Assembly (NCBI RefSeq): GCF_900188065.1
Contig: NZ_FZNQ01000004.1
Span: 62,001-126,000 of the forward strand
Length of the DNA: 64,000 nt
Origin: Halorubrum vacuolatum
Lineage (GTDB): Archaea; Halobacteriota; Halobacteria; Halobacteriales; Haloferacaceae
Reading direction: 5' to 3'
The notes below the pieces were generated by a model. The model was not told the origin of the DNA, ran no database searches, and saw only the letters and a list, made by a program, of their open reading frames with translations. The translations under genes were made by a program, and so were the position numbers. This document shows positions 1 through 64,000 of this stretch, piece after piece; position 1 is the stretch's first letter; the number at the start of each line of letters is the position of its first letter.

Positions 1-663
1 GAGGCCCATCTCGCCGCGTCGTTCCTCGGCGCCGGCCTCCGAGGCGGCCGTCTCGCCGGGGCGGAACTCGATCACATCGAACCCACGCGCGGGCTCCGTG
101 ATCCGATAGGTCGGGGCATCGGCGGCCTCGTCGCTCGCGGCCGGCACGTTGACGTTGATCACGTCGGCGCCTAAGGGGAGTCCGTCGCGTTCGAACCGTT
201 CGACGAGCGCCACGGCCACCCGCCCGGCGAGCGCGAAGTCGTCCCGCCCCGTCGTCGGCGACACCGGGAGGTTCCCCCGATCGTACATCGAGACGGCGAT
301 CCCCGGCGTGCCGAGGAACGCGGCCTCCATCGCCGCGCCCACCGTCCCCGACTGCCCGAGGATGTGCGCGCCGATGTTCGGGCCGTGATTACAGCCGGAG
401 ACGACGAGGTCGGGATCAAGCCCGAGCGCGACGTCCGCGACCGCGACGCAGTCGGCGGGAGTTCCCTCCACCGCGTAGCCGAACGGCGTCTCCGCGTACT
501 CCACCGTCGTCTCCCACCAGGACCGCCGGCCGCCGACGCCGGACTGGTTCGTCGCCGGCGCGACCACGGTCACGCGGTGGTCGGCGGCGAGCGCGTCGTG
601 AAGCGCCCGGAGGCCGGCGGCGTCGATGCCGTCGTCGTTCGTGAGGAGAATATCAACGCTCAT
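1..663 (-). CDS. surE: 5'/3'-nucleotidase SurE (C-terminus cut by window edge)
   Basis: SurE-family acid phosphatase that hydrolyses nucleoside 5'- and 3'-monophosphates with a divalent metal; cytosolic. The translated reverse strand opens MSVDILLTNDDGIDAAGL, where the paired aspartates of NDDG (residues 10-11) are the family metal ligands. The NQSG motif follows (Ser41), and then SGCNHGPNIG, which carries the conserved metal-binding asparagine. The start ATG is at 661-663, and 221 codons are visible before the window ends. The gene is transcribed away from carA, in the same direction and about 80 nt downstream of it, so co-transcription is possible but not shown. The assignment is secure from three motifs in order; the C-terminal dimerisation tail cannot be assessed. 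Confidence 0.95.
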   Translation of the reverse strand, partial: MSVDILLTNDDGIDAAGLRALHDALAADHRVTVVAPATNQSGVGGRRSWWETTVEYAETPFGYAVEGTPADCVAVADVALGLDPDLVVSGCNHGPNIGAHILGQSGTVGAAMEAAFLGTPGIAVSMYDRGNLPVSPTTGRDDFALAGRVAVALVERFERDGLPLGADVINVNVPAASDEAADAPTYRITEPARGFDVIEFRPGETAASEAGAEERRGEMGL

Positions 664-743
664 ACTCCTCTCTGGTCACCGCGGGTAAAAACCTCGGCGA
701 AACGCGATCCGCGGTCGGCCGAGTCGCCGGAGACTGCCGACCC

Positions 744-1805
744 TCAGTCGGCAGCGACGCGGCGACGGGCGTCCGCCATCGCCAACACGTCATCGAAGAA
801 CCCGAGCGAGTCGTGCGGGCCGGGGTTCGCCTCGGGGTGGTACTGCCGCGTGATGACCTCCAGTTCCTCGCTGTCGAGTCCCTCGACGGTGTCGTCGTTG
901 ACGTTCACCTGGGTCACCTCCAGCGGGCCGGTGTCGTCGACGGTGTAGCCGTGGTTCTGTGTCGTCATGACCACCTGCCCGGTGCGGAGGTCGCGGACGG
1001 GCTGGTTGACGCCGCGGTGACCGAAGGCCATCTTCTTCGTGGAGCCGCCGAGTGCGCTCGCGATGATCTGCTGGCCGAGACAGATTCCCGCAAGGGGCAA
1101 CTCGCCCGCGAAGGCGTCGACGACCGCCTGCGCGTCGACGAAGTTCTCCGGGTCGCCGGGGCCGTTCGAGATGAAGAGCACGTCCGGGTCGATCGCCTCG
1201 ACCGCCTCCGGTGTCGCGTCGTACGGAAGGACGTGGACGTCCGCGCCGCGCTCGGTCAGCGAGCTGATGATCGAACCCTTCGCGCCGCAGTCGATGAGCG
1301 CCACGTCGACCTCGCCGCCGCCCTCGTGGACGGTCGGCTCCGCGATGGTGACCTGCGCGCCGATGTCGGTATGGTCGCTCATCGGGACGCAGGCCTCCAT
1401 CTCCGCGACCGCGTCCTCGGGTGTGACGTCCTCGCCGGCGGCGATCCCGCAGGCCATCGCACCCTCCTCGCGGACGGTCGTGACGATCTCGCGGGTGTCG
1501 ACGTGGTCGACGGCGGGAACGTCCTCGCCCGCCAGCCATTCGGCGACGTCGTCGGTCATCTCGCGGGCGATCGCCGCGCGGGGATGAACCGTCTCGGATT
1601 CGAATCGCTCCGCTCGGACGCCGTAGTTCCCGATCAAGGGGTATGAGAAGGTCAGGATCTGTTCGGCGTAGGAGGGATCGGTCAGCGATTCCTCGTAGCC
1701 GGTGTACGCGGTCGTGAACACCAGTTCACCACGTGTACGCCCCGGCACGCGGGTGCGTGCTTCGAGCACGCGCCCGTCGGCCAGCGCGATGTAGGCGTCC
1801 GACAT
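744..1805 (-). CDS. carA: Carbamoyl-phosphate synthase small (glutaminase) subunit
   Basis: Class I glutamine amidotransferase subunit that hydrolyses glutamine and channels ammonia to the CarB synthase, feeding arginine and pyrimidine synthesis. The N-terminal CPSase small-chain domain (ALADGRVLEA, TGYEESLTDPSYAEQI) is followed by the amidotransferase domain with the nucleophile in GICLGQQII and the His/Glu pair in QYHPEANPG. The reading frame extends six codons upstream, but I choose the ATG at 1803-1805. It gives the usual MSDAYIAL start, and an AT-rich box (TTTATTA on the minus strand, about 1829-1837) lies about 27 nt before it, giving a leaderless transcript. 353 aa is a normal length. 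It is divergent from an Lrp-type regulator, with a 19-bp palindrome between them. No carB is present in the window. Confidence 0.95.
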   Translation of the reverse strand: MSDAYIALADGRVLEARTRVPGRTRGELVFTTAYTGYEESLTDPSYAEQILTFSYPLIGNYGVRAERFESETVHPRAAIAREMTDDVAEWLAGEDVPAVDHVDTREIVTTVREEGAMACGIAAGEDVTPEDAVAEMEACVPMSDHTDIGAQVTIAEPTVHEGGGEVDVALIDCGAKGSIISSLTERGADVHVLPYDATPEAVEAIDPDVLFISNGPGDPENFVDAQAVVDAFAGELPLAGICLGQQIIASALGGSTKKMAFGHRGVNQPVRDLRTGQVVMTTQNHGYTVDDTGPLEVTQVNVNDDTVEGLDSEELEVITRQYHPEANPGPHDSLGFFDDVLAMADARRRVAAD

Positions 1806-1853
1806 TACGAGATACGTATGCATGTTCGCTAATAAATGCGTCGTTCGTAGATT

Positions 1854-1872
1854 CGTTACGATATTCGTAACG
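1854..1872. promoter_or_regulatory. 19-bp palindrome between carA and lrp (candidate operator)
   Basis: Perfect inverted repeat CGTTACGA-TAT-TCGTAACG in the 96-nt gap between the divergent starts at 1805 and 1902. A partial half-site (GTCGTTCGTAG) sits just to its left at about 1840-1850. The palindrome lies roughly 20 nt beyond the carA promoter box and 30 nt before the regulator start, so a dimer bound here could affect both genes. Binding by the adjacent Lrp protein is inferred from position only. Confidence 0.6.
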
Positions 1873-1901
1873 GGTAAGTCGGACGCGCCGTACGTGACGA
1901 C

Positions 1902-2315
1902 ATGGACGACCTCGATCGACGGATCCTCTCGATCCTCCGACGGGACGCCCGAACGCCCTATACCGAGATCGCCGATCGCGTCGGGACCTCCGAGGGCACC
2001 GTGAGAAACCGCGTCGATCGGATGACCGAGGAGGGCGTTATCGAACGGTTTACCGTCACCACCCGCACGGGGAACGTCAAGGCGATGATCGAGATCTCCG
2101 TGGAAATGAACGTCAACACCGCCGCCATCGGCGAGCGGATGGTCGAGTGGGAGGAGGTCGATTTCGTCTGGCAGGTCTCCGGCGAGGAGGACGTCGTGCT
2201 CGTCGTCGATGCCGTCGACACCCGCGCCGTCAACGAGTTGATCACCAAAGCCCGCGAGATGGACGAGGTCAAATCCACCAAGACGCGGCTCATCCTCGAA
2301 GAACGGCTCGGATGA
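1902..2315 (+). CDS. Lrp/AsnC-family transcriptional regulator
   Basis: Feast/famine DNA-binding protein of 137 aa. The N-terminal AsnC-type helix-turn-helix covers residues 1-50 (MDDLDRRILSILRRDARTPY, then GTSEGTVRNRVDRM as recognition helix). A RAM/AsnC_trans_reg effector domain occupies roughly 65-137 (VNTAAIGERMVEW, VSGEEDVVLVVDA). The length is typical of the family. It is divergent from carA, and the shared intergenic palindrome suggests autoregulation and control of carbamoyl phosphate supply, possibly in response to an amino acid. From memory, an Lrp-type gene next to carA is a recurrent haloarchaeal arrangement. Family assignment is firm; the effector and targets are inference. Confidence 0.9.
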   Translation: MDDLDRRILSILRRDARTPYTEIADRVGTSEGTVRNRVDRMTEEGVIERFTVTTRTGNVKAMIEISVEMNVNTAAIGERMVEWEEVDFVWQVSGEEDVVLVVDAVDTRAVNELITKAREMDEVKSTKTRLILEERLG

Positions 2316-2390
2316 GACCCCGTGGGTGAAGGTGAGGCCATCCCGACGCGTATCGAACGCTTATTAGTCCCCGTCGACGAGGATTTCCTC

Positions 2391-3008
2391 ATGAGCACAC
2401 ATGACGCCAACGCCTCCGGGGCGGACGCCCCCGAAGTCGACGCCGCCGGGAGCGCCGACGACGCGGACGTCGAACACGAGAACGCCCTGCAAGACGTCAT
2501 CGCCGTCGACCCCGACGACACCCCACAGGGGACCGTCAACCGCCTCGACGCCCACACCGGCGACGGGATCCGACACCGCGCGTTCACCTGTCTCGTCTTC
2601 GATACGGACGGCCGCATCCTCCTCGCACAACGTGCACCCACGAAACGATTGTGGGACGGCCATTGGGACGGCACGGTCGCCTCCCACCCCGTCGAGGGCC
2701 AGAGTCAGGTCGACGCGACCGAACAGCGCTTGGAGGAGGAACTCGGTATCACCCCCGACCAGTACGACGACCTTCGGGTGACCGACCGGTTCGAATACAA
2801 ACGCTACTACCCGAACGAGGGCGTCGAGTGGGAGGTCTGTGCGGTGTTGAAGGTCACGCTCCAGGACACGTCGCTCGACCCCGACGACGAGGAGATCGGC
2901 GGGATGCTCTGGGCGGATTATGAACACCTCCACGAGAACCCCGCCCTCTACCGCCAACTCCGGCTCTGCCCGTGGTTCGAGATCGCGATGCGTCGCGACT
3001 TCGCGTAA
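2391..3008 (+). CDS. idi: Isopentenyl-diphosphate delta-isomerase, type I (Nudix fold)
   Basis: Interconverts IPP and DMAPP for isoprenoid ether-lipid, carotenoid and quinone synthesis. The Nudix-type core contains RAFTCLVFDTDGR, LWDGHWDGTVASHP (type I isomerase signature region) and the Nudix-helix equivalent ATEQRLEEELGI, followed by EYKRYYPNEGVEWEVCAV and a WADYEHL C-terminal segment. The open frame begins upstream at 2322, but I choose the ATG at 2391, because a TTATTA box at 2361-2366 lies about 27 nt upstream and MSTHDANAS gives a typical acidic haloarchaeal N-terminal extension of about 50 residues. 205 aa. It stands alone, 75 nt after the Lrp gene on the same strand. Confidence 0.93.
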   Translation: MSTHDANASGADAPEVDAAGSADDADVEHENALQDVIAVDPDDTPQGTVNRLDAHTGDGIRHRAFTCLVFDTDGRILLAQRAPTKRLWDGHWDGTVASHPVEGQSQVDATEQRLEEELGITPDQYDDLRVTDRFEYKRYYPNEGVEWEVCAVLKVTLQDTSLDPDDEEIGGMLWADYEHLHENPALYRQLRLCPWFEIAMRRDFA

Positions 3009-3047
3009 GCAGCCTTCTGTCGAGCGTTGAACGTTCGTCCCCTGGGT

Positions 3048-3067
3048 TACATGCGGCGCAACATGTA
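3048..3067. promoter_or_regulatory. Inverted repeat at the toxin-antitoxin promoter (candidate operator)
   Basis: TACATG (3048-3053) and CATGTA (3062-3067) form a 6-bp inverted repeat with an 8-nt spacer. It abuts the AT-rich GTATGAT segment about 27 nt before the favoured antitoxin ATG at 3094. AbrB-type antitoxins commonly repress their own promoter, so this is a reasonable autoregulatory site, inferred from position. Confidence 0.4.
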
Positions 3068-3093
3068 TGATGCACGAGCCGCTACTAGCGCGT

Positions 3094-3366
3094 ATGGCAG
3101 CCGAAGAAGCTCCTGAAGAAACCAAAGTCAGTGACCGAGGGATGGTCACGATCCCAGCTGACCTTCGGCGACAGCTCGATATCGAGCCTGGTGACAAACT
3201 TCGTTGGCACACTGATGAAGCGGGTACGCTCACCGTAAAGGTGGTCAAGCAGCGGTATGGAGCGTTCGAAGACGACGATATGAAGGCGCCAATGGGCGGA
3301 GATAGCCTCGAAACACATGACCTCACCGGTAACGAGGAAGATCCAGCGTTTACGGAGGATACCTGA
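3094..3366 (+). CDS. AbrB/SpoVT (MazE-like) antitoxin of a VapBC-type pair
   Basis: Small DNA-binding antitoxin with an N-terminal swapped-hairpin domain: KVSDRGMVTIPADLRRQLDIEPGDKLRW is the AbrB/MazE beta-barrel signature, here broken by writing VSDRGMVTIP and IEPGDKL as the key strands. The acidic C-terminal tail (residues about 55-90, ending EDPAFTEDT) is the likely toxin-binding region. The frame also has an ATG pair at 3067-3072; I prefer the ATG at 3094, which places the promoter box at the usual distance. Its stop at 3364-3366 is immediately followed by the toxin ATG at 3367, so the pair is one transcript. Codon use and GC are visibly lower than in neighbouring genes, suggesting transfer. 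Confidence 0.85.
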   Translation: MAAEEAPEETKVSDRGMVTIPADLRRQLDIEPGDKLRWHTDEAGTLTVKVVKQRYGAFEDDDMKAPMGGDSLETHDLTGNEEDPAFTEDT

Positions 3367-3798
3367 ATGGCAGTTGGGGTAGTCGATTCCAACATCCTCA
3401 TCGACTACAAGGACACCAGTCCGGAAACCCGCCATAAACGAGCTGAGAACATTGTCTATGCCATTGACAGCGGCGATCTCCCGGTCGCCCACGTCACGAA
3501 TTATGTTCTGTTAGAAACGCTGAACTGGATTCACGAGCGGCAGCGACACGATATTGCTGTCGACTTGAAGACTCGCCTCGCCAATTCAGCAGGGTTTGAA
3601 GTGGTCCATTGTGCCCAGAAAGACTTCCACCGTGCCATGGAACTCTTCGAGAGCTATGGGCCGCTCTCGTTTGGTGACGCGACCGTTGTAGCGTATATGC
3701 AGCGGACGGGTATCGAGTACCTCTACTCGTTTGACGATGACTTCGACGGGGTCGAGAGTATTACACGGCTAGAGACTGTTGAGAACCCATTCAATTGA
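3367..3798 (+). CDS. PIN-domain ribonuclease toxin (VapC-like)
   Basis: PIN-fold endoribonuclease, predicted to cut a specific RNA when released from its AbrB-type partner. The acidic metal ligands can be read directly: D7 in VVDSNILIDY, E50 in YVLLETLNW, the aspartate of LSFGDATVVAYM, and the terminal SFDDDFDG cluster. 143 aa is typical. The start ATG abuts the antitoxin stop with no gap, favouring coupled translation. Lower GC than the flanking idi and DUF2064 genes marks the pair as a small insertion. The substrate is not predictable from sequence. Confidence 0.88.
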   Translation: MAVGVVDSNILIDYKDTSPETRHKRAENIVYAIDSGDLPVAHVTNYVLLETLNWIHERQRHDIAVDLKTRLANSAGFEVVHCAQKDFHRAMELFESYGPLSFGDATVVAYMQRTGIEYLYSFDDDFDGVESITRLETVENPFN

Positions 3799-3887
3799 GT
3801 TTATGAAACACTCTCTCCGATGTCCCCACCGATACACCCTGTCCCCGAAACGCCGAGTTCAAGACGATTCCGCCGCCACCTCCGTGT

Positions 3888-4652
3888 ATGACCATCGTCG
3901 TCGCGTTGGCGAACCCGCCGCGTGAGGGACTCGTCGGCACGGAACTGGCCGCCTCGACCCCGCTGTCGACGGCGGAGGCGGCCGATCTCTATGAGGCACA
4001 GCTCCGTGATCTCGTGCTCGCCGTCGACCGATCGGGTGGCGACCTGCTTATCAACTACCCCGAGCCGGACGCACTTCCCGAGGCGTACCGGACGGAGCGC
4101 TCCCCGGAGGCCGAGTTGCGCGCGGTCGTCGCCGACACGCTCGGCGGGACCGAGGAGGTTCGGTTCGAGCCGCAGGTCGGCTCGACGGTCAGCGCCCGCG
4201 CGGGCAACACCGTCACCCACCTGCTCCGCGAGGAGGGGGCCGACTCCGTGGCGGTCATGACGCCGACGACGCCGCTCTGTTCGCGGACGACCATCGATGC
4301 GGCCGCGATGAAGCTCCGAACCAACGGCGTCGTCCTCGGGCCGTCCACCGAGGGTCGGGTCCACTACGCGGGCTTCACCCAACCGATCGATTTCGAGGCG
4401 GCCTTCGAGCGGCCGAGCCTGTCGACGCTCGCTCAGCGGGGTCGTGACGCCGGGCTCGATGTCGAGTTCATCGAGCCGTTGCCCGTTCTGGAAACCGGGC
4501 GGGACCTGCTCGATGTCGTGCCCACGTTGCGCGCGCGGTTCACCGCCGAGCGCGTCGTCCCCAAACACGTCTCCGAGTTCGTCTACGATCACGGGCTCGA
4601 TGTCGTCGTAGAGGACGGCGAGACGCGGCTCGTTCGAGAGGAGACTGAATAG
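3888..4652 (+). CDS. DUF2064-like nucleotidyl/glycosyltransferase-fold protein
   Basis: 254-aa protein that I associate with the DUF2064 (CofC/MobA-like, TIGR04282-related) family. It has the order MTIVVALANPPREG, GGDLLINYPEP, EVRFEPQVGSTVSARAGN, VAVMTPTTPLCSRTTIDAA, and VVLGPSTEGRVHYAGF, which resembles the late substrate-binding strand seen in GT-A transferases. The canonical DD metal motif of active glycosyltransferases is not obvious; TPTTP occupies the equivalent place. Haloarchaeal members are mostly uncharacterised, so no reaction is assigned. It is preceded by the toxin-antitoxin pair and followed by a 346-nt non-coding stretch. Confidence 0.7.
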   Translation: MTIVVALANPPREGLVGTELAASTPLSTAEAADLYEAQLRDLVLAVDRSGGDLLINYPEPDALPEAYRTERSPEAELRAVVADTLGGTEEVRFEPQVGSTVSARAGNTVTHLLREEGADSVAVMTPTTPLCSRTTIDAAAMKLRTNGVVLGPSTEGRVHYAGFTQPIDFEAAFERPSLSTLAQRGRDAGLDVEFIEPLPVLETGRDLLDVVPTLRARFTAERVVPKHVSEFVYDHGLDVVVEDGETRLVREETE

Positions 4653-4770
4653 GCTCCGTTGAAATGCTAGAGAGGTGGTGTATTCTGAACTCCCGTGATC
4701 AAGAGAGGGACCCAGCGAGCGATCCCGGACTCGATCGGTCAGTTATAAGTGCCACTAACCCGGTGACGAG

Positions 4771-4935
4771 AGCATATATAAACCGGCCCCTAGCGGTCGG
4801 CGCGCTCCGGTGAGCGCCCGAAGGGCGCGAACCGAGCGCGAGGGAGCCCACGGCTGATTTATAATCAGCCGTGGCGAGGCTGGGGAGGCGTGAGGTTGCG
4901 GTGTGGATTTACAACGTTCCAAGTTGGTGACGTGG
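4771..4935 (+). other. Structured non-coding element with own promoter box (candidate small RNA or dispersed repeat)
   Basis: Within the gene-free stretch 4653-4998, a strong TATA-like box (4773-4783, GCATATATAAACC) precedes GC-rich sequence with two clean hairpins: GCGCCC-GAA-GGGCGC at 4814-4828, and a 12-bp stem CCACGGCTGATT/AATCAGCCGTGG with a 3-nt loop at 4848-4874. This is followed by the G-rich run CGAGGCTGGGGAGGCGTGAGG. From memory, this hairpin-plus-GAGGCTGGGGAGG arrangement recurs in many haloarchaeal genomes as a multicopy element. No convincing coding frame exists on either strand. The remainder (4653-4770, 4936-4998) holds only an imperfect direct repeat TGACCCAYACCGAC at about 4949 and 4974. 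Confidence 0.45.
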
Positions 4936-4998
4936 AAGCGTTCAGAACTGACCCACACCGACACGCATTAGTTGACCCATACCGACCGTTCGAGTCGA

Positions 4999-5082
4999 GG
5001 TGGGATGGCAGAGCGGCCTATTGCGCCGGTCTTGAAAACCGGTAGCCTCACGGCTTCCTGGGTTCAAATCCCAGTCCCACCG
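4999..5082 (+). tRNA. tRNA-Ser (anticodon UGA)
   Basis: A complete cloverleaf can be folded by eye. The acceptor stem is GGTGGGA/TCCCACC, the D stem GCA/TGC, and the anticodon stem CCGGT/ACCGG with loop CTTGAAA, giving anticodon TGA. The long variable arm AGCC/GGCT is typical of class II tRNAs. The T stem is CTGGG/CCCAG with loop TTCAAAT, and the discriminator is G. CA follows, so the terminal CCA is only partly encoded. An AT-rich box CGCATTAG at about 4964-4971 lies 29 nt upstream and shares the 12-mer CGACACGCATTA with the superoxide dismutase promoter (5275-5286). No intron. Confidence 0.95.
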
Positions 5083-5331
5083 CATCCACCGTTCTCAAGG
5101 CTCCACCTCCGCCAGCCCGCCGGCCCCCGCCCCCACATCATGTAACGACTCATGGTTACTTCCCGTTGGCCGTCGATCGTGACTGCCGTCGTCGGATTTC
5201 GGGCGGGACCGCAATCCCAGCGGTGCTGACACGGGCTCCCCGGTAACGCTCACGTCCGGTGATCCATGATACCACGACACGCATTATCTTTAACAGGTTT
5301 CGGTTGGATCTATGAGGTGGGTGATTAACCG

Positions 5332-5931
5332 ATGAGCTACGAACTCGATCCGCTTCCGTACGATTACGACGCACTTGAACCGCACATCTCCGAGCAGGTG
5401 CTCACCTGGCACCACGACACGCACCACCAGAGCTACGTCAACGGGTGGAACGCCGCCGAGGAGACGCTCGCCGCGAACCGCGAGGAGGGAGACTTCTCCT
5501 CCTCCGGCGGCGCGCTCCGCAGCGTGACCCACAACTCCTCGGGTCACATCCTCCACGACCTGTTCTGGCAGAACATGTCGCCCGAGGGTGGCGACGAGCC
5601 CGAGGGGGCACTCGCCGACCGCATCGAGGAGGACTTCGGCTCCTATGAGGCCTGGAAGGGCGAGTTCAAGGCCGCAGGCGGCGCCGCAAGCGGCTGGGCG
5701 CTGCTGGTGTACGACACCTTCTCGAACCAGCTCCGCAACGTCGTGGTCGACAAGCACGACCAGGGCGCGATCTGGGGCGGCCACCCGATCCTCGCACTGG
5801 ACGTCTGGGAGCACTCCTACTATCACGACTACGGCCCGGCCCGCGGCGAATTCATCGACAACTTCTTCGAGGTCGTCGACTGGGAGGAGCCGTCCGCCCG
5901 CTACGAGCAGGCCGTCGAGCTGTTCGAGTAA
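5332..5931 (+). CDS. sod: Superoxide dismutase, Mn/Fe type
   Basis: Converts superoxide to oxygen and hydrogen peroxide in the cytosol. The four metal ligands are all present: H27 (LTWHHDTHH), H75 (GHILHDLFW), and D157 and H161 (LDVWEHSYYHDY). 199 aa matches the haloarchaeal Mn-SODs. The start MSYELDPLPYDYDALEPH is the family's standard N-terminus. A promoter box CATTATC/TTTAAC at about 5282-5292 gives a short leader of around 20 nt that includes GAGGTGGGTGAT, unlike the mostly leaderless neighbours. The 249 nt between tRNA-Ser and this gene contain nothing else I can support. Confidence 0.97.
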   Translation: MSYELDPLPYDYDALEPHISEQVLTWHHDTHHQSYVNGWNAAEETLAANREEGDFSSSGGALRSVTHNSSGHILHDLFWQNMSPEGGDEPEGALADRIEEDFGSYEAWKGEFKAAGGAASGWALLVYDTFSNQLRNVVVDKHDQGAIWGGHPILALDVWEHSYYHDYGPARGEFIDNFFEVVDWEEPSARYEQAVELFE

Positions 5932-6064
5932 CGTCGCTCGGACGTGTCCTTCAGGACGCGTCGAACCCCGACCGTTTTTTGAAACGCCGTGTCCGGAGAG
6001 CCCCGGGACCGTTTTTCCCGTGACTTCCGTGGCCTCTTAGCCGCCGGCCCTCCTAGCTTCGATC

Positions 6065-6358
6065 ATGCCGAAACCAAAGGAGGCCTTCGAGGAGACGTTC
6101 CCCTGTGACTTCTACACGCCCGCGGAGCTGCTCGAGCCGGATCTGCTCTACACCATCCCCGAGATCGCCCGGCTGTTACAGGGGCTCGATCCGGAGGCGA
6201 CCGTCGACCCCGATACCGAGGCGGTGCTCATCGACTGGGCGGTGCCGTGGGTGATCGTGAACGGTGAGGACCTCGTGATCGCAGAACCACTCGAGGAGAA
6301 CGGGCCGGGTTACTACGGGGTCGCGCCACACGCGCTCGAAGACGACGGGGCGCACTGA
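6065..6358 (+). CDS. Conserved haloarchaeal protein (DUF5827-like)
   Basis: 97-aa acidic protein without membrane segment or signal. It contains PKPKEAFEETFPCDFYTPAELLEPDLLYTIPEI, written here as its opening MPKPKEAFEE, a central ARLLQGLDPEATVDPDT and an AVPWVIVNGEDLVIAEP beta-rich end. I believe it corresponds to a small haloarchaeal domain of unknown function (DUF5827 from memory). It lies alone between sod and a convergent metallo-hydrolase, 17 nt from the latter's stop. No function can be assigned. Confidence 0.75.
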   Translation: MPKPKEAFEETFPCDFYTPAELLEPDLLYTIPEIARLLQGLDPEATVDPDTEAVLIDWAVPWVIVNGEDLVIAEPLEENGPGYYGVAPHALEDDGAH

Positions 6359-6375
6359 GGGGGCCTTCCAACAGC

Positions 6376-7203
6376 TCACAGCTCGTATGCCTCGCCGTCG
6401 ACGGCGAGCGGTTCGGCGAACGCCTCCTCCGCGGGGTAGTAGTGGGCGATGTGGACGAGCCGGGTTCGGGCGGCGTTCAACTCCTCGGCGAGCGCGAGCG
6501 CTCCCTCGCGGGTCATGTGTTTCGACCCGAACGTCCGTGGGACCCCGTTGGGACCCTCATGACGACCGCCGATCGGATGATACTCACAGACCGACGCCGG
6601 GACGATGGCGTCGGCGAGCAGCAGATCGGGGTCTGAAAGCGCTTCGCGCGACTCCTCGGATATCCCGTAGCTGGTGTCGCCGGTTATCGAGAGCTTCGCG
6701 TCCGTCTCCGGATCCTCGATAACGACGCCGTAGCCCAGAAGCGGCGGATGGGTGACGGGGACGAACCGGACGGTGAGGCCGCAGGCCTCGAACGGCTCGA
6801 ACGCCGGGCGGGCGTGGACGCCGATCCGGTCCTCCAGATAGTCGTATTTCGACCGGATCGTGTCGGCGACGCTCTCATCGGTCGCGGGGTCGACCTCCGC
6901 GGGTGCGTGGATCGGAACGCCGTCGACCAGCCGGTAGAGGTTGCCGAGCCCGTCGAGGTGATCGAAGTGAATGTGCGTCACGATCCCCTCGTCGGGGAGC
7001 GGCACGTCGGCCGCGAGGAACTGGCTTCGGAAGTCGGGGCTGAAATCGATAAGTAGCGACTCCTCGAGACGCTCGTTGTACACGTGGACGGAGAACCGCG
7101 ACCGAGAGATCCCGCGGTCGCGTGCGGTCCGGCAGGTCCCACAGTCACAGCCGACCGTCGGCGTGCCCGTCGTGTCGCCGGTTCCGAGGAGCGTCACCCG
7201 CAT
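6376..7203 (-). CDS. MBL-fold metallo-hydrolase (PhnP-like)
   Basis: Beta-lactamase-fold hydrolase with the metal motif THIHFDHLDGLG (HxHxDH), a downstream histidine in VTHPPLLGYG, the TGDTSYG aspartate and a terminal IAHYYP histidine. The N-terminus LLGTGDTTGTPTVGCDCGTCRTA carries the Cys-rich GCDC/CRTA segment characteristic of the PhnP subgroup, where cysteines bind a structural zinc. PhnP cleaves cyclic phosphates in phosphonate metabolism; relatives act on other cyclic phosphodiesters. No phosphonate genes are nearby, so the substrate is open. The ATG at 7201-7203 is chosen over the twelve-codon upstream extension because it begins directly at the first beta strand MRVTLLGTG. Confidence 0.85.
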   Translation of the reverse strand: MRVTLLGTGDTTGTPTVGCDCGTCRTARDRGISRSRFSVHVYNERLEESLLIDFSPDFRSQFLAADVPLPDEGIVTHIHFDHLDGLGNLYRLVDGVPIHAPAEVDPATDESVADTIRSKYDYLEDRIGVHARPAFEPFEACGLTVRFVPVTHPPLLGYGVVIEDPETDAKLSITGDTSYGISEESREALSDPDLLLADAIVPASVCEYHPIGGRHEGPNGVPRTFGSKHMTREGALALAEELNAARTRLVHIAHYYPAEEAFAEPLAVDGEAYEL

Positions 7204-7358
7204 TGGTTCCCCTCGACTCCCCATCCGTTTAGCGTGCACGATCCGCGGTGTGGGAGGGGCGTGTTCCGAGGCGTTTCGTGTCCTCGATCCGCGGCGTTGC
7301 AGTTCACAGCGCCCCCGCTGACGCGGGGTTTATACTCACCCGTGGCTAACGACCGACG

Positions 7359-8525
7359 ATGCCTGATCGCGAGGGCGGGATGGCGTCGGAACGGTCCGAC
7401 GATCCGGGCCCCGACGTCCCCCTCCCGGAGCCGCTCCAGACGTTCTTCCGGATCGATGGCGTTCGTGCCGACGATGGCCGGATCCGCTACGTCGGCGAGT
7501 CATACATCCCCGAACGGACGTTGCTCAGGAAGATCGTCCCCGCGTTTCGCGAGGCGGGCTACGACGTCGACCTCGAGGCTACGGAGACGGGACACGTCGT
7601 CATCGCGACGCCGTTCGACCACGGTCGCGAGGGGATCCCATGGGTCAACGTCACGCTCTTTGTCACCACCGTTATCACGACGCTGTTCGTCGGCGCGTAC
7701 GGGTGGTACTACGTCCCGCTCGCGGAGATCCGCGCGAACCCGCTCACGATGTTGCAGGCGTGGCCGTTCACCGCCGCGGTACTCGGCGTGTTGATGGTCC
7801 ACGAGTTCGGCCACTACCTCGCCGGGAGGTACCACGGCGTCGACGTCTCCTTGCCGTACGTCATCCCGTTCGTCTTCCCGTTCGGGACGCTCGGGGCGGT
7901 GATCCGGATGCGTGGTCGAATGCCCTCCCGAAAGGTCCTCTTCGACATCGGCGCGGCCGGGCCGATCGCGGGGCTTTTCGCCACGGTCGTCGTCACGATC
8001 ATCGGCCTGTCACTCGATCCGATCCGGGTGCCCGCGGAGGTGGCGAACCAGTCGGGGACGATGATCCAGTTCAACAATCCACCGCTTTTGACGATCATCG
8101 CCGATCTCCTCGGGCAGGAGACGACCTACGACGACCCACATCTCTCGGCGCATCCGGTGATCATCGGCGGGTGGGTGGGAATGTTCTTCACGCTTTTAAA
8201 CCTGCTTCCCGTCGGCCAGTTGGACGGCGGCCACATGATCCGCGCGATGGTCGGTCCACGTCAGGAAACCATCGCGTCGCTTGTCCCCGGCTTCCTCTTC
8301 GGACTCGCCGCGTATCTCTACTACTGGCGTGGGTTCGGGCTCGACGAATCGGTGGGGCTCTGGGCGTTCTGGGGCGTCTTCGCGCTCGTCATCGCCTTCA
8401 ACGGCCCCGCGAACCCGGCCGAGGAGGACCGCCTCGGGCCCGCCCGCATGGCGATCGGGGTCCTGACCTTCGCGGTCGGGGCGCTCTGTTTCCTGCTCGT
8501 CCCGATCGAGGTCGTGACGACCTGA
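7359..8525 (+). CDS. Site-2 protease-family (M50) intramembrane metalloprotease
   Basis: Multi-pass membrane zinc protease. The active site HEFGH (H148, E149, H152) lies in a transmembrane helix after LGVLMV. The third ligand is in NLLPVGQLDGGH near residue 290. About seven hydrophobic segments are visible between residues 95 and 385. The first 90 residues form a soluble cytosolic domain (FFRIDGVRADDGRIRYVGES), as in other archaeal and plant EGY-like members. 388 aa. A TTATAC box at 7328-7333 lies about 29 nt upstream of the ATG. The family releases membrane-tethered regulators by cutting them in the bilayer; its substrate here is unknown. Confidence 0.9.
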   Translation: MPDREGGMASERSDDPGPDVPLPEPLQTFFRIDGVRADDGRIRYVGESYIPERTLLRKIVPAFREAGYDVDLEATETGHVVIATPFDHGREGIPWVNVTLFVTTVITTLFVGAYGWYYVPLAEIRANPLTMLQAWPFTAAVLGVLMVHEFGHYLAGRYHGVDVSLPYVIPFVFPFGTLGAVIRMRGRMPSRKVLFDIGAAGPIAGLFATVVVTIIGLSLDPIRVPAEVANQSGTMIQFNNPPLLTIIADLLGQETTYDDPHLSAHPVIIGGWVGMFFTLLNLLPVGQLDGGHMIRAMVGPRQETIASLVPGFLFGLAAYLYYWRGFGLDESVGLWAFWGVFALVIAFNGPANPAEEDRLGPARMAIGVLTFAVGALCFLLVPIEVVTT

Positions 8526-8594
8526 GGGAGGTCGGTATCGACCCGCCGAGGCCGGGATCGTCACGGGTTTATCACCGGAGCCGAACCGTCGATC

Positions 8595-8993
8595 ATGAGC
8601 GAGACCCTCGATGACGACCTCTACGTCCGGACGAAGGCGTTGTTGGAGCCCGGCGATATCGAGTTAGTCGGTTGTATCGTCCATACGACCCTCTCCGGCA
8701 GCGAGGACCTCGAGATGCACGAGTTGACCGTCGCGGCCAACGACGTTATCGCCGCACACGCCGACAAGGGCGAGACGTACATCGAGGCCGGGAACGACAA
8801 CACCGACTTCTCCTCGAACCAGTTTCAGGGGCTTACGCTCGACGATGAAGCGTTCGTCTGGGAGTGTCAACAGCTCCTCCGTGAGGGAACCTTCGACATC
8901 GTCTTTTATTATGAGGCCGGCGTCGATCAGGATGCACTCGCAAGCGCCCTCGCCGATCTCGACGGCGTCGATCGCGTAACGCAGGTCCCGTGA
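8595..8993 (+). CDS. Conserved haloarchaeal protein (DUF5778-like)
   Basis: 132-aa soluble acidic protein. The visible order is MSETLDDDLYVRTKALLEPG, VGCIVHTTLSGSEDLEMHELTV (split here after LSG), an AHADKGETYIEAGNDNTDF middle and a C-terminal FDIVFYYEAGVDQDAL with repeated short beta/alpha units. No cofactor motif is seen. I link it to DUF5778 from memory, with moderate certainty. It sits 69 nt after the M50 protease on the same strand and ends in a strong stem-loop, so the two may share a transcript. Confidence 0.72.
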   Translation: MSETLDDDLYVRTKALLEPGDIELVGCIVHTTLSGSEDLEMHELTVAANDVIAAHADKGETYIEAGNDNTDFSSNQFQGLTLDDEAFVWECQQLLREGTFDIVFYYEAGVDQDALASALADLDGVDRVTQVP

Positions 8994-8995
8994 AC

Positions 8996-9035
8996 TGCCT
9001 CGGGGTCAAGCCCCGAGGCACTCGCCTTGTTTTCT
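8996..9035 (+). terminator. Stem-loop with T-rich tail after the DUF5778-like gene
   Basis: A 10-bp perfect stem TGCCTCGGGG/CCCCGAGGCA (8996-9005 and 9011-9020) closes a 5-nt loop and is followed by CTCGCCTTGTTTTCTC. It starts three bases after the stop codon. A T-rich tail after a GC stem is compatible with termination, although archaeal terminators depend mainly on the T-run. Confidence 0.55.
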
Positions 9036-9155
9036 CTGTAGACCTCAGGGACACCGCGTTCGGACGTGACGTGATCACACACCCCTCGTTAAATTATGCC
9101 ATTTGAACATCTGGAAATAAATCTTTAAGCGGGGTTAAACCACATCCCGAAACGC

Positions 9156-9302
9156 ATGCCATACGAACATCAGCCGGCGCACCAGACGCCGGGCGCAGGG
9201 CACGTGGACAGCAGATATGAACCGCCCGTCGCCACCGATACCGTCGACGGGACTCCAAAGGGCGAGTTGGCCGCCGGCGAACCCATCGGAGGGTGCCTAT
9301 GA
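9156..9302 (+). CDS. 48-codon upstream ORF / candidate leader peptide overlapping mgtE
   Basis: Open frame ATG(9156) to TGA(9300-9302) encoding 48 residues, beginning MPYEHQPAHQTPGAGH and ending GEPIGGCL. It is rich in proline (seven) and histidine (three in the first sixteen residues). A TTTAAG box at 9124-9129 lies about 28 nt before the ATG, so this ORF, not mgtE, has the leaderless-start geometry. Its stop overlaps the mgtE start as ATGA, and the only Shine-Dalgarno-like motif (GGAGGG, 9288-9293) lies inside its last codons. Translation of mgtE therefore probably depends on ribosomes reading this ORF. Nothing similar in sequence is known to me. The position recalls bacterial proline-rich leaders of magnesium transporters, by analogy only. 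Confidence 0.55.
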   Translation: MPYEHQPAHQTPGAGHVDSRYEPPVATDTVDGTPKGELAAGEPIGGCL

Positions 9303-10426
9303 ATACAGACGCCCCATCAGACGAGTTCTTTTATCCTGACGGTGGCACCGATGAAGGTGCGCCGTCCGAACCGATCCCCGAACAACACTTCGATACCGTC
9401 TCCGAGGTCCTCACCGGCGACTACGTCGCCGTCGGCTCCGATACCTTCGCCGGCATCGCCATCGAACGCTTCCGAGAGTTCGCGCCGACCGACGAGGACG
9501 AGACCACGGTCTACTACGTCTACGTCGTGGAGGGCGCCGATGAGAACGGCGAACCCGGCGAGCTCGTCGGGGTGCTCTCGCTGCGCGAACTGTTGAACGC
9601 GCCGGAGGACACACCGGTTTCGGAGATCATGACCGAGGACCTGATCACCCTCGGCGTCGACGACGAGATCGAACCCGCCGCCCGCCGGATGCGCGAACTC
9701 GAGTTCCCGGTGCTGCCGGTAACCGACGCCGACGGTGCGCTTCGCGGCGTCCTCCGCGCCGACGACATGATGGGCGCGCTTGAGGAGGAGGCAACCGAGG
9801 ACATCATGAAAAGCGCCGGTATCTCCTTTTCGAGCGCCGAGGAGGCGCGCTCGACGGCGATCCTCGAATCCTCGATCTCGCGGATCCTTCGGCTGCGACT
9901 CCCCTGGTTGCTCGTCGCGCTGGCGGGTGGACTCGCTGCGGGGCTCGTCATCGAGGGCTTCGAGGAGACGCTGGATGCGGTCATCGTCCTCGGCTTCTTC
10001 ATCCCCGTCATCATGGACATGGGTGGCAACGTCGGCACGCAGGCGTCGACAATCTTCGTCCGCGGCCTCGCGCTCGGGCACATCGACGACGAGAACGCGA
10101 TGCGTCACTTCGCCCGCGAGACGAAAGTCGGGCTCGTGATCGGCGTCATTATCGGATCCATCGGCGCGCTCGCCGCCTACGGCTGGATCGCCGGTCTGCG
10201 CGGTGAGGCGGCCGACGCGGGCACCATCGCCTTCGTCATCTTCGTCTCGCTCGTCGCGGTCTGTGTCATCGCGAGCCTCGTCGGCTACGTGATCCCGTGG
10301 ATCGCCCACAAACTGGACTACGACCCCGCGGCGGTCTCGGACCCGCTCGTGACGACCGTGAAGGACGTCACCGCGCTCGTGATCTACTTCGGGCTCGCGA
10401 CGGTGCTTCTCGCACACTTGTTGTAG
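9299..10426 (+). CDS. mgtE: MgtE-family magnesium transporter with CBS pair
   Basis: Divalent-cation (Mg2+) channel/transporter of the plasma membrane. Residues about 35-165 form a soluble tandem CBS module (LVGVLSLRELL, PVSEIMTEDLITLGVDDEI, EFPVLPVTDADGALRGV). Residues about 200-375 form the five-helix MgtE channel with the signature PVIMDMGGNVGTQASTI lining the pore and the SDPLVTTVKDVTALVIYF last helices. The long bacterial N-terminal superhelical domain is absent, so sensing probably relies on the CBS part. Start: ATG 9299, preceded by GGAGGG five bases away; a GTG at 9293 is also in frame. Its start overlaps the stop of the 48-codon upstream ORF. Confidence 0.93.
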   Translation: MNTDAPSDEFFYPDGGTDEGAPSEPIPEQHFDTVSEVLTGDYVAVGSDTFAGIAIERFREFAPTDEDETTVYYVYVVEGADENGEPGELVGVLSLRELLNAPEDTPVSEIMTEDLITLGVDDEIEPAARRMRELEFPVLPVTDADGALRGVLRADDMMGALEEEATEDIMKSAGISFSSAEEARSTAILESSISRILRLRLPWLLVALAGGLAAGLVIEGFEETLDAVIVLGFFIPVIMDMGGNVGTQASTIFVRGLALGHIDDENAMRHFARETKVGLVIGVIIGSIGALAAYGWIAGLRGEAADAGTIAFVIFVSLVAVCVIASLVGYVIPWIAHKLDYDPAAVSDPLVTTVKDVTALVIYFGLATVLLAHLL

Positions 10427-10474
10427 GGATCGTACCTCCGCTGTGGGGTTCGCGGAGCCGACCGCCGCTTCCTT

Positions 10475-10494
10475 TTATACACCTCGGCCGGGAA
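10475..10494 (+). promoter_or_regulatory. Core promoter of the alpha/beta hydrolase
   Basis: TTATACACCTCGGCCGGGAA, with the box 27-29 nt before the ATG at 10504. Eighteen of twenty bases, and the spacing to the start codon, are shared with the promoter of the NOG1-like gene at 12067-12086. Confidence 0.6.
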
Positions 10495-10503
10495 GTTTTC
10501 AAT

Positions 10504-11289
10504 ATGAACCGGACCTCCCACCACGGCCGTGAGACCGCCTACCGCCGATTCGATCGCGGCGGCGACGGCCCGCCGATCTGTTTCATCCACGGCAGCGGCG
10601 GCACCGGCGACGTCTGGCGCGCACAGACACGGCTCGCCGATCGGTTTCCGGTCGTGACGCTCGATCTCTCCGGACACGGCGCGAGCGACGACGTCGACGC
10701 CGAACCCGGAAGCGAGACGCTCGGTGTCTACGCGGACGACGTCCTCGCCGTCGTGGAGGCCGCGACGAACTCCGGGGAGCGGCCGGTCCTCTGTGGCAGC
10801 TCCCTCGGCGGGGCCGTCGCGTTGTGGGTCGCGCTCGAACGCGACGTCGACCTCGCGGGGCTGGTGCTCGCCGGGACGGGCGCGAAACTCCCCGTGCTCC
10901 GAGATCTGCTCGACTGGCTCGCGAACGATTTCGATCGGGCGATCGAGTTCCTCCACGGCGAGGACCGGCTCTTTCACGACGGTTCCTCGGCGTACGTGGA
11001 CCGCTCGGCGGCGACGATGCGCGAGTGTGGACGAGCCGTCGTCGAGCGCGACTTTCGGAGCTGTAACCGGTTCGACGTGCGTGACCGGCTCCCGGCGGTG
11101 GAGCCGCGGACGCTGGCGGTCGTCGGCGAACACGACCGGCTTACGCCGCCGTCGTATCACGACTTCCTCGCCGAATCGATCCCGCGGTGTGAGCGGGCGA
11201 CGGTCGAGGACGCCGCCCACCTCGCGATGATGGAGACGCCGGTGGCGTTCAACGCCGCGCTCGCGTCGTTTCTCGACCGATTGGGGTGA
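10504..11289 (+). CDS. Alpha/beta-hydrolase-fold protein
   Basis: 261-aa serine hydrolase. The oxyanion segment is FIHGSGGTGDVW, the nucleophile elbow is CGSSLGG (G-x-S-x-G), a GEHDRLTP segment supplies the acid, and DAAHLAMMETP near the C-terminus supplies the catalytic histidine. This is the full triad order of the haloperoxidase/esterase-like superfamily. The frame is open upstream to 10297, but the ATG at 10504 follows a TTATAC box by the usual distance. It stands alone after mgtE on the same strand. The substrate cannot be told from sequence. Confidence 0.88.
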   Translation: MNRTSHHGRETAYRRFDRGGDGPPICFIHGSGGTGDVWRAQTRLADRFPVVTLDLSGHGASDDVDAEPGSETLGVYADDVLAVVEAATNSGERPVLCGSSLGGAVALWVALERDVDLAGLVLAGTGAKLPVLRDLLDWLANDFDRAIEFLHGEDRLFHDGSSAYVDRSAATMRECGRAVVERDFRSCNRFDVRDRLPAVEPRTLAVVGEHDRLTPPSYHDFLAESIPRCERATVEDAAHLAMMETPVAFNAALASFLDRLG

Positions 11290-11350
11290 CGATCCGCGAA
11301 CCGTCCCGGGGTCGGCCACCTTTTTATATACTCATCTTGTCCCTCCCTGC

Positions 11351-12049
11351 ATGAGCCGCGACGATGGGGCCGAGGATACGTCCCCTCCGGACACGACCGG
11401 GGCCGAGGCACCGACGGGCGATCCCAACGGCACCCTCACGGCCGGGCTGCCGGAGGACCCCAACATCGACGACCTGTTGAATAAACTCGACGCGCTGGAG
11501 GCGATCGTCGACGACGACGCCGAACGCCGGAAGGTCAAACAGACGATCGCGCTGGTCGAACGGATGCCGGGGAGCAGGGCGTTTACCAGCCACATCAACA
11601 AATACACCAGCCGCGATATGGCGGAGTCGTTCGTCGGGGCGGTCATCTTCTCGTTGCCGCTTTTGGTCGAGGACGGCGTCTTCGAGATCGCGGAGTGGTT
11701 CATCGAGTTTACGCCCGGCGGCATCCCGGTCTTTTTTATCATGAACGTGCTGTTCGTGTTGGGCATGACCGCGGGATTGTTGTATTACGCCGATTTCAGG
11801 CAGGTACAGGTGACGAACCCGATATTCGGGTTCATCCCACGACGGTACCTCGGCGTGCTCCTCATCTCGTTGCTGACCGCCTTCTTTATGCTCCTCATGT
11901 GGGGCCGGCTTCACGAGGAGGACCCAACGACGCTGGAGCAGGTCGGTCGCGTGACGGTGATCTGGGCCGCCGCCGCCTTCGGGGCGGCCCTAGGGGACAT
12001 CCTCCCCGGCGAGTCGAAGGGCGACGACATCGGCGGACCCGTCGAGTGA
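11351..12049 (+). CDS. DUF2391-like integral membrane protein
   Basis: 232 aa. The acidic N-terminal 95 residues include a coiled-coil-prone LLNKLDALEAIVDDDAERRKVK stretch (helix from about 38 to 75). Four hydrophobic helices follow: ESFVGAVIFSLPLLVEDGVF, FFIMNVLFVLGMTAGLLYY, YLGVLLISLLTAFFMLLMW and VTVIWAAAAFGAALGDILP. I place it in the DUF2391/TIGR02587-type membrane family from this pattern. A TTTTTATATAC box at 11322-11332 is about 25 nt before the ATG. No function is known. Confidence 0.8.
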   Translation: MSRDDGAEDTSPPDTTGAEAPTGDPNGTLTAGLPEDPNIDDLLNKLDALEAIVDDDAERRKVKQTIALVERMPGSRAFTSHINKYTSRDMAESFVGAVIFSLPLLVEDGVFEIAEWFIEFTPGGIPVFFIMNVLFVLGMTAGLLYYADFRQVQVTNPIFGFIPRRYLGVLLISLLTAFFMLLMWGRLHEEDPTTLEQVGRVTVIWAAAAFGAALGDILPGESKGDDIGGPVE

Positions 12050-12066
12050 GCGCCAAACGGACGCCC

Positions 12067-12086
12067 TTATACGCCTCGGCCGGCAA
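12067..12086 (+). promoter_or_regulatory. Core promoter of the NOG1-like GTPase gene
   Basis: TTATACGCCTCGGCCGGCAA, starting 29 nt before the ATG at 12096. It is near-identical in sequence and spacing to the promoter at 10475-10494. Confidence 0.6.
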
Positions 12087-12095
12087 TTCGGGGCT

Positions 12096-13085
12096 ATGAT
12101 ATTCGAAGGCCTCCCGACGACCCCTCGGTCGGGGGAGTTGGTGGATAAGGCCTTTTCGCGGGCCGCACGCGCGGGCCGCGCAAAAAGCGGCCACGAGGCC
12201 CAAGAGTCGATGCTGCGGACCGCGGGCAACGTCCTCTCTGACAACTTGGAGAACGTCGTCGTCTCCTGGCCGGATTTCGGCTTCGACGTCGACCCCTTTT
12301 ATTACGAGCTCGCGGACGCCATCGTCGACGTCGACGAACTTCGCCAGTCGCTCTCACGGGTGATGTGGACCGCCCGGCGGATCGAGACGCTCCGTGACGA
12401 TTACAGTTCGCGGCTCCGCAGTTCGGACCTCGAAACGGCCACCAAACATCGCAAGCAGGCGTTCGCGCGTATGGCCGACCTGATGGACGACATCGAGGAG
12501 GACCTCCTCCGGATCGGCGAGGCGCGGGACGCGCTCCGTACCCTCCCGGACATCCGGCCCGATGAACCCGCGATCGTCGTCGCCGGCTATCCGAACGTCG
12601 GGAAATCCTCGTTCGTCAACGCGGTCACGCGCGCCTCCAACGAGATCGCCGAATATCCGTTCACGACGAAGGGCGTGCAGGTCGGCCACTTCGAGCGCGA
12701 CCACATCCGCTACCAGATCGTCGACACGCCGGGATTGCTCGACCGGCCCGCCGACGAGCGGAACGATATCGAACGACAGGCCGTCAGCGCGCTCGAACAC
12801 CTCGCCGACGTCGTCCTCTTCGTGTTGGATCCCTCCGGCGACTGCGGCTATCCACTCGAGGTGCAGTTGGCGCTTCGCGAGGAGGTCAGGACGCTTTTCG
12901 ACCCGTCGATCCCCGTGCTCACCGTGGCGAACAAACACGACCGCTTCGAGGCGGTGAAAGCGGAAGCAGTAGATGCGACGATGAGCGTCACCGAGGACGA
13001 GAACGTCGACGAGGTTCTCGAGATGGTCGTCGAGGCGATCGCGTACGAACCGGAGCTCCCGACCCGGGATCGAAGCGAGAAGTGA
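12096..13085 (+). CDS. NOG1-family GTPase (Obg-like, ribosome-associated)
   Basis: GTP-binding protein of the NOG1/Obg branch, implicated in large-subunit ribosome assembly in eukaryotes. The N-terminal 155 residues form the NOG1 helical bundle (MIFEGLPTTPRSGELVDKAF, DFGFDVDPFYYELADAIV). The G domain then shows G1 AGYPNVGKSSF, switch EYPFTTKGVQVGHF, G3 VDTPGLLDR and G4 ANKHD. 329 aa is shorter than eukaryotic Nog1, lacking the C-terminal extension, as usual for archaea. It stands alone and is convergent with the DUF389 gene. Confidence 0.93.
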   Translation: MIFEGLPTTPRSGELVDKAFSRAARAGRAKSGHEAQESMLRTAGNVLSDNLENVVVSWPDFGFDVDPFYYELADAIVDVDELRQSLSRVMWTARRIETLRDDYSSRLRSSDLETATKHRKQAFARMADLMDDIEEDLLRIGEARDALRTLPDIRPDEPAIVVAGYPNVGKSSFVNAVTRASNEIAEYPFTTKGVQVGHFERDHIRYQIVDTPGLLDRPADERNDIERQAVSALEHLADVVLFVLDPSGDCGYPLEVQLALREEVRTLFDPSIPVLTVANKHDRFEAVKAEAVDATMSVTEDENVDEVLEMVVEAIAYEPELPTRDRSEK

Positions 13086-13142
13086 GCGGCGAACCGGGAG
13101 CCGTGCTAACTTCCTCCGGCCGGCGCATGTACGGACGCGACG

Positions 13143-14435
13143 TCATGCGCGCTCGACGGTGACGAACCGCACCTCGACCGCGACCCCATGGCCCACCGTC
13201 GCCTCGATCCGTGTATCGAGTGCCGCGGCGAGGCCGTCGACCGCCGTACCGGGCGGGCCGCCGACGGTGATGATCACGCGGTCCGTCGACAGCGGCGGGA
13301 CGGTTCCGGAGCGTTCGACTTGGAGCTCGAGGAGTTCGAGTTCCCCGTCGATCGCGGCGAGTTCGTCGCCGACGGCGCTTCTGATCTCCGCTTCCGTCGT
13401 CGTTTCGACGTAGGTGTCGTAGGTGACCCCGCCGAGAAACATCGAGAGGATCGCGATGGCGACGACGAGCGCCGCCGCGCGCTTCAAGAGTGCCGCCCGC
13501 GCCTCGTCCTCACGGAACCATCGCTGTGGGCGATACCCCTCGTACCAGAGCATGACGAGCGCCGCGAGGTTGATCGAGAGGACGTTGACCATGACGAGGA
13601 CGCCCGCACCGAGGGCGAGCCGTGGGATGCCGAAGGCGATCCCGATGCCGACGGCGGCCGCGGGCGGGATGAGCGCCACCGCGATCATCACTCCGACGAG
13701 CGCGGCGGAGACGCCGGTCATGAGCGAGACGATCCCCGCGACGCCCGCGCCGAGCGCGACCGCGAGGGCGAGCACGTTCGGTGCTAGTCGCTCGGAGACC
13801 TCCGCGAGCGCCAGCGGATCGACTCCGGGGGGCACGAGGTTGAGCGCCCGAAGGGCCGCGGCGAAGACGGCGGCGGACCCGACAGCGAGGGCGACCCCGA
13901 GTACCTGGAGCCGTATCCCTCGTCTGAAGAGGTCGTCGTCGTCCACGACCGTTCCGACCGCAGCCGACATCGCGGGTCCGATCAGCGGCGCGATCACCAT
14001 CGAGCCGACGACGGTTGCGGGCGAGTCGAGCAGGAGGCCGGCGGTCGCGATCACCGCCGACAGCACCGTCATCAACACGTATGTTTCGATACCGGAGACG
14101 AGGTCGACCGCCTTCGTCTGGAGTTCCTGCGTCGAAATACGGTCCTCGCCACGCTCGGCCTCCTCGGTGTACTGCTCCTCGAGCGTGTCGAAATCCCGAG
14201 AGACGACCGTCTCCGCCGCGGTGATGACCGTGTAGGTTCGTTCGTCGATCCCGGCCTCCCTGAGCCGCTCGAGGACGGGTTCGACGGCGGCGGTCGGGAG
14301 CGGAAACATCGCGACCGCGTCGTACTCGCGGGTACTCGTTTCGTCCGTGATCACGTAGTCGACCCCCTTCTGATCCAGCGCGTCGATGACCGCCTCCCGT
14401 TTACCGACGGGGATCATGATCTGTACGAGTCGCAC
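13143..14435 (-). CDS. DUF389 / TIGR00341-like membrane protein
   Basis: About 430 aa. An N-terminal ferredoxin-like soluble domain (RLVQIMIPVGKREAVIDALD) is followed by the DUF389 membrane core with roughly six to eight helices (SGIETYVLMTVLSAVIATAG, DSPATVVGSMVIAPLIGP, LALAVALGAGVAGIVSLMTG, IAVALIPPAAAVGIGIAFG). A periplasmic-type C-terminal domain closes the protein. The frame opens at a TTG (14456), but the GTG at 14433-14435 is preferred: an ACTATAAACG box at 14458-14467 then sits about 27 nt upstream, and homologues start at this strand. The function is unknown; the family has been guessed to be transport-related. Confidence 0.82.
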   Translation of the reverse strand: MRLVQIMIPVGKREAVIDALDQKGVDYVITDETSTREYDAVAMFPLPTAAVEPVLERLREAGIDERTYTVITAAETVVSRDFDTLEEQYTEEAERGEDRISTQELQTKAVDLVSGIETYVLMTVLSAVIATAGLLLDSPATVVGSMVIAPLIGPAMSAAVGTVVDDDDLFRRGIRLQVLGVALAVGSAAVFAAALRALNLVPPGVDPLALAEVSERLAPNVLALAVALGAGVAGIVSLMTGVSAALVGVMIAVALIPPAAAVGIGIAFGIPRLALGAGVLVMVNVLSINLAALVMLWYEGYRPQRWFREDEARAALLKRAAALVVAIAILSMFLGGVTYDTYVETTTEAEIRSAVGDELAAIDGELELLELQVERSGTVPPLSTDRVIITVGGPPGTAVDGLAAALDTRIEATVGHGVAVEVRFVTVERA

Positions 14436-14556
14436 GACTGTGGGTCGATCAGCCAACGTTTATAGTTCCGGGTTCATCCCGCGATCCATCCCGGCGGGTC
14501 GCCCGTCCGCCGAAACGGAACTTTAAAGCGCGAATCCCGCCCAGATGACGACACGA

Positions 14557-14808
14557 ATGACCACGCCCCTGCTCATCGACGCGTTCCTGCTCGATTATCA
14601 CTTGGGCCACGTGCTGATCCTGGCGTTCATCGCGTCCTTGCTCGGCGCCGCGCCGCTGAAGTCCCAGAAAGTGATCTCGCTGGTCGTCATGGGCTTCGGC
14701 GCGATCTTCCTCATGGCCCCGTTTACGACGATGCCGCCGACGTACATCCTCTTCGGGATCGGGCTCGCGATCGTCGGGCCGCTGCTCTGGACGACCGCCG
14801 ACTCGTGA
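14557..14808 (+). CDS. Small haloarchaeal membrane protein
   Basis: 83 aa with two or three hydrophobic helices (GHVLILAFIASLLGAAP, VISLVVMGFGAIFLMAPF, YILFGIGLAIVGPLLWTT) and almost no soluble part. Two ATGs are possible, at 14545 and 14557. The TTTAAA box at 14522-14527 fits the second better. I do not recognise the family. The stop is followed by a 7-bp stem CGGGGAC/GTCCCCG (14816-14840) that may help termination. Conservation of such small two-helix proteins in haloarchaea makes it likely to be real. Confidence 0.65.
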   Translation: MTTPLLIDAFLLDYHLGHVLILAFIASLLGAAPLKSQKVISLVVMGFGAIFLMAPFTTMPPTYILFGIGLAIVGPLLWTTADS

Positions 14809-14936
14809 ATCGCCTCGGGGACAAGCCGTGCACGTCCCCGGTATCGTTCTATCGGTCCCGGTGACCCGCCCTCCGGATCCCTCCTGATCGGCCCGAAACT
14901 ACCCGTTTAAGTCGGTCCGCCGGATAGCGTGCATAC

Positions 14937-15182
14937 ATGGCGTTAGAGCAGACAACGACGGGCGACGGTGAGCGCGTGTACGTCGACCGTCGGCGGATCG
15001 AACGGGGCGCCGAGGGGCCGTTTCACGTCGTGTTCGACGACGAGCGCGCATCGAGTCGATGGGGGTTTTACTGTGGCAGCTGTGACTCGCTCGATACCGC
15101 GATGGACACGATGGGGCGGATCCAGTGTAACGACTGCGGAAACGTACGGAAACCCGACGAGTGGGACGCCGCACACGAGTGA
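14937..15182 (+). CDS. Small zinc-ribbon protein (DUF5816-like)
   Basis: 81 aa with two CxxC knuckles, YCGSCDSL and CNDCGNVRKPDEW, spaced about 20 residues apart, consistent with a single zinc ribbon. The N-terminal half (VYVDRRRIERGAEGPFHVVF) looks like a short beta sheet. A GTTTAAG box at 14909-14915 lies about 25 nt before the ATG, giving a leaderless mRNA. I associate it with DUF5816 from memory. It may bind nucleic acid or protein, but nothing in context identifies a partner. Confidence 0.78.
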   Translation: MALEQTTTGDGERVYVDRRRIERGAEGPFHVVFDDERASSRWGFYCGSCDSLDTAMDTMGRIQCNDCGNVRKPDEWDAAHE

Positions 15183-15265
15183 TTCGTCCGTGATGACCGC
15201 GGGCCCGCCGGACGGGCCTACACCGTGGGAAAGTTTATCACGGTCGCGATCGAATTTTCAGCCAG

Positions 15266-15601
15266 ATGGCCACTGCGAGCATCCCACCGACGACGGAGGC
15301 CAGAGACGTCTTTCGTGAACTCGGATACACCGTCACCGAGGGCGGACAGGAGTTCGTCGCGGAGCGGAAATGGCGACGTGTCCATGTGACCGCGCTTTCC
15401 TCCGACGGAACGGAGGACCTCGGACCGTATCTCGCGGACGGTGGGGAGACGCCGCGGCTTCGGTGTTTCGTGACGTGGCGTGACCACGCGACGGCGCTCC
15501 GCGACGACCTGACCGCGTTGAAGCCGCCGTACGACTGGGCGGTGATCGGCGTCGACGGCGACGACTTCGTCGTCATGGAGGGCGCCCCCGGTAGCCCCTG
15601 A
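15266..15601 (+). CDS. Conserved haloarchaeal hypothetical protein
   Basis: 111-aa soluble protein with the pattern [68 protein letters not shown]. This alternates helix and strand and resembles small restriction-fold or HTH-like adaptors, but no catalytic motif is visible. A GTTTATC box at 15233-15239 supports the ATG at 15266. It has the codon bias of a normal resident gene. No function is assigned. Confidence 0.7.
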
Positions 15602-15690
15602 CGGCGATCGAAACACACGCCCCCGATGACGCACTGGGGCTGCACCCGGCACGGCCTTTTATTAACACGTGCGTCCAACCGACACGACGC

Positions 15691-15891
15691 ATGGTATTCA
15701 AGAAGATCACGCTGATCGGAACGAGCGAGGAGAGCTTCGACGCCGCCGCGGACGACGCGATCGACCGGGCCGAGGACACCCTGGAGAACGTCTACTGGGC
15801 GGAGGTAAAGGAGTTTGGGGTGGAGATCAAAAACGCCCCGGAGCGTGAATATCAGGCGGAGGTCGAGGTCGCCTTCGAACTGGAGGACTGA
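15691..15891 (+). CDS. Dodecin (flavin-binding/storage protein)
   Basis: 66-aa dodecin: [39 protein letters not shown] and [13 protein letters not shown] give the beta-alpha-beta-beta fold that assembles into a hollow dodecamer. The tryptophan in VYWAEVKE is the residue that stacks on the flavin pairs in the Halobacterium protein. A TTTATTA box at 15657-15664 is about 30 nt upstream of the ATG. The role is riboflavin/lumichrome binding and storage. It is monocistronic, with no flavin synthesis genes adjacent. Confidence 0.95.
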
Positions 15892-15996
15892 TCGGAGACG
15901 GTCCGGTGGACGCCGCGTCATCCGCGGTCGGGGCCCCGGCCGGTCGTCCCGCCGGGACCGATATCCATTTTCTACGGGGGGACCGAGGGGCACGAC

Positions 15997-16899
15997 ATGG
16001 AGATCCTCGTGTACGGCGCGGGTGCGCTCGGAAGTCTCATCGGGGGACTGCTCGCTCGAACACACGAGGTGACGCTCGTCGGTCGGGACCCGCATATGCG
16101 TCGTATCCGAGCCGACGGGCTGCGGATCGAAGGGGCGATCGAGACGGCCGTCCGGCCGCGGACGACGACCGACGGCCGCGACCGCAGCGCCGACATCGCG
16201 CTCGTGACCACGAAGGCGTACGACATCGACGACGCCGCACGGGCGCTTGCAACCGGCGAGTACGGGATCGTCTGCCCGCTCTCGAACGGACTCGTCGAGG
16301 AACGGTTCGCGTCGCTCGAAACGACGGTCCTCGCCGGCACCGCGAGCTACGGCGCGCGATTCGACTCGCCCGGTCGGGTTCGATGTACGGGGATCGGCGA
16401 GGTGGTGGTGGGTGGGCTGACGACGGACACACAGCCGGCGGCCGAACGCCTCCGTGAAGCCTTCGCCGCGGCAGGCGTTGAGGCGACCGCTGCGGACGAT
16501 ATGCCCGAACGGCGATACGAGAAGCTCGCGGTCAACGCGGCCATTAACGGCCCCTCGGCGCTCGCACGGATCGAAAACGGTAGCACGCTGTCGGGCCCGA
16601 CGGGTCCCGTCGCACGGGAGGCGGCCCGCGAGGTCGCGTGCGTCGCTCGCGCGGAAGGGATCGATCTCCACCGCGATCGAGCGGTCAGCGCCGCCGAACG
16701 TGTCGCGGCGAACACCGCGGGAAACCACTCCTCGATGCGCGAGGACGTCGAGCGTGGGCGGCGAACCGAAGTCGACGCGATCTACGGGGCCGTCATCGAC
16801 CGCGCGAACGACGTCGGGATCGACGTGCCGGTCTGTCGACTCCTCGATGCGCTGTTACGCGGATGGGAGGCCGAGCATGGGCTGCGCCCGTCGGAGTGA
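15997..16899 (+). CDS. Ketopantoate reductase-family (ApbA/PanE) oxidoreductase
   Basis: 300 aa. The N-terminal Rossmann motif is VYGAGALGSLIGGLLA (GxGxxG). ADIALVTTKAYDIDDA and CPLSNGLVEERF follow, then the C-terminal catalytic helices with the family lysine and asparagine in RRYEKLAVNAAINGPSAL and HSSMREDVERGRRTEVDAIYG. In the family, NADPH reduces 2-ketopantoate to pantoate for coenzyme A; in haloarchaea this is a plausible step, but paralogues with other substrates exist. It stands alone, about 100 nt after dodecin. Confidence 0.85.
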   Translation: MEILVYGAGALGSLIGGLLARTHEVTLVGRDPHMRRIRADGLRIEGAIETAVRPRTTTDGRDRSADIALVTTKAYDIDDAARALATGEYGIVCPLSNGLVEERFASLETTVLAGTASYGARFDSPGRVRCTGIGEVVVGGLTTDTQPAAERLREAFAAAGVEATAADDMPERRYEKLAVNAAINGPSALARIENGSTLSGPTGPVAREAAREVACVARAEGIDLHRDRAVSAAERVAANTAGNHSSMREDVERGRRTEVDAIYGAVIDRANDVGIDVPVCRLLDALLRGWEAEHGLRPSE

Positions 16900-16930
16900 A
16901 CCGCCTCACAAACGAAATCGCTGCCGACCG

Positions 16931-17152
16931 TTAACACCACTCCTCGAGGACCGGTGCGTCCGTCTGGTCGACGGAGAGCCACGCGTCCTCGCGGGAGACG
17001 TCGGCGATCACGAGCTCCGGTCGGGACCGGGTGGAGTCGACGGACGCCATCACGTCCGGCGACGGCGATACCGTCGCGTCGGCACCCGTCGGCACGCCGG
17101 GTCGGCGGCGGTCGGGGTCCGGTTCGTCCCAAGGAGTGGAACTCCGTGACAT
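16931..17152 (-). CDS. Small conserved haloarchaeal protein
   Basis: 73 aa with a disordered proline- and serine-rich first half and a conserved-looking end, ELVIADVSREDAWLSV, then DAPVLEEW. I have seen this IADVSRDDAWLSV-type ending in several small haloarchaeal proteins, but no function is known. On the minus strand a CTTATAAAT box (about 17177-17186) lies 26 nt before the ATG, and the short inverted repeat GTGAG-TATTT-CTCAC (17157-17171) separates box and start. It is convergent with the ketopantoate reductase-like gene. Confidence 0.72.
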   Translation of the reverse strand: MSRSSTPWDEPDPDRRRPGVPTGADATVSPSPDVMASVDSTRSRPELVIADVSREDAWLSVDQTDAPVLEEWC

Positions 17153-17367
17153 GGTAGTGAGTATTTCTCACGTATTTATAAGGGTTCCGAACTGTGACAG
17201 CGATCGCACTCAGACGTTCACAAACGTGCAAGCATGCGACTCTAATCAGCTAGATGAGTAGAAAAACACCGATTATCGATCACATAACCAATTTTCACGT
17301 GATGTGGGAACACTGTTTAAGATAGCATGCTGACAATAATTTCGGTTCCCGGTATGCAGCTCCACGG

Positions 17368-17426
17368 AATGGCCGAGACGGCGGGGCGGCCGGCCACGAA
17401 ATGGTCGAGACGGCGGGGCGGCCGGC
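17368..17426. repeat. Two-copy 32-bp tandem repeat before the CBS gene
   Basis: A 27-bp segment AATGGYCGAGACGGCGGGGC... occurs at 17368-17394 and 17400-17426 with one mismatch (period 32). It lies in the 312-nt gap 17153-17465. The left part of that gap (17200-17345) is AT-rich with a GTTTAAG box at about 17320, and contains no ORF I can support. Confidence 0.7.
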
Positions 17427-17465
17427 TTCGAAGTACACAAGAGGCGTGCCGGCAAATGGCGGGGC

Positions 17466-18314
17466 ATGAACGTAATAGACGCCATGACGTCGCGGGCGGA
17501 CCTCGTCGTCGTCGAGATCCCCGGGAGCCGCGGCGACGTGCTGGAGTACATTCAAGAGCACGGCTTCTCCTCGGTGCCGGTCGTCAAGCACGTCGACGGC
17601 GAGGAGATCTACCGCGGGCTCGTCTCGCGTGACGACCTCATCGAACAGCCCGACGAGGACCAGCTCGCGCTGTTGATGCGCGAGGTTCCGACCGTCGGTG
17701 CCGACGATGACCTCCGTGAGGCGGCGGCGACGATGGTCTCCGAGAAGTCCCGTCGCCTCCCCGTCGTCGATGGCGACGCGCTCGTCGGGATCGTCACCGT
17801 GACCGACGTGATCCGCGCCATCGCGCGGGGCGAGGTCGACGGATCGAGCGAGGTCGGCCCGCTCGCGACGAGAACGGTCAACACCACGTACGTCGGGACC
17901 CCCCTGCCCGTCGCCGAGCGTGAGATCGGGCTCGCGGACGTGCCGTACGCCATCGTTCTCGACGACGACGCGCGGATGGCGGGGATCCTCACCGAGGTCG
18001 ACATCCTGGAGGTCGCCCGTGTCGTCGAGGGCGAGGCGAGCACCGGGGACTCGATCGCCGAACAGGACTCCGAGTGGTCCTGGGAGGGGATCAAAGCGAT
18101 CGGGGCCCGCTACCTGCCGACACGGAACGTCGAGATCCCCGCCGAGGAGACGCGTCAGTTCATGACCGAGGACCTCGTCACCGTGACGGAGACGCGGACC
18201 GCAAAGGAGGTGGCTCAGGAGCTCATCACGAACGACGTCGAGCAGGTCCCGCTCGTGAGCGGTGCCGAACTCGTCGGCATCGTCCGGGACGTCGACCTCC
18301 TGGAGGGCCTCTGA
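17466..18314 (+). CDS. Four-CBS-domain protein coupled to glyS
   Basis: 282 aa made of two CBS pairs: residues 1-60 (NVIDAMTSRADLVVVEIPGS), 68-120 (MREVPTVGADDDLREAAATM, RRLPVVDGDALVGIVTVTDVI), about 140-190 (YAIVLDDDARMAGILTEVDIL) and 225-280 (TRQFMTEDLVTVTETRTAKE, EQVPLVSGAELVGIVRDVDLL). CBS pairs bind adenosyl ligands (AMP, ATP, SAM) or metals and act as energy or metabolite sensors. Its TGA overlaps the glycyl-tRNA synthetase ATG by one base (TGATG, 18312-18316), so the two are co-translated. A regulatory link to protein synthesis is inference. Confidence 0.88.
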   Translation: MNVIDAMTSRADLVVVEIPGSRGDVLEYIQEHGFSSVPVVKHVDGEEIYRGLVSRDDLIEQPDEDQLALLMREVPTVGADDDLREAAATMVSEKSRRLPVVDGDALVGIVTVTDVIRAIARGEVDGSSEVGPLATRTVNTTYVGTPLPVAEREIGLADVPYAIVLDDDARMAGILTEVDILEVARVVEGEASTGDSIAEQDSEWSWEGIKAIGARYLPTRNVEIPAEETRQFMTEDLVTVTETRTAKEVAQELITNDVEQVPLVSGAELVGIVRDVDLLEGL

Positions 18315-20110
18315 TGGGCGGCGGCGACCTCGTCGAGTTGGCGAAGCGCCGCGGATTCTTCTTCGGCTCGAACGGCGCATACGGCGGAACCGCCGGCTTC
18401 TACACGTTCGGTCCACAGGGGGCCGCGCTGAAACGGAACGTCGAGGACGCCTGGCGCGACCGCTTCACGATCAAGGAGGGAAACCGTGAGATCGAAGCGC
18501 CGACGGTGATGCCGGAGCCGGTCTTCGAGGCCTCCGGGCATCTGGAGGGGTTCGACGACATGCTGATCGCGTGTCCGGAGTGTGACTCCTCCCACCGCGC
18601 CGACCACCTCGTCGAGGACGCGACGGACGTCGAGGACGCCGAGGCGCTTCCCGGCGAGGAGGTCGAGGCGCTGATCGCGGACGCGGAAATCCCTTGCCCG
18701 ACCTGTGGGGCGTCGCTTTCGGGCGTCCCCGTCGAGAGCTTCAACCTGATGTTCGCGACCGACATCGGCCCCGGCGACGCCCAGCCGGGCTACTTGCGCC
18801 CGGAGACCGCACAGGGGATCTTCGTCGAGTTTCCCCGATTAAAGGAGTACGCCCGCGGGAACCTCCCGTTCGGGATCACCCAGATCGGTCCCGCCTACCG
18901 CAACGAGATCTCCCCGCGGGGCGGACTCCTGCGGCTTCGTGAGTTCACGCAGGCGGAGTTGGAGCAGTTCATCGATCCCGAGACGGACGACCCGCCGCTC
19001 GACCGCGTCGCGGACGTCGAAGTGACGCTCTACCCCGCCACTGAACAGGAGGCCGACGACGGCGACTACGTCGAGACGACGATCGGTGCGGCCGTCGAGG
19101 ATCGGATCATCGGCTCGCCGTGGGTCGGCTACTACCTCGGCGTCGCGAAACGGTGGTACGACCGGATCGGCGTCGATATGGACCGGTTCCGGTTCCGCCA
19201 ACACCTTCCCGGCGAGCGCGCGCACTACGCCACGGACTGTTGGGACGCCGAAAGCGAGGTGGACGGCGACTGGATCGAGATCGCGGGGTTCGCCTACCGG
19301 GGCGATTACGACCTCTCGAAACACGACGAGTACGGCGACGACTCCTTCACCGTCTTCAAGCGGTACGACGAGCCGAAGACGGTGGAGCGGGCGAGCGTCG
19401 ACCCGGACATGGCGACGCTCGGCCCCGAGTTCGGCGCGGACGCCGCGGCGGTCGCGGAGGCGCTGGAGACCCTCGCCGCCCGCGATCCGAACGCCTTCGA
19501 CGCGGCGACGGTGACCGTGGAGGTGGGCGAGGGCGACGCGGCCGAGACGTACGAGGTCGAAAGCGAGGTGGCGAACTTCTCCATCGAGGAGGTGACCGAA
19601 AGCGGCGAACACATCACTCCGCACGTGGTCGAGCCCTCCTTCGGGATCGGGCGAACCGTCCAGACGCTGCTCGCACACGCCTACCGAACAGACGAGGTCG
19701 ACGGCGAGGAACGGACCTACCTCGCGTTGGAGCCGGGGATCGCCCCGCGTGACGTCGCCGTCTTCCCGCTCGTGACGAACGACGACCGGTTGGTCACGTT
19801 GGCCGACCGGGTCGCAAGCGACCTCCGCGAGGCCGGCTTCTCGGTCGCGTACGACGACTCCGGCTCGATCGGCCGCCGCTATCGGCGACAGGACGAGGTC
19901 GGCACCCCGTTCTGTCTCACCGTCGATCGCGACGGGATCGAGGGCGACGGCCCCGAGACGGTGACGCTTCGCGAGCGCGACTCGGCCGTACAGGTGCGGG
20001 TGCCCGTCCCGGCGCTCGTCGACGAGGTGGCTACGCTTCGAGAGGACGGCGACTTTGCGGCCCTCCGCGAACGCCACGAACTGGTCGAAACGGACGTGGA
20101 GACCGCGTAA
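18314..20110 (+). CDS. glyS: Glycyl-tRNA synthetase (archaeal/eukaryotic alpha2 type)
   Basis: Class II aminoacyl-tRNA synthetase that charges tRNA-Gly. It starts MGGGDLVELAKRRGFFFGSN at 18314, much later than the open frame at 18074, because the preceding CBS gene ends here and homologues begin with this helix. Motif 1 region GPQGAALKRNVEDAWR, zinc cysteines CPECDSSHR and CPTCGASL, motif 2 AYRNEISPRGGLLRLREFTQ, motif 3 EPSFGIGRTVQTLLAHAYR and the C-terminal anticodon-binding domain (PRDVAVFPLVTNDDRL, DDSGSIGRRYRRQDEVG) are all present. 598 aa. It is translationally coupled to the CBS protein. Confidence 0.97.
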   Translation: MGGGDLVELAKRRGFFFGSNGAYGGTAGFYTFGPQGAALKRNVEDAWRDRFTIKEGNREIEAPTVMPEPVFEASGHLEGFDDMLIACPECDSSHRADHLVEDATDVEDAEALPGEEVEALIADAEIPCPTCGASLSGVPVESFNLMFATDIGPGDAQPGYLRPETAQGIFVEFPRLKEYARGNLPFGITQIGPAYRNEISPRGGLLRLREFTQAELEQFIDPETDDPPLDRVADVEVTLYPATEQEADDGDYVETTIGAAVEDRIIGSPWVGYYLGVAKRWYDRIGVDMDRFRFRQHLPGERAHYATDCWDAESEVDGDWIEIAGFAYRGDYDLSKHDEYGDDSFTVFKRYDEPKTVERASVDPDMATLGPEFGADAAAVAEALETLAARDPNAFDAATVTVEVGEGDAAETYEVESEVANFSIEEVTESGEHITPHVVEPSFGIGRTVQTLLAHAYRTDEVDGEERTYLALEPGIAPRDVAVFPLVTNDDRLVTLADRVASDLREAGFSVAYDDSGSIGRRYRRQDEVGTPFCLTVDRDGIEGDGPETVTLRERDSAVQVRVPVPALVDEVATLREDGDFAALRERHELVETDVETA

Positions 20111-20141
20111 TGGACCGGATTGGCGGCCCGATGGGTCACCG

Positions 20142-20765
20142 ATGAGCCTCCCGGGAGCGGCGTGGCGCGAACGCGTCGAATTCGAGCGACGCCTCGTGCA
20201 CGCGGGTGGAACCCTCTACGCCGTCCCGTACCTCCTCGGCTGGATCTCCTGGCAGCAGACCGGCTACCTCCTCCTTGTGGGACTCGCCATCGTCGCGATA
20301 CTGGAGGCGCTGCGCCTGCGCGGAGCCGCCGGTCCGCTCGATCCGCTGTACGACGCGCTCGTCCGGGAGTACGAGGCGGACGGGATCGCCGGCTACGCGC
20401 TGTATCAGGTGAGCATGACCGCCGTCGCGCTCGCGCTGGCGCCGACGCTCGCGATCCCGGCGATGTGGATGCTGTCGCTCGGCGACCCGATAAGCGGAAT
20501 GCTCGGGGACAACGGACCGACGGAGCCGAAGCGGGCGACCGTCTGGGTCGTGATGGGGCTCGTCTGTACGGCGATCGCGGCCGCCTTCACGGTTCCCGCG
20601 TTCGGGACGACCGTGGGGGTCGCCGTCGCGATCGCCGGGGGAACCGCCGCCGCCGTTGCGGACGGATCGCCACCGATCATTCGGGGGGTCGCCGTCGACG
20701 ACAACCTCACCATTCCGCCAGCCGCGGGCGTCGCGATGGTCGCCGTGCTCGCGCTCCTGGGGTAA
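20142..20765 (+). CDS. Dolichol kinase / phosphatidate cytidylyltransferase-like membrane protein
   Basis: 207 aa, about six transmembrane helices. RRLVHAGGTLYAVPYLLGW opens the protein as in dolichol kinases (SEC59-like), and WMLSLGDPISGMLGD with a conserved GDP-x-S/A motif and TEPKRATVWVVMG match the catalytic region, where CTP-dependent kinases carry the lysine. A role in dolichyl phosphate supply for S-layer/archaellin N-glycosylation is the likely interpretation. The start ATG 20142 lies 31 nt after glyS; an upstream in-frame extension overlaps glyS and is rejected. Probably part of the CBS-glyS transcript. Confidence 0.82.
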   Translation: MSLPGAAWRERVEFERRLVHAGGTLYAVPYLLGWISWQQTGYLLLVGLAIVAILEALRLRGAAGPLDPLYDALVREYEADGIAGYALYQVSMTAVALALAPTLAIPAMWMLSLGDPISGMLGDNGPTEPKRATVWVVMGLVCTAIAAAFTVPAFGTTVGVAVAIAGGTAAAVADGSPPIIRGVAVDDNLTIPPAAGVAMVAVLALLG

Positions 20766-20866
20766 GCGGCGTTCCGGGTGGGCAGCGTTCCGGGTGAGAG
20801 GACCCGACGGGAGGGCGTCGATCCCGGACCGATAGACGAAAGGGCCACGCGCACCGAGGTTCGGGT

Positions 20867-21205
20867 ATGAGCGAGGAACGCGAGGCCATCGCCCCGAGCG
20901 ACCTCGGCGGGGAGGGGCCGCCGATCGACGAGAAGCCGTACAAGATCGTCTTCGAGGCCAACAAGTGCTTCGGGGCGGGCAAGTGCGCGGAGGTGGCGAA
21001 AAACTGGGAGATGGACATCTCCACGGGGCTCTCGAAGCCGCGAACCTACTATTTAACCGAGGAGGAGCTGCCGGAGAACGTTCGGGCGGCGGAGGTGTGT
21101 CCGGCGAAAAAGGATCGGGGGATCATCCACGTCGTCGACCGCCGAACCGACGAGGAGATCGCGCCGGATCCACACGGCGACGGGACGCTGTCGGTCGACT
21201 GGTAG
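20867..21205 (+). CDS. Three-cysteine (3Fe-4S-type) ferredoxin
   Basis: 112 aa. Only three cysteines exist: C34 and C40 in NKCFGAGKCAEV, and C78 in AAEVCPAKK. The pattern C-x5-C ... CP is that of mono-cluster [3Fe-4S] ferredoxins, whose second position lacks the cysteine needed for a cubane. The N-terminal 25 residues are acidic and the C-terminal RRTDEEIAPDPHGDGTLSVDW tail is hydrophilic, as expected for a halophile. It stands alone upstream of tRNA-Leu. The redox partner is unknown; bacterial relatives often serve P450 or oxygenase systems. Confidence 0.82.
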   Translation: MSEEREAIAPSDLGGEGPPIDEKPYKIVFEANKCFGAGKCAEVAKNWEMDISTGLSKPRTYYLTEEELPENVRAAEVCPAKKDRGIIHVVDRRTDEEIAPDPHGDGTLSVDW

Positions 21206-21272
21206 TCCGGAACGGCCCGCGGGCGATCGTATCCGAAAGGGGTTTGCCCGCCCACCGAGAACGCGAGGATGC

Positions 21273-21357
21273 GCGGGGGTGGCTGAGCCTGGCCAAAAGC
21301 GGCGGACTTAAGATCCGCTCCTGTAGAGGTTCGAGGGTTCGAATCCCTTCCCCCGCA
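21273..21357 (+). tRNA. tRNA-Leu (anticodon UAA)
   Basis: 85-nt class II tRNA. Acceptor GCGGGGG/CCCCCGC; the anticodon stem GCGGA/TCCGC encloses the loop CTTAAGA, giving anticodon TAA. There is a variable arm between TCCGC and the T stem, a T stem GAGGG/CCCTT with one G-T pair, loop TTCGAAT and discriminator A. CCA is not encoded. Its last 20 bases (21338-21357) recur five more times downstream, marking this gene as an integration site. Confidence 0.96.
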
Positions 21358-21757
21358 TCCCGTGGCGAACGACTGTGAGCCACGGGTGCGGCTCAAAAAG
21401 GGATTCGAGCTAGAGAGCGGGAGGTGAGCGAGCCGTGCGAGCGAACGGGAGCGACCGTGGTTCGAATCCCTTCCCCCGCATCCCGTGGCGAACGACTGTG
21501 AGCCACGGGTGCGGCTCAAAAAGGGATTCGAGCTAGAGAGCGGGAGGTGAGCGAGCCGTGCGAGCGAACGGGAGCGACCGTGGTTCGAATCCCTTCCCCC
21601 GCATCCTACGGCGAGCAATTCGCGAGTCGGAGATATGGACAAAGAGGGATTCGAATCAGGGAGCAACTCCGTTGCGACCGAGGTTCGAATCCCTTCCCCC
21701 GCATCCCGTGGCGAACGACTGTGAGCAACGGGTGCGGCTCAAAAAGGGATTCCAACC
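21358..21757 (+). repeat. Tandem array of units ending in the tRNA-Leu 3' end (left part)
   Basis: Two adjacent identical 123-bp units (21358-21480, 21481-21603), one divergent 100-bp unit (21604-21703) and the first 54 bp of a fourth (21704-21757). Each complete unit ends with the exact 20-mer TTCGAATCCCTTCCCCCGCA of the tRNA (21461-21480, 21584-21603, 21684-21703). Every unit starts with a hairpin (CCCGTGGC/GCCACGGG in the first two) and contains AAGGGATTCGA facing TCGAATCCCTT, so it can fold into a long stem ending in a T-arm-like sequence. There are no variable spacers, so it is not CRISPR. Repeated integration and excision at the tRNA is the likeliest origin. Confidence 0.85.
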
Positions 21758-21771
21758 CACGACGATGTCCG

Positions 21772-22107
21772 CTACTGGATGCCGAGATATCCCGCAGCCT
21801 CCGCCGCGATTGTAGCAACGGCTTCTTCTGCGAGACGTCCCTCTTCATGTCGAATGTCACTGTGGCGGATCGAGACGATCGTCCAGGGGTTTACGTAGCT
21901 TTCACGCGGCAATCCCCCGGAGACGAAATCTTCCTCGTCAAGCGGGAGTGCAACAGGTCGCTGGGTCGTCGTGACGGCAGTATACAGGGCTTCTTCGTCG
22001 GAGAATGGGTGTGATTCATCGCTGAGACACACGTAGGGGCGGTAGTCGTGCCCCGCAAGGAGGTCGGGACCTTTCACCACCATCCCACGAGTATAGATGG
22101 CACTCAT
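21772..22107 (-). CDS. MazF/PemK-like putative toxin
   Basis: 111 aa. The order RGMVVKGPDLLAGHDYRPYV, AVTTTQRPVALPLDEEDFV, SYVNPWTIVSIRHSDI, EEGRLAEEAVATIA and a terminal AGYLGI follows the beta-barrel layout of MazF/PemK ribonucleases (RGxVV..., RPyvvLSde..., T..., gL...SyVnp..i..i, G.l...). Sequence identity to classical MazF looks low, so the family call is tentative. The start ATG (22105-22107) overlaps the stop of the upstream winged-helix gene as ATGA, and the two form a cassette inserted within a tRNA-Leu 3'-end repeat unit. It probably inhibits translation by RNA cleavage if a toxin. Confidence 0.65.
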   Translation of the reverse strand: MSAIYTRGMVVKGPDLLAGHDYRPYVCLSDESHPFSDEEALYTAVTTTQRPVALPLDEEDFVSGGLPRESYVNPWTIVSIRHSDIRHEEGRLAEEAVATIAAEAAGYLGIQ

Positions 22108-22421
22108 TCCTCGCCGTAGTAATCGTCCATCGTCGAGGCCGAACTCGCCGCTTGTTGTGCGGCATACGAAGCGAGGCGATCGTCTTCGCCGATCGCCCAA
22201 TATCGTCCACGATGCCGGACGAGGCCTCGATCCTCCAGTCGCGAGAGCACGGCACCGACGCTTCCCCGATTGATGCCGGTCGCCTCGTGGATCTCCGTCT
22301 GTGTAAACGCCTGATCACTGTGTTCGGCGAGAAACTGGAGGATGCGAGACGGCTGTGTGCCCGTCTGTATGTCGAGAGCGTCATCTGGGCCCTCCTCGAA
22401 CCGATCGATGCTGATTGGCAT
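22104..22421 (-). CDS. Winged-helix DNA-binding protein, putative antitoxin
   Basis: 105 aa. Winged-helix domain at residues about 22-75: PSRILQFLAEHSDQAFTQTEI, HEATGINRGSVGAVLSRLED (recognition helix), RGLVRHRGRYWAIG (wing). The acidic, alanine-rich tail ends MDDYYGEE and could bind the downstream toxin. The minus-strand promoter region is AT-rich (22422-22452, TTTATTTAC next to the ATG, TTATTACAC further up). It is the first gene of a two-gene operon with the MazF-like ORF (4-bp overlap). The antitoxin role is inferred from the operon and size, not from a recognised antitoxin family. Confidence 0.7.
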   Translation of the reverse strand: MPISIDRFEEGPDDALDIQTGTQPSRILQFLAEHSDQAFTQTEIHEATGINRGSVGAVLSRLEDRGLVRHRGRYWAIGEDDRLASYAAQQAASSASTMDDYYGEE

Positions 22422-22455
22422 AGTAAATAAAATGCAATAGAGTGTAATAACTGTT

Positions 22456-22628
22456 CGGTGCGAGCGAACGGGAGCGACCGTGGTTCGAATCCTCTCCCCC
22501 GCATCCTGCGGCGAGCAATTCGCGAGTCGCAGGTGTGTATTAACAGGGGGATTCGAATCAGAGAGCGGGAGGTGAGCGAGCGATGCGAGCGAACGGGAGC
22601 GACCGTGGTTCGAATCCTCTCCCCCGGA
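22456..22628 (+). repeat. Tandem array of tRNA-Leu 3'-end units (right part)
   Basis: The fourth unit resumes at GTGCGAGCGAACGGGAGCG (22458-22476) and ends at 22503; a fifth, 125-bp unit ends at 22628. Their end sequences (22484-22503 and 22609-22628) read TTCGAATCCTCTCCCCC instead of TTCGAATCCCTTCCCCC, and the last has CCCCCGGA in place of CCCCCGCA. The middle 28 bp or so of unit four are missing, replaced by the toxin-antitoxin cassette 21758-22455. From 22629 to 22723 there is only AT-rich DNA with two TATA-like runs (22644, 22666). Confidence 0.8.
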
Positions 22629-22723
22629 TCTTGCTTAAATTGGATATAAATCACCCACAACAGAGTATATAAACAATCGTCGAAGCAACGGGTAATACGA
22701 CACCGACCCGCCACCCGCGGACG

Positions 22724-23482
22724 CTACCTCCCGACGTGCCGCTGAAGCCCGTCGATCCCGGCCGTGATCGACGCGATCGGATCGTCGGGGTCGTCGTGTT
22801 CGTAGACCCACCAGTCGGCGTCGACGCGGTGGAGCGCGTCCGCAAGCGCGTCGAGGTCGAGGTCGCCCTCGCCGAGGCCGACCGGTTCGCCGGCGACGAC
22901 GTCGGCGTCGGAAACATGGATGTGCGTGATCCGGTCGCCGTATCGGTCGAGCAGGAGGCCGGGGTCGACGCCGCCGACCAGCGCCCAGCCGAGGTCGACC
23001 TCGAGGCCGATCCGGTCGTCGGTGCGGTCGAGCAGTTCGTCGAGTGCGGTCCAGCGTGCGTGATCGGCGCTTTCGAGGGCGACGAGTTCGTGGTCGTGGT
23101 GGTGATACGCGAGCGAGATCCCGTCGGCCGCGAGGTCGGCGGCGAGCTCGTTCAGCCGCTCGGCGACGGTGGCGATCCGCCCGACCGTCTCGAAGCGATC
23201 CGGATCGATCCACGGGATAACGAGCGTGTCACAATCCAGTTGCGTATATAATGCGACCGTCGCGTCGTACTCGACTGCGAGCGATTCGATCGGAACGTGT
23301 GCGGCGGCGACCGCCAGATCGGTCCGATCGAGGGCGGCACGGACCTCGTCGGTCGGCGTCTCCTGAACCCGATAGGCGAACTCGACGCCGTCGTAGCCGA
23401 GGTCGGCGATCCGGTCGAGGAGGGCCGGAAGCGGCTCGTCGAGGGATCGAAGCGTGTAGAGTTGGATGGCGAGTCGAGGCAT
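22724..23482 (-). CDS. Sugar phosphate isomerase/epimerase-like TIM barrel
   Basis: 252 aa of the AP-endonuclease-2/xylose-isomerase-like superfamily. Visible are LAIQLYTLRSLDEPLPALLD, GYDGVEFAYRVQE (first metal glutamate region), YHHHDHELVAL (histidines), IGLEVDLGWALVGGVDPG (aspartate ligand), THIHVSDADVV (histidine) and WWVYEHDDPDDP (glutamate). These are the standard divalent metal ligands of inositol catabolism-type isomerases and epimerases. The substrate cannot be assigned. It is on the same strand as the KaiC-like genes upstream (24-nt gap) and may be the last gene of that transcript. Confidence 0.82.
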   Translation of the reverse strand: MPRLAIQLYTLRSLDEPLPALLDRIADLGYDGVEFAYRVQETPTDEVRAALDRTDLAVAAAHVPIESLAVEYDATVALYTQLDCDTLVIPWIDPDRFETVGRIATVAERLNELAADLAADGISLAYHHHDHELVALESADHARWTALDELLDRTDDRIGLEVDLGWALVGGVDPGLLLDRYGDRITHIHVSDADVVAGEPVGLGEGDLDLDALADALHRVDADWWVYEHDDPDDPIASITAGIDGLQRHVGR

Positions 23483-23506
23483 GGGTATTCCACCGTACGG
23501 ACTGGA

Positions 23507-24115
23507 TTAAAAATCCGTCCACTCGGTCGGGCCACCGACCCGATCGAGGGTGCGGAACTGGCGGCCGTCGTCGGTCACGCGGGTCTCGACGATGAGTTCG
23601 AACGGCTCATGCAGGGTGTGGATGGTCTGTGTGTCGTGTGTCTCGGAGCCGATGACGGCCACGAACGGCCACCCCTCGCCGGAGGATTGTGCAGCCATTA
23701 CCCGGGTGAACTGGTAGATCCGCTCGGCCTCCCAGTACATCAACAGCTGTGAGAGCGAATGGATCCCGATCGCACGCTCCAGTCCGGCCGATGACTCGAC
23801 GACGTTGGTGAATTTGATCCCGATGTCGGTGAGGTTTCCGGGGCTGGCGACGTACTTCGTGGTCGGGGTGTCGGCGTGTTCTGCGCCCTGTTCGTGGGAG
23901 GCACAGTCGATGACGACGAGATCATCCCCGGAGCGGTCGGTGATCTGTTCATACTCCTCCCGGACCTTCCCTGCCGACCGTCCCGTGGAGATCATGACCG
24001 GCTGCTCGGACCACTCGGCGAGGATCCGCATCAGGAGTTCGTACTTCCCGCTCATCGGCGGCCCGCTTACCAACACGCTTTCGGCGTGGCGGACGGCGTC
24101 GGGAAGGAGGGTCAT
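23507..24115 (-). CDS. KaiC/RecA-like ATPase-fold protein (DUF7504-like, HTR-like)
   Basis: 202 aa. Walker A-like GPPMSGKYELLMRIL near residue 18, a Walker B-like DDLVVIDCASH at about 63-73, and IHSLSQLLMYWEAERIYQFT helices follow the RecA/KaiC core, but the A motif reads GPPMSGKY, with tyrosine replacing the usual Ser/Thr after GK. ATP hydrolysis may therefore be weak or absent. Haloarchaea carry many such HTR-like proteins next to chemotaxis genes; their role is not settled. It lies 43 nt downstream of a small helical protein, on the same strand. Confidence 0.75.
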   Translation of the reverse strand: MTLLPDAVRHAESVLVSGPPMSGKYELLMRILAEWSEQPVMISTGRSAGKVREEYEQITDRSGDDLVVIDCASHEQGAEHADTPTTKYVASPGNLTDIGIKFTNVVESSAGLERAIGIHSLSQLLMYWEAERIYQFTRVMAAQSSGEGWPFVAVIGSETHDTQTIHTLHEPFELIVETRVTDDGRQFRTLDRVGGPTEWTDF

Positions 24116-24158
24116 CGTCTTGGTGTGGGGGCGAGGCCGGTAAAACCCTTCCGAGGGA

Positions 24159-24539
24159 TCACTTTCGGAGCATCGACGGAAGGTCCAACGAGGACGGCAA
24201 TCCTTCGCTTCGCTTGCGTAGAAGTGTCAGCTCCGTTATTGCACCGGGGACCGCCGCCGGCAGCGGTGCCTCCCGCGGATTGCCGAGTTCGTCGACCAGT
24301 TCCTTCCAGAGCGTCTCGGTGTCCTCGGCGGACGCCTCGAGTCCCTGCGTGCGCCCCTCGTCGTATGCGAGCTGGATGAGGCTCCGATCGTAGGCGCTAT
24401 CCGCGGTTTCGAGGAGTCGCGAGAGCTCCCGCCGTCGCTTCGTTCCACCGGCCGCCATGACGCCGAGCGCGAAGGCGCGATCGATCGCCTCGCCGCGATC
24501 CAGTTCGGTCCACTCCGTGCCGTACGTTCGATCGTACAT
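24159..24539 (-). CDS. Small helical protein coupled to KaiC-like ATPase
   Basis: 126 aa, largely alpha-helical (DRGEAIDRAFALGVMAAGG, RRRELSRLLETADSAYDRSL, AEDTETLWKELVDELG) with a hydrophilic C-terminus; no known domain recognised. The ATG at 24537-24539 overlaps the KaiC-like gene's TGA by one base (TGATG), implying coupled synthesis and probably a physical partnership with that ATPase. A TTG four bases earlier is also in frame. I know of no characterised homologue. Confidence 0.7.
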   Translation of the reverse strand: MYDRTYGTEWTELDRGEAIDRAFALGVMAAGGTKRRRELSRLLETADSAYDRSLIQLAYDEGRTQGLEASAEDTETLWKELVDELGNPREAPLPAAVPGAITELTLLRKRSEGLPSSLDLPSMLRK

Positions 24540-25234
24540 CAATGTCTCACCGTCGCGGCCGTCCCGACGTGGAGTCCGGCGTTCGTGAACTCGACGTCCT
24601 GAATGTCGGTGTCGATGTTGGTTCCCCGCATCTTCAACACCTGAATGCCGCGGCGCATCCCGCCGTCTTCGAGGTAGTTGTGCATGAAAATGACGCCGTG
24701 AGCGAGGTAATGCTCCTCGGAGTAGGCGCTCGGGTCGGTCATCTCGGAGATGAGAAGCGTCGTCGCCTGAGAGCGTTTGAGCGAGGAGAGCATCTGGATC
24801 ATCGTGTCCTCGTCGTCATCGAGCAAAAACCGCATGAGCATCGTCGAATCGAAGACGACCCGGTCGATATCGCGGGAGTTGATAAATCCGGTGAGTCGGT
24901 TCGTCACGCCCGACCGATCGCGGCGTTCACCCGGCAGCCCGAAGAACCGGCGACCGTCGGTAGAAAACGAGTCGAGAAACGTCACGCGGTCGGTGTCGAG
25001 TGCGCGATCGAACCCGAAGTCGTATCCGCTCATGTCCTCACGGATTCCCTCCCTCGTCTCGTGCATACTGACGTACAGCACGTTTTCGCCGTTGCGGGCG
25101 CCCTGGGCCGCGAACTGTGAACAGAACGTCGTCTTGCCGCTGCCGGGCGGGCCGCTCACGACGTATAATCGTTGCCCCGGAAAGCCCCCGTCGACGAGTT
25201 CGTCGAACCCGGGAACGCCGCTGGAGACACGCAT
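24539..25234 (-). CDS. RAD55/KaiC-like RecA-superfamily ATPase
   Basis: 231 aa, single KaiC domain. N-terminal MRVSSGVPGFDELVDGGFP is the classical KaiC/RadA lead-in, followed by Walker A VVSGPPGSGKTTFCSQF and Walker B DIDRVVFDSTMLM. HGVIFMHNYLEDGGMRRGIQ and LKMRGTNIDTDI supply the distal strands. Such archaeal KaiC-like proteins act as regulatory ATPases, some in motility signalling. It is located 143 nt downstream of cheW on the same strand, beside cheBAR, so a signalling role is likely but inferred. The ATG at 25232-25234 is used instead of the upstream TTG. Confidence 0.85.
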   Translation of the reverse strand: MRVSSGVPGFDELVDGGFPGQRLYVVSGPPGSGKTTFCSQFAAQGARNGENVLYVSMHETREGIREDMSGYDFGFDRALDTDRVTFLDSFSTDGRRFFGLPGERRDRSGVTNRLTGFINSRDIDRVVFDSTMLMRFLLDDDEDTMIQMLSSLKRSQATTLLISEMTDPSAYSEEHYLAHGVIFMHNYLEDGGMRRGIQVLKMRGTNIDTDIQDVEFTNAGLHVGTAATVRH

Positions 25235-25377
25235 AGCCGTATTCAACTGAAAGGACTCATAAACCTTGATGTCCGAATTTCATCCGCGAGAATGGCCTCG
25301 GCGGATCGGATGGGTTTTCCAGTAGAGCCGGGCTCCGCATTATGTTGGAAGGGGGACGGTCGTGAGGATCGGCACGC

Positions 25378-25863
25378 TCAGGCTTCGGCCGGTGTCTCCG
25401 TGGTCTCACTGTGGACATCCGGCGCGACCCAGACGACGAACCGATCGTCGGATTTGACGATCCCGTTGACGCCGTCGTCATCGACCGTCGTCGCCTGATC
25501 GACGTCTTCGGGGGCGACATCGCGTACCTGGAAGACCTCATCGACCATCCATCCCAGGGTCCCGCTCTCATCGAGCCGATCGTCATCGAAGACGACGATC
25601 CGTTCTCGGGGACCGGCCTCGTCGATCCCGAACAGCGTCTTCGGATCGACGATGGTCGTCGTACGCCCGCGCAGATCCATCACCCCCTCGACGTGTGCCG
25701 GGGAGTTGGGGATCCGCGTGAGCTCGCCGGCGTCGACGATCTCGTCGATGACGCCGATGTCCAGACAGTACGTTCCGTCGCCGAGGCCGAACTCCAGCAC
25801 CTTCGTGGGTTCGGCGTCCGCCTCGATGGCTGCCATACTCACCGATGCGTCCATTCGACTCAT
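25378..25863 (-). CDS. cheW: Chemotaxis coupling protein CheW
   Basis: 161 aa SH3-like CheW domain linking receptors (Htr/MCP) to CheA. VLEFGLGDGTYCLDIGVIDEIVD, ELTRIPNSPAHVEGVMDLRG (split as RIPNSPAHVEGVMDLRGRTT) and VDPKTLFGI are the family core. It starts at ATG 25863; a second ATG at 25854 is about 27 nt from an ATAATT box at 25877-25882 and may be the true start. The C-terminus HSETTETPAEA is acidic and probably disordered. It is divergent from cheB across a 75-nt gap that includes a 7-bp inverted repeat. Confidence 0.93.
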   Translation of the reverse strand: MSRMDASVSMAAIEADAEPTKVLEFGLGDGTYCLDIGVIDEIVDAGELTRIPNSPAHVEGVMDLRGRTTTIVDPKTLFGIDEAGPRERIVVFDDDRLDESGTLGWMVDEVFQVRDVAPEDVDQATTVDDDGVNGIVKSDDRFVVWVAPDVHSETTETPAEA

Positions 25864-25871
25864 AACGGTAT

Positions 25872-25889
25872 CCCCTGAATTATCAGGGG
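25872..25889. promoter_or_regulatory. Inverted repeat between cheW and cheB
   Basis: CCCCTGA (25872-25878) and TCAGGGG (25883-25889) with an ATTA spacer, lying across the likely cheW promoter box and about 20 nt before the CTTTATG box of cheB (25906-25912). It is positioned to control both divergent che transcripts. No regulator is known to me. Confidence 0.45.
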
Positions 25890-25938
25890 TGATTACTGGG
25901 TCCGTGTCTTTATGCTCGTCCTGCGTGCCGATCCAGAC

Positions 25939-27039
25939 ATGAGTAGGACGACGGATCGGCGCGTCGATCCCGAGGGTTCACCGAGGGCGGTGGTCGTCGA
26001 CGACTCGCCGTTCATGCGCGGGTTAATCGCCGACCTGTTGACCGACGGCGGCGTGTCGGTCGTGGGTGAGGCCGGGGACGGCGCGGAGGCGGTGCGAGTC
26101 GTCGCACGGGAGCGCCCGGACGTGGTCACGATGGACGTTGAGATGCCCGGAATGAACGGGATCGAGGCCGTTGAGCGGATCATGGCGGAGACGCCGACGC
26201 CGGTGTTGATGCTTTCGGCATACACCGATGAGGGGGCATCCGTCACCTTCGAGGCGCTCGAACGGGGCGCGATCGACTTCTTCGCGAAACCCGGCGGGGA
26301 AATTTCGACCGGGGTCTCACAGCAGGCCGACCGCCTCGTGAAGGCGGTTCGATCGGTCGCGGACGCGGACCTCGATGCCGTCGTACGTGACGGGACTGAG
26401 TCGATGGCCGGCACGGTGGACACAGCGGACACGACGAACACGGCGACACCGCGGGCGACTCGGAACGCCGAGGAGCCGCTCACCGTCGTTATCGGCGCGT
26501 CGACCGGCGGCCCGAACGCGGTCGAACGTGTCATGTCGGCGCTGCCGGCGATGGACTGCCGGGTGTTGATCGTCCAGCACATGCCGGAGGCGTTCACCGC
26601 CCGGTTCGCGGCGCGTCTCGACGCGGCGTCCGCATACGACGTCTCGGAAGCGACCGACGGCGCACGGGTCGGGTCGGGGGAGGCGGTCGTCGCCCGCGGC
26701 GGGACCCACATGGAGGTGACCGGCTATCGGGCGGGACGGCTGCGGATCGGGCTCGAAGCTGACGATTCCCTTCCCGTCGCTCCAGCCGTCGACGTCACGA
26801 TGCGATCGGCCGCCGAGACGATAGACGATCCGCTCGTCGGCGTGATCCTGACCGGAATGGGTTCGGACGGCGCAGCGGGGATCCGCGCGATGGCCGACGC
26901 CGGGGCGCGGACGCTCGCACAGAGCGAGGAGACCTGTGTGATCTACGGCATGCCGAAACGGGCCGTCGAGACGGGGGCCGTCGACGAGGTCCGCGACCTC
27001 GACGGCGTCGCAGAGGCGATCGTCGGGGGTGGTGCCTGA
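25939..27039 (+). CDS. cheB: Chemotaxis protein-glutamate methylesterase CheB
   Basis: Removes methyl groups from receptor glutamates (and deamidates glutamines) during adaptation. An N-terminal receiver domain contains VVVDDSPFMRGLIADLL with the acidic pair, VTMDVEMPGMNGIE with the phosphoacceptor aspartate, and the lysine of FFAKPGG. The methylesterase domain from about residue 175 carries IGASTGGPNAVERVM (nucleophile serine), IVQHMPEAFTARFA (histidine) and LTGMGSDGAAGIRAM (aspartate). The ATG 25939 is chosen for promoter spacing (CTTTATG box about 27 nt upstream) over the frame opening at 25912. Its stop overlaps the cheA ATG by one base (TGATG). Confidence 0.95.
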   Translation: MSRTTDRRVDPEGSPRAVVVDDSPFMRGLIADLLTDGGVSVVGEAGDGAEAVRVVARERPDVVTMDVEMPGMNGIEAVERIMAETPTPVLMLSAYTDEGASVTFEALERGAIDFFAKPGGEISTGVSQQADRLVKAVRSVADADLDAVVRDGTESMAGTVDTADTTNTATPRATRNAEEPLTVVIGASTGGPNAVERVMSALPAMDCRVLIVQHMPEAFTARFAARLDAASAYDVSEATDGARVGSGEAVVARGGTHMEVTGYRAGRLRIGLEADDSLPVAPAVDVTMRSAAETIDDPLVGVILTGMGSDGAAGIRAMADAGARTLAQSEETCVIYGMPKRAVETGAVDEVRDLDGVAEAIVGGGA

Positions 27040-29384
27040 TGGACGCCCACCGCGCGGCCTTCGTCGCGGAGGCCGAGGAGGGGATCACGGACCTCAACAA
27101 CGCGCTGTTGGCGCTCGAGGCGGATCCCGAAGACGACGCCGCGATGGACGACGTCTTCCGCGTCGCACATACCCTGAAAGGGAACGCCGCCGCGATGGGC
27201 TATGACGACGTCTCCTCGTTCGGCCACGCGCTTGAGGACCTCCTCGATGCGATCCGCCAAGGCGAACGTGAGGTGACTCCCGAGGTCATGGACCTGCTCT
27301 TCGAGGGCGTCGACGTCGTCGAGGCGATGGTCGCCGAGATCGACGCGGACGGAGCGGTCGTGACCGATCCATCCGATGTCGAAGCCCGGCTCCGTGAAAT
27401 GGAAGAACATGGGACGATCGGGGGTGCGGCGACCGACGCCGACATCGAATCATCTGGCTCCGATGAGGCGGACGCCGATGAGATCGACGACGCCCCCGAG
27501 ACGGAGCTCAGCGAGGGCGGACAGGAAGACGATCCCGTCCCGCCGGTCCCGGATGCCGCGACGGTGCTCGACAGCGACACCGTTGTTTTTTGTGACGTTA
27601 CGATCGGCGAGACGGCGATGGCGGGCGTCGATGCGACGTTCGTCATGCAGGCGCTTGAACGTGAATTCGACGGGTATGTCACTGACCCCGAGCCGGCGAC
27701 GTTGGAGGCCGGCGAGTACGACGAGGGGTTCGATGTCTTCGTCGCCGCCGAGGATCCGGCGACCGTCGAGTCGACCCTGAACTCGCTTACGCAGGTCGAG
27801 GCCGTGGAGACGGCCTCCATCGGTGAGGGATCGGCTGAGGGGACGGCTCGGAACGAAGCGGCCGTCGAGGCTGTCGACGAAGCCGACGAGATTGTCGAGG
27901 AATCCGCCGAGAAAGCCGACGAGGATCGGCTCACTGATCGGGACGAAGAAGCCGACGACACGGAGCGTGCCGGGGACAGTGCCTCCGGGGCGTCGAAACG
28001 GAACGGAAGCGACCGCGACGAGATCAAATCGATCCGGGTCGACGTCGATCAAGTCGATGACCTCTATGGACTCGTCGAACAGCTCGTGACGAGCCGGATC
28101 AAGCTTCGACGGGAGCTCGAGGAGGCCGACATGGAGTCCGACGCCCTCGACGAGTTGGACAAGCTCGCATCCAGCCTGCAGGACACGGCGATGGATATGC
28201 GACTCATCCCGTTCTCACAGGTATCCGATTCGTTCCCCCGGCTGGTTCGTGATATCGCACGCGACGTCGACAAACGGGTGCAGTTCGACATCGAGGGCGA
28301 CGACGTCGAACTCGATCGGACCATCCTCACCGAGATGCGCGATCCCCTCGTACACGTCCTGCGGAACGCCGTCGATCACGGGATCGAGCCGCCCGAGGCG
28401 CGTGAGGCAGCCGGGAAGGACCCGACCGGAAACGTCCTGTTGCGCGCCGAACGTGACCGTGACCACGTCGTCATCGAGGTCATCGACGACGGCGGCGGCC
28501 TCGACCCGGACGCGCTCCGCGAGAAGGCGGTCGCCGAGGGCGTCGAGAGCCGCGACACGGTCGCGGCGATGAGCGACGAGGAGGCCTATGACCTCGTCTT
28601 CCACCCCGGCTTCTCCACGGCCGAGGAGGTGACGGACGTCTCCGGCCGCGGGGTCGGCATGGACGTCGTCCGGACGACCGCCCGCGACCTCGACGGCTCC
28701 GTCTCGATCACGAGCGAGCCGGGCGAGGGAACGGTCGTCCGGTTCCGGCTGCCCGTCACCGTCGCCATCGTGAAGGTGATGTTCGTCGACGTCGCCGGGA
28801 CCGAATACGGCATCCCGATCAAATCGATCGCCGAGGTCTCCCGCGCGAACGACGTCGAGGAGGTTCACGGCCGGGAGATCGTTCGCCACGAGGACGACCT
28901 GTATCCGGTGATCCGGCTCGGCGAGCGGCTCGAAACGGTCCCCGATTCGGCGAGCGGCTCGCACGGATCGGCGGGAACGAGCGGCTCCCGCGGGTCGGCG
29001 AGGACGCAATCGACGGGAGAAACCGACGATGGAGGCGTCCCGGTCGCCGCCGACGGCGGGGCGGACACACTGAACGCCGACGCCGCCACACCGAACGCCG
29101 ACGCCGCCACACCGAACGCCGACGCCGCCACACCGAACGCCGACACGGCTGCACGGAATGCCGACGGGGCCAGTGTCGATGCGACCGCGACGGACGCCGG
29201 CATGCTCGTGCGGATCCGCGAGGAGACCCGTCGGGTCGCGCTCCACTGTGACGCCGTCTTGGATCAGGAGGAGGTCGTCGTGAAGCCGCTTGACGGGCCG
29301 CTCTCGGGAACGCCGGGGCTCAGCGGCACCGCGGTGTTAGGCGACGGCGACGTCGTGGCCGTCCTCGACGTGGTGAGCCTATGA
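27039..29384 (+). CDS. cheA: Chemotaxis histidine kinase CheA
   Basis: 781-aa kinase of the chemosensory arrays. P1 HPt has the phospho-histidine H44 in VFRVAHTLKGNAAAMG. An acidic linker contains a CheY-binding-like P2 (residues about 175-260). P3 dimerisation is QVDDLYGLVEQLVTSRIKLR. The P4 ATPase has HVLRNAVDHGIEPPEAR (N box), VIEVIDDGGGLD (G1), TDVSGRGVGMDVV (G2) and EPGEGTVVRFRLPV. P5 is CheW-like (EYGIPIKSIAEVSRAND ... ALHCDAVLDQEEVVVKPL). P5 is interrupted by a roughly 90-residue Ser/Gly/Ala/Asp-rich loop with a heptapeptide repeat. The stop overlaps the cheR ATG (ATGA). No cheY lies in the window. Confidence 0.96.
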   Translation: MDAHRAAFVAEAEEGITDLNNALLALEADPEDDAAMDDVFRVAHTLKGNAAAMGYDDVSSFGHALEDLLDAIRQGEREVTPEVMDLLFEGVDVVEAMVAEIDADGAVVTDPSDVEARLREMEEHGTIGGAATDADIESSGSDEADADEIDDAPETELSEGGQEDDPVPPVPDAATVLDSDTVVFCDVTIGETAMAGVDATFVMQALEREFDGYVTDPEPATLEAGEYDEGFDVFVAAEDPATVESTLNSLTQVEAVETASIGEGSAEGTARNEAAVEAVDEADEIVEESAEKADEDRLTDRDEEADDTERAGDSASGASKRNGSDRDEIKSIRVDVDQVDDLYGLVEQLVTSRIKLRRELEEADMESDALDELDKLASSLQDTAMDMRLIPFSQVSDSFPRLVRDIARDVDKRVQFDIEGDDVELDRTILTEMRDPLVHVLRNAVDHGIEPPEAREAAGKDPTGNVLLRAERDRDHVVIEVIDDGGGLDPDALREKAVAEGVESRDTVAAMSDEEAYDLVFHPGFSTAEEVTDVSGRGVGMDVVRTTARDLDGSVSITSEPGEGTVVRFRLPVTVAIVKVMFVDVAGTEYGIPIKSIAEVSRANDVEEVHGREIVRHEDDLYPVIRLGERLETVPDSASGSHGSAGTSGSRGSARTQSTGETDDGGVPVAADGGADTLNADAATPNADAATPNADAATPNADTAARNADGASVDATATDAGMLVRIREETRRVALHCDAVLDQEEVVVKPLDGPLSGTPGLSGTAVLGDGDVVAVLDVVSL
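29072..29146 (+). repeat. 21-bp tandem repeat inside cheA
   Basis: Three perfect copies of GAACGCCGACGCCGCCACACC starting at 29072, 29093 and 29114, plus a partial fourth to 29146. It stays in frame and encodes the heptapeptide NADAATP three times, then NADTAAR. It lies in the disordered loop inserted in the P5 domain, where length variation should be tolerated. Confidence 0.85.
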
Positions 29385-30184
29385 CCGGACGGACCGCCTT
29401 CGAGGGCGTCTTACGACAGATCACCGACTCCGTGCCGTTCGAACCCGGCTACTACAACGAGTCGTACCTCGACCGACGGATCACCGCCCGCATGCGCCGC
29501 CGCAATACCGACTCACACGCCGAGTACGAGCGGCTCCTCCGGGAGGACGAAACCGAGCGACAGGCGCTCATGGACGCGCTTACGATCAACGTGACCGGGT
29601 TCTTCAGGAACCCCGAGATGTGGGAGGTGCTCCGGGAGGTTCTCCGCAAACTCACCGCGAACCAACGACGCGTGCGGGTCTGGTCTGCGCCCTGTGCGGA
29701 CGGCCGCGAGCCCTACTCGCTCGCGATGCTCGCCTGTGACGACGCCGAGATCGAGGAACGGCGGATCGAGATCCTCGGCTCGGACATCAGCGAGGAGGCG
29801 CTCGAAAACGCCCGGGAAGGCGTCTATCACACCACCCGGACGACGGATATCGCCGAGGAGCTTGCGCCGCTTTCTGACCCCGACCGATTCGTCGAACGCG
29901 AGGGTGACGACTTTCGGGTTCGATCCGCTCCACGCCGGCTGGTCACCTTCGAGACCCACGACCTCATTCGCGACGGCGCACGGGGGCCCTTCGACGTCGT
30001 GCTCTGCCGGAACCTGCTCATCTACATCGACGTCGATCACAAGGGAGCGCTCTTCGACACGCTCGAGACGTCGCTCACCGACCGCGGCGTCCTCGTCGTC
30101 GGGATGACCGAGAGTGTTCCGCCGGATCGCAGCGACCGGTACGAACCGATCGACAAGCGGAGACGGGTGTTCAGGAGGGCGTAA
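29381..30184 (+). CDS. cheR: Chemotaxis methyltransferase CheR
   Basis: 267 aa SAM-dependent methyltransferase that methylates receptor glutamates. An N-terminal helical domain (YNESYLDRRITARMRRRNTD, DALTINVTGFFRNPEMWEVL) is followed by the Rossmann domain with VRVWSAPCADGREPYSLAML (SAM motif I), ILGSDISEEALENAREGVY, FDVVLCRNLLIYID (NxxxYF-like region) and GVLVVGMTESVPPD. The length is standard. It overlaps cheA by four bases at the start and the HEAT gene by one base at the stop (TAATG), so the operon is tightly coupled. Confidence 0.95.
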   Translation: MTGRTAFEGVLRQITDSVPFEPGYYNESYLDRRITARMRRRNTDSHAEYERLLREDETERQALMDALTINVTGFFRNPEMWEVLREVLRKLTANQRRVRVWSAPCADGREPYSLAMLACDDAEIEERRIEILGSDISEEALENAREGVYHTTRTTDIAEELAPLSDPDRFVEREGDDFRVRSAPRRLVTFETHDLIRDGARGPFDVVLCRNLLIYIDVDHKGALFDTLETSLTDRGVLVVGMTESVPPDRSDRYEPIDKRRRVFRRA

Positions 30185-31392
30185 TGTCGTTATACCAGTA
30201 CGCGCGCGAGGGAAACGTCGAACGTCTGCGGGACGCGCTCGGAAGCGACAGCGCGGCGGTCAGAAAACGGGCGCTCGAGCTGCTCGGCGAACTCGCCGAC
30301 GAGAACGACCAGGCGTCCATCGACGCGATCATGCGGGCGGCGATGGGCGACGCGGACGAGCAGGTCCGTGGTGCCGCCGTCGACGCGCTCGATGCGATCG
30401 GCCCGGATGCCGTCGAGCAGTTCCTCGCGGAGGTGACCGGGAGCAAGCGCTCGGAGGCGGACTGGGTCACGGCCGAGCGCTTCGCGCGGGCGCTCGGCGC
30501 CGAGCGACCCGAGCTTCGGATGGCCGCCGCGAACGCACTCGGCCGTCTCGGTGAACCGAGCACGCTGCCGGCGGTCGTGGAGGCGCTTTCGGATCCGGAC
30601 CCGCGGGTTCGGCTGCGCGCCTGCCAGGCCTGTGGCGCCTTCGCGGACCCGCGGGCGATCCCGGCGCTCATTGAACGGCTGGAGGACGACCCGCGCGTCC
30701 GGCGGGCCGCGGCCAACGCGCTCGGCGGGATCGCGACGGATCGCGCGCTCGATCCGCTCATCGACCTCCTCGATGACGCGGATGAGTCGATCCGCCGTAT
30801 CGCGGCGAGCGCGTTAGGCAAGGCGAACAACCCGCGGCCGGTCGAACCGCTTGCGCGGGCGCTCGGCGACGAGAGTGCCATCGTGCGGAACGCCGCGGTT
30901 TACTCCGTCATCGAGCTGCTCTCGAACGTCCCGACGAAACACAGCCACGACGTCCGCGATCGGGTCGTCTCGGAGCTGAAAGCCGCCGACGACGAGACCG
31001 TCGTCGAGCCGCTCGTCGAGATCCTCACCCAGGGTCGACAGACGAGACAGCGTCGCAACGCGGCGTGGATCCTCGGTCGCGTGGCGGAGCCCGACTCGGA
31101 AGTGGCCGTCGCCGCGCTCGCCGACGCGCTCGCCGATGACGACGCACAGACGGCACAGTTCGCCGCGACCAGCCTCAGATCGCTCGGCGGCACGACGGTC
31201 GAGACGGAGCTCCTCGGGCGACTGGATTCGGAACATCCGGACGACGTGCGGGCAAAGGCCGTGTTCGTGCTCGGGGCGATCGGCGGGCAGGAGACGTTGA
31301 ATCGGATCGAGGAACTGACCAACGACGAGAGCAAGGCGGTCAGAAAGCGCGCGTTCTCGGCCGTCTCGAAACTCCGCGCGGGAGGGGTATAA
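30184..31392 (+). CDS. PBS-lyase HEAT-repeat protein of the che-archaellum interface
   Basis: 402 aa built almost entirely from about eleven HEAT-like helical pairs (for example DEQVRGAAVDALDAIGPDAV, DPRVRLRACQACGAFADPRA, DESIRRIAASALGKANNPRP, ESKAVRKRAFSAVSKLRAGG). In Halobacterium salinarum the neighbouring homologue (OE2401F) interacts with CheY, CheD and CheC2 and is needed together with CheF for switching archaellum rotation (established for that family). Here it lies between cheR and cheF with overlapping or abutting codons, the same order as in Halobacterium. There are no membrane segments. Confidence 0.9.
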   Translation: MSLYQYAREGNVERLRDALGSDSAAVRKRALELLGELADENDQASIDAIMRAAMGDADEQVRGAAVDALDAIGPDAVEQFLAEVTGSKRSEADWVTAERFARALGAERPELRMAAANALGRLGEPSTLPAVVEALSDPDPRVRLRACQACGAFADPRAIPALIERLEDDPRVRRAAANALGGIATDRALDPLIDLLDDADESIRRIAASALGKANNPRPVEPLARALGDESAIVRNAAVYSVIELLSNVPTKHSHDVRDRVVSELKAADDETVVEPLVEILTQGRQTRQRRNAAWILGRVAEPDSEVAVAALADALADDDAQTAQFAATSLRSLGGTTVETELLGRLDSEHPDDVRAKAVFVLGAIGGQETLNRIEELTNDESKAVRKRAFSAVSKLRAGGV

Positions 31393-32265
31393 ATGTCGAA
31401 CGGACAAGGAGAGTACAAGATCGCCGACGTACAGGCGCGGTTCGCGGTCGCCGTTCGCGACGGTCGGCCGGTGAACGACGTCTCGTGGACGCCCGGACGG
31501 GTGCTCCTTTCGAACCGCCGACTGGTGCTCGCAGGCAACGACGGGAAACGGACCATTCCGCTCTCGAAGCTGCAGGGACTCGGCGGGCGACACGACGCCA
31601 ACCAAGCGATCACGCGCGTCTCGAATTACGTGAGCTTCGATCTGGGCGAGCAGGTGCTCATCGTCGCCGCGAGCGACCACGAGGCGTTCGAACGCGACGT
31701 CTACCGCGCGTTGCTCAACCAGCGGACGGTGTTGGCGAAACACCCGGCGGTCGCCGGCGGCGTCGTCCAGGATACCGAATGGGAGCAGGCGCGGGTGAAG
31801 ATCGACGAGAACGGCCTGAACGCCGCGACCGAAAGCGGCGCGTTCGTCCACTTCGACCTCGATGACATCAGCGGACTTGAGGCGGCTAAACGGACCGTTC
31901 AGGGCGAGAAAAAACCCGTGATCGAGGTCTCCCACACCGACAGCGACGGCACGAGCATCGAGACACACATCGCCGGCGAGCCACAGCGCGTTCGGTTCGT
32001 GACGGCGTGGCTAAAGAAGGGCGAGGAGCGCTCCTCGACGAACGTGGACCTCACGAACCAGGACCGGGAGGTTCTCATGGCGCTGTACTCCGGTGTCTCA
32101 CCCTTCGAGATCCCCGGATTCCTCGGGCTCGACGTCGACGTCGTCGAGGAGACCTTCGAGAAGCTGATCGAGTTGGAAGTCGTCGAGGAGGTCCGGGTAC
32201 GTCGTGAAGTCTCGCTCAACTCGCGTGGCCGCAACATCGCCAGCGAGGCGATGAACGAGCAGTAG
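31393..32265 (+). CDS. cheF: CheF-family (DUF439) chemotaxis-archaellum adaptor
   Basis: 290 aa archaeal-specific adaptor that binds phosphorylated CheY and the archaellum ArlCDE complex. Its first domain is KIADVQARFAVAVRDGRPV, SWTPGRVLLSNRRLVLAGND and DGKRTIPLSKLQGLGGRHD; a second is GAFVHFDLDDISGLEAAK. A C-terminal winged-helix-like part is EVLMALYSGVSPFEIPGFLG. The ATG directly follows the HEAT gene's TAA, with GGAGGGG seven bases upstream. It pairs with a convergent paralogue at 32324-33193, as CheF1/CheF2 do in Halobacterium. Confidence 0.92.
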   Translation: MSNGQGEYKIADVQARFAVAVRDGRPVNDVSWTPGRVLLSNRRLVLAGNDGKRTIPLSKLQGLGGRHDANQAITRVSNYVSFDLGEQVLIVAASDHEAFERDVYRALLNQRTVLAKHPAVAGGVVQDTEWEQARVKIDENGLNAATESGAFVHFDLDDISGLEAAKRTVQGEKKPVIEVSHTDSDGTSIETHIAGEPQRVRFVTAWLKKGEERSSTNVDLTNQDREVLMALYSGVSPFEIPGFLGLDVDVVEETFEKLIELEVVEEVRVRREVSLNSRGRNIASEAMNEQ

Positions 32266-32323
32266 CACGGGCGTTTCGACGGATACAAACGACGACGGGG
32301 CCGACAGCAGGCCGGACCGCCGC

Positions 32324-33193
32324 TCAGGCGTTAACGGACTCCAGATACGTCGTCACGACCATCTGTCCCTTCCTGGTGAGCGTCAGCCCCGATTCGCCGT
32401 CGACGATGAGCGCGTCCTCGCGAAGCGAATCGAGGATCATCGACGTCTGGGTGACGTCCCCGGTGACCACGTCCGCGACGTCGACCTCGCCGCCGGCGGA
32501 GTAGATGGAGACGAGGATCTCCAGCTGTTCTTCGGTCGGATCGAGGGATTCGACCTCGGTTTGAACCTCCTCGTACTCCAGTCTGAGGTATCGACCGAGC
32601 AGGTTGAGCGTCCGTTCGTCGGGAACGGTCACGATGGACGTGACGGTCCGTGTGTTCGGGACGTGTCTGAAGACGAGGGCGGGACGGTTCTTCCCGCCGA
32701 GCGTCCGATCGGTCCGTTCGAAGTCGATGACCGTCGAGAGGTCGACGGAGAACGGCTCCGGGCAGTCTATGAACCCGAGCGCCCCCTGTGAGAGCTTGAC
32801 GGCGGCGGTGTGATCGGTGGCACCGGTGACACGGCCACCGACCTTCGCCGGGTGACGCACGGTCACGGTGACGCCCCGAAGCAGCGCCTTGAACAGGATC
32901 CGGATGAACCGCTCCATGTCGTCCTCCTCACCTTCGACCATCGCGGTCCGTCGGGACGAACCGACCTGATACGCGATGGTGACCGTATCGCTGAAGAAAC
33001 TCCGGAGGTCGTTCGGAACCATCCCGACGGCGACGTCGAAGACCGCGGACAGCGGGATCGTCGTCTTCGCGTCCGCCGTCGCGAGAACGAGCCGACGCTG
33101 GCTCAAGAGGATACGGCCGGTGACCGGCTCGTCGGCCCCGATATCGGGGGTGTGTAGCCGACCGACGAAATCCGCGACGACAGACTCCTCCAT
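32324..33193 (-). CDS. Second CheF-family (DUF439) protein
   Basis: 289 aa paralogue of the preceding cheF: TPDIGADEPVTGRILLSQRR, VLATADAKTTIPLSAVFDVA, DTVTIAYQVGSSRRTAMVEG, FSVDLSTVIDFERTDRTLGG and a C-terminal winged-helix-like TEEQLEILVSIYSAGGEVDV. The shared RILLSxRRLVLA...TIPLS core identifies the family at once. It is convergent with cheF, 58 nt apart. In Halobacterium the deletion of CheF2 alone has a weak phenotype, so this copy may be accessory; that point is from recalled literature. It is divergent from a 2Fe-2S ferredoxin. Confidence 0.9.
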   Translation of the reverse strand: MEESVVADFVGRLHTPDIGADEPVTGRILLSQRRLVLATADAKTTIPLSAVFDVAVGMVPNDLRSFFSDTVTIAYQVGSSRRTAMVEGEEDDMERFIRILFKALLRGVTVTVRHPAKVGGRVTGATDHTAAVKLSQGALGFIDCPEPFSVDLSTVIDFERTDRTLGGKNRPALVFRHVPNTRTVTSIVTVPDERTLNLLGRYLRLEYEEVQTEVESLDPTEEQLEILVSIYSAGGEVDVADVVTGDVTQTSMILDSLREDALIVDGESGLTLTRKGQMVVTTYLESVNA

Positions 33194-33252
33194 CGGTACT
33201 CCCTGCGTTGGCGCTGCCCTTTAGGGTTGCCCACACGGTATCAAAACTGAAA

Positions 33253-33286
33253 ACCGGTCCCGAGGGATGGTCCCTCGATGACCGGT
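33253..33286. promoter_or_regulatory. Compound hairpin between cheF paralogue and ferredoxin
   Basis: Outer arms ACCGGT (33253-33258) and ACCGGT (33281-33286) enclose an inner perfect stem CGAGGGA/TCCCTCG (33261-33267, 33271-33277) with a TGG loop. It is located about 60 nt before the ferredoxin start and 60 nt before the divergent gene start, upstream of both. It could be an operator or a remnant terminator; no factor can be named. Confidence 0.45.
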
Positions 33287-33346
33287 CCGGCGCCGTTCCG
33301 GAGGGAACAGCAAAGCCTAATGAGGTGGGCTTCAAACCGTCAGGTG

Positions 33347-33736
33347 ATGCCCACCGTAGAATACCTCAATTACGAAGTGCTCGACGACCACGGCTGGTCG
33401 CTCGACGACGACGACCTCTTCGCGGAGGCCGCAGACGCCGGTCTCGGCGACGAGGACTATGGGTCGCTCGAGGTGAATCAGGGCGAATACATCCTTGAAG
33501 CCGCCGAGGCGCAAGGGTTCGATTGGCCGTTCTCGTGCCGCGCCGGCGCCTGTGCGAACTGTGCCGCCATCGTCAAGGAGGGCGACATCGAGATGGACAT
33601 GCAGCAGATCCTCTCCGATGAGGAAGTCGAAGAGAAGGACGTCCGCCTGACCTGCATCGGCAGCCCCGCTGCCGACGAGGTCAAGATCGTCTACAACGCA
33701 AAGCACCTCGATTACCTCCAGAACCGCGTCATCTGA
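33347..33736 (+). CDS. Plant-type [2Fe-2S] ferredoxin (halobacterial major ferredoxin)
   Basis: 129 aa. The cluster cysteines are in [15 protein letters not shown] (C-x4-C-x2-C) and [13 protein letters not shown]. The acidic N-terminal insertion ([20 protein letters not shown]) is the halophilic hallmark described for Haloarcula and Halobacterium ferredoxins. The protein starts [17 protein letters not shown]; the open frame is longer, but this ATG matches the known mature N-terminus. It is the likely electron acceptor of 2-oxoacid:ferredoxin oxidoreductases. It is followed by a clear terminator. Confidence 0.97.
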
Positions 33737-33738
33737 GA

Positions 33739-33770
33739 CGACGGACGCCGTCGCGACCCGATTTTTATTT
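33739..33770 (+). terminator. Terminator after the 2Fe-2S ferredoxin
   Basis: Stem CGACGG-ACG-CCGTCG (33739-33753) followed seven bases later by ATTTTTATTT (33761-33770), starting just after the TGA. A T-run of this length is the best termination signal in the region. Confidence 0.7.
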
Positions 33771-33840
33771 GATCAACCGACCACGAGCGTAAGCGATCGA
33801 ACCGCGGTCACGAACCATCGAACGACGGCCACCACGTCGT

Positions 33841-34446
33841 TTATCGATCTGCTCGGCGACGAGCGAAGACGAACTCGGAGCTGCTCCCCAGCGGGTCGTC
33901 CGCGGTAGCGGTCTCCACCTCGCTAAATCCCGCCTCACGAAGCTTGGCGAGCGTCCGCTCCCGACCGGGCGAGGAGAAGAACATCCGGCCGCCCATCCAT
34001 CCGCGTCTGACCGTCTCGAATCGGCCACTCGGCAGCGTCATCAACAGCCGCCCGCCGGGCCGGAGCACCCGCGCGAACTCCGTGTATACCCGCGGATGGT
34101 CCGCTCGTGGAACGTGAAAGACCGCGTAGTAGGCCGTGATCGCATCGAAGGTCGCGTCGCGAAACGGCAACTCGGAAAGCTCACCCTGCGCGAGCCGAGC
34201 GGCCGGGGCCGTCCCGCTCGCGAGCGCGAGTCCACGCCGGGAGATGTCGAGCCCGACGCTTCCGTCCGGAAGGTTCGCGAGGGTTCGCGCGCCGTCCCCA
34301 CAGCCCACGTCGAGCACCTCCGGATCCGAGGGCAGGAGCTCTAGCAGGTCGTCGATCAACGCCGCATCCGAGCCGGTCGGGTCGCGGCGTTCAGCATACC
34401 GCTCCGCGACCGACTCCCACGCCCGGCGAACCTCGTTTCGGTCCAT
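33841..34446 (-). CDS. Class I SAM-dependent methyltransferase
   Basis: 201 aa. Motif I is EVLDVGCGDGARTLANL, motif II VGLDISRRGLALASG, the post-motif LPFRDATFDAITAYYAVFHV, and VLRPGGRLLMTLPSGR closes the Rossmann core, as in UbiE/Methyltransf_11 enzymes. The substrate is unknown; it may act on a small molecule. The ATG at 34444-34446 opens MDRNEVRRAWESVAERYAERRDPTGSD-type text (here cut short), normal for the family. It is convergent with the ferredoxin and divergent from a small membrane protein. Confidence 0.85.
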   Translation of the reverse strand: MDRNEVRRAWESVAERYAERRDPTGSDAALIDDLLELLPSDPEVLDVGCGDGARTLANLPDGSVGLDISRRGLALASGTAPAARLAQGELSELPFRDATFDAITAYYAVFHVPRADHPRVYTEFARVLRPGGRLLMTLPSGRFETVRRGWMGGRMFFSSPGRERTLAKLREAGFSEVETATADDPLGSSSEFVFARRRADR

Positions 34447-34588
34447 GTCATATCGAAGGGCGCGGGGGATATGATTCCACGGCGGTGGCCCGCCGCTCGC
34501 GCCGTCGGGAACGGAACGAGCGCGAGAGACGGACGGGGCGTGGCCGGCGCTTCGTGTACGTTTTTACTCCCGCGCCCGTAGCGTGACC

Positions 34589-34783
34589 GTGAAACAAACC
34601 GGCCTTTTCCACCTCGCTGCGACCGCGGCCGTCGGCGTCGGGATCCTCGTGAGCGACCAACTCCTCACGGCGGGGTTGCTGATCCTCGGACTGCTCCTGT
34701 TCGTCGCCGGGATCGTGATCGCCCGTCGGGACGATGGCGACGATGTCGATACCCCCGACGGGACCGAACTCGTCGACGACTGA
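34589..34783 (+). CDS. Small two-helix membrane protein
   Basis: 64 aa if started at GTG 34589 (a GTG two codons earlier, at 34583, is also possible). Two hydrophobic segments, LFHLAATAAVGVGILVSDQL and LLILGLLLFVAGIVIARRDD, are followed by an acidic tail DDVDTPDGTELVDD. A TTTTTAC box at 34560-34566 is about 26 nt upstream of the second GTG, supporting a leaderless start. The family is not recognised. Confidence 0.62.
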   Translation: MKQTGLFHLAATAAVGVGILVSDQLLTAGLLILGLLLFVAGIVIARRDDGDDVDTPDGTELVDD

Positions 34784-34875
34784 GCCCGAGAGGGGAGACG
34801 CGAGCGCGACGGACGACAGACCCGTCACGGGCGACGTGAACGCTGACTTTTAAATAGGGGCGGATGGGGCGCCGG

Positions 34876-35532
34876 TTACCACGCAGACCAGGCTGTCAAC
34901 GTCTCGTCGCGGGCGTACACCCGCTTGAGATCTTTTGCATACGCCATATCGCCGCGGTGGTCGAGCTTTTCGTGACGGTACGCCGGGGCGTCATCGCGGA
35001 TCTGTAGTCCCTCGATCGTGAACTCCTCATCGCCGAACTCGACGGTCTCGCCGACTTTGAACTCGTAATCGCCGGGGACGTTCACGCGAAGCGATCGGGT
35101 CCCATCGGGGTCGTTCGCCCCCTCTTTCGGGTGGAGCGTCACGTCGACGCCGACGTTGTCGACCGCGCGGGTCCACAGGGTCTCGATATCGGTGACGTCT
35201 GCCTCCTCAACGCGGGTTTCCGGACCGACCTCGATTCCCGTGATCCGCACCTGCATCAACGCCTCGGGCGTGTCGACGACGAACTCGTCGGTCTCGGCGA
35301 CGTAGGTGTCCGCCGGGACGGCCATCTCCGTGGTGAACGACTCGCCATCCTGTGAGACGACGATCCGCAACGGCGTCGTCTCCTCCTCGGGGATCGCTAC
35401 TTTATGCGTGTGGCTACACTCCTCACAGCGGACCGTCGAGTGACCGCCCGGTTTCAACACCTCGTGAACGGTCGGCTCGCCCGGCGAACAGGACGGGCAG
35501 GCGAGACCGACCCGGTCTCCAGCGTCTGTCAT
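34876..35532 (-). CDS. HVO_0476-family zinc-finger protein
   Basis: 218 aa. A zinc ribbon with GLACPSCSPGEPTVHEVLK and TVRCEECSHTHKVAIP (CxxC...CxxC, residues about 11-40) is followed by a long beta-rich domain (IVVSQDGESFTTEMAVPADT, VDVTLHPKEGANDPDGTRSL, DYEFKVGETVEFGDEEFTIE). This architecture matches the haloarchaeal family named after HVO_0476 (from memory). The ATG at 35530-35532 is used, since the longer frame reads across the promoter of the divergent prs gene. A nucleic-acid-binding role is plausible but not shown. Confidence 0.85.
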   Translation of the reverse strand: MTDAGDRVGLACPSCSPGEPTVHEVLKPGGHSTVRCEECSHTHKVAIPEEETTPLRIVVSQDGESFTTEMAVPADTYVAETDEFVVDTPEALMQVRITGIEVGPETRVEEADVTDIETLWTRAVDNVGVDVTLHPKEGANDPDGTRSLRVNVPGDYEFKVGETVEFGDEEFTIEGLQIRDDAPAYRHEKLDHRGDMAYAKDLKRVYARDETLTAWSAW

Positions 35533-35686
35533 GCCGCGTCGTTCCCGTCGCGCACCTAAATATTCGCCCCTGTGGCGGGCCGCATGTGGAGAGGTGGCGT
35601 ACCACGCGTGGACCGGGGACAGGGACGGGGGCGACGCTCGCGCCGCGAGGGAAACTGGTTTATTGGAGTCGGCGGAACGGACGGCC

Positions 35687-36538
35687 ATGATCGTATCCGG
35701 GTCGAGTTCCCAGCTGCTCGCGGCCGCGCTCGCGGACGAAACCGGCCACGAGCTGGCGACGGCGACGTACGACCGGTTCCCGGACGGCGAACAGCTCGCC
35801 GCCGTGCCGGCCTTCGAGGGCGAGGAGGCGGTGGTCGTCTCGTCGACCGCCTCCGATGCGGCGTGGGTCGAACTGCTGCAGCTCCAGGACGCCGTTCGTG
35901 AGGCCGGTGCGAACGAGATCACCACCGTCGTGCCGTACATGGGCTACGCCAGACAGGATCGGGCGTTCCGTGACGGCCAGCCGATCTCGGCGCGGGCGAT
36001 GGCGCGAGCGATCTCGACCGGCACGGACCGTGTCGTACTCGTGAACCCGCACGAACCGGCGGTCGCCGAGTTCTACGACGTTCCCGTCACGGTCGCCGAT
36101 GCGGCCGCGACGCTGGCCGATCCGCTCACGGACCTCACCGATCCCGTGTTTTTAGCACCCGACGCCGGCGCGGAGGGGATCGCGGAGACGGTCAGGGACG
36201 CCCACGGCGCGGGCGAGACGGACTACTTCGAGAAACGACGGGATCGGGAGACCGGCGAGATCGAGATCACCCCCTCTGACGCGCCCGTTTCGGGCCGCGA
36301 CGTCGTCGTCGTTGACGACATCGTGGCGACGGGATCGACGATGAGCGAGGCCGTGAGCGTGCTCCGCGAGCGCGGTGCGGAACGGCTGGTCGCGGCGTGC
36401 GTTCACCCCGTACTCGTCGCGAACGCGACGACGAAGCTACGGGCGGCTGGTGTCGACCGACTGATCGGTACCGACACCGTCGAACGCGGCTGCAGCGTCG
36501 TCAGCGCCGCTCCGGCGATCGGAGACGCGCTGAAGTAA
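35687..36538 (+). CDS. prs: Ribose-phosphate pyrophosphokinase
   Basis: Makes PRPP from ribose 5-phosphate and ATP for nucleotide, histidine and tryptophan synthesis. 283 aa. YDRFPDGEQLAAVPAFEGEE, VVPYMGYARQDRAFRDGQPI (ATP/loop region), LVNPHEP, and the PRPP-binding loop DVVVVDDIVATGSTMSEAV are all clear. GSSSQLLAAALADE opens the protein. The ATG 35687 is chosen because a GGTTTATTGG box at 35657-35666 lies about 26 nt upstream; the frame is open to 35531. Shorter than bacterial PRPP synthases, as usual for archaea (class III-like). Convergent with an ABC permease. Confidence 0.95.
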   Translation: MIVSGSSSQLLAAALADETGHELATATYDRFPDGEQLAAVPAFEGEEAVVVSSTASDAAWVELLQLQDAVREAGANEITTVVPYMGYARQDRAFRDGQPISARAMARAISTGTDRVVLVNPHEPAVAEFYDVPVTVADAAATLADPLTDLTDPVFLAPDAGAEGIAETVRDAHGAGETDYFEKRRDRETGEIEITPSDAPVSGRDVVVVDDIVATGSTMSEAVSVLRERGAERLVAACVHPVLVANATTKLRAAGVDRLIGTDTVERGCSVVSAAPAIGDALK

Positions 36539-36561
36539 CGCGTCACGGAGCGAACGGCCGC

Positions 36562-38178
36562 TTAGGTCATCTCGAAGCCTTCCCGTCGCAACAGCACGAC
36601 CATCGTCACACCCGAGATCAGGATCAAAAGCAACGCGGGTATCGCCGCATAGCGATACGCGAGCGCGTCGTGTGCCTGCCAGACTTTGATGACGAGCGTG
36701 TCCATACCGATCGGCTGGAGCATGAGCGTCATCGGCAGCTCCTTCATCGTGGTCAAAAAGACCAGCACGGCACCGGCGACCATCCCGGGAGCGATCAGCG
36801 GAAGGGTGACGCGCCGGAACGTCTCGATGCGTCCGGCGTCAAGTGAACGAGCGGCCTCCAGCGTCTCATCGTCGATCTGTAGCACCGAGGATCGGACGGT
36901 TCCGACGGCCTGTGGGAGGAAGCGGACGACGTAGCCGAACACGAGCAGCCAGACGCCCTGCCGGTAGAGCGAGGGGAGCGTGCGGGTGCCGAGAAAGACC
37001 AGCGCGAGCCCGATCACGACGCCGGGAACCGCGAACCCGAGGTACGTCGCCCGTTCGAGCACGCGGGAAACGAACGAATTCGTGCGCCCGGAGTAGTAGG
37101 CGACGGGTACCGCAAAGATGCACGCGGCGAGCGCGGCGAGCCCGGCGAGATACACCGAATTGAACGCCACCACCGACTGGAACTCCAGTGCGGGGATCCG
37201 GTCGCCCTCGCTTCGGAGCAACCAGCCGACGAAGATCGACACGGGAACGACCAGGGTGAGGACCCCGATGGAGGCGATGGAACCCATAGCCGGCCACTTC
37301 CAGTAGCCGAGCCGGAGCGTGCTCCCCCGCTTGCGCCCGCCGCTCGCGTCCGTATCCTGGCCGATACCCGCCTCGATCACGAGGATGACCGCGACGATGG
37401 CGATGAGTTGGAGCGCAAGCAACGCGGCGTACTCGACGGCGAAGTTGTTGAACTCGGCGTAGATCCGATTGGTGAACACGTTCGCCTGCATGAACGCGGG
37501 CGTGCCGAAATCGGAGATCGCATACAGCGCGGTCAACAGCGCGCCGGCGGCGATGCCGGGACGGATGAGCGGAAACGTCACCCGTCGGAACGCCGCGACG
37601 GGACCATGGTTCAAGGTTCGGGCCGCATCGATGAGCGAGTCGTCCATCGACACGAGCGCGGCACGGGTCGTCAGGAAAACGTACGGATACGTGTAGAGGG
37701 TGATGATGAAGATCGAGCCGGAAAGCCCCTGAATGCGGGGGATCGTCATCCCGAGCACGGAGTCGACCTGCCCGCCGGAGCCGAACATCGAGACGAACGC
37801 GATCGCCCCGATATAGCTCGGAATGACGAGCGGCAAGGCGGCGACGATCGTCCAGAATCGGGGGTACGGGAGGTCGGTCTGTGTCGTCAGGATGGCGAGC
37901 GGGACGCCGATCAGGATCGATGCCGCCGTCACCGCCGTCATGAGGACGAGGCTGTTGAGCGTGACCCCGGCCGTCGCCGAGGAGAAGATCAACTCCGTCG
38001 CGCGGGCGACCTCCACGGTGGCCGCCTGCCAGAGCAGCCAGGCCATCGGCGAAACGATGAGGATCGCGAAGACGGCGCTGATGGCGGCGACGGCGACCAT
38101 CCACGGATCGATCCCGCGGAGACGGCTCTGGACCGCATCCGGCGACCATCGATCCGTGCGTGGTGTGCGTCGGCCCAT
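36562..38178 (-). CDS. Fused-dimer ABC transporter permease, iron(III)/FbpB type
   Basis: 538 aa, about twelve transmembrane helices in two homologous halves. Each has an EAA-type loop that contacts an ATPase: AARTLNHGPVAAFRRVTFPL and AARSLDAGRIETFRRVTLPL, both ending in PGxxAG. The duplicated FbpB/AfuB arrangement is typical of iron and some thiamine importers. It is the second gene of a two-gene unit with the binding lipoprotein (116-nt gap). No ATP-binding subunit is present in the window, so a shared or distant ATPase must be used. Confidence 0.88.
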   Translation of the reverse strand: MGRRTPRTDRWSPDAVQSRLRGIDPWMVAVAAISAVFAILIVSPMAWLLWQAATVEVARATELIFSSATAGVTLNSLVLMTAVTAASILIGVPLAILTTQTDLPYPRFWTIVAALPLVIPSYIGAIAFVSMFGSGGQVDSVLGMTIPRIQGLSGSIFIITLYTYPYVFLTTRAALVSMDDSLIDAARTLNHGPVAAFRRVTFPLIRPGIAAGALLTALYAISDFGTPAFMQANVFTNRIYAEFNNFAVEYAALLALQLIAIVAVILVIEAGIGQDTDASGGRKRGSTLRLGYWKWPAMGSIASIGVLTLVVPVSIFVGWLLRSEGDRIPALEFQSVVAFNSVYLAGLAALAACIFAVPVAYYSGRTNSFVSRVLERATYLGFAVPGVVIGLALVFLGTRTLPSLYRQGVWLLVFGYVVRFLPQAVGTVRSSVLQIDDETLEAARSLDAGRIETFRRVTLPLIAPGMVAGAVLVFLTTMKELPMTLMLQPIGMDTLVIKVWQAHDALAYRYAAIPALLLILISGVTMVVLLRREGFEMT

Positions 38179-38294
38179 GACTGACGGTCGGTGCGTATCG
38201 GCCGGCTACGCCCGCGGCGCGTTTGACTCTTCTGAGTCGTCGATCCGGCGTGCTGGCTGCGCTCGTCTCTCGATTCACCGTCTCGGAACTCGGT

Positions 38295-39464
38295 TCAGAC
38301 CTCCATCCCTTCCTCTTCGAGGAGCCGGCTCGCGCTCTGTAAGTCCATATCGAATCCCGAAAGGTCGAACTCGGGGGAGTCGAGGTCTGCGGGATTGGGA
38401 AGGTCGCCGACGTAGTCGACGCCCTCGATAACGGGAAACTCCCCGTTATCCTCCATCATCGCTTCCTGTCCCTCAATGGCGAGGAGGTGACGCACGAACT
38501 CGGCCACGAGTTCGGGGTCGTCGACGGTGGGGGTGGCCGCGACGCCCGCGACGCTGAAGAGCGCCCCCGCGTCGCCTTGGGTGAAAGTCACGCGGATCGG
38601 GGCGGTGGGATCCTCATTGACGAGCCGCGCGCCGTAATAGCTGTTGCCGAGCGCGAAGATCGGGTCGTCGTCGCCGCCGCGGTTGATCGCCTCCGCCTGA
38701 TCGCTCCCGCCGGAGAACAACTGCGGATCCTGATCCATGAAATCACGCACCCACCCGCGGGTGGTCTCCTCACCTTCGAGCTCGACCATCGCCTGGATAA
38801 ACCCGCGGAACGTGCCGGAGTTCGGACGCGTCGAGATGATCCCCTCGAAACGGGAATCCTCGGCGTACGCGAAGATGTCGCTCGGCAGGTCGTCCGCGTC
38901 ATCGAAGTCCGTCTCATCGAGCCGGTCCTCGTTATACAGGATCGAGCGAACCCGTCCGCTGACCCCGGTCCAGAGCCCGTCCGGATGGCGGTAGCTCGCG
39001 GGGACCGCGTCGACGACATCCGCGGGAAGCGCCTGCACGAGGTCCTCGGCCCTGACCGCCTCAAGCGCGCCGGGGTCCTGCGAGTAAAACACGTCGGCGG
39101 GAGTGGCCTCGCCCTCCTGCATAAGCGAGTTGACCTGTGTGTTGTTGTCGTCGTAGTCGCGGCCGATCGTCAGGTCGTCGTACCGTTCCTCCAAGGCGTC
39201 AAAGACGAGGTCGATCTGGTCCGCGGTCCGCCCGGAGTAGATGGTGAGTTCCCCTTCGAGGTCGCCGAGGTCGTCCCACGTGACGCCCGAGGAAGTGACC
39301 GGTTCACCGAGCGGTTCGGCGTCCGCGACGGCACCCGCCGGATTGCCGCCATTCCCACCGAGACAACCGGCGAGCCCGGTGAGCCCCGCAACGGATGCAC
39401 CGGCCGCGGCGAGAAACGGCCGGCGGCCGATCGTGTGGTCGCGCCCACGCTGGTTGTCCTCCAT
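38295..39464 (-). CDS. Iron-type extracellular solute-binding lipoprotein
   Basis: 389 aa. The Tat signal GRRPFLAAAGASVAGLTGLAGC carries twin arginines R14-R15 and a lipobox cysteine at residue 34 (the motif is LAGC), so it is exported folded and lipid-anchored. The mature part is of the FbpA/AfuA type (TIYSGRTADQIDLVFDALEE, DVFYSQDPGALEAVRAEDLV, GRVRSILYNEDRLDETDFDD). A 16-bp palindrome matching a DtxR/Idr-type box overlaps its promoter, consistent with iron-repressed expression. It precedes the permease on the same strand. Substrate is inferred as ferric iron. Confidence 0.88.
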   Translation of the reverse strand: MEDNQRGRDHTIGRRPFLAAAGASVAGLTGLAGCLGGNGGNPAGAVADAEPLGEPVTSSGVTWDDLGDLEGELTIYSGRTADQIDLVFDALEERYDDLTIGRDYDDNNTQVNSLMQEGEATPADVFYSQDPGALEAVRAEDLVQALPADVVDAVPASYRHPDGLWTGVSGRVRSILYNEDRLDETDFDDADDLPSDIFAYAEDSRFEGIISTRPNSGTFRGFIQAMVELEGEETTRGWVRDFMDQDPQLFSGGSDQAEAINRGGDDDPIFALGNSYYGARLVNEDPTAPIRVTFTQGDAGALFSVAGVAATPTVDDPELVAEFVRHLLAIEGQEAMMEDNGEFPVIEGVDYVGDLPNPADLDSPEFDLSGFDMDLQSASRLLEEEGMEV

Positions 39465-39471
39465 GCGTGGA

Positions 39472-39487
39472 TTTAGGTTAACCTAAA
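39472..39487. promoter_or_regulatory. DtxR/Idr-type iron-regulator box
   Basis: Perfect 16-bp palindrome TTTAGGTTAACCTAAA, 8-23 nt upstream of the binding-protein ATG and immediately before its TATA-like region (CATTTACTTTT on the minus strand, about 39486-39496). Haloarchaeal DtxR-family metal regulators are reported to bind TTAGGY...RCCTAA palindromes, so iron-dependent repression is expected. Confidence 0.75.
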
Positions 39488-39513
39488 AGTAAATGCCTGT
39501 CGGTCGCCGCCGA

Positions 39514-41052
39514 CTACCGGTTGAGCGTGTGGATCGCCTGTCCGAGGGCGTTCTCGGCGGCCTCCATCACCGCCTCCGAGAGCGTCGGATGCGTGTGGGT
39601 CGTCCCCGTCACGTCCTCCAGTGTGGCCCCCATCTCGACGGCGAGGGCGACCTCCGCGATAAGCTCCGACGCCTCCGGGCCGACGATCTGCCCGCCGAGC
39701 ACGAAGCCGGTCCCGTCGTCCGCGACGATCCGAACGAACCCGTCGGTGTGTCCGGTGGTCAGCGCGCGGCCGGAGCCCATGAACGGCATCTCGCCGACGA
39801 CCGGGTCGAACCCCGCTTCCGCCGCCTCCGATTCAGTCATCCCGACGGTGCCGATCTCCGGGTCGGTAAAGACCGCGGCGGGGACCGCCTGTCGGTCGAG
39901 CGCGGCCGGTTCACCCGCGATGGTCTCGGCGGCGACGATCCCTTCAACCGAGGCGACGTGGGCGAGCATCGGCTCGCCGGCGACGTCGCCGACCGCGTGG
40001 ATATGCTCGACGTCGGTCCGGGCGCGATCGTCGGTCTCGATGAAGCCCCGATCGGTCGTCTCGATGCCGGCGCGTTCCAGATCGAGCGTGTCGGTGACGG
40101 GCTGCCGGCCGACGGCGACGAGGATCTTGTCGGCCGCGTAGGTGGACCCGCCGTCGGTATCGTCGACATCGGCGTCCGTGTCGCTGTCCTCGGTCTCCCG
40201 ATCCTCGTCGCCATCGGTACCATCCTCGTCGCCATCGGTACCATCCTCGTCGCCATCGGCACCCTCCTCGACGGGCTCGGTGTGGAGGAGATAGCCGCCG
40301 TCGGCACCCTCCGACCAACCGGTCGCGCCCTCCCCGAAGTGGAACTCGATCCCGAGGTCCTCGGCACGTTTCCGAACCACGCGAGCGATGTCGTCCTCGT
40401 ATGGGCCGAGGATGTCATCGAGCATCTCGATCACCCGAACCTCGGCGCCGAGTTTCGCATAGACCGTCGCGAGCTCCATCCCGATGTAGCCGCCCCCGAC
40501 GATCGCGAGTCGATCCGGAACGGACTCGGCCGCGAGCGCGTCCGCGGAGGTCCAGATGTGGTCCTCGCTGAACGCGAAGCCGGGGATCTCGATCGGCCGC
40601 GACCCGGTCGCGATGATCGCGTGCTCGAAGGAGAGCGACTCCGAGCCCTGACCGTCGCCGCCGTGGGCGACGCGGACCGTGTGTTCGTCGACGAACGACG
40701 CCTCCCCCTCGATGAGGTTCACGCGGTTCGCTTTACAGAGCTTCTCGACGCCGCTCGTGAGTCGATCGACGATCCCGTCCTTCCAGTCGACGGTCTTCGC
40801 GAAGTCGACGGCGGGATCCGCGTGGATCCCCATCGACTCCGCGTTACCCGCCTCGTGGGCCAGGTCCGTCGCCGTGATGAGCGCCTTCGAAGGGATACAG
40901 CCCCGGTTGAGACAGGCGCCGCCGTAGGCGTCCCGTTCGACGAGCGTCGTGTCGAGGCCGCGTTGGGCGGCCCGGATCGCGGCGACGTAGCCGCCCGGCC
41001 CCGCGCCGATCACCAGTACCTCCGTTCCCGTCGTGACGTCTCCGACGACCAT
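39514..41052 (-). CDS. lpdA: Dihydrolipoamide dehydrogenase (E3) with acidic insert
   Basis: FAD disulfide reductase that reoxidises lipoyl groups with NAD+. 512 aa, about 40 longer than usual. LVIGAGPGGYVAAIRAAQRG (FAD), ACLNRGCIPSKALI (redox disulfide, C-x4-C), IVGGGYIGMELATVYAKLGA (NAD), HAVGDVAGEPMLAHVA and the C-terminal THTHPTLSEAV base are intact. Between residues about 262 and 305 sits a strongly acidic insert containing DGDEDGT repeated in tandem. Last gene of the E1a-E1b-E2-E3 operon; 36 nt separate it from E2. Confidence 0.95.
   Translation of the reverse strand: MVVGDVTTGTEVLVIGAGPGGYVAAIRAAQRGLDTTLVERDAYGGACLNRGCIPSKALITATDLAHEAGNAESMGIHADPAVDFAKTVDWKDGIVDRLTSGVEKLCKANRVNLIEGEASFVDEHTVRVAHGGDGQGSESLSFEHAIIATGSRPIEIPGFAFSEDHIWTSADALAAESVPDRLAIVGGGYIGMELATVYAKLGAEVRVIEMLDDILGPYEDDIARVVRKRAEDLGIEFHFGEGATGWSEGADGGYLLHTEPVEEGADGDEDGTDGDEDGTDGDEDRETEDSDTDADVDDTDGGSTYAADKILVAVGRQPVTDTLDLERAGIETTDRGFIETDDRARTDVEHIHAVGDVAGEPMLAHVASVEGIVAAETIAGEPAALDRQAVPAAVFTDPEIGTVGMTESEAAEAGFDPVVGEMPFMGSGRALTTGHTDGFVRIVADDGTGFVLGGQIVGPEASELIAEVALAVEMGATLEDVTGTTHTHPTLSEAVMEAAENALGQAIHTLNR
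40201..40263 (-). repeat. 21-bp tandem repeat inside lpdA
   Basis: Three copies of ATCCTCGTCGCCATCGGTACC (plus-strand reading) at 40201, 40222 and 40243, the last with a change at its end. It is in frame and encodes the acidic heptapeptide repeat DGDEDGT within the E3 insert. Confidence 0.85.
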
Positions 41053-41088
41053 ACTATCGTTCCTCCATCGCTGGGTATTTTTGTGAGT

Positions 41089-42747
41089 TCATTCGGTTAG
41101 CAACAGCAGGGGATTCTCCAAGTGGTCCTGTACCGTGTTCGCGAACGCCGCCGCCTCCGCACCGTCGACGACCCGGTGGTCGATCGACAGCGACAGCGGC
41201 AGCGTCGGGGCCGGGACGACCGTCGATCCGTCCGCCTCATCGAGGAAGCCGCCGTCGACGTCGGCGTGACTGCGGACGACCGGCCGCTCCTCGATCGCGC
41301 CGAGCCCGAGGATCGCCGTCTCCGGGTAGTTGATGATGGGCGTCGCGTACTCGCCGCCGATCGCCCCGAAGTTCGTGAGCGTGAACGTCCCGCCCTTCAT
41401 CTCCGCCGGGGTGATCTCGCGCTCGCGGGCGCGGGCGGCGAGGTCGTTCACCTCGTCGGCCAGCTCGAACAGACCCTTTGTATCCACGTCCCGGACGACG
41501 GGGACCATCAGGCCGGCGTCGGTCGCGACCGCGATCCCGAGGTTGTACTCGCCTTTGATCAGGATCTCCTCGTCCTCCTCGCGAAGTTCGCTGTTCAACT
41601 GCGGGTACGCCTTCAGCCCGGCGACGACCGCCTTCATCACGAACGGCATGTAGGTGAGTTTCACCCCGGCCGCCTCCGCCTTTGGCTTGAGTTCGGCGCG
41701 AGCGTCGACGAGCGCGTCCACCTCCGCCGTGTCGTGATGGGTGACGTGTGGGGCGGTGAACTTCGACTGCTCCATCCGCTTGCCGATCGTCCGGCGGACC
41801 CCACGGTACGGGATCCGGTCGATGACGGTGCCTTCAGGGTCGGCGGCGGTCGCTCCGGCCGTGCAGGCCGCTTCTGCCGCGTCCGTCGCTTCCGCAGCTC
41901 CCGTTACGTCCGTGGGCGGTGCCGACGACGCGTCCGCCTCCGCGTAGGCGCGTACCGCCGCCTCGTCGACGAACGGCTCGCCCTCGCGGGTGCGGTCGGT
42001 CGGCACGTCGTCGACCTCGACGCCGAACTCGCGCGCCAGCTTCCGCGTCGCCGGCGCGGCGAGCGTCCGATCCCGTCCCGCCGGTTCGGTTGCGGTTGCC
42101 CCCGCCGATGCCCCGCCCGCAGCGGCGTCCGAGTCGTCGCCGCCCCCGCGTTTCGTCACCGCGGATCCCCGATCCTCCGATCCGATGTCGATGGGCTTCG
42201 GGGTGGGTGCGTCGTCCGCTTCGTCGTCCGCGGAATCCGTTTCCTCGTCAGCGTACGCGCGAACGTCCGACTCGCCCACCCGGCCACCCGGGCCGCTCCC
42301 GTCGACCGCGGCGAGGTCGACGCCCAGTTCGCGAGCGAGCCGCCGGACCGACGGCGGCGCGAAGGTTCGACCGCCGGGAGCGACGGCGTCCGCATCGTCG
42401 GCAGCGTCGGTGTCGTCGGCTACATCGGTGTCGTCGACCTCGGCCTCGCTCGGCTCGGCGGGACCGTCGTCCGTGTCGGCCGCCGACTCGGGGGCCTCAT
42501 CGTCCTCATCGACGCGGAACGAGATGATCACGTTTCCGACGGGAACGATCTCGCCTTCCTCGGCGAACAGCTCCTCGACGACCCCGTCGTATCGCGAGGG
42601 TACCTCCACGAGGGCCTTGTCCGTCTCGACCTCCGCGACCGGCTGATCCTCCTCGACGCGGTCGCCGGGTTCGACCAACCAGGTGACGAGTTCGCCCTCG
42701 GCGACGCCCTCGCCAACGTCGGGTAATTTGAATTCCTTGATGGCCAT
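41089..42747 (-). CDS. 2-oxoacid dehydrogenase dihydrolipoyl acyltransferase (E2)
   Basis: 552 aa core enzyme. The lipoyl domain at residues 1-77 carries the lipoylated lysine K44 in EVETDKALVEVPS. Two peripheral-subunit-binding domains follow: FAPPSVRRLARELGVDLAAV with GPGGRVGESDVRAYA (about 127-165), and LAAPATRKLAREFGVEVDDV with EGEPFVDEAAVRAYA (about 225-265). The catalytic domain has PHVTHHDTAEVDAL, NFGAIGGEYATPIINYPETA and the active-site SIDHRVVDGAEAA. The linkers are Ala/Asp rich. Two nt separate it from E1b. Substrate: pyruvate or branched-chain 2-oxoacids; haloarchaeal complexes of this type have unresolved specificity. Confidence 0.94.
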   Translation of the reverse strand: MAIKEFKLPDVGEGVAEGELVTWLVEPGDRVEEDQPVAEVETDKALVEVPSRYDGVVEELFAEEGEIVPVGNVIISFRVDEDDEAPESAADTDDGPAEPSEAEVDDTDVADDTDAADDADAVAPGGRTFAPPSVRRLARELGVDLAAVDGSGPGGRVGESDVRAYADEETDSADDEADDAPTPKPIDIGSEDRGSAVTKRGGGDDSDAAAGGASAGATATEPAGRDRTLAAPATRKLAREFGVEVDDVPTDRTREGEPFVDEAAVRAYAEADASSAPPTDVTGAAEATDAAEAACTAGATAADPEGTVIDRIPYRGVRRTIGKRMEQSKFTAPHVTHHDTAEVDALVDARAELKPKAEAAGVKLTYMPFVMKAVVAGLKAYPQLNSELREEDEEILIKGEYNLGIAVATDAGLMVPVVRDVDTKGLFELADEVNDLAARAREREITPAEMKGGTFTLTNFGAIGGEYATPIINYPETAILGLGAIEERPVVRSHADVDGGFLDEADGSTVVPAPTLPLSLSIDHRVVDGAEAAAFANTVQDHLENPLLLLTE

Positions 42748-42749
42748 GA

Positions 42750-43736
42750 TCAGAACTCCACCGCCTCCCTGATACCTTCCTCGATACGTGTCACGCTCGG
42801 GAGGTAGTAGTCCTCCAGCGCGTAGAGCGGATAGGGAACGTCGAAGCCGGTGACGCGCGTGACGGGGGCCTCCTGATACAACAGCGCCTCCTCCTGAATG
42901 ATCGCCGTGATCTCCCCGGCGAGCCCGCCGGTCTTCGGCGCCTCGTGGACGACGACCGCCCGGCCGGTCCGTTTAAACGCGTCGACGATCGCCTCCCGGT
43001 CGAGCGGCGAGACCGTTCGCAGGTCGACCACCTCGGCGTCGATCCCCTCCTCCGTGAGCGACTCCGCGGCTTCGAGCGTCGGGCGGGCCATCGCGCCGTA
43101 GGTGAAGACCGTGACGTCCTCGCCCTCGCGACGGGTGACCGCCTCGCCGATCGGGACGGTGTAATCCTCCTCGGGTACCTCGCCGCGGAACGCCCGATAG
43201 ATGAGCTTCGGTTCGAGGAAGATGACGGGATCCGGGTCACGGATCGCCGAGATGAGGAGACCCTTGGTGTCGTACGGGGTCGACGGCATCACGACTTTCA
43301 ACCCTGCCTCGTGGACGTAGAACGCCTCCTTCGATTCGGAGTGGTGTTCGGGTGCCCGGATACCCCCGCCGTAGGGCGCACGGAGCGTCATCGGGAGGGT
43401 GAACCGACCGCGGCTGCGCGCGCGGAAGCGGGCCATGTGTGAGACGATCTGGTCGTAGCTCGGGTACATAAAGCCGGAGAACTGGATCTCCGGAACCGGC
43501 CGCATTCCCATCGCGGCCATCCCGACCGCACAGCCGACGATCCCCGATTCCGCAAGTGGTGTGTCGACCACGCGGTCACCGCCGAACTCCTCGAACAACC
43601 CTTCCGTCGCCCGGAAGACGCCGCCGTTTTTGCCGACGTCCTGTCCGAGGACGATCACCTCCTCGTCCAATTGCATCTCCGTATATAACGCGTCCCGGAC
43701 CGCCTGTACCAGCGTCAGGTTCTGTGTCTCGCTCAT
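42750..43736 (-). CDS. 2-oxoacid dehydrogenase E1 component, beta subunit
   Basis: 328 aa. NLTLVQAVRDALYTEMQLDE, VFRATEGLFEEFGGDRVVDT, PLAESGIVGCAVGMAAMGMR, PEIQFSGFMYPSYDQIVSHM and APYGGGIRAPEHHSESKEAF are canonical E1b blocks forming the thiamine diphosphate site with the alpha subunit. DLRTVSPLDREAIV and VVHEAPKTGGLAGEI mark the C-terminal transketolase fold. Its ATG directly follows the E1a stop and it ends two nt before E2. Confidence 0.95.
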   Translation of the reverse strand: MSETQNLTLVQAVRDALYTEMQLDEEVIVLGQDVGKNGGVFRATEGLFEEFGGDRVVDTPLAESGIVGCAVGMAAMGMRPVPEIQFSGFMYPSYDQIVSHMARFRARSRGRFTLPMTLRAPYGGGIRAPEHHSESKEAFYVHEAGLKVVMPSTPYDTKGLLISAIRDPDPVIFLEPKLIYRAFRGEVPEEDYTVPIGEAVTRREGEDVTVFTYGAMARPTLEAAESLTEEGIDAEVVDLRTVSPLDREAIVDAFKRTGRAVVVHEAPKTGGLAGEITAIIQEEALLYQEAPVTRVTGFDVPYPLYALEDYYLPSVTRIEEGIREAVEF

Positions 43737-44882
43737 TTATTCCTCCAGGAAGGCCGCATCGCCGTGTTTTTCGCGAAGCGCTTCGAGCGCCTCGAACTGT
43801 CGTTCCAGCTCAGTAGGGAGCGCAGCGTACGCGTGTTCGAACAGCTCACGGGGTTCCGGTCGCACCATCGACTCCGCCTCGTCGATCGCCGCCGCCACTT
43901 GCGCTTCGACGTCCGATTCGATCGAGGCGACCCGCCCGTCATCGAGGATCCCTTCGGTTCGGAGATACGACTCCAGCCGCGGGATGGGGTCCTTCCGTCG
44001 CCACGTTTCGACCTCGTCGTCGTCGCGGTAGACGGTCGGGTCGTCGGCGGTCGTGTGTGCGCCGAACCGGTACTGGACCGCCTCGATGAGCGTCGGCCGC
44101 GGGCGGTCTGGATCGGGGTCGCGGGCCTTCTCGACGGCCGCCTTCGTCACGGCGTAGACCGCGAGCGGGTCCATCCCGTCGACCTGTACCCCATCGATCC
44201 CGTACGCCTCCGCCTTCTGTGCGAGGGTCTCGCTCCGGGTCTGGCGCTCCCGTGGCACCGAGATCGCCCACTGGTTGTTGTTACAGAAGAAGACGTTCGG
44301 GGTGTCGAAGACGCCCGCGAAGTTCACGCCCTCGTGGAAGTCGCCCTCGCTCGTCGCGCCGTCACCGAAATAACAGCAGACGACGGCATCCTCGTCCCGA
44401 AGTTTCGACGCCCACGCCGCCCCCATCGCGTGCGGCACCTGCGAGGCGATGGGCACCGCGACGGGCAAGACGTTCACGTCCTCCGGCGCCCGGTTGCCGT
44501 CCTCGTGGCCCATCCAGTAGAGGAGCGTCTGGGTGAGCGGGATCCCGCGGACGAGCGCGGCGGCGTGCTCGCGGTAGGAGGGAACGATCCAGTCGTCCGC
44601 ACCGAGCGCGTACGCGGATCCCACCTGTGCGGCCTCCTGCCCCGACAACGGCGGGTACGTCCCCATCCGTCCCTGTCGCTGCAGGCTCACCGCCCGGCCG
44701 TCGAAGTGACGGGCGATCCGCATATACCGGTACACCGCGAGGAGGTCGGACTCCTCAAGGTCGGGGACGTCGCCGACGACCGCCCCGTGCTCATCGAGTA
44801 CGCGGACCGGATCGTCGTACGGTCTCTCAAAGACGTTCACGGTCGCACCCTCCGGTTCATACCCGAAAAGTCCGAGTCCCAC
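43737..44882 (-). CDS. 2-oxoacid dehydrogenase E1 component, alpha subunit
   Basis: 381 aa, thiamine diphosphate dependent decarboxylase. RMGTYPPLSGQEAAQVGSAY, VPSYREHAAALVRGIPLTQT, MGHEDGNRAPEDVNVLPVAV, and the ThDP motif CCYFGDGATSEGDFHEGVNF ... FFCNNNQWAISVP (GDG-x...-NN) are present. A GTG at 44880-44882 is the likely start, since no ATG precedes the conserved part and a GTAAAC run lies 24-29 nt upstream; GTG at 44840 is an alternative. First gene of the operon. The 297-nt region to thrB is AT-rich (44885-45035) and holds its promoter but no ORF. Confidence 0.92.
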   Translation of the reverse strand: MGLGLFGYEPEGATVNVFERPYDDPVRVLDEHGAVVGDVPDLEESDLLAVYRYMRIARHFDGRAVSLQRQGRMGTYPPLSGQEAAQVGSAYALGADDWIVPSYREHAAALVRGIPLTQTLLYWMGHEDGNRAPEDVNVLPVAVPIASQVPHAMGAAWASKLRDEDAVVCCYFGDGATSEGDFHEGVNFAGVFDTPNVFFCNNNQWAISVPRERQTRSETLAQKAEAYGIDGVQVDGMDPLAVYAVTKAAVEKARDPDPDRPRPTLIEAVQYRFGAHTTADDPTVYRDDDEVETWRRKDPIPRLESYLRTEGILDDGRVASIESDVEAQVAAAIDEAESMVRPEPRELFEHAYAALPTELERQFEALEALREKHGDAAFLEE

Positions 44883-45179
44883 CTAATAGTGTTTTCGTTG
44901 GAGGTTTACGATAGCCAAAAATACGGCCATTCGAGATAAATACGTCCATAACGATGTTTGAAAACTGAACAAATTTAGGTTCTATGGGAGCACAGCGGCA
45001 ATATTTTCGGAACGATCGTGATTTTTCCAAACAGTAGTGGGCAAAGGGCACGCTTTCACGGCGGATCGACGGCTGGACCGTCACCCGCTCACGTCTCCTG
45101 TTCGTTTCCACCCGTTCACGCCCGTGATCGACGGGCCCGGATCCCGCTGCTTTTTGAGTCCTGCCGTCCACCGACGCAC

Positions 45180-46061
45180 ATGATCACGGTACGGGCACCG
45201 GCGACGAGCGCCAACCTCGGGAGCGGCTTCGACGTCTTCGGGGCCGCGCTCTCGCGCCCGGCCGATGTCGTGACGGTCGAGAAGGCCGACCGGACGACCA
45301 TCGAGGTGACCGGCGTCGGCGCGCAGTACATCCCGGAGGACCCCGAGAAGAACACGGTCGGCGCGGTCGTCGAGGCGCTCGATGCGCCCGCCCACATCCA
45401 CATCGACAAGGGCGTTCGGCCGGCCTCCGGGCTCGGCTCCTCGGCCGCCAGCGCCGCGGGCGCGGCGGTCGCGCTCAACCGGCTGTATGACCGCGGGCTC
45501 TCACGAACCGAACTCGTCCCGATCGCGGCGGAGGGCGAGGTCGTCGTCTCCGGGGTCGCCCACGCCGACAACGTCGCGCCGTCGATCCTCGGCGGCTTCA
45601 CGATCACGAGCACACACGGCACCCGCGCGGTGAGCGCGGACGTTCCGCTCGTCGCCTGTCTCCCCGACGTGGCTGTCTCGACGCGTGATGCCCGGCGTGT
45701 CGTCCCCGATACCGCGCCGATGGAGGCGCTCGTCGAGACCGTCGGCAACGCCGCCACCCTGACCGTCGGCATGTGTCGTTCCGACCCGGACCTCGTCGGC
45801 GCCGGCATGGACGATCCCGTCGTCACACCCGAACGCGCGCGGCTCATCACCGGCTACGACGACGTCCGCGAGGCCGCCTTTGCGGCGGGCGCGACCGGGG
45901 TTACCGTCAGCGGCGCGGGCCCCGCGGTCATCGCCGCGTGTCGCGATGGCGACCGCCGCCGGGTTGCCGCCGCGATGCTCGACGGCTTCGCGGACGCCGG
46001 CATCGACGCCCGTGCCTACCAAACGCGGATCGGCGAGGGGACGACGGTGCTCCGCGGGTGA
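45180..46061 (+). CDS. thrB: Homoserine kinase
   Basis: GHMP kinase that phosphorylates homoserine in threonine synthesis. 293 aa. VRAPATSANLGSGFDVFGAA is the N-terminal signature, RPASGLGSSAASAAGAAVAL the ATP loop, and GVTVSGAGPAVIAACRDGD the third GHMP motif. The start ATG at 45180 matches family length and lies about 27 nt after a GCTTTTTGAG box; the longer frame from 45018 is not needed. Monocistronic, convergent with pdxS. Confidence 0.95.
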   Translation: MITVRAPATSANLGSGFDVFGAALSRPADVVTVEKADRTTIEVTGVGAQYIPEDPEKNTVGAVVEALDAPAHIHIDKGVRPASGLGSSAASAAGAAVALNRLYDRGLSRTELVPIAAEGEVVVSGVAHADNVAPSILGGFTITSTHGTRAVSADVPLVACLPDVAVSTRDARRVVPDTAPMEALVETVGNAATLTVGMCRSDPDLVGAGMDDPVVTPERARLITGYDDVREAAFAAGATGVTVSGAGPAVIAACRDGDRRRVAAAMLDGFADAGIDARAYQTRIGEGTTVLRG

Positions 46062-46091
46062 GTACGTACTCAAAAGTTCGTCGTGTCGGCG

Positions 46092-47000
46092 CTAGACGCC
46101 GCGGCTCTGAAGCCGTTCCTCCTCGGGGATCGAGTCGTTCGACTGTCCCTTCATGCCCTTGCCGATGCCGGTGGCGATGGCGGCGAGCTCGTCGGGGTCG
46201 TCCCAGTTGTTCACCGCCTCGACGATGGCGTTGCCCATCTCGACGGGGTCCTCCGCGCCGAAGATACCGGAGCCGACGAAGATGCCGTCACAGCCGTGAT
46301 ACATCATGAGCGCGGCGTCGGCGGGCGTCGCGATCCCGCCCGCAGCGAAGTTGACCACGGGGAGGCGACCGGCCTCGGCCGTCTCGTGGACCAGTTCGCG
46401 TGGCGCACCGTGATCACGGGCCCACTTCTCGCGCTCCTCGTGGTTGAGGCCGGTGAGGGTGCGGATCTGGTGTTTGATCGTCCGCTGGTGTTTCACCGCC
46501 TGATTCACGTCGCCCGTTCCGGCCTCACCCTTCGTCCGGATCATCGCCGCGCCCTCGTTGATGCGCCGCAGCGCCTCGGGAAGGTTACGCGCCCCGCAGA
46601 CGAACGGGGAGGTGAAGGCCCGCTTGTCGATGTGATACTCGTCGTCGGCGGGCGTGAGCACCTCCGACTCGTCGATCATGTCGACGCCGAGCGCCTCCAG
46701 GATCTCGGCCTCCTTGCGGTGGCCGATCCGCGATTTGCCCATCACGGGGATGGAGACCTCGTCGATGATCTCGGTCACGTTCGTCGGGTCGGGCATGCGG
46801 GCGACACCGCCGCGTTTGCGGATGTCCGCCGGAACGGCCTCAAGCGCCATCACCGCGACGGCTCCGGCATCCTCCGCGATCCGGGCCTGCTCGCGGGTGA
46901 CGACGTCCATGATCACCCCGCCTTTTTGCATCCGGGCGAAGCCGCGTTTTATCAGCTCGGTGCCGTGTTTCAGCTCCTCCAGATCCGTGGCCTCTGGCAT
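46092..47000 (-). CDS. pdxS: Pyridoxal 5'-phosphate synthase lyase subunit
   Basis: 302-aa (beta/alpha)8 barrel that makes PLP from ribose 5-phosphate, glyceraldehyde 3-phosphate and ammonia. [59 protein letters not shown] and [20 protein letters not shown] are near-invariant family blocks containing both catalytic lysines. The ATG at 46998-47000 removes a 34-codon upstream extension not present in homologues. The glutaminase partner pdxT is not in the window. Confidence 0.97.
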
Positions 47001-47166
47001 GGAAATCTCTAGGGCTGGCGCACACTTAACGGGTCGCTTTCGGCCCGTTTCTCCCGTCGTTGACGATCCGTTCACCCCGCGGTTTTTGGCCCGTGCTTCC
47101 AACCGCCTTCAACCCGTCTCCCCGCCGCTTCGGCCCGTTCCTCCGGCCGGCCATTTTCCCCCCGAC

Positions 47167-49032
47167 TCACGACGGTCCATCCGTGGGGAACGGGGTGCCG
47201 ACCGGCGTCGAGCCGTCGACGAGATCGGCCAGCCCGAGGCCGGCGACCGTCGCCGCCGTCGGCAACCCGTCCGGGCCCCATCCCCGGGCGCGGTAGTACG
47301 CCGTTAATAGCTCCTCGAAGGCCGCCGGATCGATCCGACTCCCGGCGGCGGGGCCGTTCGCGATCGGCTCCGAGAGGACCGCCGGTAGCCGGTCGTCGGT
47401 CCGGTCCGCGCCTTCGCGGGCGTTAAACAGGCGAACGAGCGTCCAGATCCGTTCACCGCACTCGGCGAGCCCTGCCGGGGTCTGCGGGAGGTCGCCGCCG
47501 GTCGTCCCGACGTGTGCCGCCATGAACGACGCCCCGTAGTCGTCCCAGAGCGTTTCGCCGGCGAAGTCGTCGGCGACGAGGCTCCAGAGGACCGAGCGGG
47601 TGTCCTGTGCAGCGATCACCGCCTCGACCCGGTCGTCGTCGTCCCACGCGGCGAAGACCTCCGCCTCGATCGGCCTCGCGCGCCGATGACAGCCGCCGCG
47701 ATCGCTCGTCGCGTACGCGAGCGCCATCCCGACCGCGACCCGCGGGTCGTACCCCGGAAGCGACATCGATTTCATCGTGGGGACGCCGTCGTAGCCGACC
47801 CGATCGGCGGCGGCCTCCACGCCCTCACGCAGCGCGCACACGAGGTCGGCGACCCCGTCGTCCACGTCGCGCTCGTCCCAGCCGATCCCGGCGATCGCCG
47901 TCACGAGGTCGCGTGCCGCCTCCGGGTCGCCGAACGTCACGTCCTCGATCCGGGTGCCGCCGGGTAGTCTTCCAGTCACATCGAGTTCGCCTGCCTCGTT
48001 TGCGCGGGCGACCCACGCCACGGCGGTTCCCGCTTCGATCACGTCGAGTCCGAGCCGATCACAGCGGCCGCCGAGCGTCGCGACCGCATCGAAGTCGTCG
48101 AGGCCGAGGCCCGCGCCGAAGGTCATCTGGGTCGCCCCGCGTGGGACGGTCTCGCCCGACTCCGTCTCGACCCGAAACCCGCCCGGTACGGATTCGTCGG
48201 GGTTCTCCCGCTCGGATGCGGCCGCGCGGGCGGCGTCGATACCGATCCCGTCGATCCCCTCGAAGCGCCCCCGCTGCCATCCCTCCGTCGCCAGCGCGCC
48301 CACGGTGTCGGCAAAATCGGCCGATTCGAGGGTCTCGGCGGCGCGCTGCCAGCGCCCCACGTCCTCCTCGGCGTATCGCTCCGTCGCCGCCTCCCGAAGC
48401 GCGGCGAGTTCGGCCGTCGGCGGCTCGGCCGTCGGCCCGCGCGCGAGCACCGCCTTGAGCCCCTTCGCGCCCATAACGGCACCCGCGCCGCCACGTCCGG
48501 CGTGGTGCTCGCCGCCGTCGCTGGCGATGGTCGCGTAGCGGACACCGGCCTCGCCGGCTGGACCCACACAGGCGACCGCCGCGTCCGGGTGGGCGTTCGC
48601 GGTCTCGGCCGCGTCCGCGCCCCATGTCCCCGCCGCGAGGATCCGCCCGTTCCCGTCTTCGATCTCGATCCGGACGGGATCCTCGGCGGCCCCGGTGACG
48701 AGCAGGCCGAGGCAGTCATCGAGGCTGCCGGCCAGTCGGGAGGCGAACGCACCGCCCGCATACGAGTCGAGGAACAGGCCGGTGAGCGGCGATTTCGTCA
48801 CCGCGGCGTACCGCAGTTCGCCCGGGAGCGATCCGGAGAGCGGGCCGACGAAGAACCCGAGCAGGTTCTCTGCGCCGAGCGGATCGACGCCGGCGTCGAG
48901 TTCCGCATAGAGATAGCGTGCGCCGAGTCCCTTGCCGCCGAGGTATCGTCGCCGCCATCGCTCCGGGACACGCTCACGCGTGACCGTGCCCGTGGAGAGA
49001 TCGGCCCGCAGCACGTGAGTCCGGTCAGTCAT
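47167..49032 (-). CDS. Aldehyde:ferredoxin oxidoreductase-family protein lacking Fe-S cysteines
   Basis: 621 aa, homologous along its length to tungsten-pterin AORs. Domain 1 has GGKGLGARYLYAELD, PLSGSLPGELRYAAVTKSPL and GRGGAGAVMGAKGLKAVLAR, which bind pterin. Domain 2/3 keeps ATLGGRCDRLGLDVIEAGTA and YATSDRGGCHRRARP. However, the CxxCxxxC segment that should precede domain 2 is absent (the region reads ERENPDESVPGGF), and the fourth ligand position near SVLWSLVADDFAG has no cysteine. No [4Fe-4S] cluster can form by the standard mode. It is divergent from mobA, which supports a molybdo/tungsto-cofactor role. It may be a non-redox or altered-acceptor family member. Confidence 0.82.
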   Translation of the reverse strand: MTDRTHVLRADLSTGTVTRERVPERWRRRYLGGKGLGARYLYAELDAGVDPLGAENLLGFFVGPLSGSLPGELRYAAVTKSPLTGLFLDSYAGGAFASRLAGSLDDCLGLLVTGAAEDPVRIEIEDGNGRILAAGTWGADAAETANAHPDAAVACVGPAGEAGVRYATIASDGGEHHAGRGGAGAVMGAKGLKAVLARGPTAEPPTAELAALREAATERYAEEDVGRWQRAAETLESADFADTVGALATEGWQRGRFEGIDGIGIDAARAAASERENPDESVPGGFRVETESGETVPRGATQMTFGAGLGLDDFDAVATLGGRCDRLGLDVIEAGTAVAWVARANEAGELDVTGRLPGGTRIEDVTFGDPEAARDLVTAIAGIGWDERDVDDGVADLVCALREGVEAAADRVGYDGVPTMKSMSLPGYDPRVAVGMALAYATSDRGGCHRRARPIEAEVFAAWDDDDRVEAVIAAQDTRSVLWSLVADDFAGETLWDDYGASFMAAHVGTTGGDLPQTPAGLAECGERIWTLVRLFNAREGADRTDDRLPAVLSEPIANGPAAGSRIDPAAFEELLTAYYRARGWGPDGLPTAATVAGLGLADLVDGSTPVGTPFPTDGPS

Positions 49033-49150
49033 TCGGTGTCACGGAGTTACGCGGGCTGACGTATATGCTGTCGGGTCGGACGGGTGGGTGCGCTCGACCG
49101 ATCTCCGGGCGACCACAAACGCGAAGCCCCTGCGCTGAGACATATCGACC

Positions 49151-49825
49151 ATGACGACCGGAGCCATCGTGGCGGGCGGCCGTTCGACGCGGTTCGGCGA
49201 GGCGGACAAGTCGGTCGCCCCGCTCGCAGGGGTGCCGATGATCCGTCGGGTCGCGAACCGGCTCGCGGGGACGGATGATCCGATTCCACCCGGGGCGGGA
49301 CGCGCGTCCGGCGGCGATCCCGTCGTGGACGACCTCGTGGTCAACTGTCGGGCCGACCAGCGCGAGGCGATCGAGACGGCGCTCGCGGACGTTCCGCTCC
49401 CCGTCCGGTGGGCCATCGACGAGGAGCCGGACCTCGGTCCGATGGCGGGGATCCGCAACGCCTGTCGGGCCGCACCGAGCGACTACGCGTTCGTCGTCGC
49501 CTGCGATATGCCCTTCGTGGACCCCGCTTTCGTCGCGACGCTCTTCGCGGACGCGGCGGGCCATGACGCCGCGGTCCCCCGACTCGAGGACCGATGGTTT
49601 CAGACGACACAGGCCGTCTACCGTGCGGATGCGATGGCGGACGCCTGTGAGCAGGCGCTCGCTCGCGGCGACCGAAAGATCCTCGATCCGCTCTTCGAAC
49701 TGTCCTACGTCGTCGTCGACGACGCGACGATCCGGCGCCGAACCGAGGAACGGACCTTCGAGAACATCAACACCGATGACGACCTCGAGGCCGCCGAGGG
49801 GATCATCGAGGGTATCACGGGGTGA
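49151..49825 (+). CDS. mobA: Molybdenum cofactor guanylyltransferase (MobA-like)
   Basis: 224 aa. The GTP-binding signature GAIVAGGRSTRFGEADKSVA (LAGG-x-S/x-RFG...DK) is clear, followed by LGPMAGIRNACRAAPSDYAF and VVACDMPFVDPAFVATLF, where the aspartate binds Mg2+. It attaches GMP to molybdopterin to form the bis-MGD or MGD cofactor. It is divergent from the AOR-family gene. Its stop overlaps a GTG (GTGA, 49822-49825) that opens a frame through the 24-bp tandem repeat. Confidence 0.93.
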   Translation: MTTGAIVAGGRSTRFGEADKSVAPLAGVPMIRRVANRLAGTDDPIPPGAGRASGGDPVVDDLVVNCRADQREAIETALADVPLPVRWAIDEEPDLGPMAGIRNACRAAPSDYAFVVACDMPFVDPAFVATLFADAAGHDAAVPRLEDRWFQTTQAVYRADAMADACEQALARGDRKILDPLFELSYVVVDDATIRRRTEERTFENINTDDDLEAAEGIIEGITG

Positions 49826-49827
49826 GC

Positions 49828-49923
49828 GGTGGCGGGCCTCACGGGATGAACAGTGGCGGGCCTCACGGGATGAACGGTGGTGGGCCTCACGGGATGAACG
49901 GTGGCGGGCCTCACGGGATGGGC
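49828..49923 (+). repeat. Four-copy 24-bp tandem repeat after mobA
   Basis: Four units of GGTGGCGGGCCTCACGGGAT plus GAAC starting at 49828, 49852, 49876 and 49900, with one or two substitutions each. In the frame opened by GTG 49822 they encode the octapeptide GGGPHGMN four times. There are no spacers, so it is not CRISPR. The following sequence to 49994 contains a CACTTTTGCGC run before the amidohydrolase start. Confidence 0.9.
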
Positions 49924-49994
49924 GGTGGCCGGGACGTCGTTGCCCGCGCGGCGGCCGGACGAACACTTTTGCGCTCGCTTCGTGATATCCCCTC

Positions 49995-51452
49995 ATGGAC
50001 ACCGAATCGGTCGCTGCGTCGGTTGACGCCCGTCGTGAGCAACTCACCGCCCTCTCCAGGAAGATCTGGGAACACCCACAGACCGCCTTCGAGGAGACGT
50101 ATGCCGCCGAGCAGTTGATAGACGCGCTCATCGAGCGCGGCTTCACGGTCGACGTCGGCGTCGGCGACATCGAGACCGCGTTTCTCGCGCGATACGGGGA
50201 CGGGAGTCCCGTCGTCGGGACGCTGGGCGAGTACGACGCGCTCCCCGGGCTTTCCCAGCGGGCGACCGCGAACCGGGAGCCCGTCGAGGATGGCGCGCCC
50301 GGTCACGGCTGCGGACACAACCTCTTCGGCGTGGGTTCGCTCGGCGGCGCGCTCGCGGTCGCGGACGCCATCGACGACGGGCTGGAGGGAACGGTCATCT
50401 ACGCCGGTACGCCCGCCGAGGAGGGCGGCTCCGGCAAGACGTACATGACACGCGCCGGCGCCTTCGACGACGTCGACGCGCTCGTCTCCTGGCACCCCGG
50501 CTGGTACAACGCGCCCACGGCCGCCTCGTGTCTCGCGGTCGATAGCTTCGAGGTGACCGCACGCGGCACCCCCTCACACGCCGCGGCCGCCCCCGAGGCC
50601 GGCCGGAGCGCGCTCGATGCCATTCAACTACTCAACACCGCCGTCGAGTATATGCGTGAACACGTCCCTGACCCCGTTCGGTTGCACTACGTCATCACCG
50701 ACGGCGGCGCCGCGCCGAACGTCGTCCCGGCGGAGGCGACCGCCGAGTACCTCGTCCGTGCACCGAGCCGGACGCAGGTCGAGACCGTGAGCGAGTGGTT
50801 CAGAAACGCCGCCCGCGGCGCGGCGCTCATGGCGGACGTCGACGTCGAGGTGACCCAGACGGGCGGCGTCTACGGCGTCCGTCCGAACGAGACGCTCGCC
50901 GCGACGATCGGCGAGGTCATGACCGATCTCGGTGGCTTCGATGTCACCGACCGAGCGCTCGCGGCCGACCTCCACGAGACGCTTGAAAACGGCTCCGAGG
51001 CGGTGTCGGTGCTGCCCGCGGATGTTCGTGAGCGGGCACGAGCGGGACCGTATTTCACCGAGCCGCTCGACGCCTTCGACGCCGGCACCACCGGCTCGTA
51101 CTCGACGGACTCCGGGGACGTGAGCCAGGTCGTTCCGCTCGGCCGGATGACGACGGCGACGTTCCCGGTCGGGACGCCGCTGCACTCCTGGCAGGCGGTC
51201 GCCGCGAGCGGATCCGTCGGGGTCGATGGAATGTGTTATGCCGCGAAGACGATCGGGGCCACGCTCGTCCGGTTGCTCTCGGACGGCGACCTGTTGGCGG
51301 CGGTCTCCGAGGAGTTCGAGGCACGTGGCGGCGTCGACTACGACTCGCCGATGCCCGCGGACGCCGACCCGTACGAGCTGTTCGACGTGGCGCGGCCGAC
51401 GCTCGACCTCGATACATCCGATCGCGTCCGAGTCGTCACCGCGGACGACTGA
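49995..51452 (+). CDS. M20-family amidohydrolase (AbgB-like)
   Basis: 485 aa zinc amidohydrolase resembling p-aminobenzoyl-glutamate hydrolase subunit B. HPQTAFEETYAAEQLIDALI, GTLGEYDALPGLSQRATANR, GHGCGHNLFGVGSLGGALAV (metal histidines), YAGTPAEEGGSGKTYMTRAG (glutamates) and FEVTARGTPSHAAAAPEAGR (dimerisation domain start) are in order. The true substrate in haloarchaea is unproven; amide-linked amino acids are likely. Monocistronic. C-terminal tail acidic. Confidence 0.87.
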   Translation: MDTESVAASVDARREQLTALSRKIWEHPQTAFEETYAAEQLIDALIERGFTVDVGVGDIETAFLARYGDGSPVVGTLGEYDALPGLSQRATANREPVEDGAPGHGCGHNLFGVGSLGGALAVADAIDDGLEGTVIYAGTPAEEGGSGKTYMTRAGAFDDVDALVSWHPGWYNAPTAASCLAVDSFEVTARGTPSHAAAAPEAGRSALDAIQLLNTAVEYMREHVPDPVRLHYVITDGGAAPNVVPAEATAEYLVRAPSRTQVETVSEWFRNAARGAALMADVDVEVTQTGGVYGVRPNETLAATIGEVMTDLGGFDVTDRALAADLHETLENGSEAVSVLPADVRERARAGPYFTEPLDAFDAGTTGSYSTDSGDVSQVVPLGRMTTATFPVGTPLHSWQAVAASGSVGVDGMCYAAKTIGATLVRLLSDGDLLAAVSEEFEARGGVDYDSPMPADADPYELFDVARPTLDLDTSDRVRVVTADD

Positions 51453-51488
51453 GCGCGACGAGCGACCGTCGTCGCTCTGTTATTCCCG

Positions 51489-52298
51489 TTATTCGCGTTG
51501 TTCCCGTTTTTCACGCTGTTCGCGCTTACGTGCCGCCTCGACGACTGCGGCGGCAAGCGTGTCGAACTCGGCGGTTTCGGGGACCACGTCCACGTCGATC
51601 CCCTGTTCGGTCGCCGTCTCCGCCGTCGGTGGTCCGATCGTACCCACGACCGCCCGGTTCAACCCCTCGATCGCCTCCTCCCGGATCCCCCGCTCCTCGG
51701 CCGCCTCGAGGAAGTGGATCACGGTGAGCGAGGAGGTGAACGCGACCGCATCGAGCTCGCCGCGGGCGGCCATCGCGGCCGACTTGCCGCTTCCCTCGGG
51801 TCGCACGAGCCGGTAGAGCACCGTCTCGTTGAGATCCGCACCCGCGTCGTGAAGTCCCTTTAAAAGCACGTCGCTGCCGTGATCCGAGCGGGCCACCTCG
51901 ACGCGCTCGCCGGCGACGTCGCCTTCGAGCAGTTCGACGAGCCCGGTCGAGGTGTACTCCTCGGGGATCAGATCGACCGTCCAGCCGGCCTCGCGAGCGG
52001 CGGCCGCGGTCGCGGGGCCGATGGCGACGAGGGTCGCGTCGTCGGGGTCCCAGCCGGCTTCCGCGGCGAGTTCGACCCCCGTCTTGCTCGTCACGATCAC
52101 GTACGTGCCCGGCCCCGGGGTCGCACCCGTGGGCTCGACGGCGAGCATCGGGTCGGCGACCGCCTCCGCGCCGAGCGCTTCGAGGCGCTCGACGGCGTCG
52201 TCGATCCGTTCGTCTGCGGGCCTGAAGACGGCGATACGGGGGGCATCGCCGGTTCGCTTCCCTTCGCCCACTTCCGCATCCTCATCGGTTCGGTTCAT
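51489..52298 (-). CDS. hemD: Uroporphyrinogen-III synthase
   Basis: 269 aa, two-domain HemD: cyclises hydroxymethylbilane to uroporphyrinogen III. APRIAVFRPADERIDDAVER opens domain 1; GTYVIVTSKTGVELAAEAGW, LVAIGPATAAAAREAGW and ELDAVAFTSSLTVIHFLEAA with VGTIGPPTAETATEQGIDVD are the classical weakly conserved blocks. Its ATG (52296-52298) overlaps the cobA stop as ATGA. The long open frame continuing upstream to 52883 is the wrong frame of cobA. Last gene of hemC-cobA-hemD. Confidence 0.92.
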   Translation of the reverse strand: MNRTDEDAEVGEGKRTGDAPRIAVFRPADERIDDAVERLEALGAEAVADPMLAVEPTGATPGPGTYVIVTSKTGVELAAEAGWDPDDATLVAIGPATAAAAREAGWTVDLIPEEYTSTGLVELLEGDVAGERVEVARSDHGSDVLLKGLHDAGADLNETVLYRLVRPEGSGKSAAMAARGELDAVAFTSSLTVIHFLEAAEERGIREEAIEGLNRAVVGTIGPPTAETATEQGIDVDVVPETAEFDTLAAAVVEAARKREQREKREQRE

Positions 52299-53113
52299 TC
52301 TTCTCCCTCCTCCTCGCTCGCGTTCATGAGGAAGTCGATCACGCGGTCGCGGGTCGCCGCCACCTCGCCGATCACCGTGATCGCCGGGGGCGAGATGTCG
52401 GCCGAATCGCGCACGTCGACGATGGTCTCCAGCGTACCGGTCGCGACGTGCATATCGGGCCACGTCGCCCGCTCGACGAGCGCCGCGGGGACGTCGCCGT
52501 CGAGGCCGGCGCGCCGGAGTTCCGCGACGTACTCCGGGAGTTTCCCGACGCCCATCAGGACGACGATGGTGCCGCCCGTCGCCGCGAGCGCGTCCCACTC
52601 GACGGCCGACTCCTCCTTCGTCGGGTCCTCGTGGCCGGTGACGAACGAGACCGAGGAGGCGTGATCGCGGTGGGTGACGGGGATCCCGGCGACGGCCGGG
52701 CCGGCGATCGCGGAGGTGACGCCGGGGACGACCTCGAAGGGGATCCCGTGTGCGGCGAGGTGTTCGGCCTCCTCGCCGCCGCGGCCGAAGACGAACGGGT
52801 CGCCACCTTTTAAGCGGACGACGGCGAGCCCCTCCTCGGCGAGTTCGACGAGTCGACGGTTGGTGTACTCCTGTGGCGTCCACTCGCCGCCCGCGCGCTT
52901 GCCGACGTCCTCGCGTTTCGCCTCGGGGATCCGCCCGAGGATCTCCGGGCCGGGGAGTTTGTCGTGGAGGACGACGTCGGCCTCGTCGATCAGCCGGGCG
53001 GCCTTCACGGTCAACAGCTCCGGGTCGCCCGGGCCGGACCCGACGAGGTAGACGGTCCCGGGTTTCGTCGGCTCCGTCGTCGCCGGGTTGCCTCCGTTTG
53101 CCCCCTCAGTCAT
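52295..53113 (-). CDS. cobA: Uroporphyrinogen-III C-methyltransferase
   Basis: 272 aa SAM-dependent enzyme giving precorrin-2 for cobalamin, sirohaem or haem d1/alternative haem routes. TVYLVGSGPGDPELLTVKAA (motif 1), AEHLAAHGIPFEVVPGVTSA (motif with VVPGVTS), VRLKGGDPFVFGRGGEEAEH and GGTIVVLMGVGKLPEYV follow the family. It sits between hemC (8-bp overlap at its start) and hemD (4-bp overlap at its end), so all three are cotranslated and share one tetrapyrrole pool. Confidence 0.95.
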   Translation of the reverse strand: MTEGANGGNPATTEPTKPGTVYLVGSGPGDPELLTVKAARLIDEADVVLHDKLPGPEILGRIPEAKREDVGKRAGGEWTPQEYTNRRLVELAEEGLAVVRLKGGDPFVFGRGGEEAEHLAAHGIPFEVVPGVTSAIAGPAVAGIPVTHRDHASSVSFVTGHEDPTKEESAVEWDALAATGGTIVVLMGVGKLPEYVAELRRAGLDGDVPAALVERATWPDMHVATGTLETIVDVRDSADISPPAITVIGEVAATRDRVIDFLMNASEEEGEE

Positions 53114-54272
53114 CGGCGTCCACCTCCTCGCGAGCGGCGGCGATCAGATCGGCCGCGCCCCGGTCGGCCAACTCGGCCGCGAACGCCTCCGCCGCCTTCG
53201 CGTGGTTTTCGATCGGAAGGTCGCGGGCGCCGGCGACCTCCTCGGTGCCGTCGATCGAGAGCACCCGCGCCCTGACGTGGACGTGCTCGCCCTGGACGAG
53301 CGCGGAGACGCCGATCGGCGCGATACAGCCGCCGTTGAGTTCGGCGAGGACGGTTCGTTCGACCGTGACGGCCACCCGCGTTCGGGGATGATCGACGGTC
53401 GAACGGACCGTCTCGATCACGTCCGGATCGGTCGCGGTGACGGCGATGGCGCCCTGACCGGCGGCCGGGACGAACTCCTCGCGTGGCAGCCGGGTCGTCG
53501 CCACGGCGTCCGCGAGCCCCGAGCGGAGCAATCCCGCCTCCGCGAGCACCAGCGCGTCGTACTCGACGTCGACGACTCGACCCATCGCCGAGCGCTCCAA
53601 CTCCGTGAGCCCGTCGAACCACTCCTCGACGCTCCGGTCGAACGCCTCCTCGGGGGTTTCGGTGTCGTCCGTGTCCTCTGCGTCGTCCACGTCGCCTTCG
53701 TCGACGTCGCCTTCGTCGTCCGCGCCGTCGGGATCCGCATCGAGCCCACCTTCGGCAAGCAGCCGTCGTTCGTGTTCCGCCTGCAGATGCGGCGCGAGGA
53801 GCTTTTCGAGCCGCGTGTCGACGTTGCCGCGGATCGGCTCGACGGTCAGATCCGGCCGGCTCGCTTTGATCTGTGCCGTCCGCCGGAGCGATCCCGTACC
53901 GATCACGGCCCCCGCCGGAAGTTCGTCGAGCGCGAGGCCGTCCGGATGGACGAGGACGTCACCGGCGGGGGCGCGCTCCGGGATACCCGCGACCACGAGG
54001 CCGTCGGCACCGACGGTCTCCGTCGGGACGTCCTTTAACGAGTGAACGGCGAGGTCCGCGTCGCCGGCGAGGATCTCCTCGTCAAGCGCGCGCACGAACG
54101 CGCCGGTTCGGCCGAGCCGATGAATCAGCTCGTCGCGTATCTCATCGCCACGGGTCTCGACGCGACGGATCTCGACGTCGCGCCTGCGGGTCGACAGGAC
54201 GTCACGGACGGCTCCGGCCTGCCGGAGGGCGAGGTCCGACCCGCGGGTGGCGAGTCTGAGCGTATCGGTCAT
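53106..54272 (-). CDS. hemC: Hydroxymethylbilane synthase (porphobilinogen deaminase)
   Basis: 388 aa. LRLATRGSDLALRQAGAVRD, GAFVRALDEEILAGDADLAV, HSLKDVPTE, VIGTGSLRRTAQIKASRPDL, EPIRGNVDTRLEKL and LNGGCIAPIGVSAL (cofactor cysteine in GGC) are all present. An acidic insert of about 35 residues (DADPDGADDEGDVDEGDVDD and following) interrupts domain 2, unlike most homologues. The ATG at 54270-54272 gives the standard MTDTLRLATRGS start; the frame runs open further upstream. First gene of the operon, divergent from sufS. Confidence 0.95.
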   Translation of the reverse strand: MTDTLRLATRGSDLALRQAGAVRDVLSTRRRDVEIRRVETRGDEIRDELIHRLGRTGAFVRALDEEILAGDADLAVHSLKDVPTETVGADGLVVAGIPERAPAGDVLVHPDGLALDELPAGAVIGTGSLRRTAQIKASRPDLTVEPIRGNVDTRLEKLLAPHLQAEHERRLLAEGGLDADPDGADDEGDVDEGDVDDAEDTDDTETPEEAFDRSVEEWFDGLTELERSAMGRVVDVEYDALVLAEAGLLRSGLADAVATTRLPREEFVPAAGQGAIAVTATDPDVIETVRSTVDHPRTRVAVTVERTVLAELNGGCIAPIGVSALVQGEHVHVRARVLSIDGTEEVAGARDLPIENHAKAAEAFAAELADRGAADLIAAAREEVDADD

Positions 54273-54401
54273 AGCTGAATCGAGACCCCCCGGACTCAAA
54301 AGGACACCAGTTCGTTCCTGCGAGGCTGAACCAGCGTGAGAGACGCCGGCAACGCTCACCGAACCGAAGGGGTGTTGGTTCTGGAGCGCGAATTTCGGGT
54401 A

Positions 54402-55679
54402 ATGGAAGTTCAGGAATCGTATCCGTTCGACGTCGAGGCGGTCCGTGCCGACTTCCCGATCCTCGATCGGAAGGTCGGCGGCGACCCGACGACGATCGGA
54501 CAGGACGACAGCGACGACATCCCGCTCGTCTACCTCGATAACGCGGCGACGACACACACCCCGGAGCCGGTGGTCGACGCCATCGTCGACTACTACCGCG
54601 GCTACAACGCGAACGTTCACCGAGGGATCCATCAGTTAAGTCAGGAGGCGTCCGTCGCCTACGAGGAGGCACACGACACCGTCGCCGACTTCATCGGCGC
54701 GGCGGGCCGCGAGGAGGTCATCTTCACGAAGAACACGACGGAGGCGATGAACCTCGTCGCATACGCGTGGGGGTTGGAGGAGCTCTCCGCGGGCGACAAC
54801 GTCGTGCTCACCGAGATGGAACACCACGCCTCGCTCGTCACCTGGCAGCAGATCGGCAAGCGGACGGGCGCGGACGTCCGGTTCATCGAGGTCACCGACG
54901 AGGGACGGCTCGACATGGACGACGCGGCCGAAAAGATCGACGACGACACCGAGATGGTCTCGGTCGTCCACGTCTCGAACACCCTCGGGACGGTGAACCC
55001 GATCCGGGAGCTCGCCGACCTCGCACACGAGCGCGACGCGCTGATCTTCGCCGACGCCGCCCAGTCGGTTCCCACCCGCCCGGTCGACGTGACCGACCTC
55101 GACGTCGACTTCCTCGCCTTTTCGGGGCACAAACTGTGTGGTCCCACCGGGATCGGCGTGCTCTACGGCCGCGAGTCGATCCTCGAGTCGATGAGCCCGT
55201 ACCTCTACGGCGGCGAGATGATCCGCCGGGTCACCTTCGAGGACTCGACGTGGGAGGACCTGCCGTGGAAGTTCGAGGCCGGGACGCCCTCCATCGCGCA
55301 GGGGATCGCGCTCGCCGCGGCGATCGAGTATCTGGAAGGGTTCGGCATGGAGCGGGTGCAAGCCCACGAGGAGCTCCTCGCGGAGTACGCCTACGACCGG
55401 CTCACCGACCTCGGCTACGTCGACATCTACGGCCCGCCGGGCGACGAGCGCGGCGGCCTCGTCGCGTTCAACGTCGAGGGCGTCCACGCGCACGACCTCT
55501 CCAGCATCCTCAACGACTACGGGGTGGCCATTCGCGCCGGCGACCACTGCACCCAGCCGCTGCACGACACGCTCGGCGTCGCCGCCTCCGCGCGGGCTTC
55601 CTTTTATATTTACAACACCGTCGAGGAGGTCGATGCACTGATCGAGGCGGTGAGCGGCGCGCACGAACTGTTCGCCTGA
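54402..55679 (+). CDS. sufS: Cysteine desulfurase, SufS type
   Basis: 425 aa PLP enzyme that removes sulfur from cysteine for Fe-S cluster assembly. VYLDNAATTHTPEPVVDAIV, NANVHRGIHQLSQEASVAYE, EHHASLVTWQQIG, IFADAAQSVPTRPVDV, the PLP lysine in AFSGHKLCGPTGIGVLYG and the catalytic cysteine in IRAGDHCTQPLHDTLGVAAS are evident. The ATG 54402 gives a typical start (MEVQESYPFDVEAVRADFPI). It is followed 87 nt later by the scaffold gene sufU, its usual partner. Confidence 0.95.
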   Translation: MEVQESYPFDVEAVRADFPILDRKVGGDPTTIGQDDSDDIPLVYLDNAATTHTPEPVVDAIVDYYRGYNANVHRGIHQLSQEASVAYEEAHDTVADFIGAAGREEVIFTKNTTEAMNLVAYAWGLEELSAGDNVVLTEMEHHASLVTWQQIGKRTGADVRFIEVTDEGRLDMDDAAEKIDDDTEMVSVVHVSNTLGTVNPIRELADLAHERDALIFADAAQSVPTRPVDVTDLDVDFLAFSGHKLCGPTGIGVLYGRESILESMSPYLYGGEMIRRVTFEDSTWEDLPWKFEAGTPSIAQGIALAAAIEYLEGFGMERVQAHEELLAEYAYDRLTDLGYVDIYGPPGDERGGLVAFNVEGVHAHDLSSILNDYGVAIRAGDHCTQPLHDTLGVAASARASFYIYNTVEEVDALIEAVSGAHELFA

Positions 55680-55766
55680 TCGGCTTCGTCTTTTCGGTCA
55701 CTCCTCTCGAACCCGATCGACGCCGACGGAACGCTTTTGCTACCGAGAACGCTATCTCGACCCAAC

Positions 55767-56186
55767 ATGGGACTAGGCTCGGATATGTACAGACAGCAGA
55801 TCCTCGATCACTACAAAAACCCGCGGAACTACGGTGAACTCGAGGATCCGGACTTCACACACGTCGGCGAGAACCCCTCCTGTGGCGATACGATCCGCGT
55901 CGACGTCGCGCTCGCGGACGACGAGGAGACGATCGAGACGGTTCGGTTCACCGGCGACGGCTGTGCCATCTCGATGGCCTCCGCGAGCATGCTCTCGGAG
56001 CGACTCAGTGGGATGACCATCGAGGAGCTGCACGAACTCGAGACCGAGGACATCACGGAGATGCTCGGCGTCGATATCTCTCCGATGCGCGTGAAATGTG
56101 CGGTGCTCGGCCGGCAGGTAACACAGGACGGCGCGAAGATCCACCGCGGCGAACTCGACGTCGACCGCACGAGGACGGAGGACTGA
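55767..56186 (+). CDS. sufU: Fe-S cluster scaffold, SufU/IscU-like
   Basis: 139 aa. Three ligand cysteines are placed as in SufU: GENPSCGDTIRVDVAL, TGDGCAISMASASMLSERLSG (split after ASAS) and MRVKCAVLGRQV. The 18-20 residue insertion typical of SufU relative to IscU (ERLSGMTIEELHELETED) is also present. It accepts sulfur from SufS. The start MGLGSDMYRQQILDHYKNPR at 55767 is the family norm. Coupled to sufS by position. Confidence 0.92.
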   Translation: MGLGSDMYRQQILDHYKNPRNYGELEDPDFTHVGENPSCGDTIRVDVALADDEETIETVRFTGDGCAISMASASMLSERLSGMTIEELHELETEDITEMLGVDISPMRVKCAVLGRQVTQDGAKIHRGELDVDRTRTED

Positions 56187-56226
56187 GCCCGCGGGACTTT
56201 TCGGTTCGGACCGCGTGTACTCGCGC

Positions 56227-56871
56227 ATGAGCGAGGGGTTCGACAAGGAGGCCGAACGCGAAAAGCTCCGCAAGAAGTTCGCAGCGGACGACCAGAAACG
56301 CGAACACACGAAGCGGATGTCCGAGCTGCTTTTAAAAGGGGCGACGATGACCAACCGTCACTGTGAGACGTGTGGCGACCCGATCTTCCGTCACGACGGC
56401 CAGGAGTTCTGTCCGAGCTGTAACGCCACGACCAACGGGACGGATGGGGAGCAGGCGCCCGCAGGGACCGACGAAACGACACACCCCAGCGGTGCCACGG
56501 AAGCGGACGCCCACGACTCCGCCGCCGTCACGCCGGCTGATCCCGTCGATGGCACGACCGGACCCACCGGCACCGATGAGGCGCACGAAGCGACCAACGT
56601 CGGCGGCAGAAACCCTCCTGACACGCCGGCCCAAGGACCGCAACCGGGGGCCGGGGATGTGCAACCGGCGAGCCCGTCCGCCCGTCCCGAGGGACCCGTC
56701 GAGTCGGGCCACGGTGAGGTAGCGACCGACGTCGCAACCGCCCGAGCGTCGCTCACGCGAACGCTTGTCCGGTTTGCACAGGCTGCGGAGCAGACGGACG
56801 ATCCACGACGGGCACGCGACCACCTGCGGGCGGCGCGGGAGGCGGCCGAGACGCTCCGCGCGTTGGAGTGA
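56227..56871 (+). CDS. SSSCA1 (autoantigen p27)-like zinc-ribbon protein
   Basis: 214 aa. An N-terminal helix of about 40 residues (EAEREKLRKKFAADDQKREH) is followed by MSELLLKGATMTNRHCETCG, with ribbon knuckles CETC and CPSC (EFCPSCNATTNGTD). Then comes a long low-complexity Pro/Thr/Gly linker (residues about 80-165) and a C-terminal helix RTLVRFAQAAEQTDDPRRAR. This is the haloarchaeal Sjogren/scleroderma-autoantigen-1 family layout (from memory). The ATG 56227 is preferred over the GTG at 56215. Function unknown. Confidence 0.82.
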   Translation: MSEGFDKEAEREKLRKKFAADDQKREHTKRMSELLLKGATMTNRHCETCGDPIFRHDGQEFCPSCNATTNGTDGEQAPAGTDETTHPSGATEADAHDSAAVTPADPVDGTTGPTGTDEAHEATNVGGRNPPDTPAQGPQPGAGDVQPASPSARPEGPVESGHGEVATDVATARASLTRTLVRFAQAAEQTDDPRRARDHLRAAREAAETLRALE

Positions 56872-56899
56872 GCGACCGGCGGATCCCCCGACCGGGCAC

Positions 56900-56938
56900 C
56901 GACGATTCGTTTATAAACCTCGACGATTCGTTTATAAA
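56900..56938. repeat. Duplicated TATA-like 18-mer between convergent genes
   Basis: CGACGATTCGTTTATAAA at 56900-56917 and again at 56921-56938 (period 21, two helical turns). It lies in the 79-nt gap between the stops of the SSSCA1-like gene and hef. Both strands read TATA-like, so it could drive antisense transcription either way, or simply be a T/A-rich termination zone. Confidence 0.7.
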
Positions 56939-56950
56939 TACGTCCCGCAG

Positions 56951-59479
56951 TCACTCGTACGGGCTTCCGACGACCTCGCGGATCCGATCCGCGGTGACCG
57001 CTCCAACGCCGTCGACTTCCAGGAGTTCCTCGCGCTCCGCGGTCATCACCGCCTCCACGCTGCCGAGGTGTTCCAACAGCGCCCGGGCGGTGATCGGACC
57101 GATGTCGGCGATGCTGGAGACGACGTACTCCTGTTGTTCCGCGCGCGTTTTCGTCGTCTTCTCGCCGTGCAGGCTCACCTCCCGATCCCGGGTCTCCTGT
57201 TCGCGCCGGGCGATCGTCGCCAACAGCGCCGTCGTGTCGGCCTCGCTTTCGGTCCGAAGAACGCTCACGCCGAAATCGACCGCGAGCGCCGAGAGCGCTC
57301 CACGGATCGCGTTCGGATCGATGTCGCGCTGGCCGTAGAGGTTCTCCCCCTCGACGATCACGATGGGACGTGCATACGCCCGGGAGAGTTCGCCGACCTG
57401 TTCGAAGAGCGACCGGTCCGAATCGAGCATCGAGTCGACGAAGTCGGCGGCGGATTTCCGCTCGACGGCGACGCGGTCCGAGAGGACGTAGTCGCCGACC
57501 GCCAGCGTCTCCAACCGGGTTACGAGTCCGTCGCGCGTCGAGAGATCCTTCGCGATCGAGGAGTCGAGTTCGCGCTGGTCGATGACGACCTCGACGCCCT
57601 CGTCGACGCCTGCGGTGGCGACGACCCCGTTTTCGTCGCTATCGCCGTCGGCCTCGTCGTCCTCGCTGTTATCGTTGCTGTCGCTGTCGCCGCCGTCATC
57701 ACCCGCCTCGGCGCCGGCATCGCCGCCATCTTTCCCCCCGTTCCGAACCTCGGCCGCGAAATCCGTGAGCGCAGGATCCTCCGAGTCGTCCGCGGACACA
57801 TCGGCCGTAGCCACGTCGTCTGCGGCCGCGTCGGCCGCTCCCGATCCATTCTCGGCGGGCCGTGCTGTCGGTTTCTCCTCATCACCCGCCGACGTGGCGA
57901 ACGCATCGAGTCCCGCCTGCCCGTCGCCGACGCGCGATTCGATCTCGTCGGTTGCCGCTTTTAATTCAGAGAGCTCCGACTCCATCCGTTTCTCGCGGCG
58001 TCTGGAGATCCAAAAGAACGCCTCATCGCGGGTGTCTTTCGCCATCAACACGACGACCTCACCGCTTGCCTGCCGGCCGGTTCGGCCCTTCCGTTGGATC
58101 GAGCGGATCGCCGTCGGGACCGGTTCATAAAAACAGACGAGGTCGACCTCCGGCACGTCGAGGCCCTCCTCGGCGACGCTCGTCGAGACGAGCACCTCGA
58201 ACTCGCCCGCCCTGAAGGCGTCGAGTGTCTCCTGTTGTTGCTTCTGGGTCATCCCGTCGGAGCCCTCCTTGTCGCCCTGCCCGACGAACTTGCGCACCTC
58301 GAAGCTCGTTTCGAGGAAGTCGACAAGTGCCTCCGCCGTGTCCCGCGATTCGGTGAAGAGGATCGCCCGCTCGCCGTCGTTGATCCCGAGCGTCTCCGCG
58401 AGCAGGATACGGGCCTGTGAGAACTTCGGGTGGAGCCCGTCGAACGACTCGGCCTCCCGCATCGCCCGCCTGACGGCCGGATCCGCGATCATCCGCTGGC
58501 TCGCCTTCGAGGCGCCCGAGGAGCGCGCCGCGTTGCGCTGGCGCTCGAAGTACCGCCGGACCGACTCGACCGACTGCGTCTCCACGAGCTCGACGGCCCG
58601 CCGGAGCTTCATCACCTCGGCGTGGACGGACATCCCCTTGTACCCGTCCGAGTTGTCCGCGTCCATCATCTTCCGGAGGGTCCCGCGCATCCCGTTGAGG
58701 TCGCGCTGGGAGAGGTCGGGATTCGTCGAGTTCGTCACGCCGAGCGACTTCAGCGTCTCCAACCGGTCCGAGATCACCTCGTTCAACGCGTCGCGGATCG
58801 CAAGCACCTCCGGGGGTAGCTCGACTTCGATCCATCGAACGTCGGTGTCGTGGGTGTACTCCGAGACGTCGGCGTCGCCCTCGGTCATCACCTCGACGTT
58901 GCGGAGACCGAGATTCGTACAGACCGTCTCGATCTCCTCGGTGTCGCCGCCGGGCGAGGCGGACATCCCCGTGACGAGCGGGTCGGCGGCGTCCGCGTGG
59001 TACCGCTCGGCGATGTAGACGTAGGCGTACTCGCCGGTCGCGCGGTGACACTCGTCGAAGGTGAGGTGGGTGACGTCCCGCAACGAGATCCGGTTTCCGA
59101 CGAGGTCGTTCTCGACGACCTGCGGCGTCGCGATCACGATCCGCGCGTCCGCCCAGAGCGCGGCGCGGTCGTCGGGTTTCACGTCCCCGGTGAAGACGAC
59201 GATCTCCTCGTCGGGGATCGTGAGCGCCTCGCGGTAGAACTCGGCGTGCTGCTGGACGAGCGGTTTCGTCGGCGCCAAAAAGAGCGCCTTGCCGCCGGCC
59301 GCGTGAAGCCGCTCGGCGGTGACGAGCAGGCTGACGGTGGTCTTGCCGAGGCCGGTCGGGAGACAGACGAGGGTGTGTGCGTCCCGGGCCGCGTCGGCGA
59401 GTTGGAGCTGGTAGCGCCGCCGCTGGAGGAAGTCGTCGACGAGCAGCGGGTGGTCGATGCCGGCGGCCTCGGTCGCCAT
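56951..59479 (-). CDS. hef: Hef: helicase-nuclease of the XPF/FANCM family
   Basis: 842 aa, replication-fork repair protein. The helicase part (1-510) has CLPTGLGKTTVSLLV (Walker A), FDECHRATGEYAYV (DECH box), GMSASPGGDTEEIE, and QRKGRTGRQASGEVV (motif VI). A disordered, very acidic linker of about 110 residues (GGDSDSNDNSEDDEADGDSD) separates it from the XPF nuclease domain with IDQRELDSSI and VERKSAADFVDSML (ERKxxxD), plus tandem HhH motifs ADIGPITARALLEHLG and VDGVGAVTADRIREV. In Haloferax, hef is essential when Hjc is missing (recalled). It starts MATEAAGIDHPLLVDDFLQ at 59479. Confidence 0.96.
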   Translation of the reverse strand: MATEAAGIDHPLLVDDFLQRRRYQLQLADAARDAHTLVCLPTGLGKTTVSLLVTAERLHAAGGKALFLAPTKPLVQQHAEFYREALTIPDEEIVVFTGDVKPDDRAALWADARIVIATPQVVENDLVGNRISLRDVTHLTFDECHRATGEYAYVYIAERYHADAADPLVTGMSASPGGDTEEIETVCTNLGLRNVEVMTEGDADVSEYTHDTDVRWIEVELPPEVLAIRDALNEVISDRLETLKSLGVTNSTNPDLSQRDLNGMRGTLRKMMDADNSDGYKGMSVHAEVMKLRRAVELVETQSVESVRRYFERQRNAARSSGASKASQRMIADPAVRRAMREAESFDGLHPKFSQARILLAETLGINDGERAILFTESRDTAEALVDFLETSFEVRKFVGQGDKEGSDGMTQKQQQETLDAFRAGEFEVLVSTSVAEEGLDVPEVDLVCFYEPVPTAIRSIQRKGRTGRQASGEVVVLMAKDTRDEAFFWISRRREKRMESELSELKAATDEIESRVGDGQAGLDAFATSAGDEEKPTARPAENGSGAADAAADDVATADVSADDSEDPALTDFAAEVRNGGKDGGDAGAEAGDDGGDSDSNDNSEDDEADGDSDENGVVATAGVDEGVEVVIDQRELDSSIAKDLSTRDGLVTRLETLAVGDYVLSDRVAVERKSAADFVDSMLDSDRSLFEQVGELSRAYARPIVIVEGENLYGQRDIDPNAIRGALSALAVDFGVSVLRTESEADTTALLATIARREQETRDREVSLHGEKTTKTRAEQQEYVVSSIADIGPITARALLEHLGSVEAVMTAEREELLEVDGVGAVTADRIREVVGSPYE

Positions 59480-59531
59480 CGGCGGCTCTTGGCCGGCTTC
59501 GGCCTAAAGGCTTCGCGAAGCGCGGTGAAAG

Positions 59532-59636
59532 TTATCGCTCGCCGTCCTCACGCTCCCGGAGGTCATCCGGGACGCGCTCGTCGGTCAACTCCGCCCACTC
59601 GACGAGTCGGTTTCCGGATGTCGTGTGCGTGCTCAT
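59532..59636 (-). CDS. 34-residue leaderless microprotein
   Basis: ATG at 59634-59636 to TAA at 59532-59534, encoding MSTHTTSGNRLVEWAELTDE and a further 14 charged residues ending REREDGER. An ACGTTAAGATT box (about 59659-59669, minus strand) lies 27 nt before the ATG, exactly the geometry of the larger leaderless genes nearby. A longer in-frame ORF runs upstream but ignores that promoter. It is divergent from the DUF5807-like gene and directly upstream of hef. I know short haloarchaeal proteins with a VEWAxLTxxRVPxxLR-like body; no function is known. Confidence 0.6.
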   Translation of the reverse strand: MSTHTTSGNRLVEWAELTDERVPDDLREREDGER

Positions 59637-59783
59637 CACGCGCCACGTCTCCCTCATGAATCTTAACGTTTTCTCCGATTCCCGCCGGATCGGAGCGGAT
59701 CGCCACCGATCGACGGTCCGTCCCGCCCGCCAACGCCGATCCGAACACGGTCGGCTTTTAGGGCCGACGCCCGTCGGGCCGGC

Positions 59784-60221
59784 ATGGACACCCTCGAAGC
59801 GTTTCTGGCCGGCGATCGGCTCGACGACGTCGTGCTCTTCATCAGCGACGCGTATCTGGAGGACGACTCGCGGCTTCGATCGGTCGGGGTCGAAACCGAC
59901 GCGGGCGTTCGGCTCGTCCTCGACGGCGAGAAAGGGCGATCGGCGTTTCAGGCCGGCACCGGCATGGACGCGATGGCGTTCGCAAAGGAGGCGATGGGCA
60001 ACGACGGCTCGATCGCGCGAACGCTCGACGCCGGCGAGTGCCCGTTCGCCGATGCGGAGCCCGACGTGGAACATACGGTCCGGTTCGTCTTCGCGTTCGC
60101 TGAGGCGCAGAACGAGGAGGTCGGCGGCATCTACGCCGATGGCGACGTCGTCCACGCCTACGCACACTGTGCCTGCGGCGAGAGCTATTCGGATCGGTGG
60201 GTCGTCGGCGAGCGGGCATAA
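59784..60221 (+). CDS. DUF5807-like haloarchaeal protein
   Basis: 145 aa soluble protein. TLEAFLAGDRLDDVVLFISD, VRLVLDGEKGRSAFQAGTGM, RTLDAGECPFADAEPDVEHT and a terminal cysteine pair in AYAHCACGESYSDRWVVGE are visible. The DxxxC...CAC arrangement suggests a possible metal site. A GGCTTTTAG box at 59753-59761 is 26 nt upstream of the ATG. I associate it with DUF5807 from memory. An imperfect 31-bp duplication (60206-60236 and 60237-60267) follows the stop. Confidence 0.78.
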   Translation: MDTLEAFLAGDRLDDVVLFISDAYLEDDSRLRSVGVETDAGVRLVLDGEKGRSAFQAGTGMDAMAFAKEAMGNDGSIARTLDAGECPFADAEPDVEHTVRFVFAFAEAQNEEVGGIYADGDVVHAYAHCACGESYSDRWVVGERA

Positions 60222-60397
60222 GGGCGGGTCGCGGCTCGGCGAACGCGCATAACAGCGAGTCGCGGCTTACACCCGTCAGACGATCGTCCACTGGCGATCG
60301 CATCGAAACCCACGGCACAGGAAGGGATGGGCGCAGACGGTCCGACGCACCCGGCAATCGAAGATGGCCGATCACGGAAAGACGCCCCGGAATAAGA

Positions 60398-61654
60398 ATG
60401 TTGAATACCGGAACGAGGCGATATCTCTCCGCTTCGACGTTGTTCCTCCGTTATCTCTCCGCGTTCGGTTCCGAACTGAAACACCTCGGAAGCGACGGTC
60501 GGGGGAGCCTGCTCCTCGCCATCGGAGCCGGGTGGGGCTTGACCACCGGCGCGAGGACGATCTATCCCGTGTTGCTTCCTCACCTCCGTGCTTCGTACGG
60601 ACTCACCCTCACGGGCGCCGGAGCGCTGTTGACGGTCCTGTTCGCCACCTACGCGCTCGGACAGCTCCCCGGCGGGATCCTCGCGGATCGGATCGGCGAG
60701 CGGAAGACGCTGACGCTGAGTTTGGGGGTCTCATCGGTCGCCCTCCTGTTCGTCGTCCTCTCCCGCTCAAGTCCCGTCCTGTTCGTCCTGACGGCCCTGT
60801 TTGGGTTCGGCGTCGGCCTCTATGCGATCGCTCGGTTCACCGCCATCGCTACGCTCTATCCGGAGCGGTACGGAACCGCGATCGGCGTGACCAACGCCGC
60901 TCCCGAGGTCGGACAGGCGGTGTTGCCACCGGTCGCGGGCGTCGTCGCGGCGGCGGTGGGCTGGCAGTTCGGGTTCGGGTTCGCCATCCCGCTGTTCCTG
61001 ATCATCGCGGTCGTGCTCTGGACGTCCCTGCCGGCGCATACGGCCGGCGAACGGGGCGCGGTCGACACCTTCTCCTCGGAGACGCTCCGGGTTCTTCGCT
61101 CGGAACTGCGGAAACCGCCGGTCGTGCTCGCGACCCTCCTGATGATCCTGGGAATCTCCGTCTGGCAGGCGTTCACCGGCTTCTACCCGACGTACCTCAC
61201 CGAGGAGAAGGGACTCTCCTCGCCGGTCGCGAGCGTGCTCTTCGGGCTGTACTTCGGAGCCACGGCGTTCGTTCACCCGCTTTCGGGGGCGATCTACGAC
61301 CGGCTAGGCGTCAGGTTCACCTACGCGGTCGTCGGCCTCTCCGTCCCCGCACTGGTCGCGCTCACCGTCGTCGAGAACGTCTGGTTGCTCGTCGTCATCT
61401 CGATCCTGTTGGGAACGCTCCTCGGGTTCGAGACGTCCACGGAGTCGTATCTCGTCAGGACCCTCCCCTCAAGCGTCGAGGGAACGGGGTTCGGCATCCT
61501 CAGAACCACCATCTTCGCCGTCGGGGCGACGAGCCCGATCGTGTTCGGTGCCGCCGCCGATCGCGACTTCTTCGACGAGATGTTCCTCCTCTTGGCGGCG
61601 ATCCTCTTCGTCATGGTCGTGCTCGCGACCCGACTCCCCGTCGCGACGGACTGA
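60398..61654 (+). CDS. Major facilitator superfamily transporter
   Basis: 418 aa, twelve transmembrane helices. GARTIYPVLLPHLRASYGLT (helix 1-2), LGQLPGGILADRIGERKTLT (the MFS loop 2-3 motif GxxaDRxGxrk), FGFGVGLYAIARFTAIATLY and SVEGTGFGILRTTIFAVGAT are typical. The ATG 60398 starts MLNTGTRRYLSASTLFL; the frame is open further upstream to 60197, where it overlaps the DUF5807-like gene. Substrate unknown. It is convergent with the integrase (89 nt between stops), so it is probably a resident gene next to the element. Confidence 0.86.
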   Translation: MLNTGTRRYLSASTLFLRYLSAFGSELKHLGSDGRGSLLLAIGAGWGLTTGARTIYPVLLPHLRASYGLTLTGAGALLTVLFATYALGQLPGGILADRIGERKTLTLSLGVSSVALLFVVLSRSSPVLFVLTALFGFGVGLYAIARFTAIATLYPERYGTAIGVTNAAPEVGQAVLPPVAGVVAAAVGWQFGFGFAIPLFLIIAVVLWTSLPAHTAGERGAVDTFSSETLRVLRSELRKPPVVLATLLMILGISVWQAFTGFYPTYLTEEKGLSSPVASVLFGLYFGATAFVHPLSGAIYDRLGVRFTYAVVGLSVPALVALTVVENVWLLVVISILLGTLLGFETSTESYLVRTLPSSVEGTGFGILRTTIFAVGATSPIVFGAAADRDFFDEMFLLLAAILFVMVVLATRLPVATD

Positions 61655-61743
61655 TCTGGAACCACGAAACCGACGGTTGTCGTACGAGCACGATGGGGTC
61701 TCGCTATCTCGGAATGTGCTGCGTTCGGTTGGGCACACATTGG

Positions 61744-62793
61744 CTATAAGTCTGGAAGGTACTCGCTGCGCTGTTCAGCCTGTTCGCGGTCGGACCGTCG
61801 GTCGTAGTGACGATCGAGAATATCCTCGCTTGCGTTCAGGCGATCTTTAACGACTCGACGAGGCACGTCCTCTCGTCGATAGTACGTGACACGCCCGCTC
61901 CGAACATCGTGCGGAGATCTCGACGAGGGACATTTGCTTGCGTGATCGAGATGGGTAGCTTCGCACTCATCGACGACCCGATCATGCGGGCACGGTTCTC
62001 CCCGCCAGCATGGACGGGTGACTCGGTAGAGTGTCGTCCGTAGCGTGTTTGCAGCTGGTCGACCATACTCGGTAGTGATCAGGGGTTGCCGCCCGTGCTC
62101 GTCAGTCACATCGTGTCGATGATAGTCGATGTAATCCGCGATGTACTGCGCCGTCGGTTCGCTAATTCGATTCCACCGCGTTCCCTTTTCTTGATTCTTG
62201 AGCGGAGTTCCGGTATCCGGTCGGTGAACGAAGTGGATGGCTGGTCCGTTCACGCGCGGGTGGGTTCCATCGAGATCAACGTCCCGAAGGTCGAGCCCCC
62301 GAATGGCTCCCGTTCGTGCGCCCGTTTTCCAGAGCAACAGCAGAACGATGTGATCACGCGAGCCCGGCTGTGCGTGTTCGAGGTAGTCCAGAATTTCGAG
62401 CACCCTGTCGGCTTCGAGAGTCGAATCGGAAACGTCCTCTCCGTTCGACATTCTCGGGAGAGCAACCTGTTCGTAGAGGGTCGCGGGGACCGCATCAATA
62501 TCGGCGGCAAAACGAAGAAATCGACGAAGGGATGCGAGTTGGCTCTTGAGCGTAACCCGCTTGATTGGGTCACGCCCATCTCCATGTCCTTCGCGTCTCC
62601 AGGTGCGGTAGCGGTAGAGATGTCTCCCAGTTAGGTCGTTCAGATCCTCGATATCGTGCTCGTCACAGAATTGAAGAAACGCAAGAAGTCGATGCTTTTC
62701 AGCTCGACGAGTTGATTCCGCATGCTCGTCGCGCATGGCGCTATGGAACATCTCGACCGCATCTACCGGTGTGATGGGGTCGAGTTCACTCAT
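61744..62793 (-). CDS. Tyrosine recombinase / integrase of an integrated element
   Basis: 349 aa. The N-terminal SAM-like core-binding domain (residues about 8-105; RAEKHRLLAFLQFCDEHDIE, LKSQLASLRRFLRFAADIDA) precedes the catalytic domain. The first arginine is in WKTGARTGAIRGLDLRDVD, the H-x-x-R pair in SPHDVRSGRVTYYR, and the nucleophile in DILDRHYDRRSD. Between them lies a cysteine-rich insert (CWRGEPCPHDRVVDECEATH ... KC), a candidate zinc knuckle seen in many haloarchaeal integrases. It is divergent from a winged-helix regulator across two matching operators, and marks the start of AT-richer DNA. The matching att site is outside or unrecognised. Confidence 0.92.
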   Translation of the reverse strand: MSELDPITPVDAVEMFHSAMRDEHAESTRRAEKHRLLAFLQFCDEHDIEDLNDLTGRHLYRYRTWRREGHGDGRDPIKRVTLKSQLASLRRFLRFAADIDAVPATLYEQVALPRMSNGEDVSDSTLEADRVLEILDYLEHAQPGSRDHIVLLLLWKTGARTGAIRGLDLRDVDLDGTHPRVNGPAIHFVHRPDTGTPLKNQEKGTRWNRISEPTAQYIADYIDYHRHDVTDEHGRQPLITTEYGRPAANTLRTTLYRVTRPCWRGEPCPHDRVVDECEATHLDHASKCPSSRSPHDVRSGRVTYYRREDVPRRVVKDRLNASEDILDRHYDRRSDREQAEQRSEYLPDL

Positions 62794-62870
62794 GTCCCCT
62801 AGAGATACCGTTCGTGTCTACCGCTCCTTTCGCTGGCATATCATAACCGTAGGAGCCTTACCCAATAAAG

Positions 62871-62888
62871 ATTTCCTAATTAGGAAAT
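62871..62888. promoter_or_regulatory. Operator 1 of the integrase/regulator switch
   Basis: Perfect 18-bp palindrome ATTTCCTAATTAGGAAAT, i.e. TTTCC-N6-GGAAA, lying 78 nt before the integrase start and 73 nt before the regulator start. The same half-sites recur in operator 2, 40 bp away. Confidence 0.7.
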
Positions 62889-62910
62889 AACAAACAGAAC
62901 TCTAAGATTG

Positions 62911-62928
62911 GTTTCCCAGAAAGGAAAC
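62911..62928. promoter_or_regulatory. Operator 2 of the integrase/regulator switch
   Basis: GTTTCC-CAGAAA-GGAAAC, again TTTCC-N6-GGAAA, directly upstream of the TATTATTA box (62931-62938) that precedes the regulator ATG (62961) by about 27 nt. Repressor bound here would block its own promoter. Confidence 0.7.
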
Positions 62929-62960
62929 GGTATTATTATCTTCGAGTTATAACTGCGACT

Positions 62961-63335
62961 ATGAGTGATACTGAAGGGGAAGACGAAGTGGTGGAGGCCG
63001 ACGATCCATCAGACTTAGATTACAGTATTGATCTCTCTGGGGATGCTACACCGGTTATTAGTGGTAACCCTCCTGACTGGTTTACCGATGCAGATGCACA
63101 GATTCTATTCGTGATGTATACCGGGTTAGTTCTGACACCCTCGATAATTGCAGATAATACAGAGATCACACGTCAAACGGTAGGCAAGCGGTTGAATACA
63201 CTTCGAGCAGCAGGGTTCGTTGAAAAACTGGACCGAGGAAAGTATCAAATCACGCGAGATGGAGCGTTTGTTGTTTCCGGAGATCTAGAACTCTACGATA
63301 ACACCGATCGATCTCCCCCTGAAGAGTATCTGTAA
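62961..63335 (+). CDS. Winged-helix transcriptional regulator of the element
   Basis: 124 aa. The acidic first 45 residues (EDEVVEADDPSDLDYSIDLS) are followed by a winged helix: PDWFTDADAQILFVMYTGLV, SIIADNTEITRQTVGKRLNT (helix-turn-helix), AAGFVEKLDRGKYQITRDGA (wing). It resembles the PhiH1 repressor-type regulators common in haloarchaeal proviruses and plasmids. It is divergent from the integrase with two TTTCC-N6-GGAAA palindromes between them, one abutting its own promoter box, so autoregulation and integrase control are expected. GC is clearly below the chromosome average. Confidence 0.8.
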   Translation: MSDTEGEDEVVEADDPSDLDYSIDLSGDATPVISGNPPDWFTDADAQILFVMYTGLVLTPSIIADNTEITRQTVGKRLNTLRAAGFVEKLDRGKYQITRDGAFVVSGDLELYDNTDRSPPEEYL

Positions 63336-63476
63336 AACCGGCTGACCGGCTCTACCAAAATTTAAAGAGTTGGTTTGTAATGAAAACTTACAACTACAAT
63401 TGATTCTCAAGAAATTCCTCATTTAGTGAACTATCTAACTTATACAGTTGAGTCGTGTTATTAAGAGACACAATCA

Positions 63477-64000
63477 ATGAAGGCAGTAATTCAGGGTGAG
63501 ATTCATGTTTCAAGTACGGATAGATGTCTCCTTGATTCTCGTTTAGATCAAAATGCAGACGCGTTATTTGTGGAGGCGAGAGAAGACCGTGTCGGGCCAG
63601 ATGGCTGGTCTGTAGGATATCTTTCTTTTTTGATCGGGATTCTCATTCTGTACTGGTTACAGGATGTCTTATCTAATGGACCCGGAATCAAAGAGAAAAC
63701 TAATCTGCCTATTCACGATGAGATCGATACACCTCTTCCGGAGCTGTATGCTGAGTTGCCCCAGAGTTGGATAGTTACGTTAGGGATACCCACCGCGATT
63801 ATTTTTGTTGCGGGATTGTTGATTCCATCTTTCCCAATTCCGTTTATCAACGAACCAGTGATTGTTGGTGTCATATTCACACTTTCAATGAGATTACTGA
63901 TGTTAATCTCGGCTATTTGTCTGTTCTCATTCGGCCTAATAATTCTTGAAGAAAAACGGATTGGAACCCGTGACCAACACATGGCAAGCGAGATCGACAG
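63477..64000 (+). CDS. Membrane protein, incomplete at window end
   Basis: Open frame from ATG 63477 to the end of the window (174 codons, no stop). The N-terminal 45 residues (MKAVIQGEIHVSSTDRCLLD, ADALFVEAREDR) are soluble and faintly recall the GxxHV...VExR pattern of TraB/PrgY proteins. Three hydrophobic segments follow at roughly 52-68 (GYLSFLIGILILYWL), 105-125 (IVTLGIPTAIIFVAGLLIP) and 135-160 (VGVIFTLSMRLLMLISAICL). GTGTTATTAAG at 63455-63465 is a possible promoter. AT-rich codon use unlike the chromosome. The TraB link is weak; best called unknown membrane protein of the element. Confidence 0.55.
   Translation, partial: MKAVIQGEIHVSSTDRCLLDSRLDQNADALFVEAREDRVGPDGWSVGYLSFLIGILILYWLQDVLSNGPGIKEKTNLPIHDEIDTPLPELYAELPQSWIVTLGIPTAIIFVAGLLIPSFPIPFINEPVIVGVIFTLSMRLLMLISAICLFSFGLIILEEKRIGTRDQHMASEID

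Follow-up and report, generated by a model that had tools for sequence, protein, structure and literature searches.

A predicted leaderless upstream ORF overlapping the magnesium transporter gene mgtE in Halorubrum vacuolatum and other haloarchaea

Introduction

What is the role of a 48-codon open reading frame that runs into the start of the magnesium transporter gene mgtE in Halorubrum vacuolatum? The original prediction, made from the letters of a 64,000-nucleotide stretch of DNA (referred to here, at its full length, as the window), was that ribosomes load on this upstream ORF (uORF) as a leaderless mRNA, that mgtE is translationally coupled to it, and that its proline- and histidine-rich peptide could be an archaeal counterpart of the leader peptides MgtL and MgtP of Salmonella. 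In a literature search limited to open papers, no report of the uORF-mgtE element was found, though this is not proof of priority; nor did those papers yield, for archaea, translated leader ORFs under purifying selection or leader-based control of Mg2+ transport. Sixteen uORFs of 15-31 amino acids have been described in long 5'-UTRs of Haloferax volcanii, with no Mg transporter named (PMC4983044), along with possible small ORFs in 5'-UTRs of Methanosarcina (PMC11456600). The Haloferax uORFs resemble the present one in being small ORFs upstream of haloarchaeal genes; they come from one genome, whereas comparative conservation and overlap with the main gene are shown here.

The mgtE locus of the window

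The uORF lies at positions 9156-9302 of the forward strand, as do all stranded features given below, and its 48 codons encode MPYEHQPAHQTPGAGHVDSRYEPPVATDTVDGTPKGELAAGEPIGGCL, with 7 prolines and 3 histidines among the 48 residues. A TATA-like box, TTTAAG, is found at 9124-9129, the distance to the uORF ATG being 32 nt from its first T and 27 nt from its last base, as would be expected of a leaderless haloarchaeal message. The uORF stop, TGA (9300-9302), overlaps the mgtE ATG (9299-9301) in an ATGA at 9299-9302, and the Shine-Dalgarno (SD) motif for mgtE, GGAGGG at 9288-9293, is situated within the last uORF codons, at the end of the segment GGCGAACCCATCGGAGGG (9276-9293) that encodes GEPIGG near the C-terminus. 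The ORF, the box, the stop/start overlap, the placement of the SD motif and the proline and histidine content are all as originally predicted. This uORF-overlap architecture is seen for one of the 58 likely genes in the window. An ORF like it arises in ~17% of dinucleotide shuffles (window leader, random frame); taken alone, the window uORF is not improbable.

Sixty nucleotides upstream of the uORF start ATGCCATACGAACATC (9156-9171), the segment ATGCCATTTGAACATC (9096-9111) matches it at 14 of 16 positions and gives rise to a 10-codon mini-ORF, MPFEHLEINL; it has the appearance of a small-scale duplication of that start. At 8988-9042 there is a TGCCTCGGGG/CCCCGAGGCA hairpin element, of which the genome has seven further copies, 86-96% identical; one of these (L002) adjoins a tnpB-like gene. 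The element is probably a lone terminus of an IS200/IS605-type (TnpB) element, located between a DUF5778 gene and the uORF promoter.

The mgtE gene itself (9299-10426) encodes a magnesium transporter of 375 amino acids with CBS domains (PF00571) and an MgtE membrane domain (PF01769), scoring 237.4 bits against the NCBIfam equivalog TIGR00400, above the cut-off of 232.75. The match spans positions 131-448 of the 450 in TIGR00400, and the N-terminal superhelical N domain is absent from the window MgtE. The idea that the uORF is a remnant of that domain was dropped, as the peptide has no Pfam match and as the SD-led mgtE of Methanosalsum (soda-lake methanogen relatives) encodes a protein starting directly at the CBS part, without such a uORF.

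The genome that carries the window is 3.48 Mb in size, and its second CBS-MgtE gene (on contig C22) has its own start at leaderless distance, without a uORF. Split MgtE gene pairs are likewise leaderless and without a uORF (for genus g58, see below); in many Natrialbaceae they stand beside the uORF-mgtE unit in divergent orientation, and in other haloarchaea they lie elsewhere. One CBS-MgtE gene of the other clade (L071, contig C74 of genome G046) is preceded by an 18-codon uORF that ends in an ATGA on the start of the gene, its sisters having no uORF. Searches of 34 further genomes from the genus of the window turned up no closely similar mgtE, the orthologs with 63-70% identity coming from other families, and the plasmid collection gave no match to the window MgtE protein at E 1e-60.

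Conservation of the arrangement

Orthologs were gathered from whole genomes and named genome contigs by mgtE, not by uORF, so that the sample of uORFs is unbiased. Removal of duplicates left 41 distinct loci with mgtE of the same type as in the window (clade A), 33 of them in Natrialbaceae. At all 41, mgtE is preceded by an ORF of 42-64 codons that is out of frame with it and whose stop, counted from the A of the mgtE ATG, falls at +4 to +20 nt; in most relatives the overlap is 11-20 nt. An overlapping upstream frame, for which the original prediction proposed to look at other haloarchaeal mgtE loci, is present at all of these. The uORF ATG is mostly 27-33 nt after a TATA-like box (the boxes of L092 and L126 are outside the simple TATA box list but similar), and an SD-like motif is found in the last uORF codons of most of the loci, being of the GAGGTGA type in relatives and weak in L043. 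Judged by the TATA-box distance only, and so as a prediction of the mRNA 5' end, leaderless spacing fits nearly all loci, and the leaderless start proposed for the window agrees with this pattern.

In shuffles the chance of an overlapping ORF is 9-24% for a single locus and ~4e-8 jointly over nine lineages; the uORF of this mgtE type is not a chance ORF. A search of 58 related genomes with the window peptide gave only chance-level matches (best E 0.008), for which reason homology was traced through mgtE, and family searches around genomes G177 and G043 yielded no clade-A loci beyond those known. Among the carriers are three genomes that appear to be those of Natrialba magadii, Natronobacterium gregoryi and Natronomonas pharaonis. 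Soda lakes, in which Mg2+ is scarce, are home to many of the carriers.

Selection on the uORF and character of its peptide

The 33 Natrialbaceae peptides, of 54-59 aa, align from end to end (MLDTNHSS...TLEELVLDLLEGEFAGVIRSHxRGEVYGG(C/R/...)-stop), their lengths vary by whole codons only, and the frame stays open. An acidic helix segment, LEELxLDLLEGEF, is conserved, and third codon positions vary freely. The pooled dN/dS for the whole uORF at these 33 loci is 0.28, a value that does not change when the last 12 codons, those bearing the SD motif and overlapping mgtE, are left out; over the helix part it is 0.18. A gap-free block gives 0.22 in frame versus 1.92 and 1.99 in the shifted frames, while one antisense frame is also low (0.32), as expected where wobble positions face each other. 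Comparison of 15 disjoint Natrialbaceae pairs yields 163 synonymous against 148 non-synonymous changes, the neutral expectation being that about a quarter of changes are synonymous (binomial P ~4e-26). In its own frame the Natrialbaceae uORF evolves under purifying selection, which is the outcome of the dN/dS check that accompanied the original prediction; these values apply to Natrialbaceae, and the lineage of the window lies outside that family. The in-frame dN/dS and the excess in the disjoint pairs argue that in Natrialbaceae the uORF is translated and its residues matter, and so that the peptide itself appears to be of consequence there.

The open frame might also be regarded as fortuitous in high-GC DNA, a by-product of a conserved promoter, SD motif and mgtE start. 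The single-locus chance given above would allow for this, but the joint chance, the in-frame selection and the change of length by whole codons make it very improbable, and for Natrialbaceae the selection and the kept frame refute it.

Outside Natrialbaceae the uORF peptides are barely alignable, differing almost completely between families. Their pI ranges from 4.2 to 11.2, their codon-position signal is weak, and neither their pI nor their G+C by codon position is protein-like, which argues that in these lineages translation itself may be conserved more than its product. Near the C-terminus G-E-[PV]-x-G-G is a recurring motif, seen in the window (AGEPIGG), in L103 (TGEPTGG), L041 (TGEPVGG) and L102, and in the Natrialbaceae (RGEVYGG), in part because the GG codons carry the SD motif in some loci.

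The selection seen in Natrialbaceae, and in particular the low dN/dS of the helix part, would also fit a microprotein that acts on MgtE, for example as a subunit or a regulator made in step with it. A related helix segment, TLEEQVRSLLDSAFSGVF, is found upstream of a TM-only mgtE paralog, and overlapping genes often encode subunits of a complex (PMC10666635), both of which are in keeping with such a role. The small amount of shared sequence outside Natrialbaceae, with its wide range of pI and weak codon-position signal, speaks against it, as do the low confidence of the AlphaFold model of the Natrialbaceae peptide (mean pLDDT 58) and the fact that the peptide belongs to no Pfam or NCBIfam family; on balance we consider it unlikely.

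Coupling of mgtE to the uORF

The explanation that we favor, at a probability of roughly 0.7, is that the uORF is an obligatory leaderless "starter" cistron from which ribosomes are passed to mgtE by termination-reinitiation. Transcription would start at or next to the uORF ATG, ~25-30 nt after the TATA box; ribosomes would load on the 5'-terminal AUG of the uORF, translate its 48 codons and stop at the mgtE start or just beyond it, where they would reinitiate, aided by the SD motif that the final uORF codons contain, mgtE translation being dependent on that of the uORF. As an internal SD motif gives no de novo initiation in haloarchaea, the uORF start would be the sole point at which ribosomes could enter for mgtE. 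We infer the transcription start and the coupling and, in Natrialbaceae, an extra function of the peptide.

In Haloferax, 9 of 9 gene pairs tested were strictly coupled, most of them overlapping and several having an AUGA with an SD motif, and those SD motifs gave no de novo initiation (PMC6728339). As in these termination-reinitiation (TeRe) pairs of Haloferax volcanii (Huber et al. 2019, 2023), the window, from a haloarchaeal host, has an AUGA overlap, with some overlap at all 41 loci, and an SD motif inside the upstream cistron. The Haloferax pairs tested are ordinary genes. In the present case the upstream member is a leaderless ORF of 42-64 codons that annotation has missed, its main partner encodes a transporter, and overlaps of 11-20 nt are common. 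Coupling in Haloferax fades within ~20 nt (PMC10666635). Two points weigh against the favored explanation: the overlap in relatives is mostly longer than the 4 nt tested in Haloferax, and the Natrialbaceae peptide is conserved more strongly than coupling alone requires. With the overlap and the SD position conserved and the Haloferax pairs strictly coupled, coupling nevertheless appears, by analogy, to be the best-supported mode of action, as the original prediction had it.

Exceptions and evolution of the leader

Searching 125 Natrialbaceae genomes with an HMM of the peptide gave matches essentially at mgtE only, with some exceptions. A TM-only MgtE paralog (L215, L216 and L218) has its own overlapping uORF, which bears the related helix segment mentioned above. 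The uORF in these three loci reads MRNQDAIFDT..LSELVLSLLDSAFAGVLCGSERRNRYGERKAR; next to it comes a short ORF that overlaps it, MENARHAEQ.., and is like the N-terminus of an mgtE product; the arrangement is perhaps a decayed second copy of uORF-mgtE.

In L223-L225, from genus g58, the original mgtE has been lost and the leader precedes a split MgtE pair. The first uORF ends in the usual motif, and a second, variable small ORF starts at the overlapping ATG, beginning MEAAE.., MEDAK.. or MEAVE.., a start that resembles the N-terminal residues encoded by the mgtE that was lost. The stop of this second ORF overlaps the first gene of the split pair in an ATGA in L224 and L225 and falls 7 nt short of it in L223. 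If coupling is obligatory, one would expect just such a series of overlaps, without a break, beginning at a leaderless start. In three further genomes (L219-L221), also of genus g58, 53-aa leaderless ORFs precede the split MgtE pair; they have an unrelated N-terminus, MFTWAATPVDR.., and retain only the C-terminal SHVRG(E/D)VYGG end.

The promoter element

An imperfect palindrome, TTTAAGCGGGGTTAAA, lies over the TATA box of the window at 9124-9139 and is a possible regulator site; alone it has a P of 0.125 and is not significant. The TATA box is overlain by the form TTTTAG-N6-CTAA in most Natrialbaceae, as well as in L043, L102 and L103, and by a looser version of it in the window. The mgtE promoters mostly carry TTTTAG[AC]N4TCTAA, and many Natrialbaceae uORF promoters have a second TTAG-N2-CTAA-like site ~20 nt further upstream. 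Because the element is conserved over the TATA box, its presence suggests that control of uORF-mgtE is at least partly transcriptional; a dimeric regulator acting at the uORF promoter is plausible, while the palindrome is only suggestive of an operator. The commonest form of the palindrome genome-wide is TTTTAGG-N4-CCTAA, often in pairs, which we take to be DtxR/Idr-like, and from these related sites one might guess that the putative regulator is DtxR-like.

Is the uORF a Mg2+ sensor?

The original prediction took the proline- and histidine-rich peptide as pointing to a leader of the MgtL/MgtP kind, the translation of which could set mgtE expression. In a Mg2+ sensor of that kind, uORF translation would shift with Mg2+, by stalling, abortion or ribosome destabilisation. 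The proline-based idea finds no support in the comparison, as proline richness is not conserved: the median number of prolines per peptide is 1 in the 33 Natrialbaceae (range 0-5), with 1-7 in other lineages. Neither a conserved proline-rich (or EPDP-like) codon run nor mutually exclusive stem-loops of the MgtL/MgtP type were found. The window RNA shows no gain in folding over shuffled sequences (z +1.1), and RNAalifold over 19 sequences gave no conserved fold, with a consensus of only -7.4 kcal/mol and a covariation term of -0.75. The same folding results bear on the possibility that the conservation stems from an RNA element acting in cis in the leader, for instance a Mg2+ riboswitch. There are conserved nucleotides near the SD motif and the start codon, but the poor consensus fold, the free variation of third codon positions and the restriction of Rfam matches in the window to tRNAs leave such an element with very little likelihood.

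The likeness to MgtL, MgtP and MgtQ of enterobacteria extends only to the presence of a small ORF before the gene for a Mg2+ transporter; conserved prolines and a conserved RNA switch are absent here, and the predicted mode is coupling by overlap instead of attenuation. The transporters in those systems, MgtA and MgtB, are P-type ATPases, a family other than MgtE. A looser version would be an archaeal leader that senses Mg2+ (or a low-Mg2+ state of the ribosome), is translated leaderless and meters the ribosomes that reach the overlapping MgtE start. The uORF is always linked to Mg transporters, and the conserved acidic helix of Natrialbaceae leaves room for control by ribosome destabilisation like that described for Salmonella mgtQ, in which acidic residues and not the proline codon are reported to count (PMC8092293). 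Haloarchaeal proteins, however, are acidic anyway, and the peptides are nearly unrelated between families; with the proline and folding results above, Mg2+ sensing by the uORF, in the stricter as in the looser form, seems doubtful to us.

Significance

The uORF-mgtE arrangement recurs across several haloarchaeal families, and short overlapping leader cistrons of this sort are missed by the length cut-offs used in annotation. If the uORF did sense Mg2+, MgtL-type control would have a counterpart that arose independently outside the bacterial domain.
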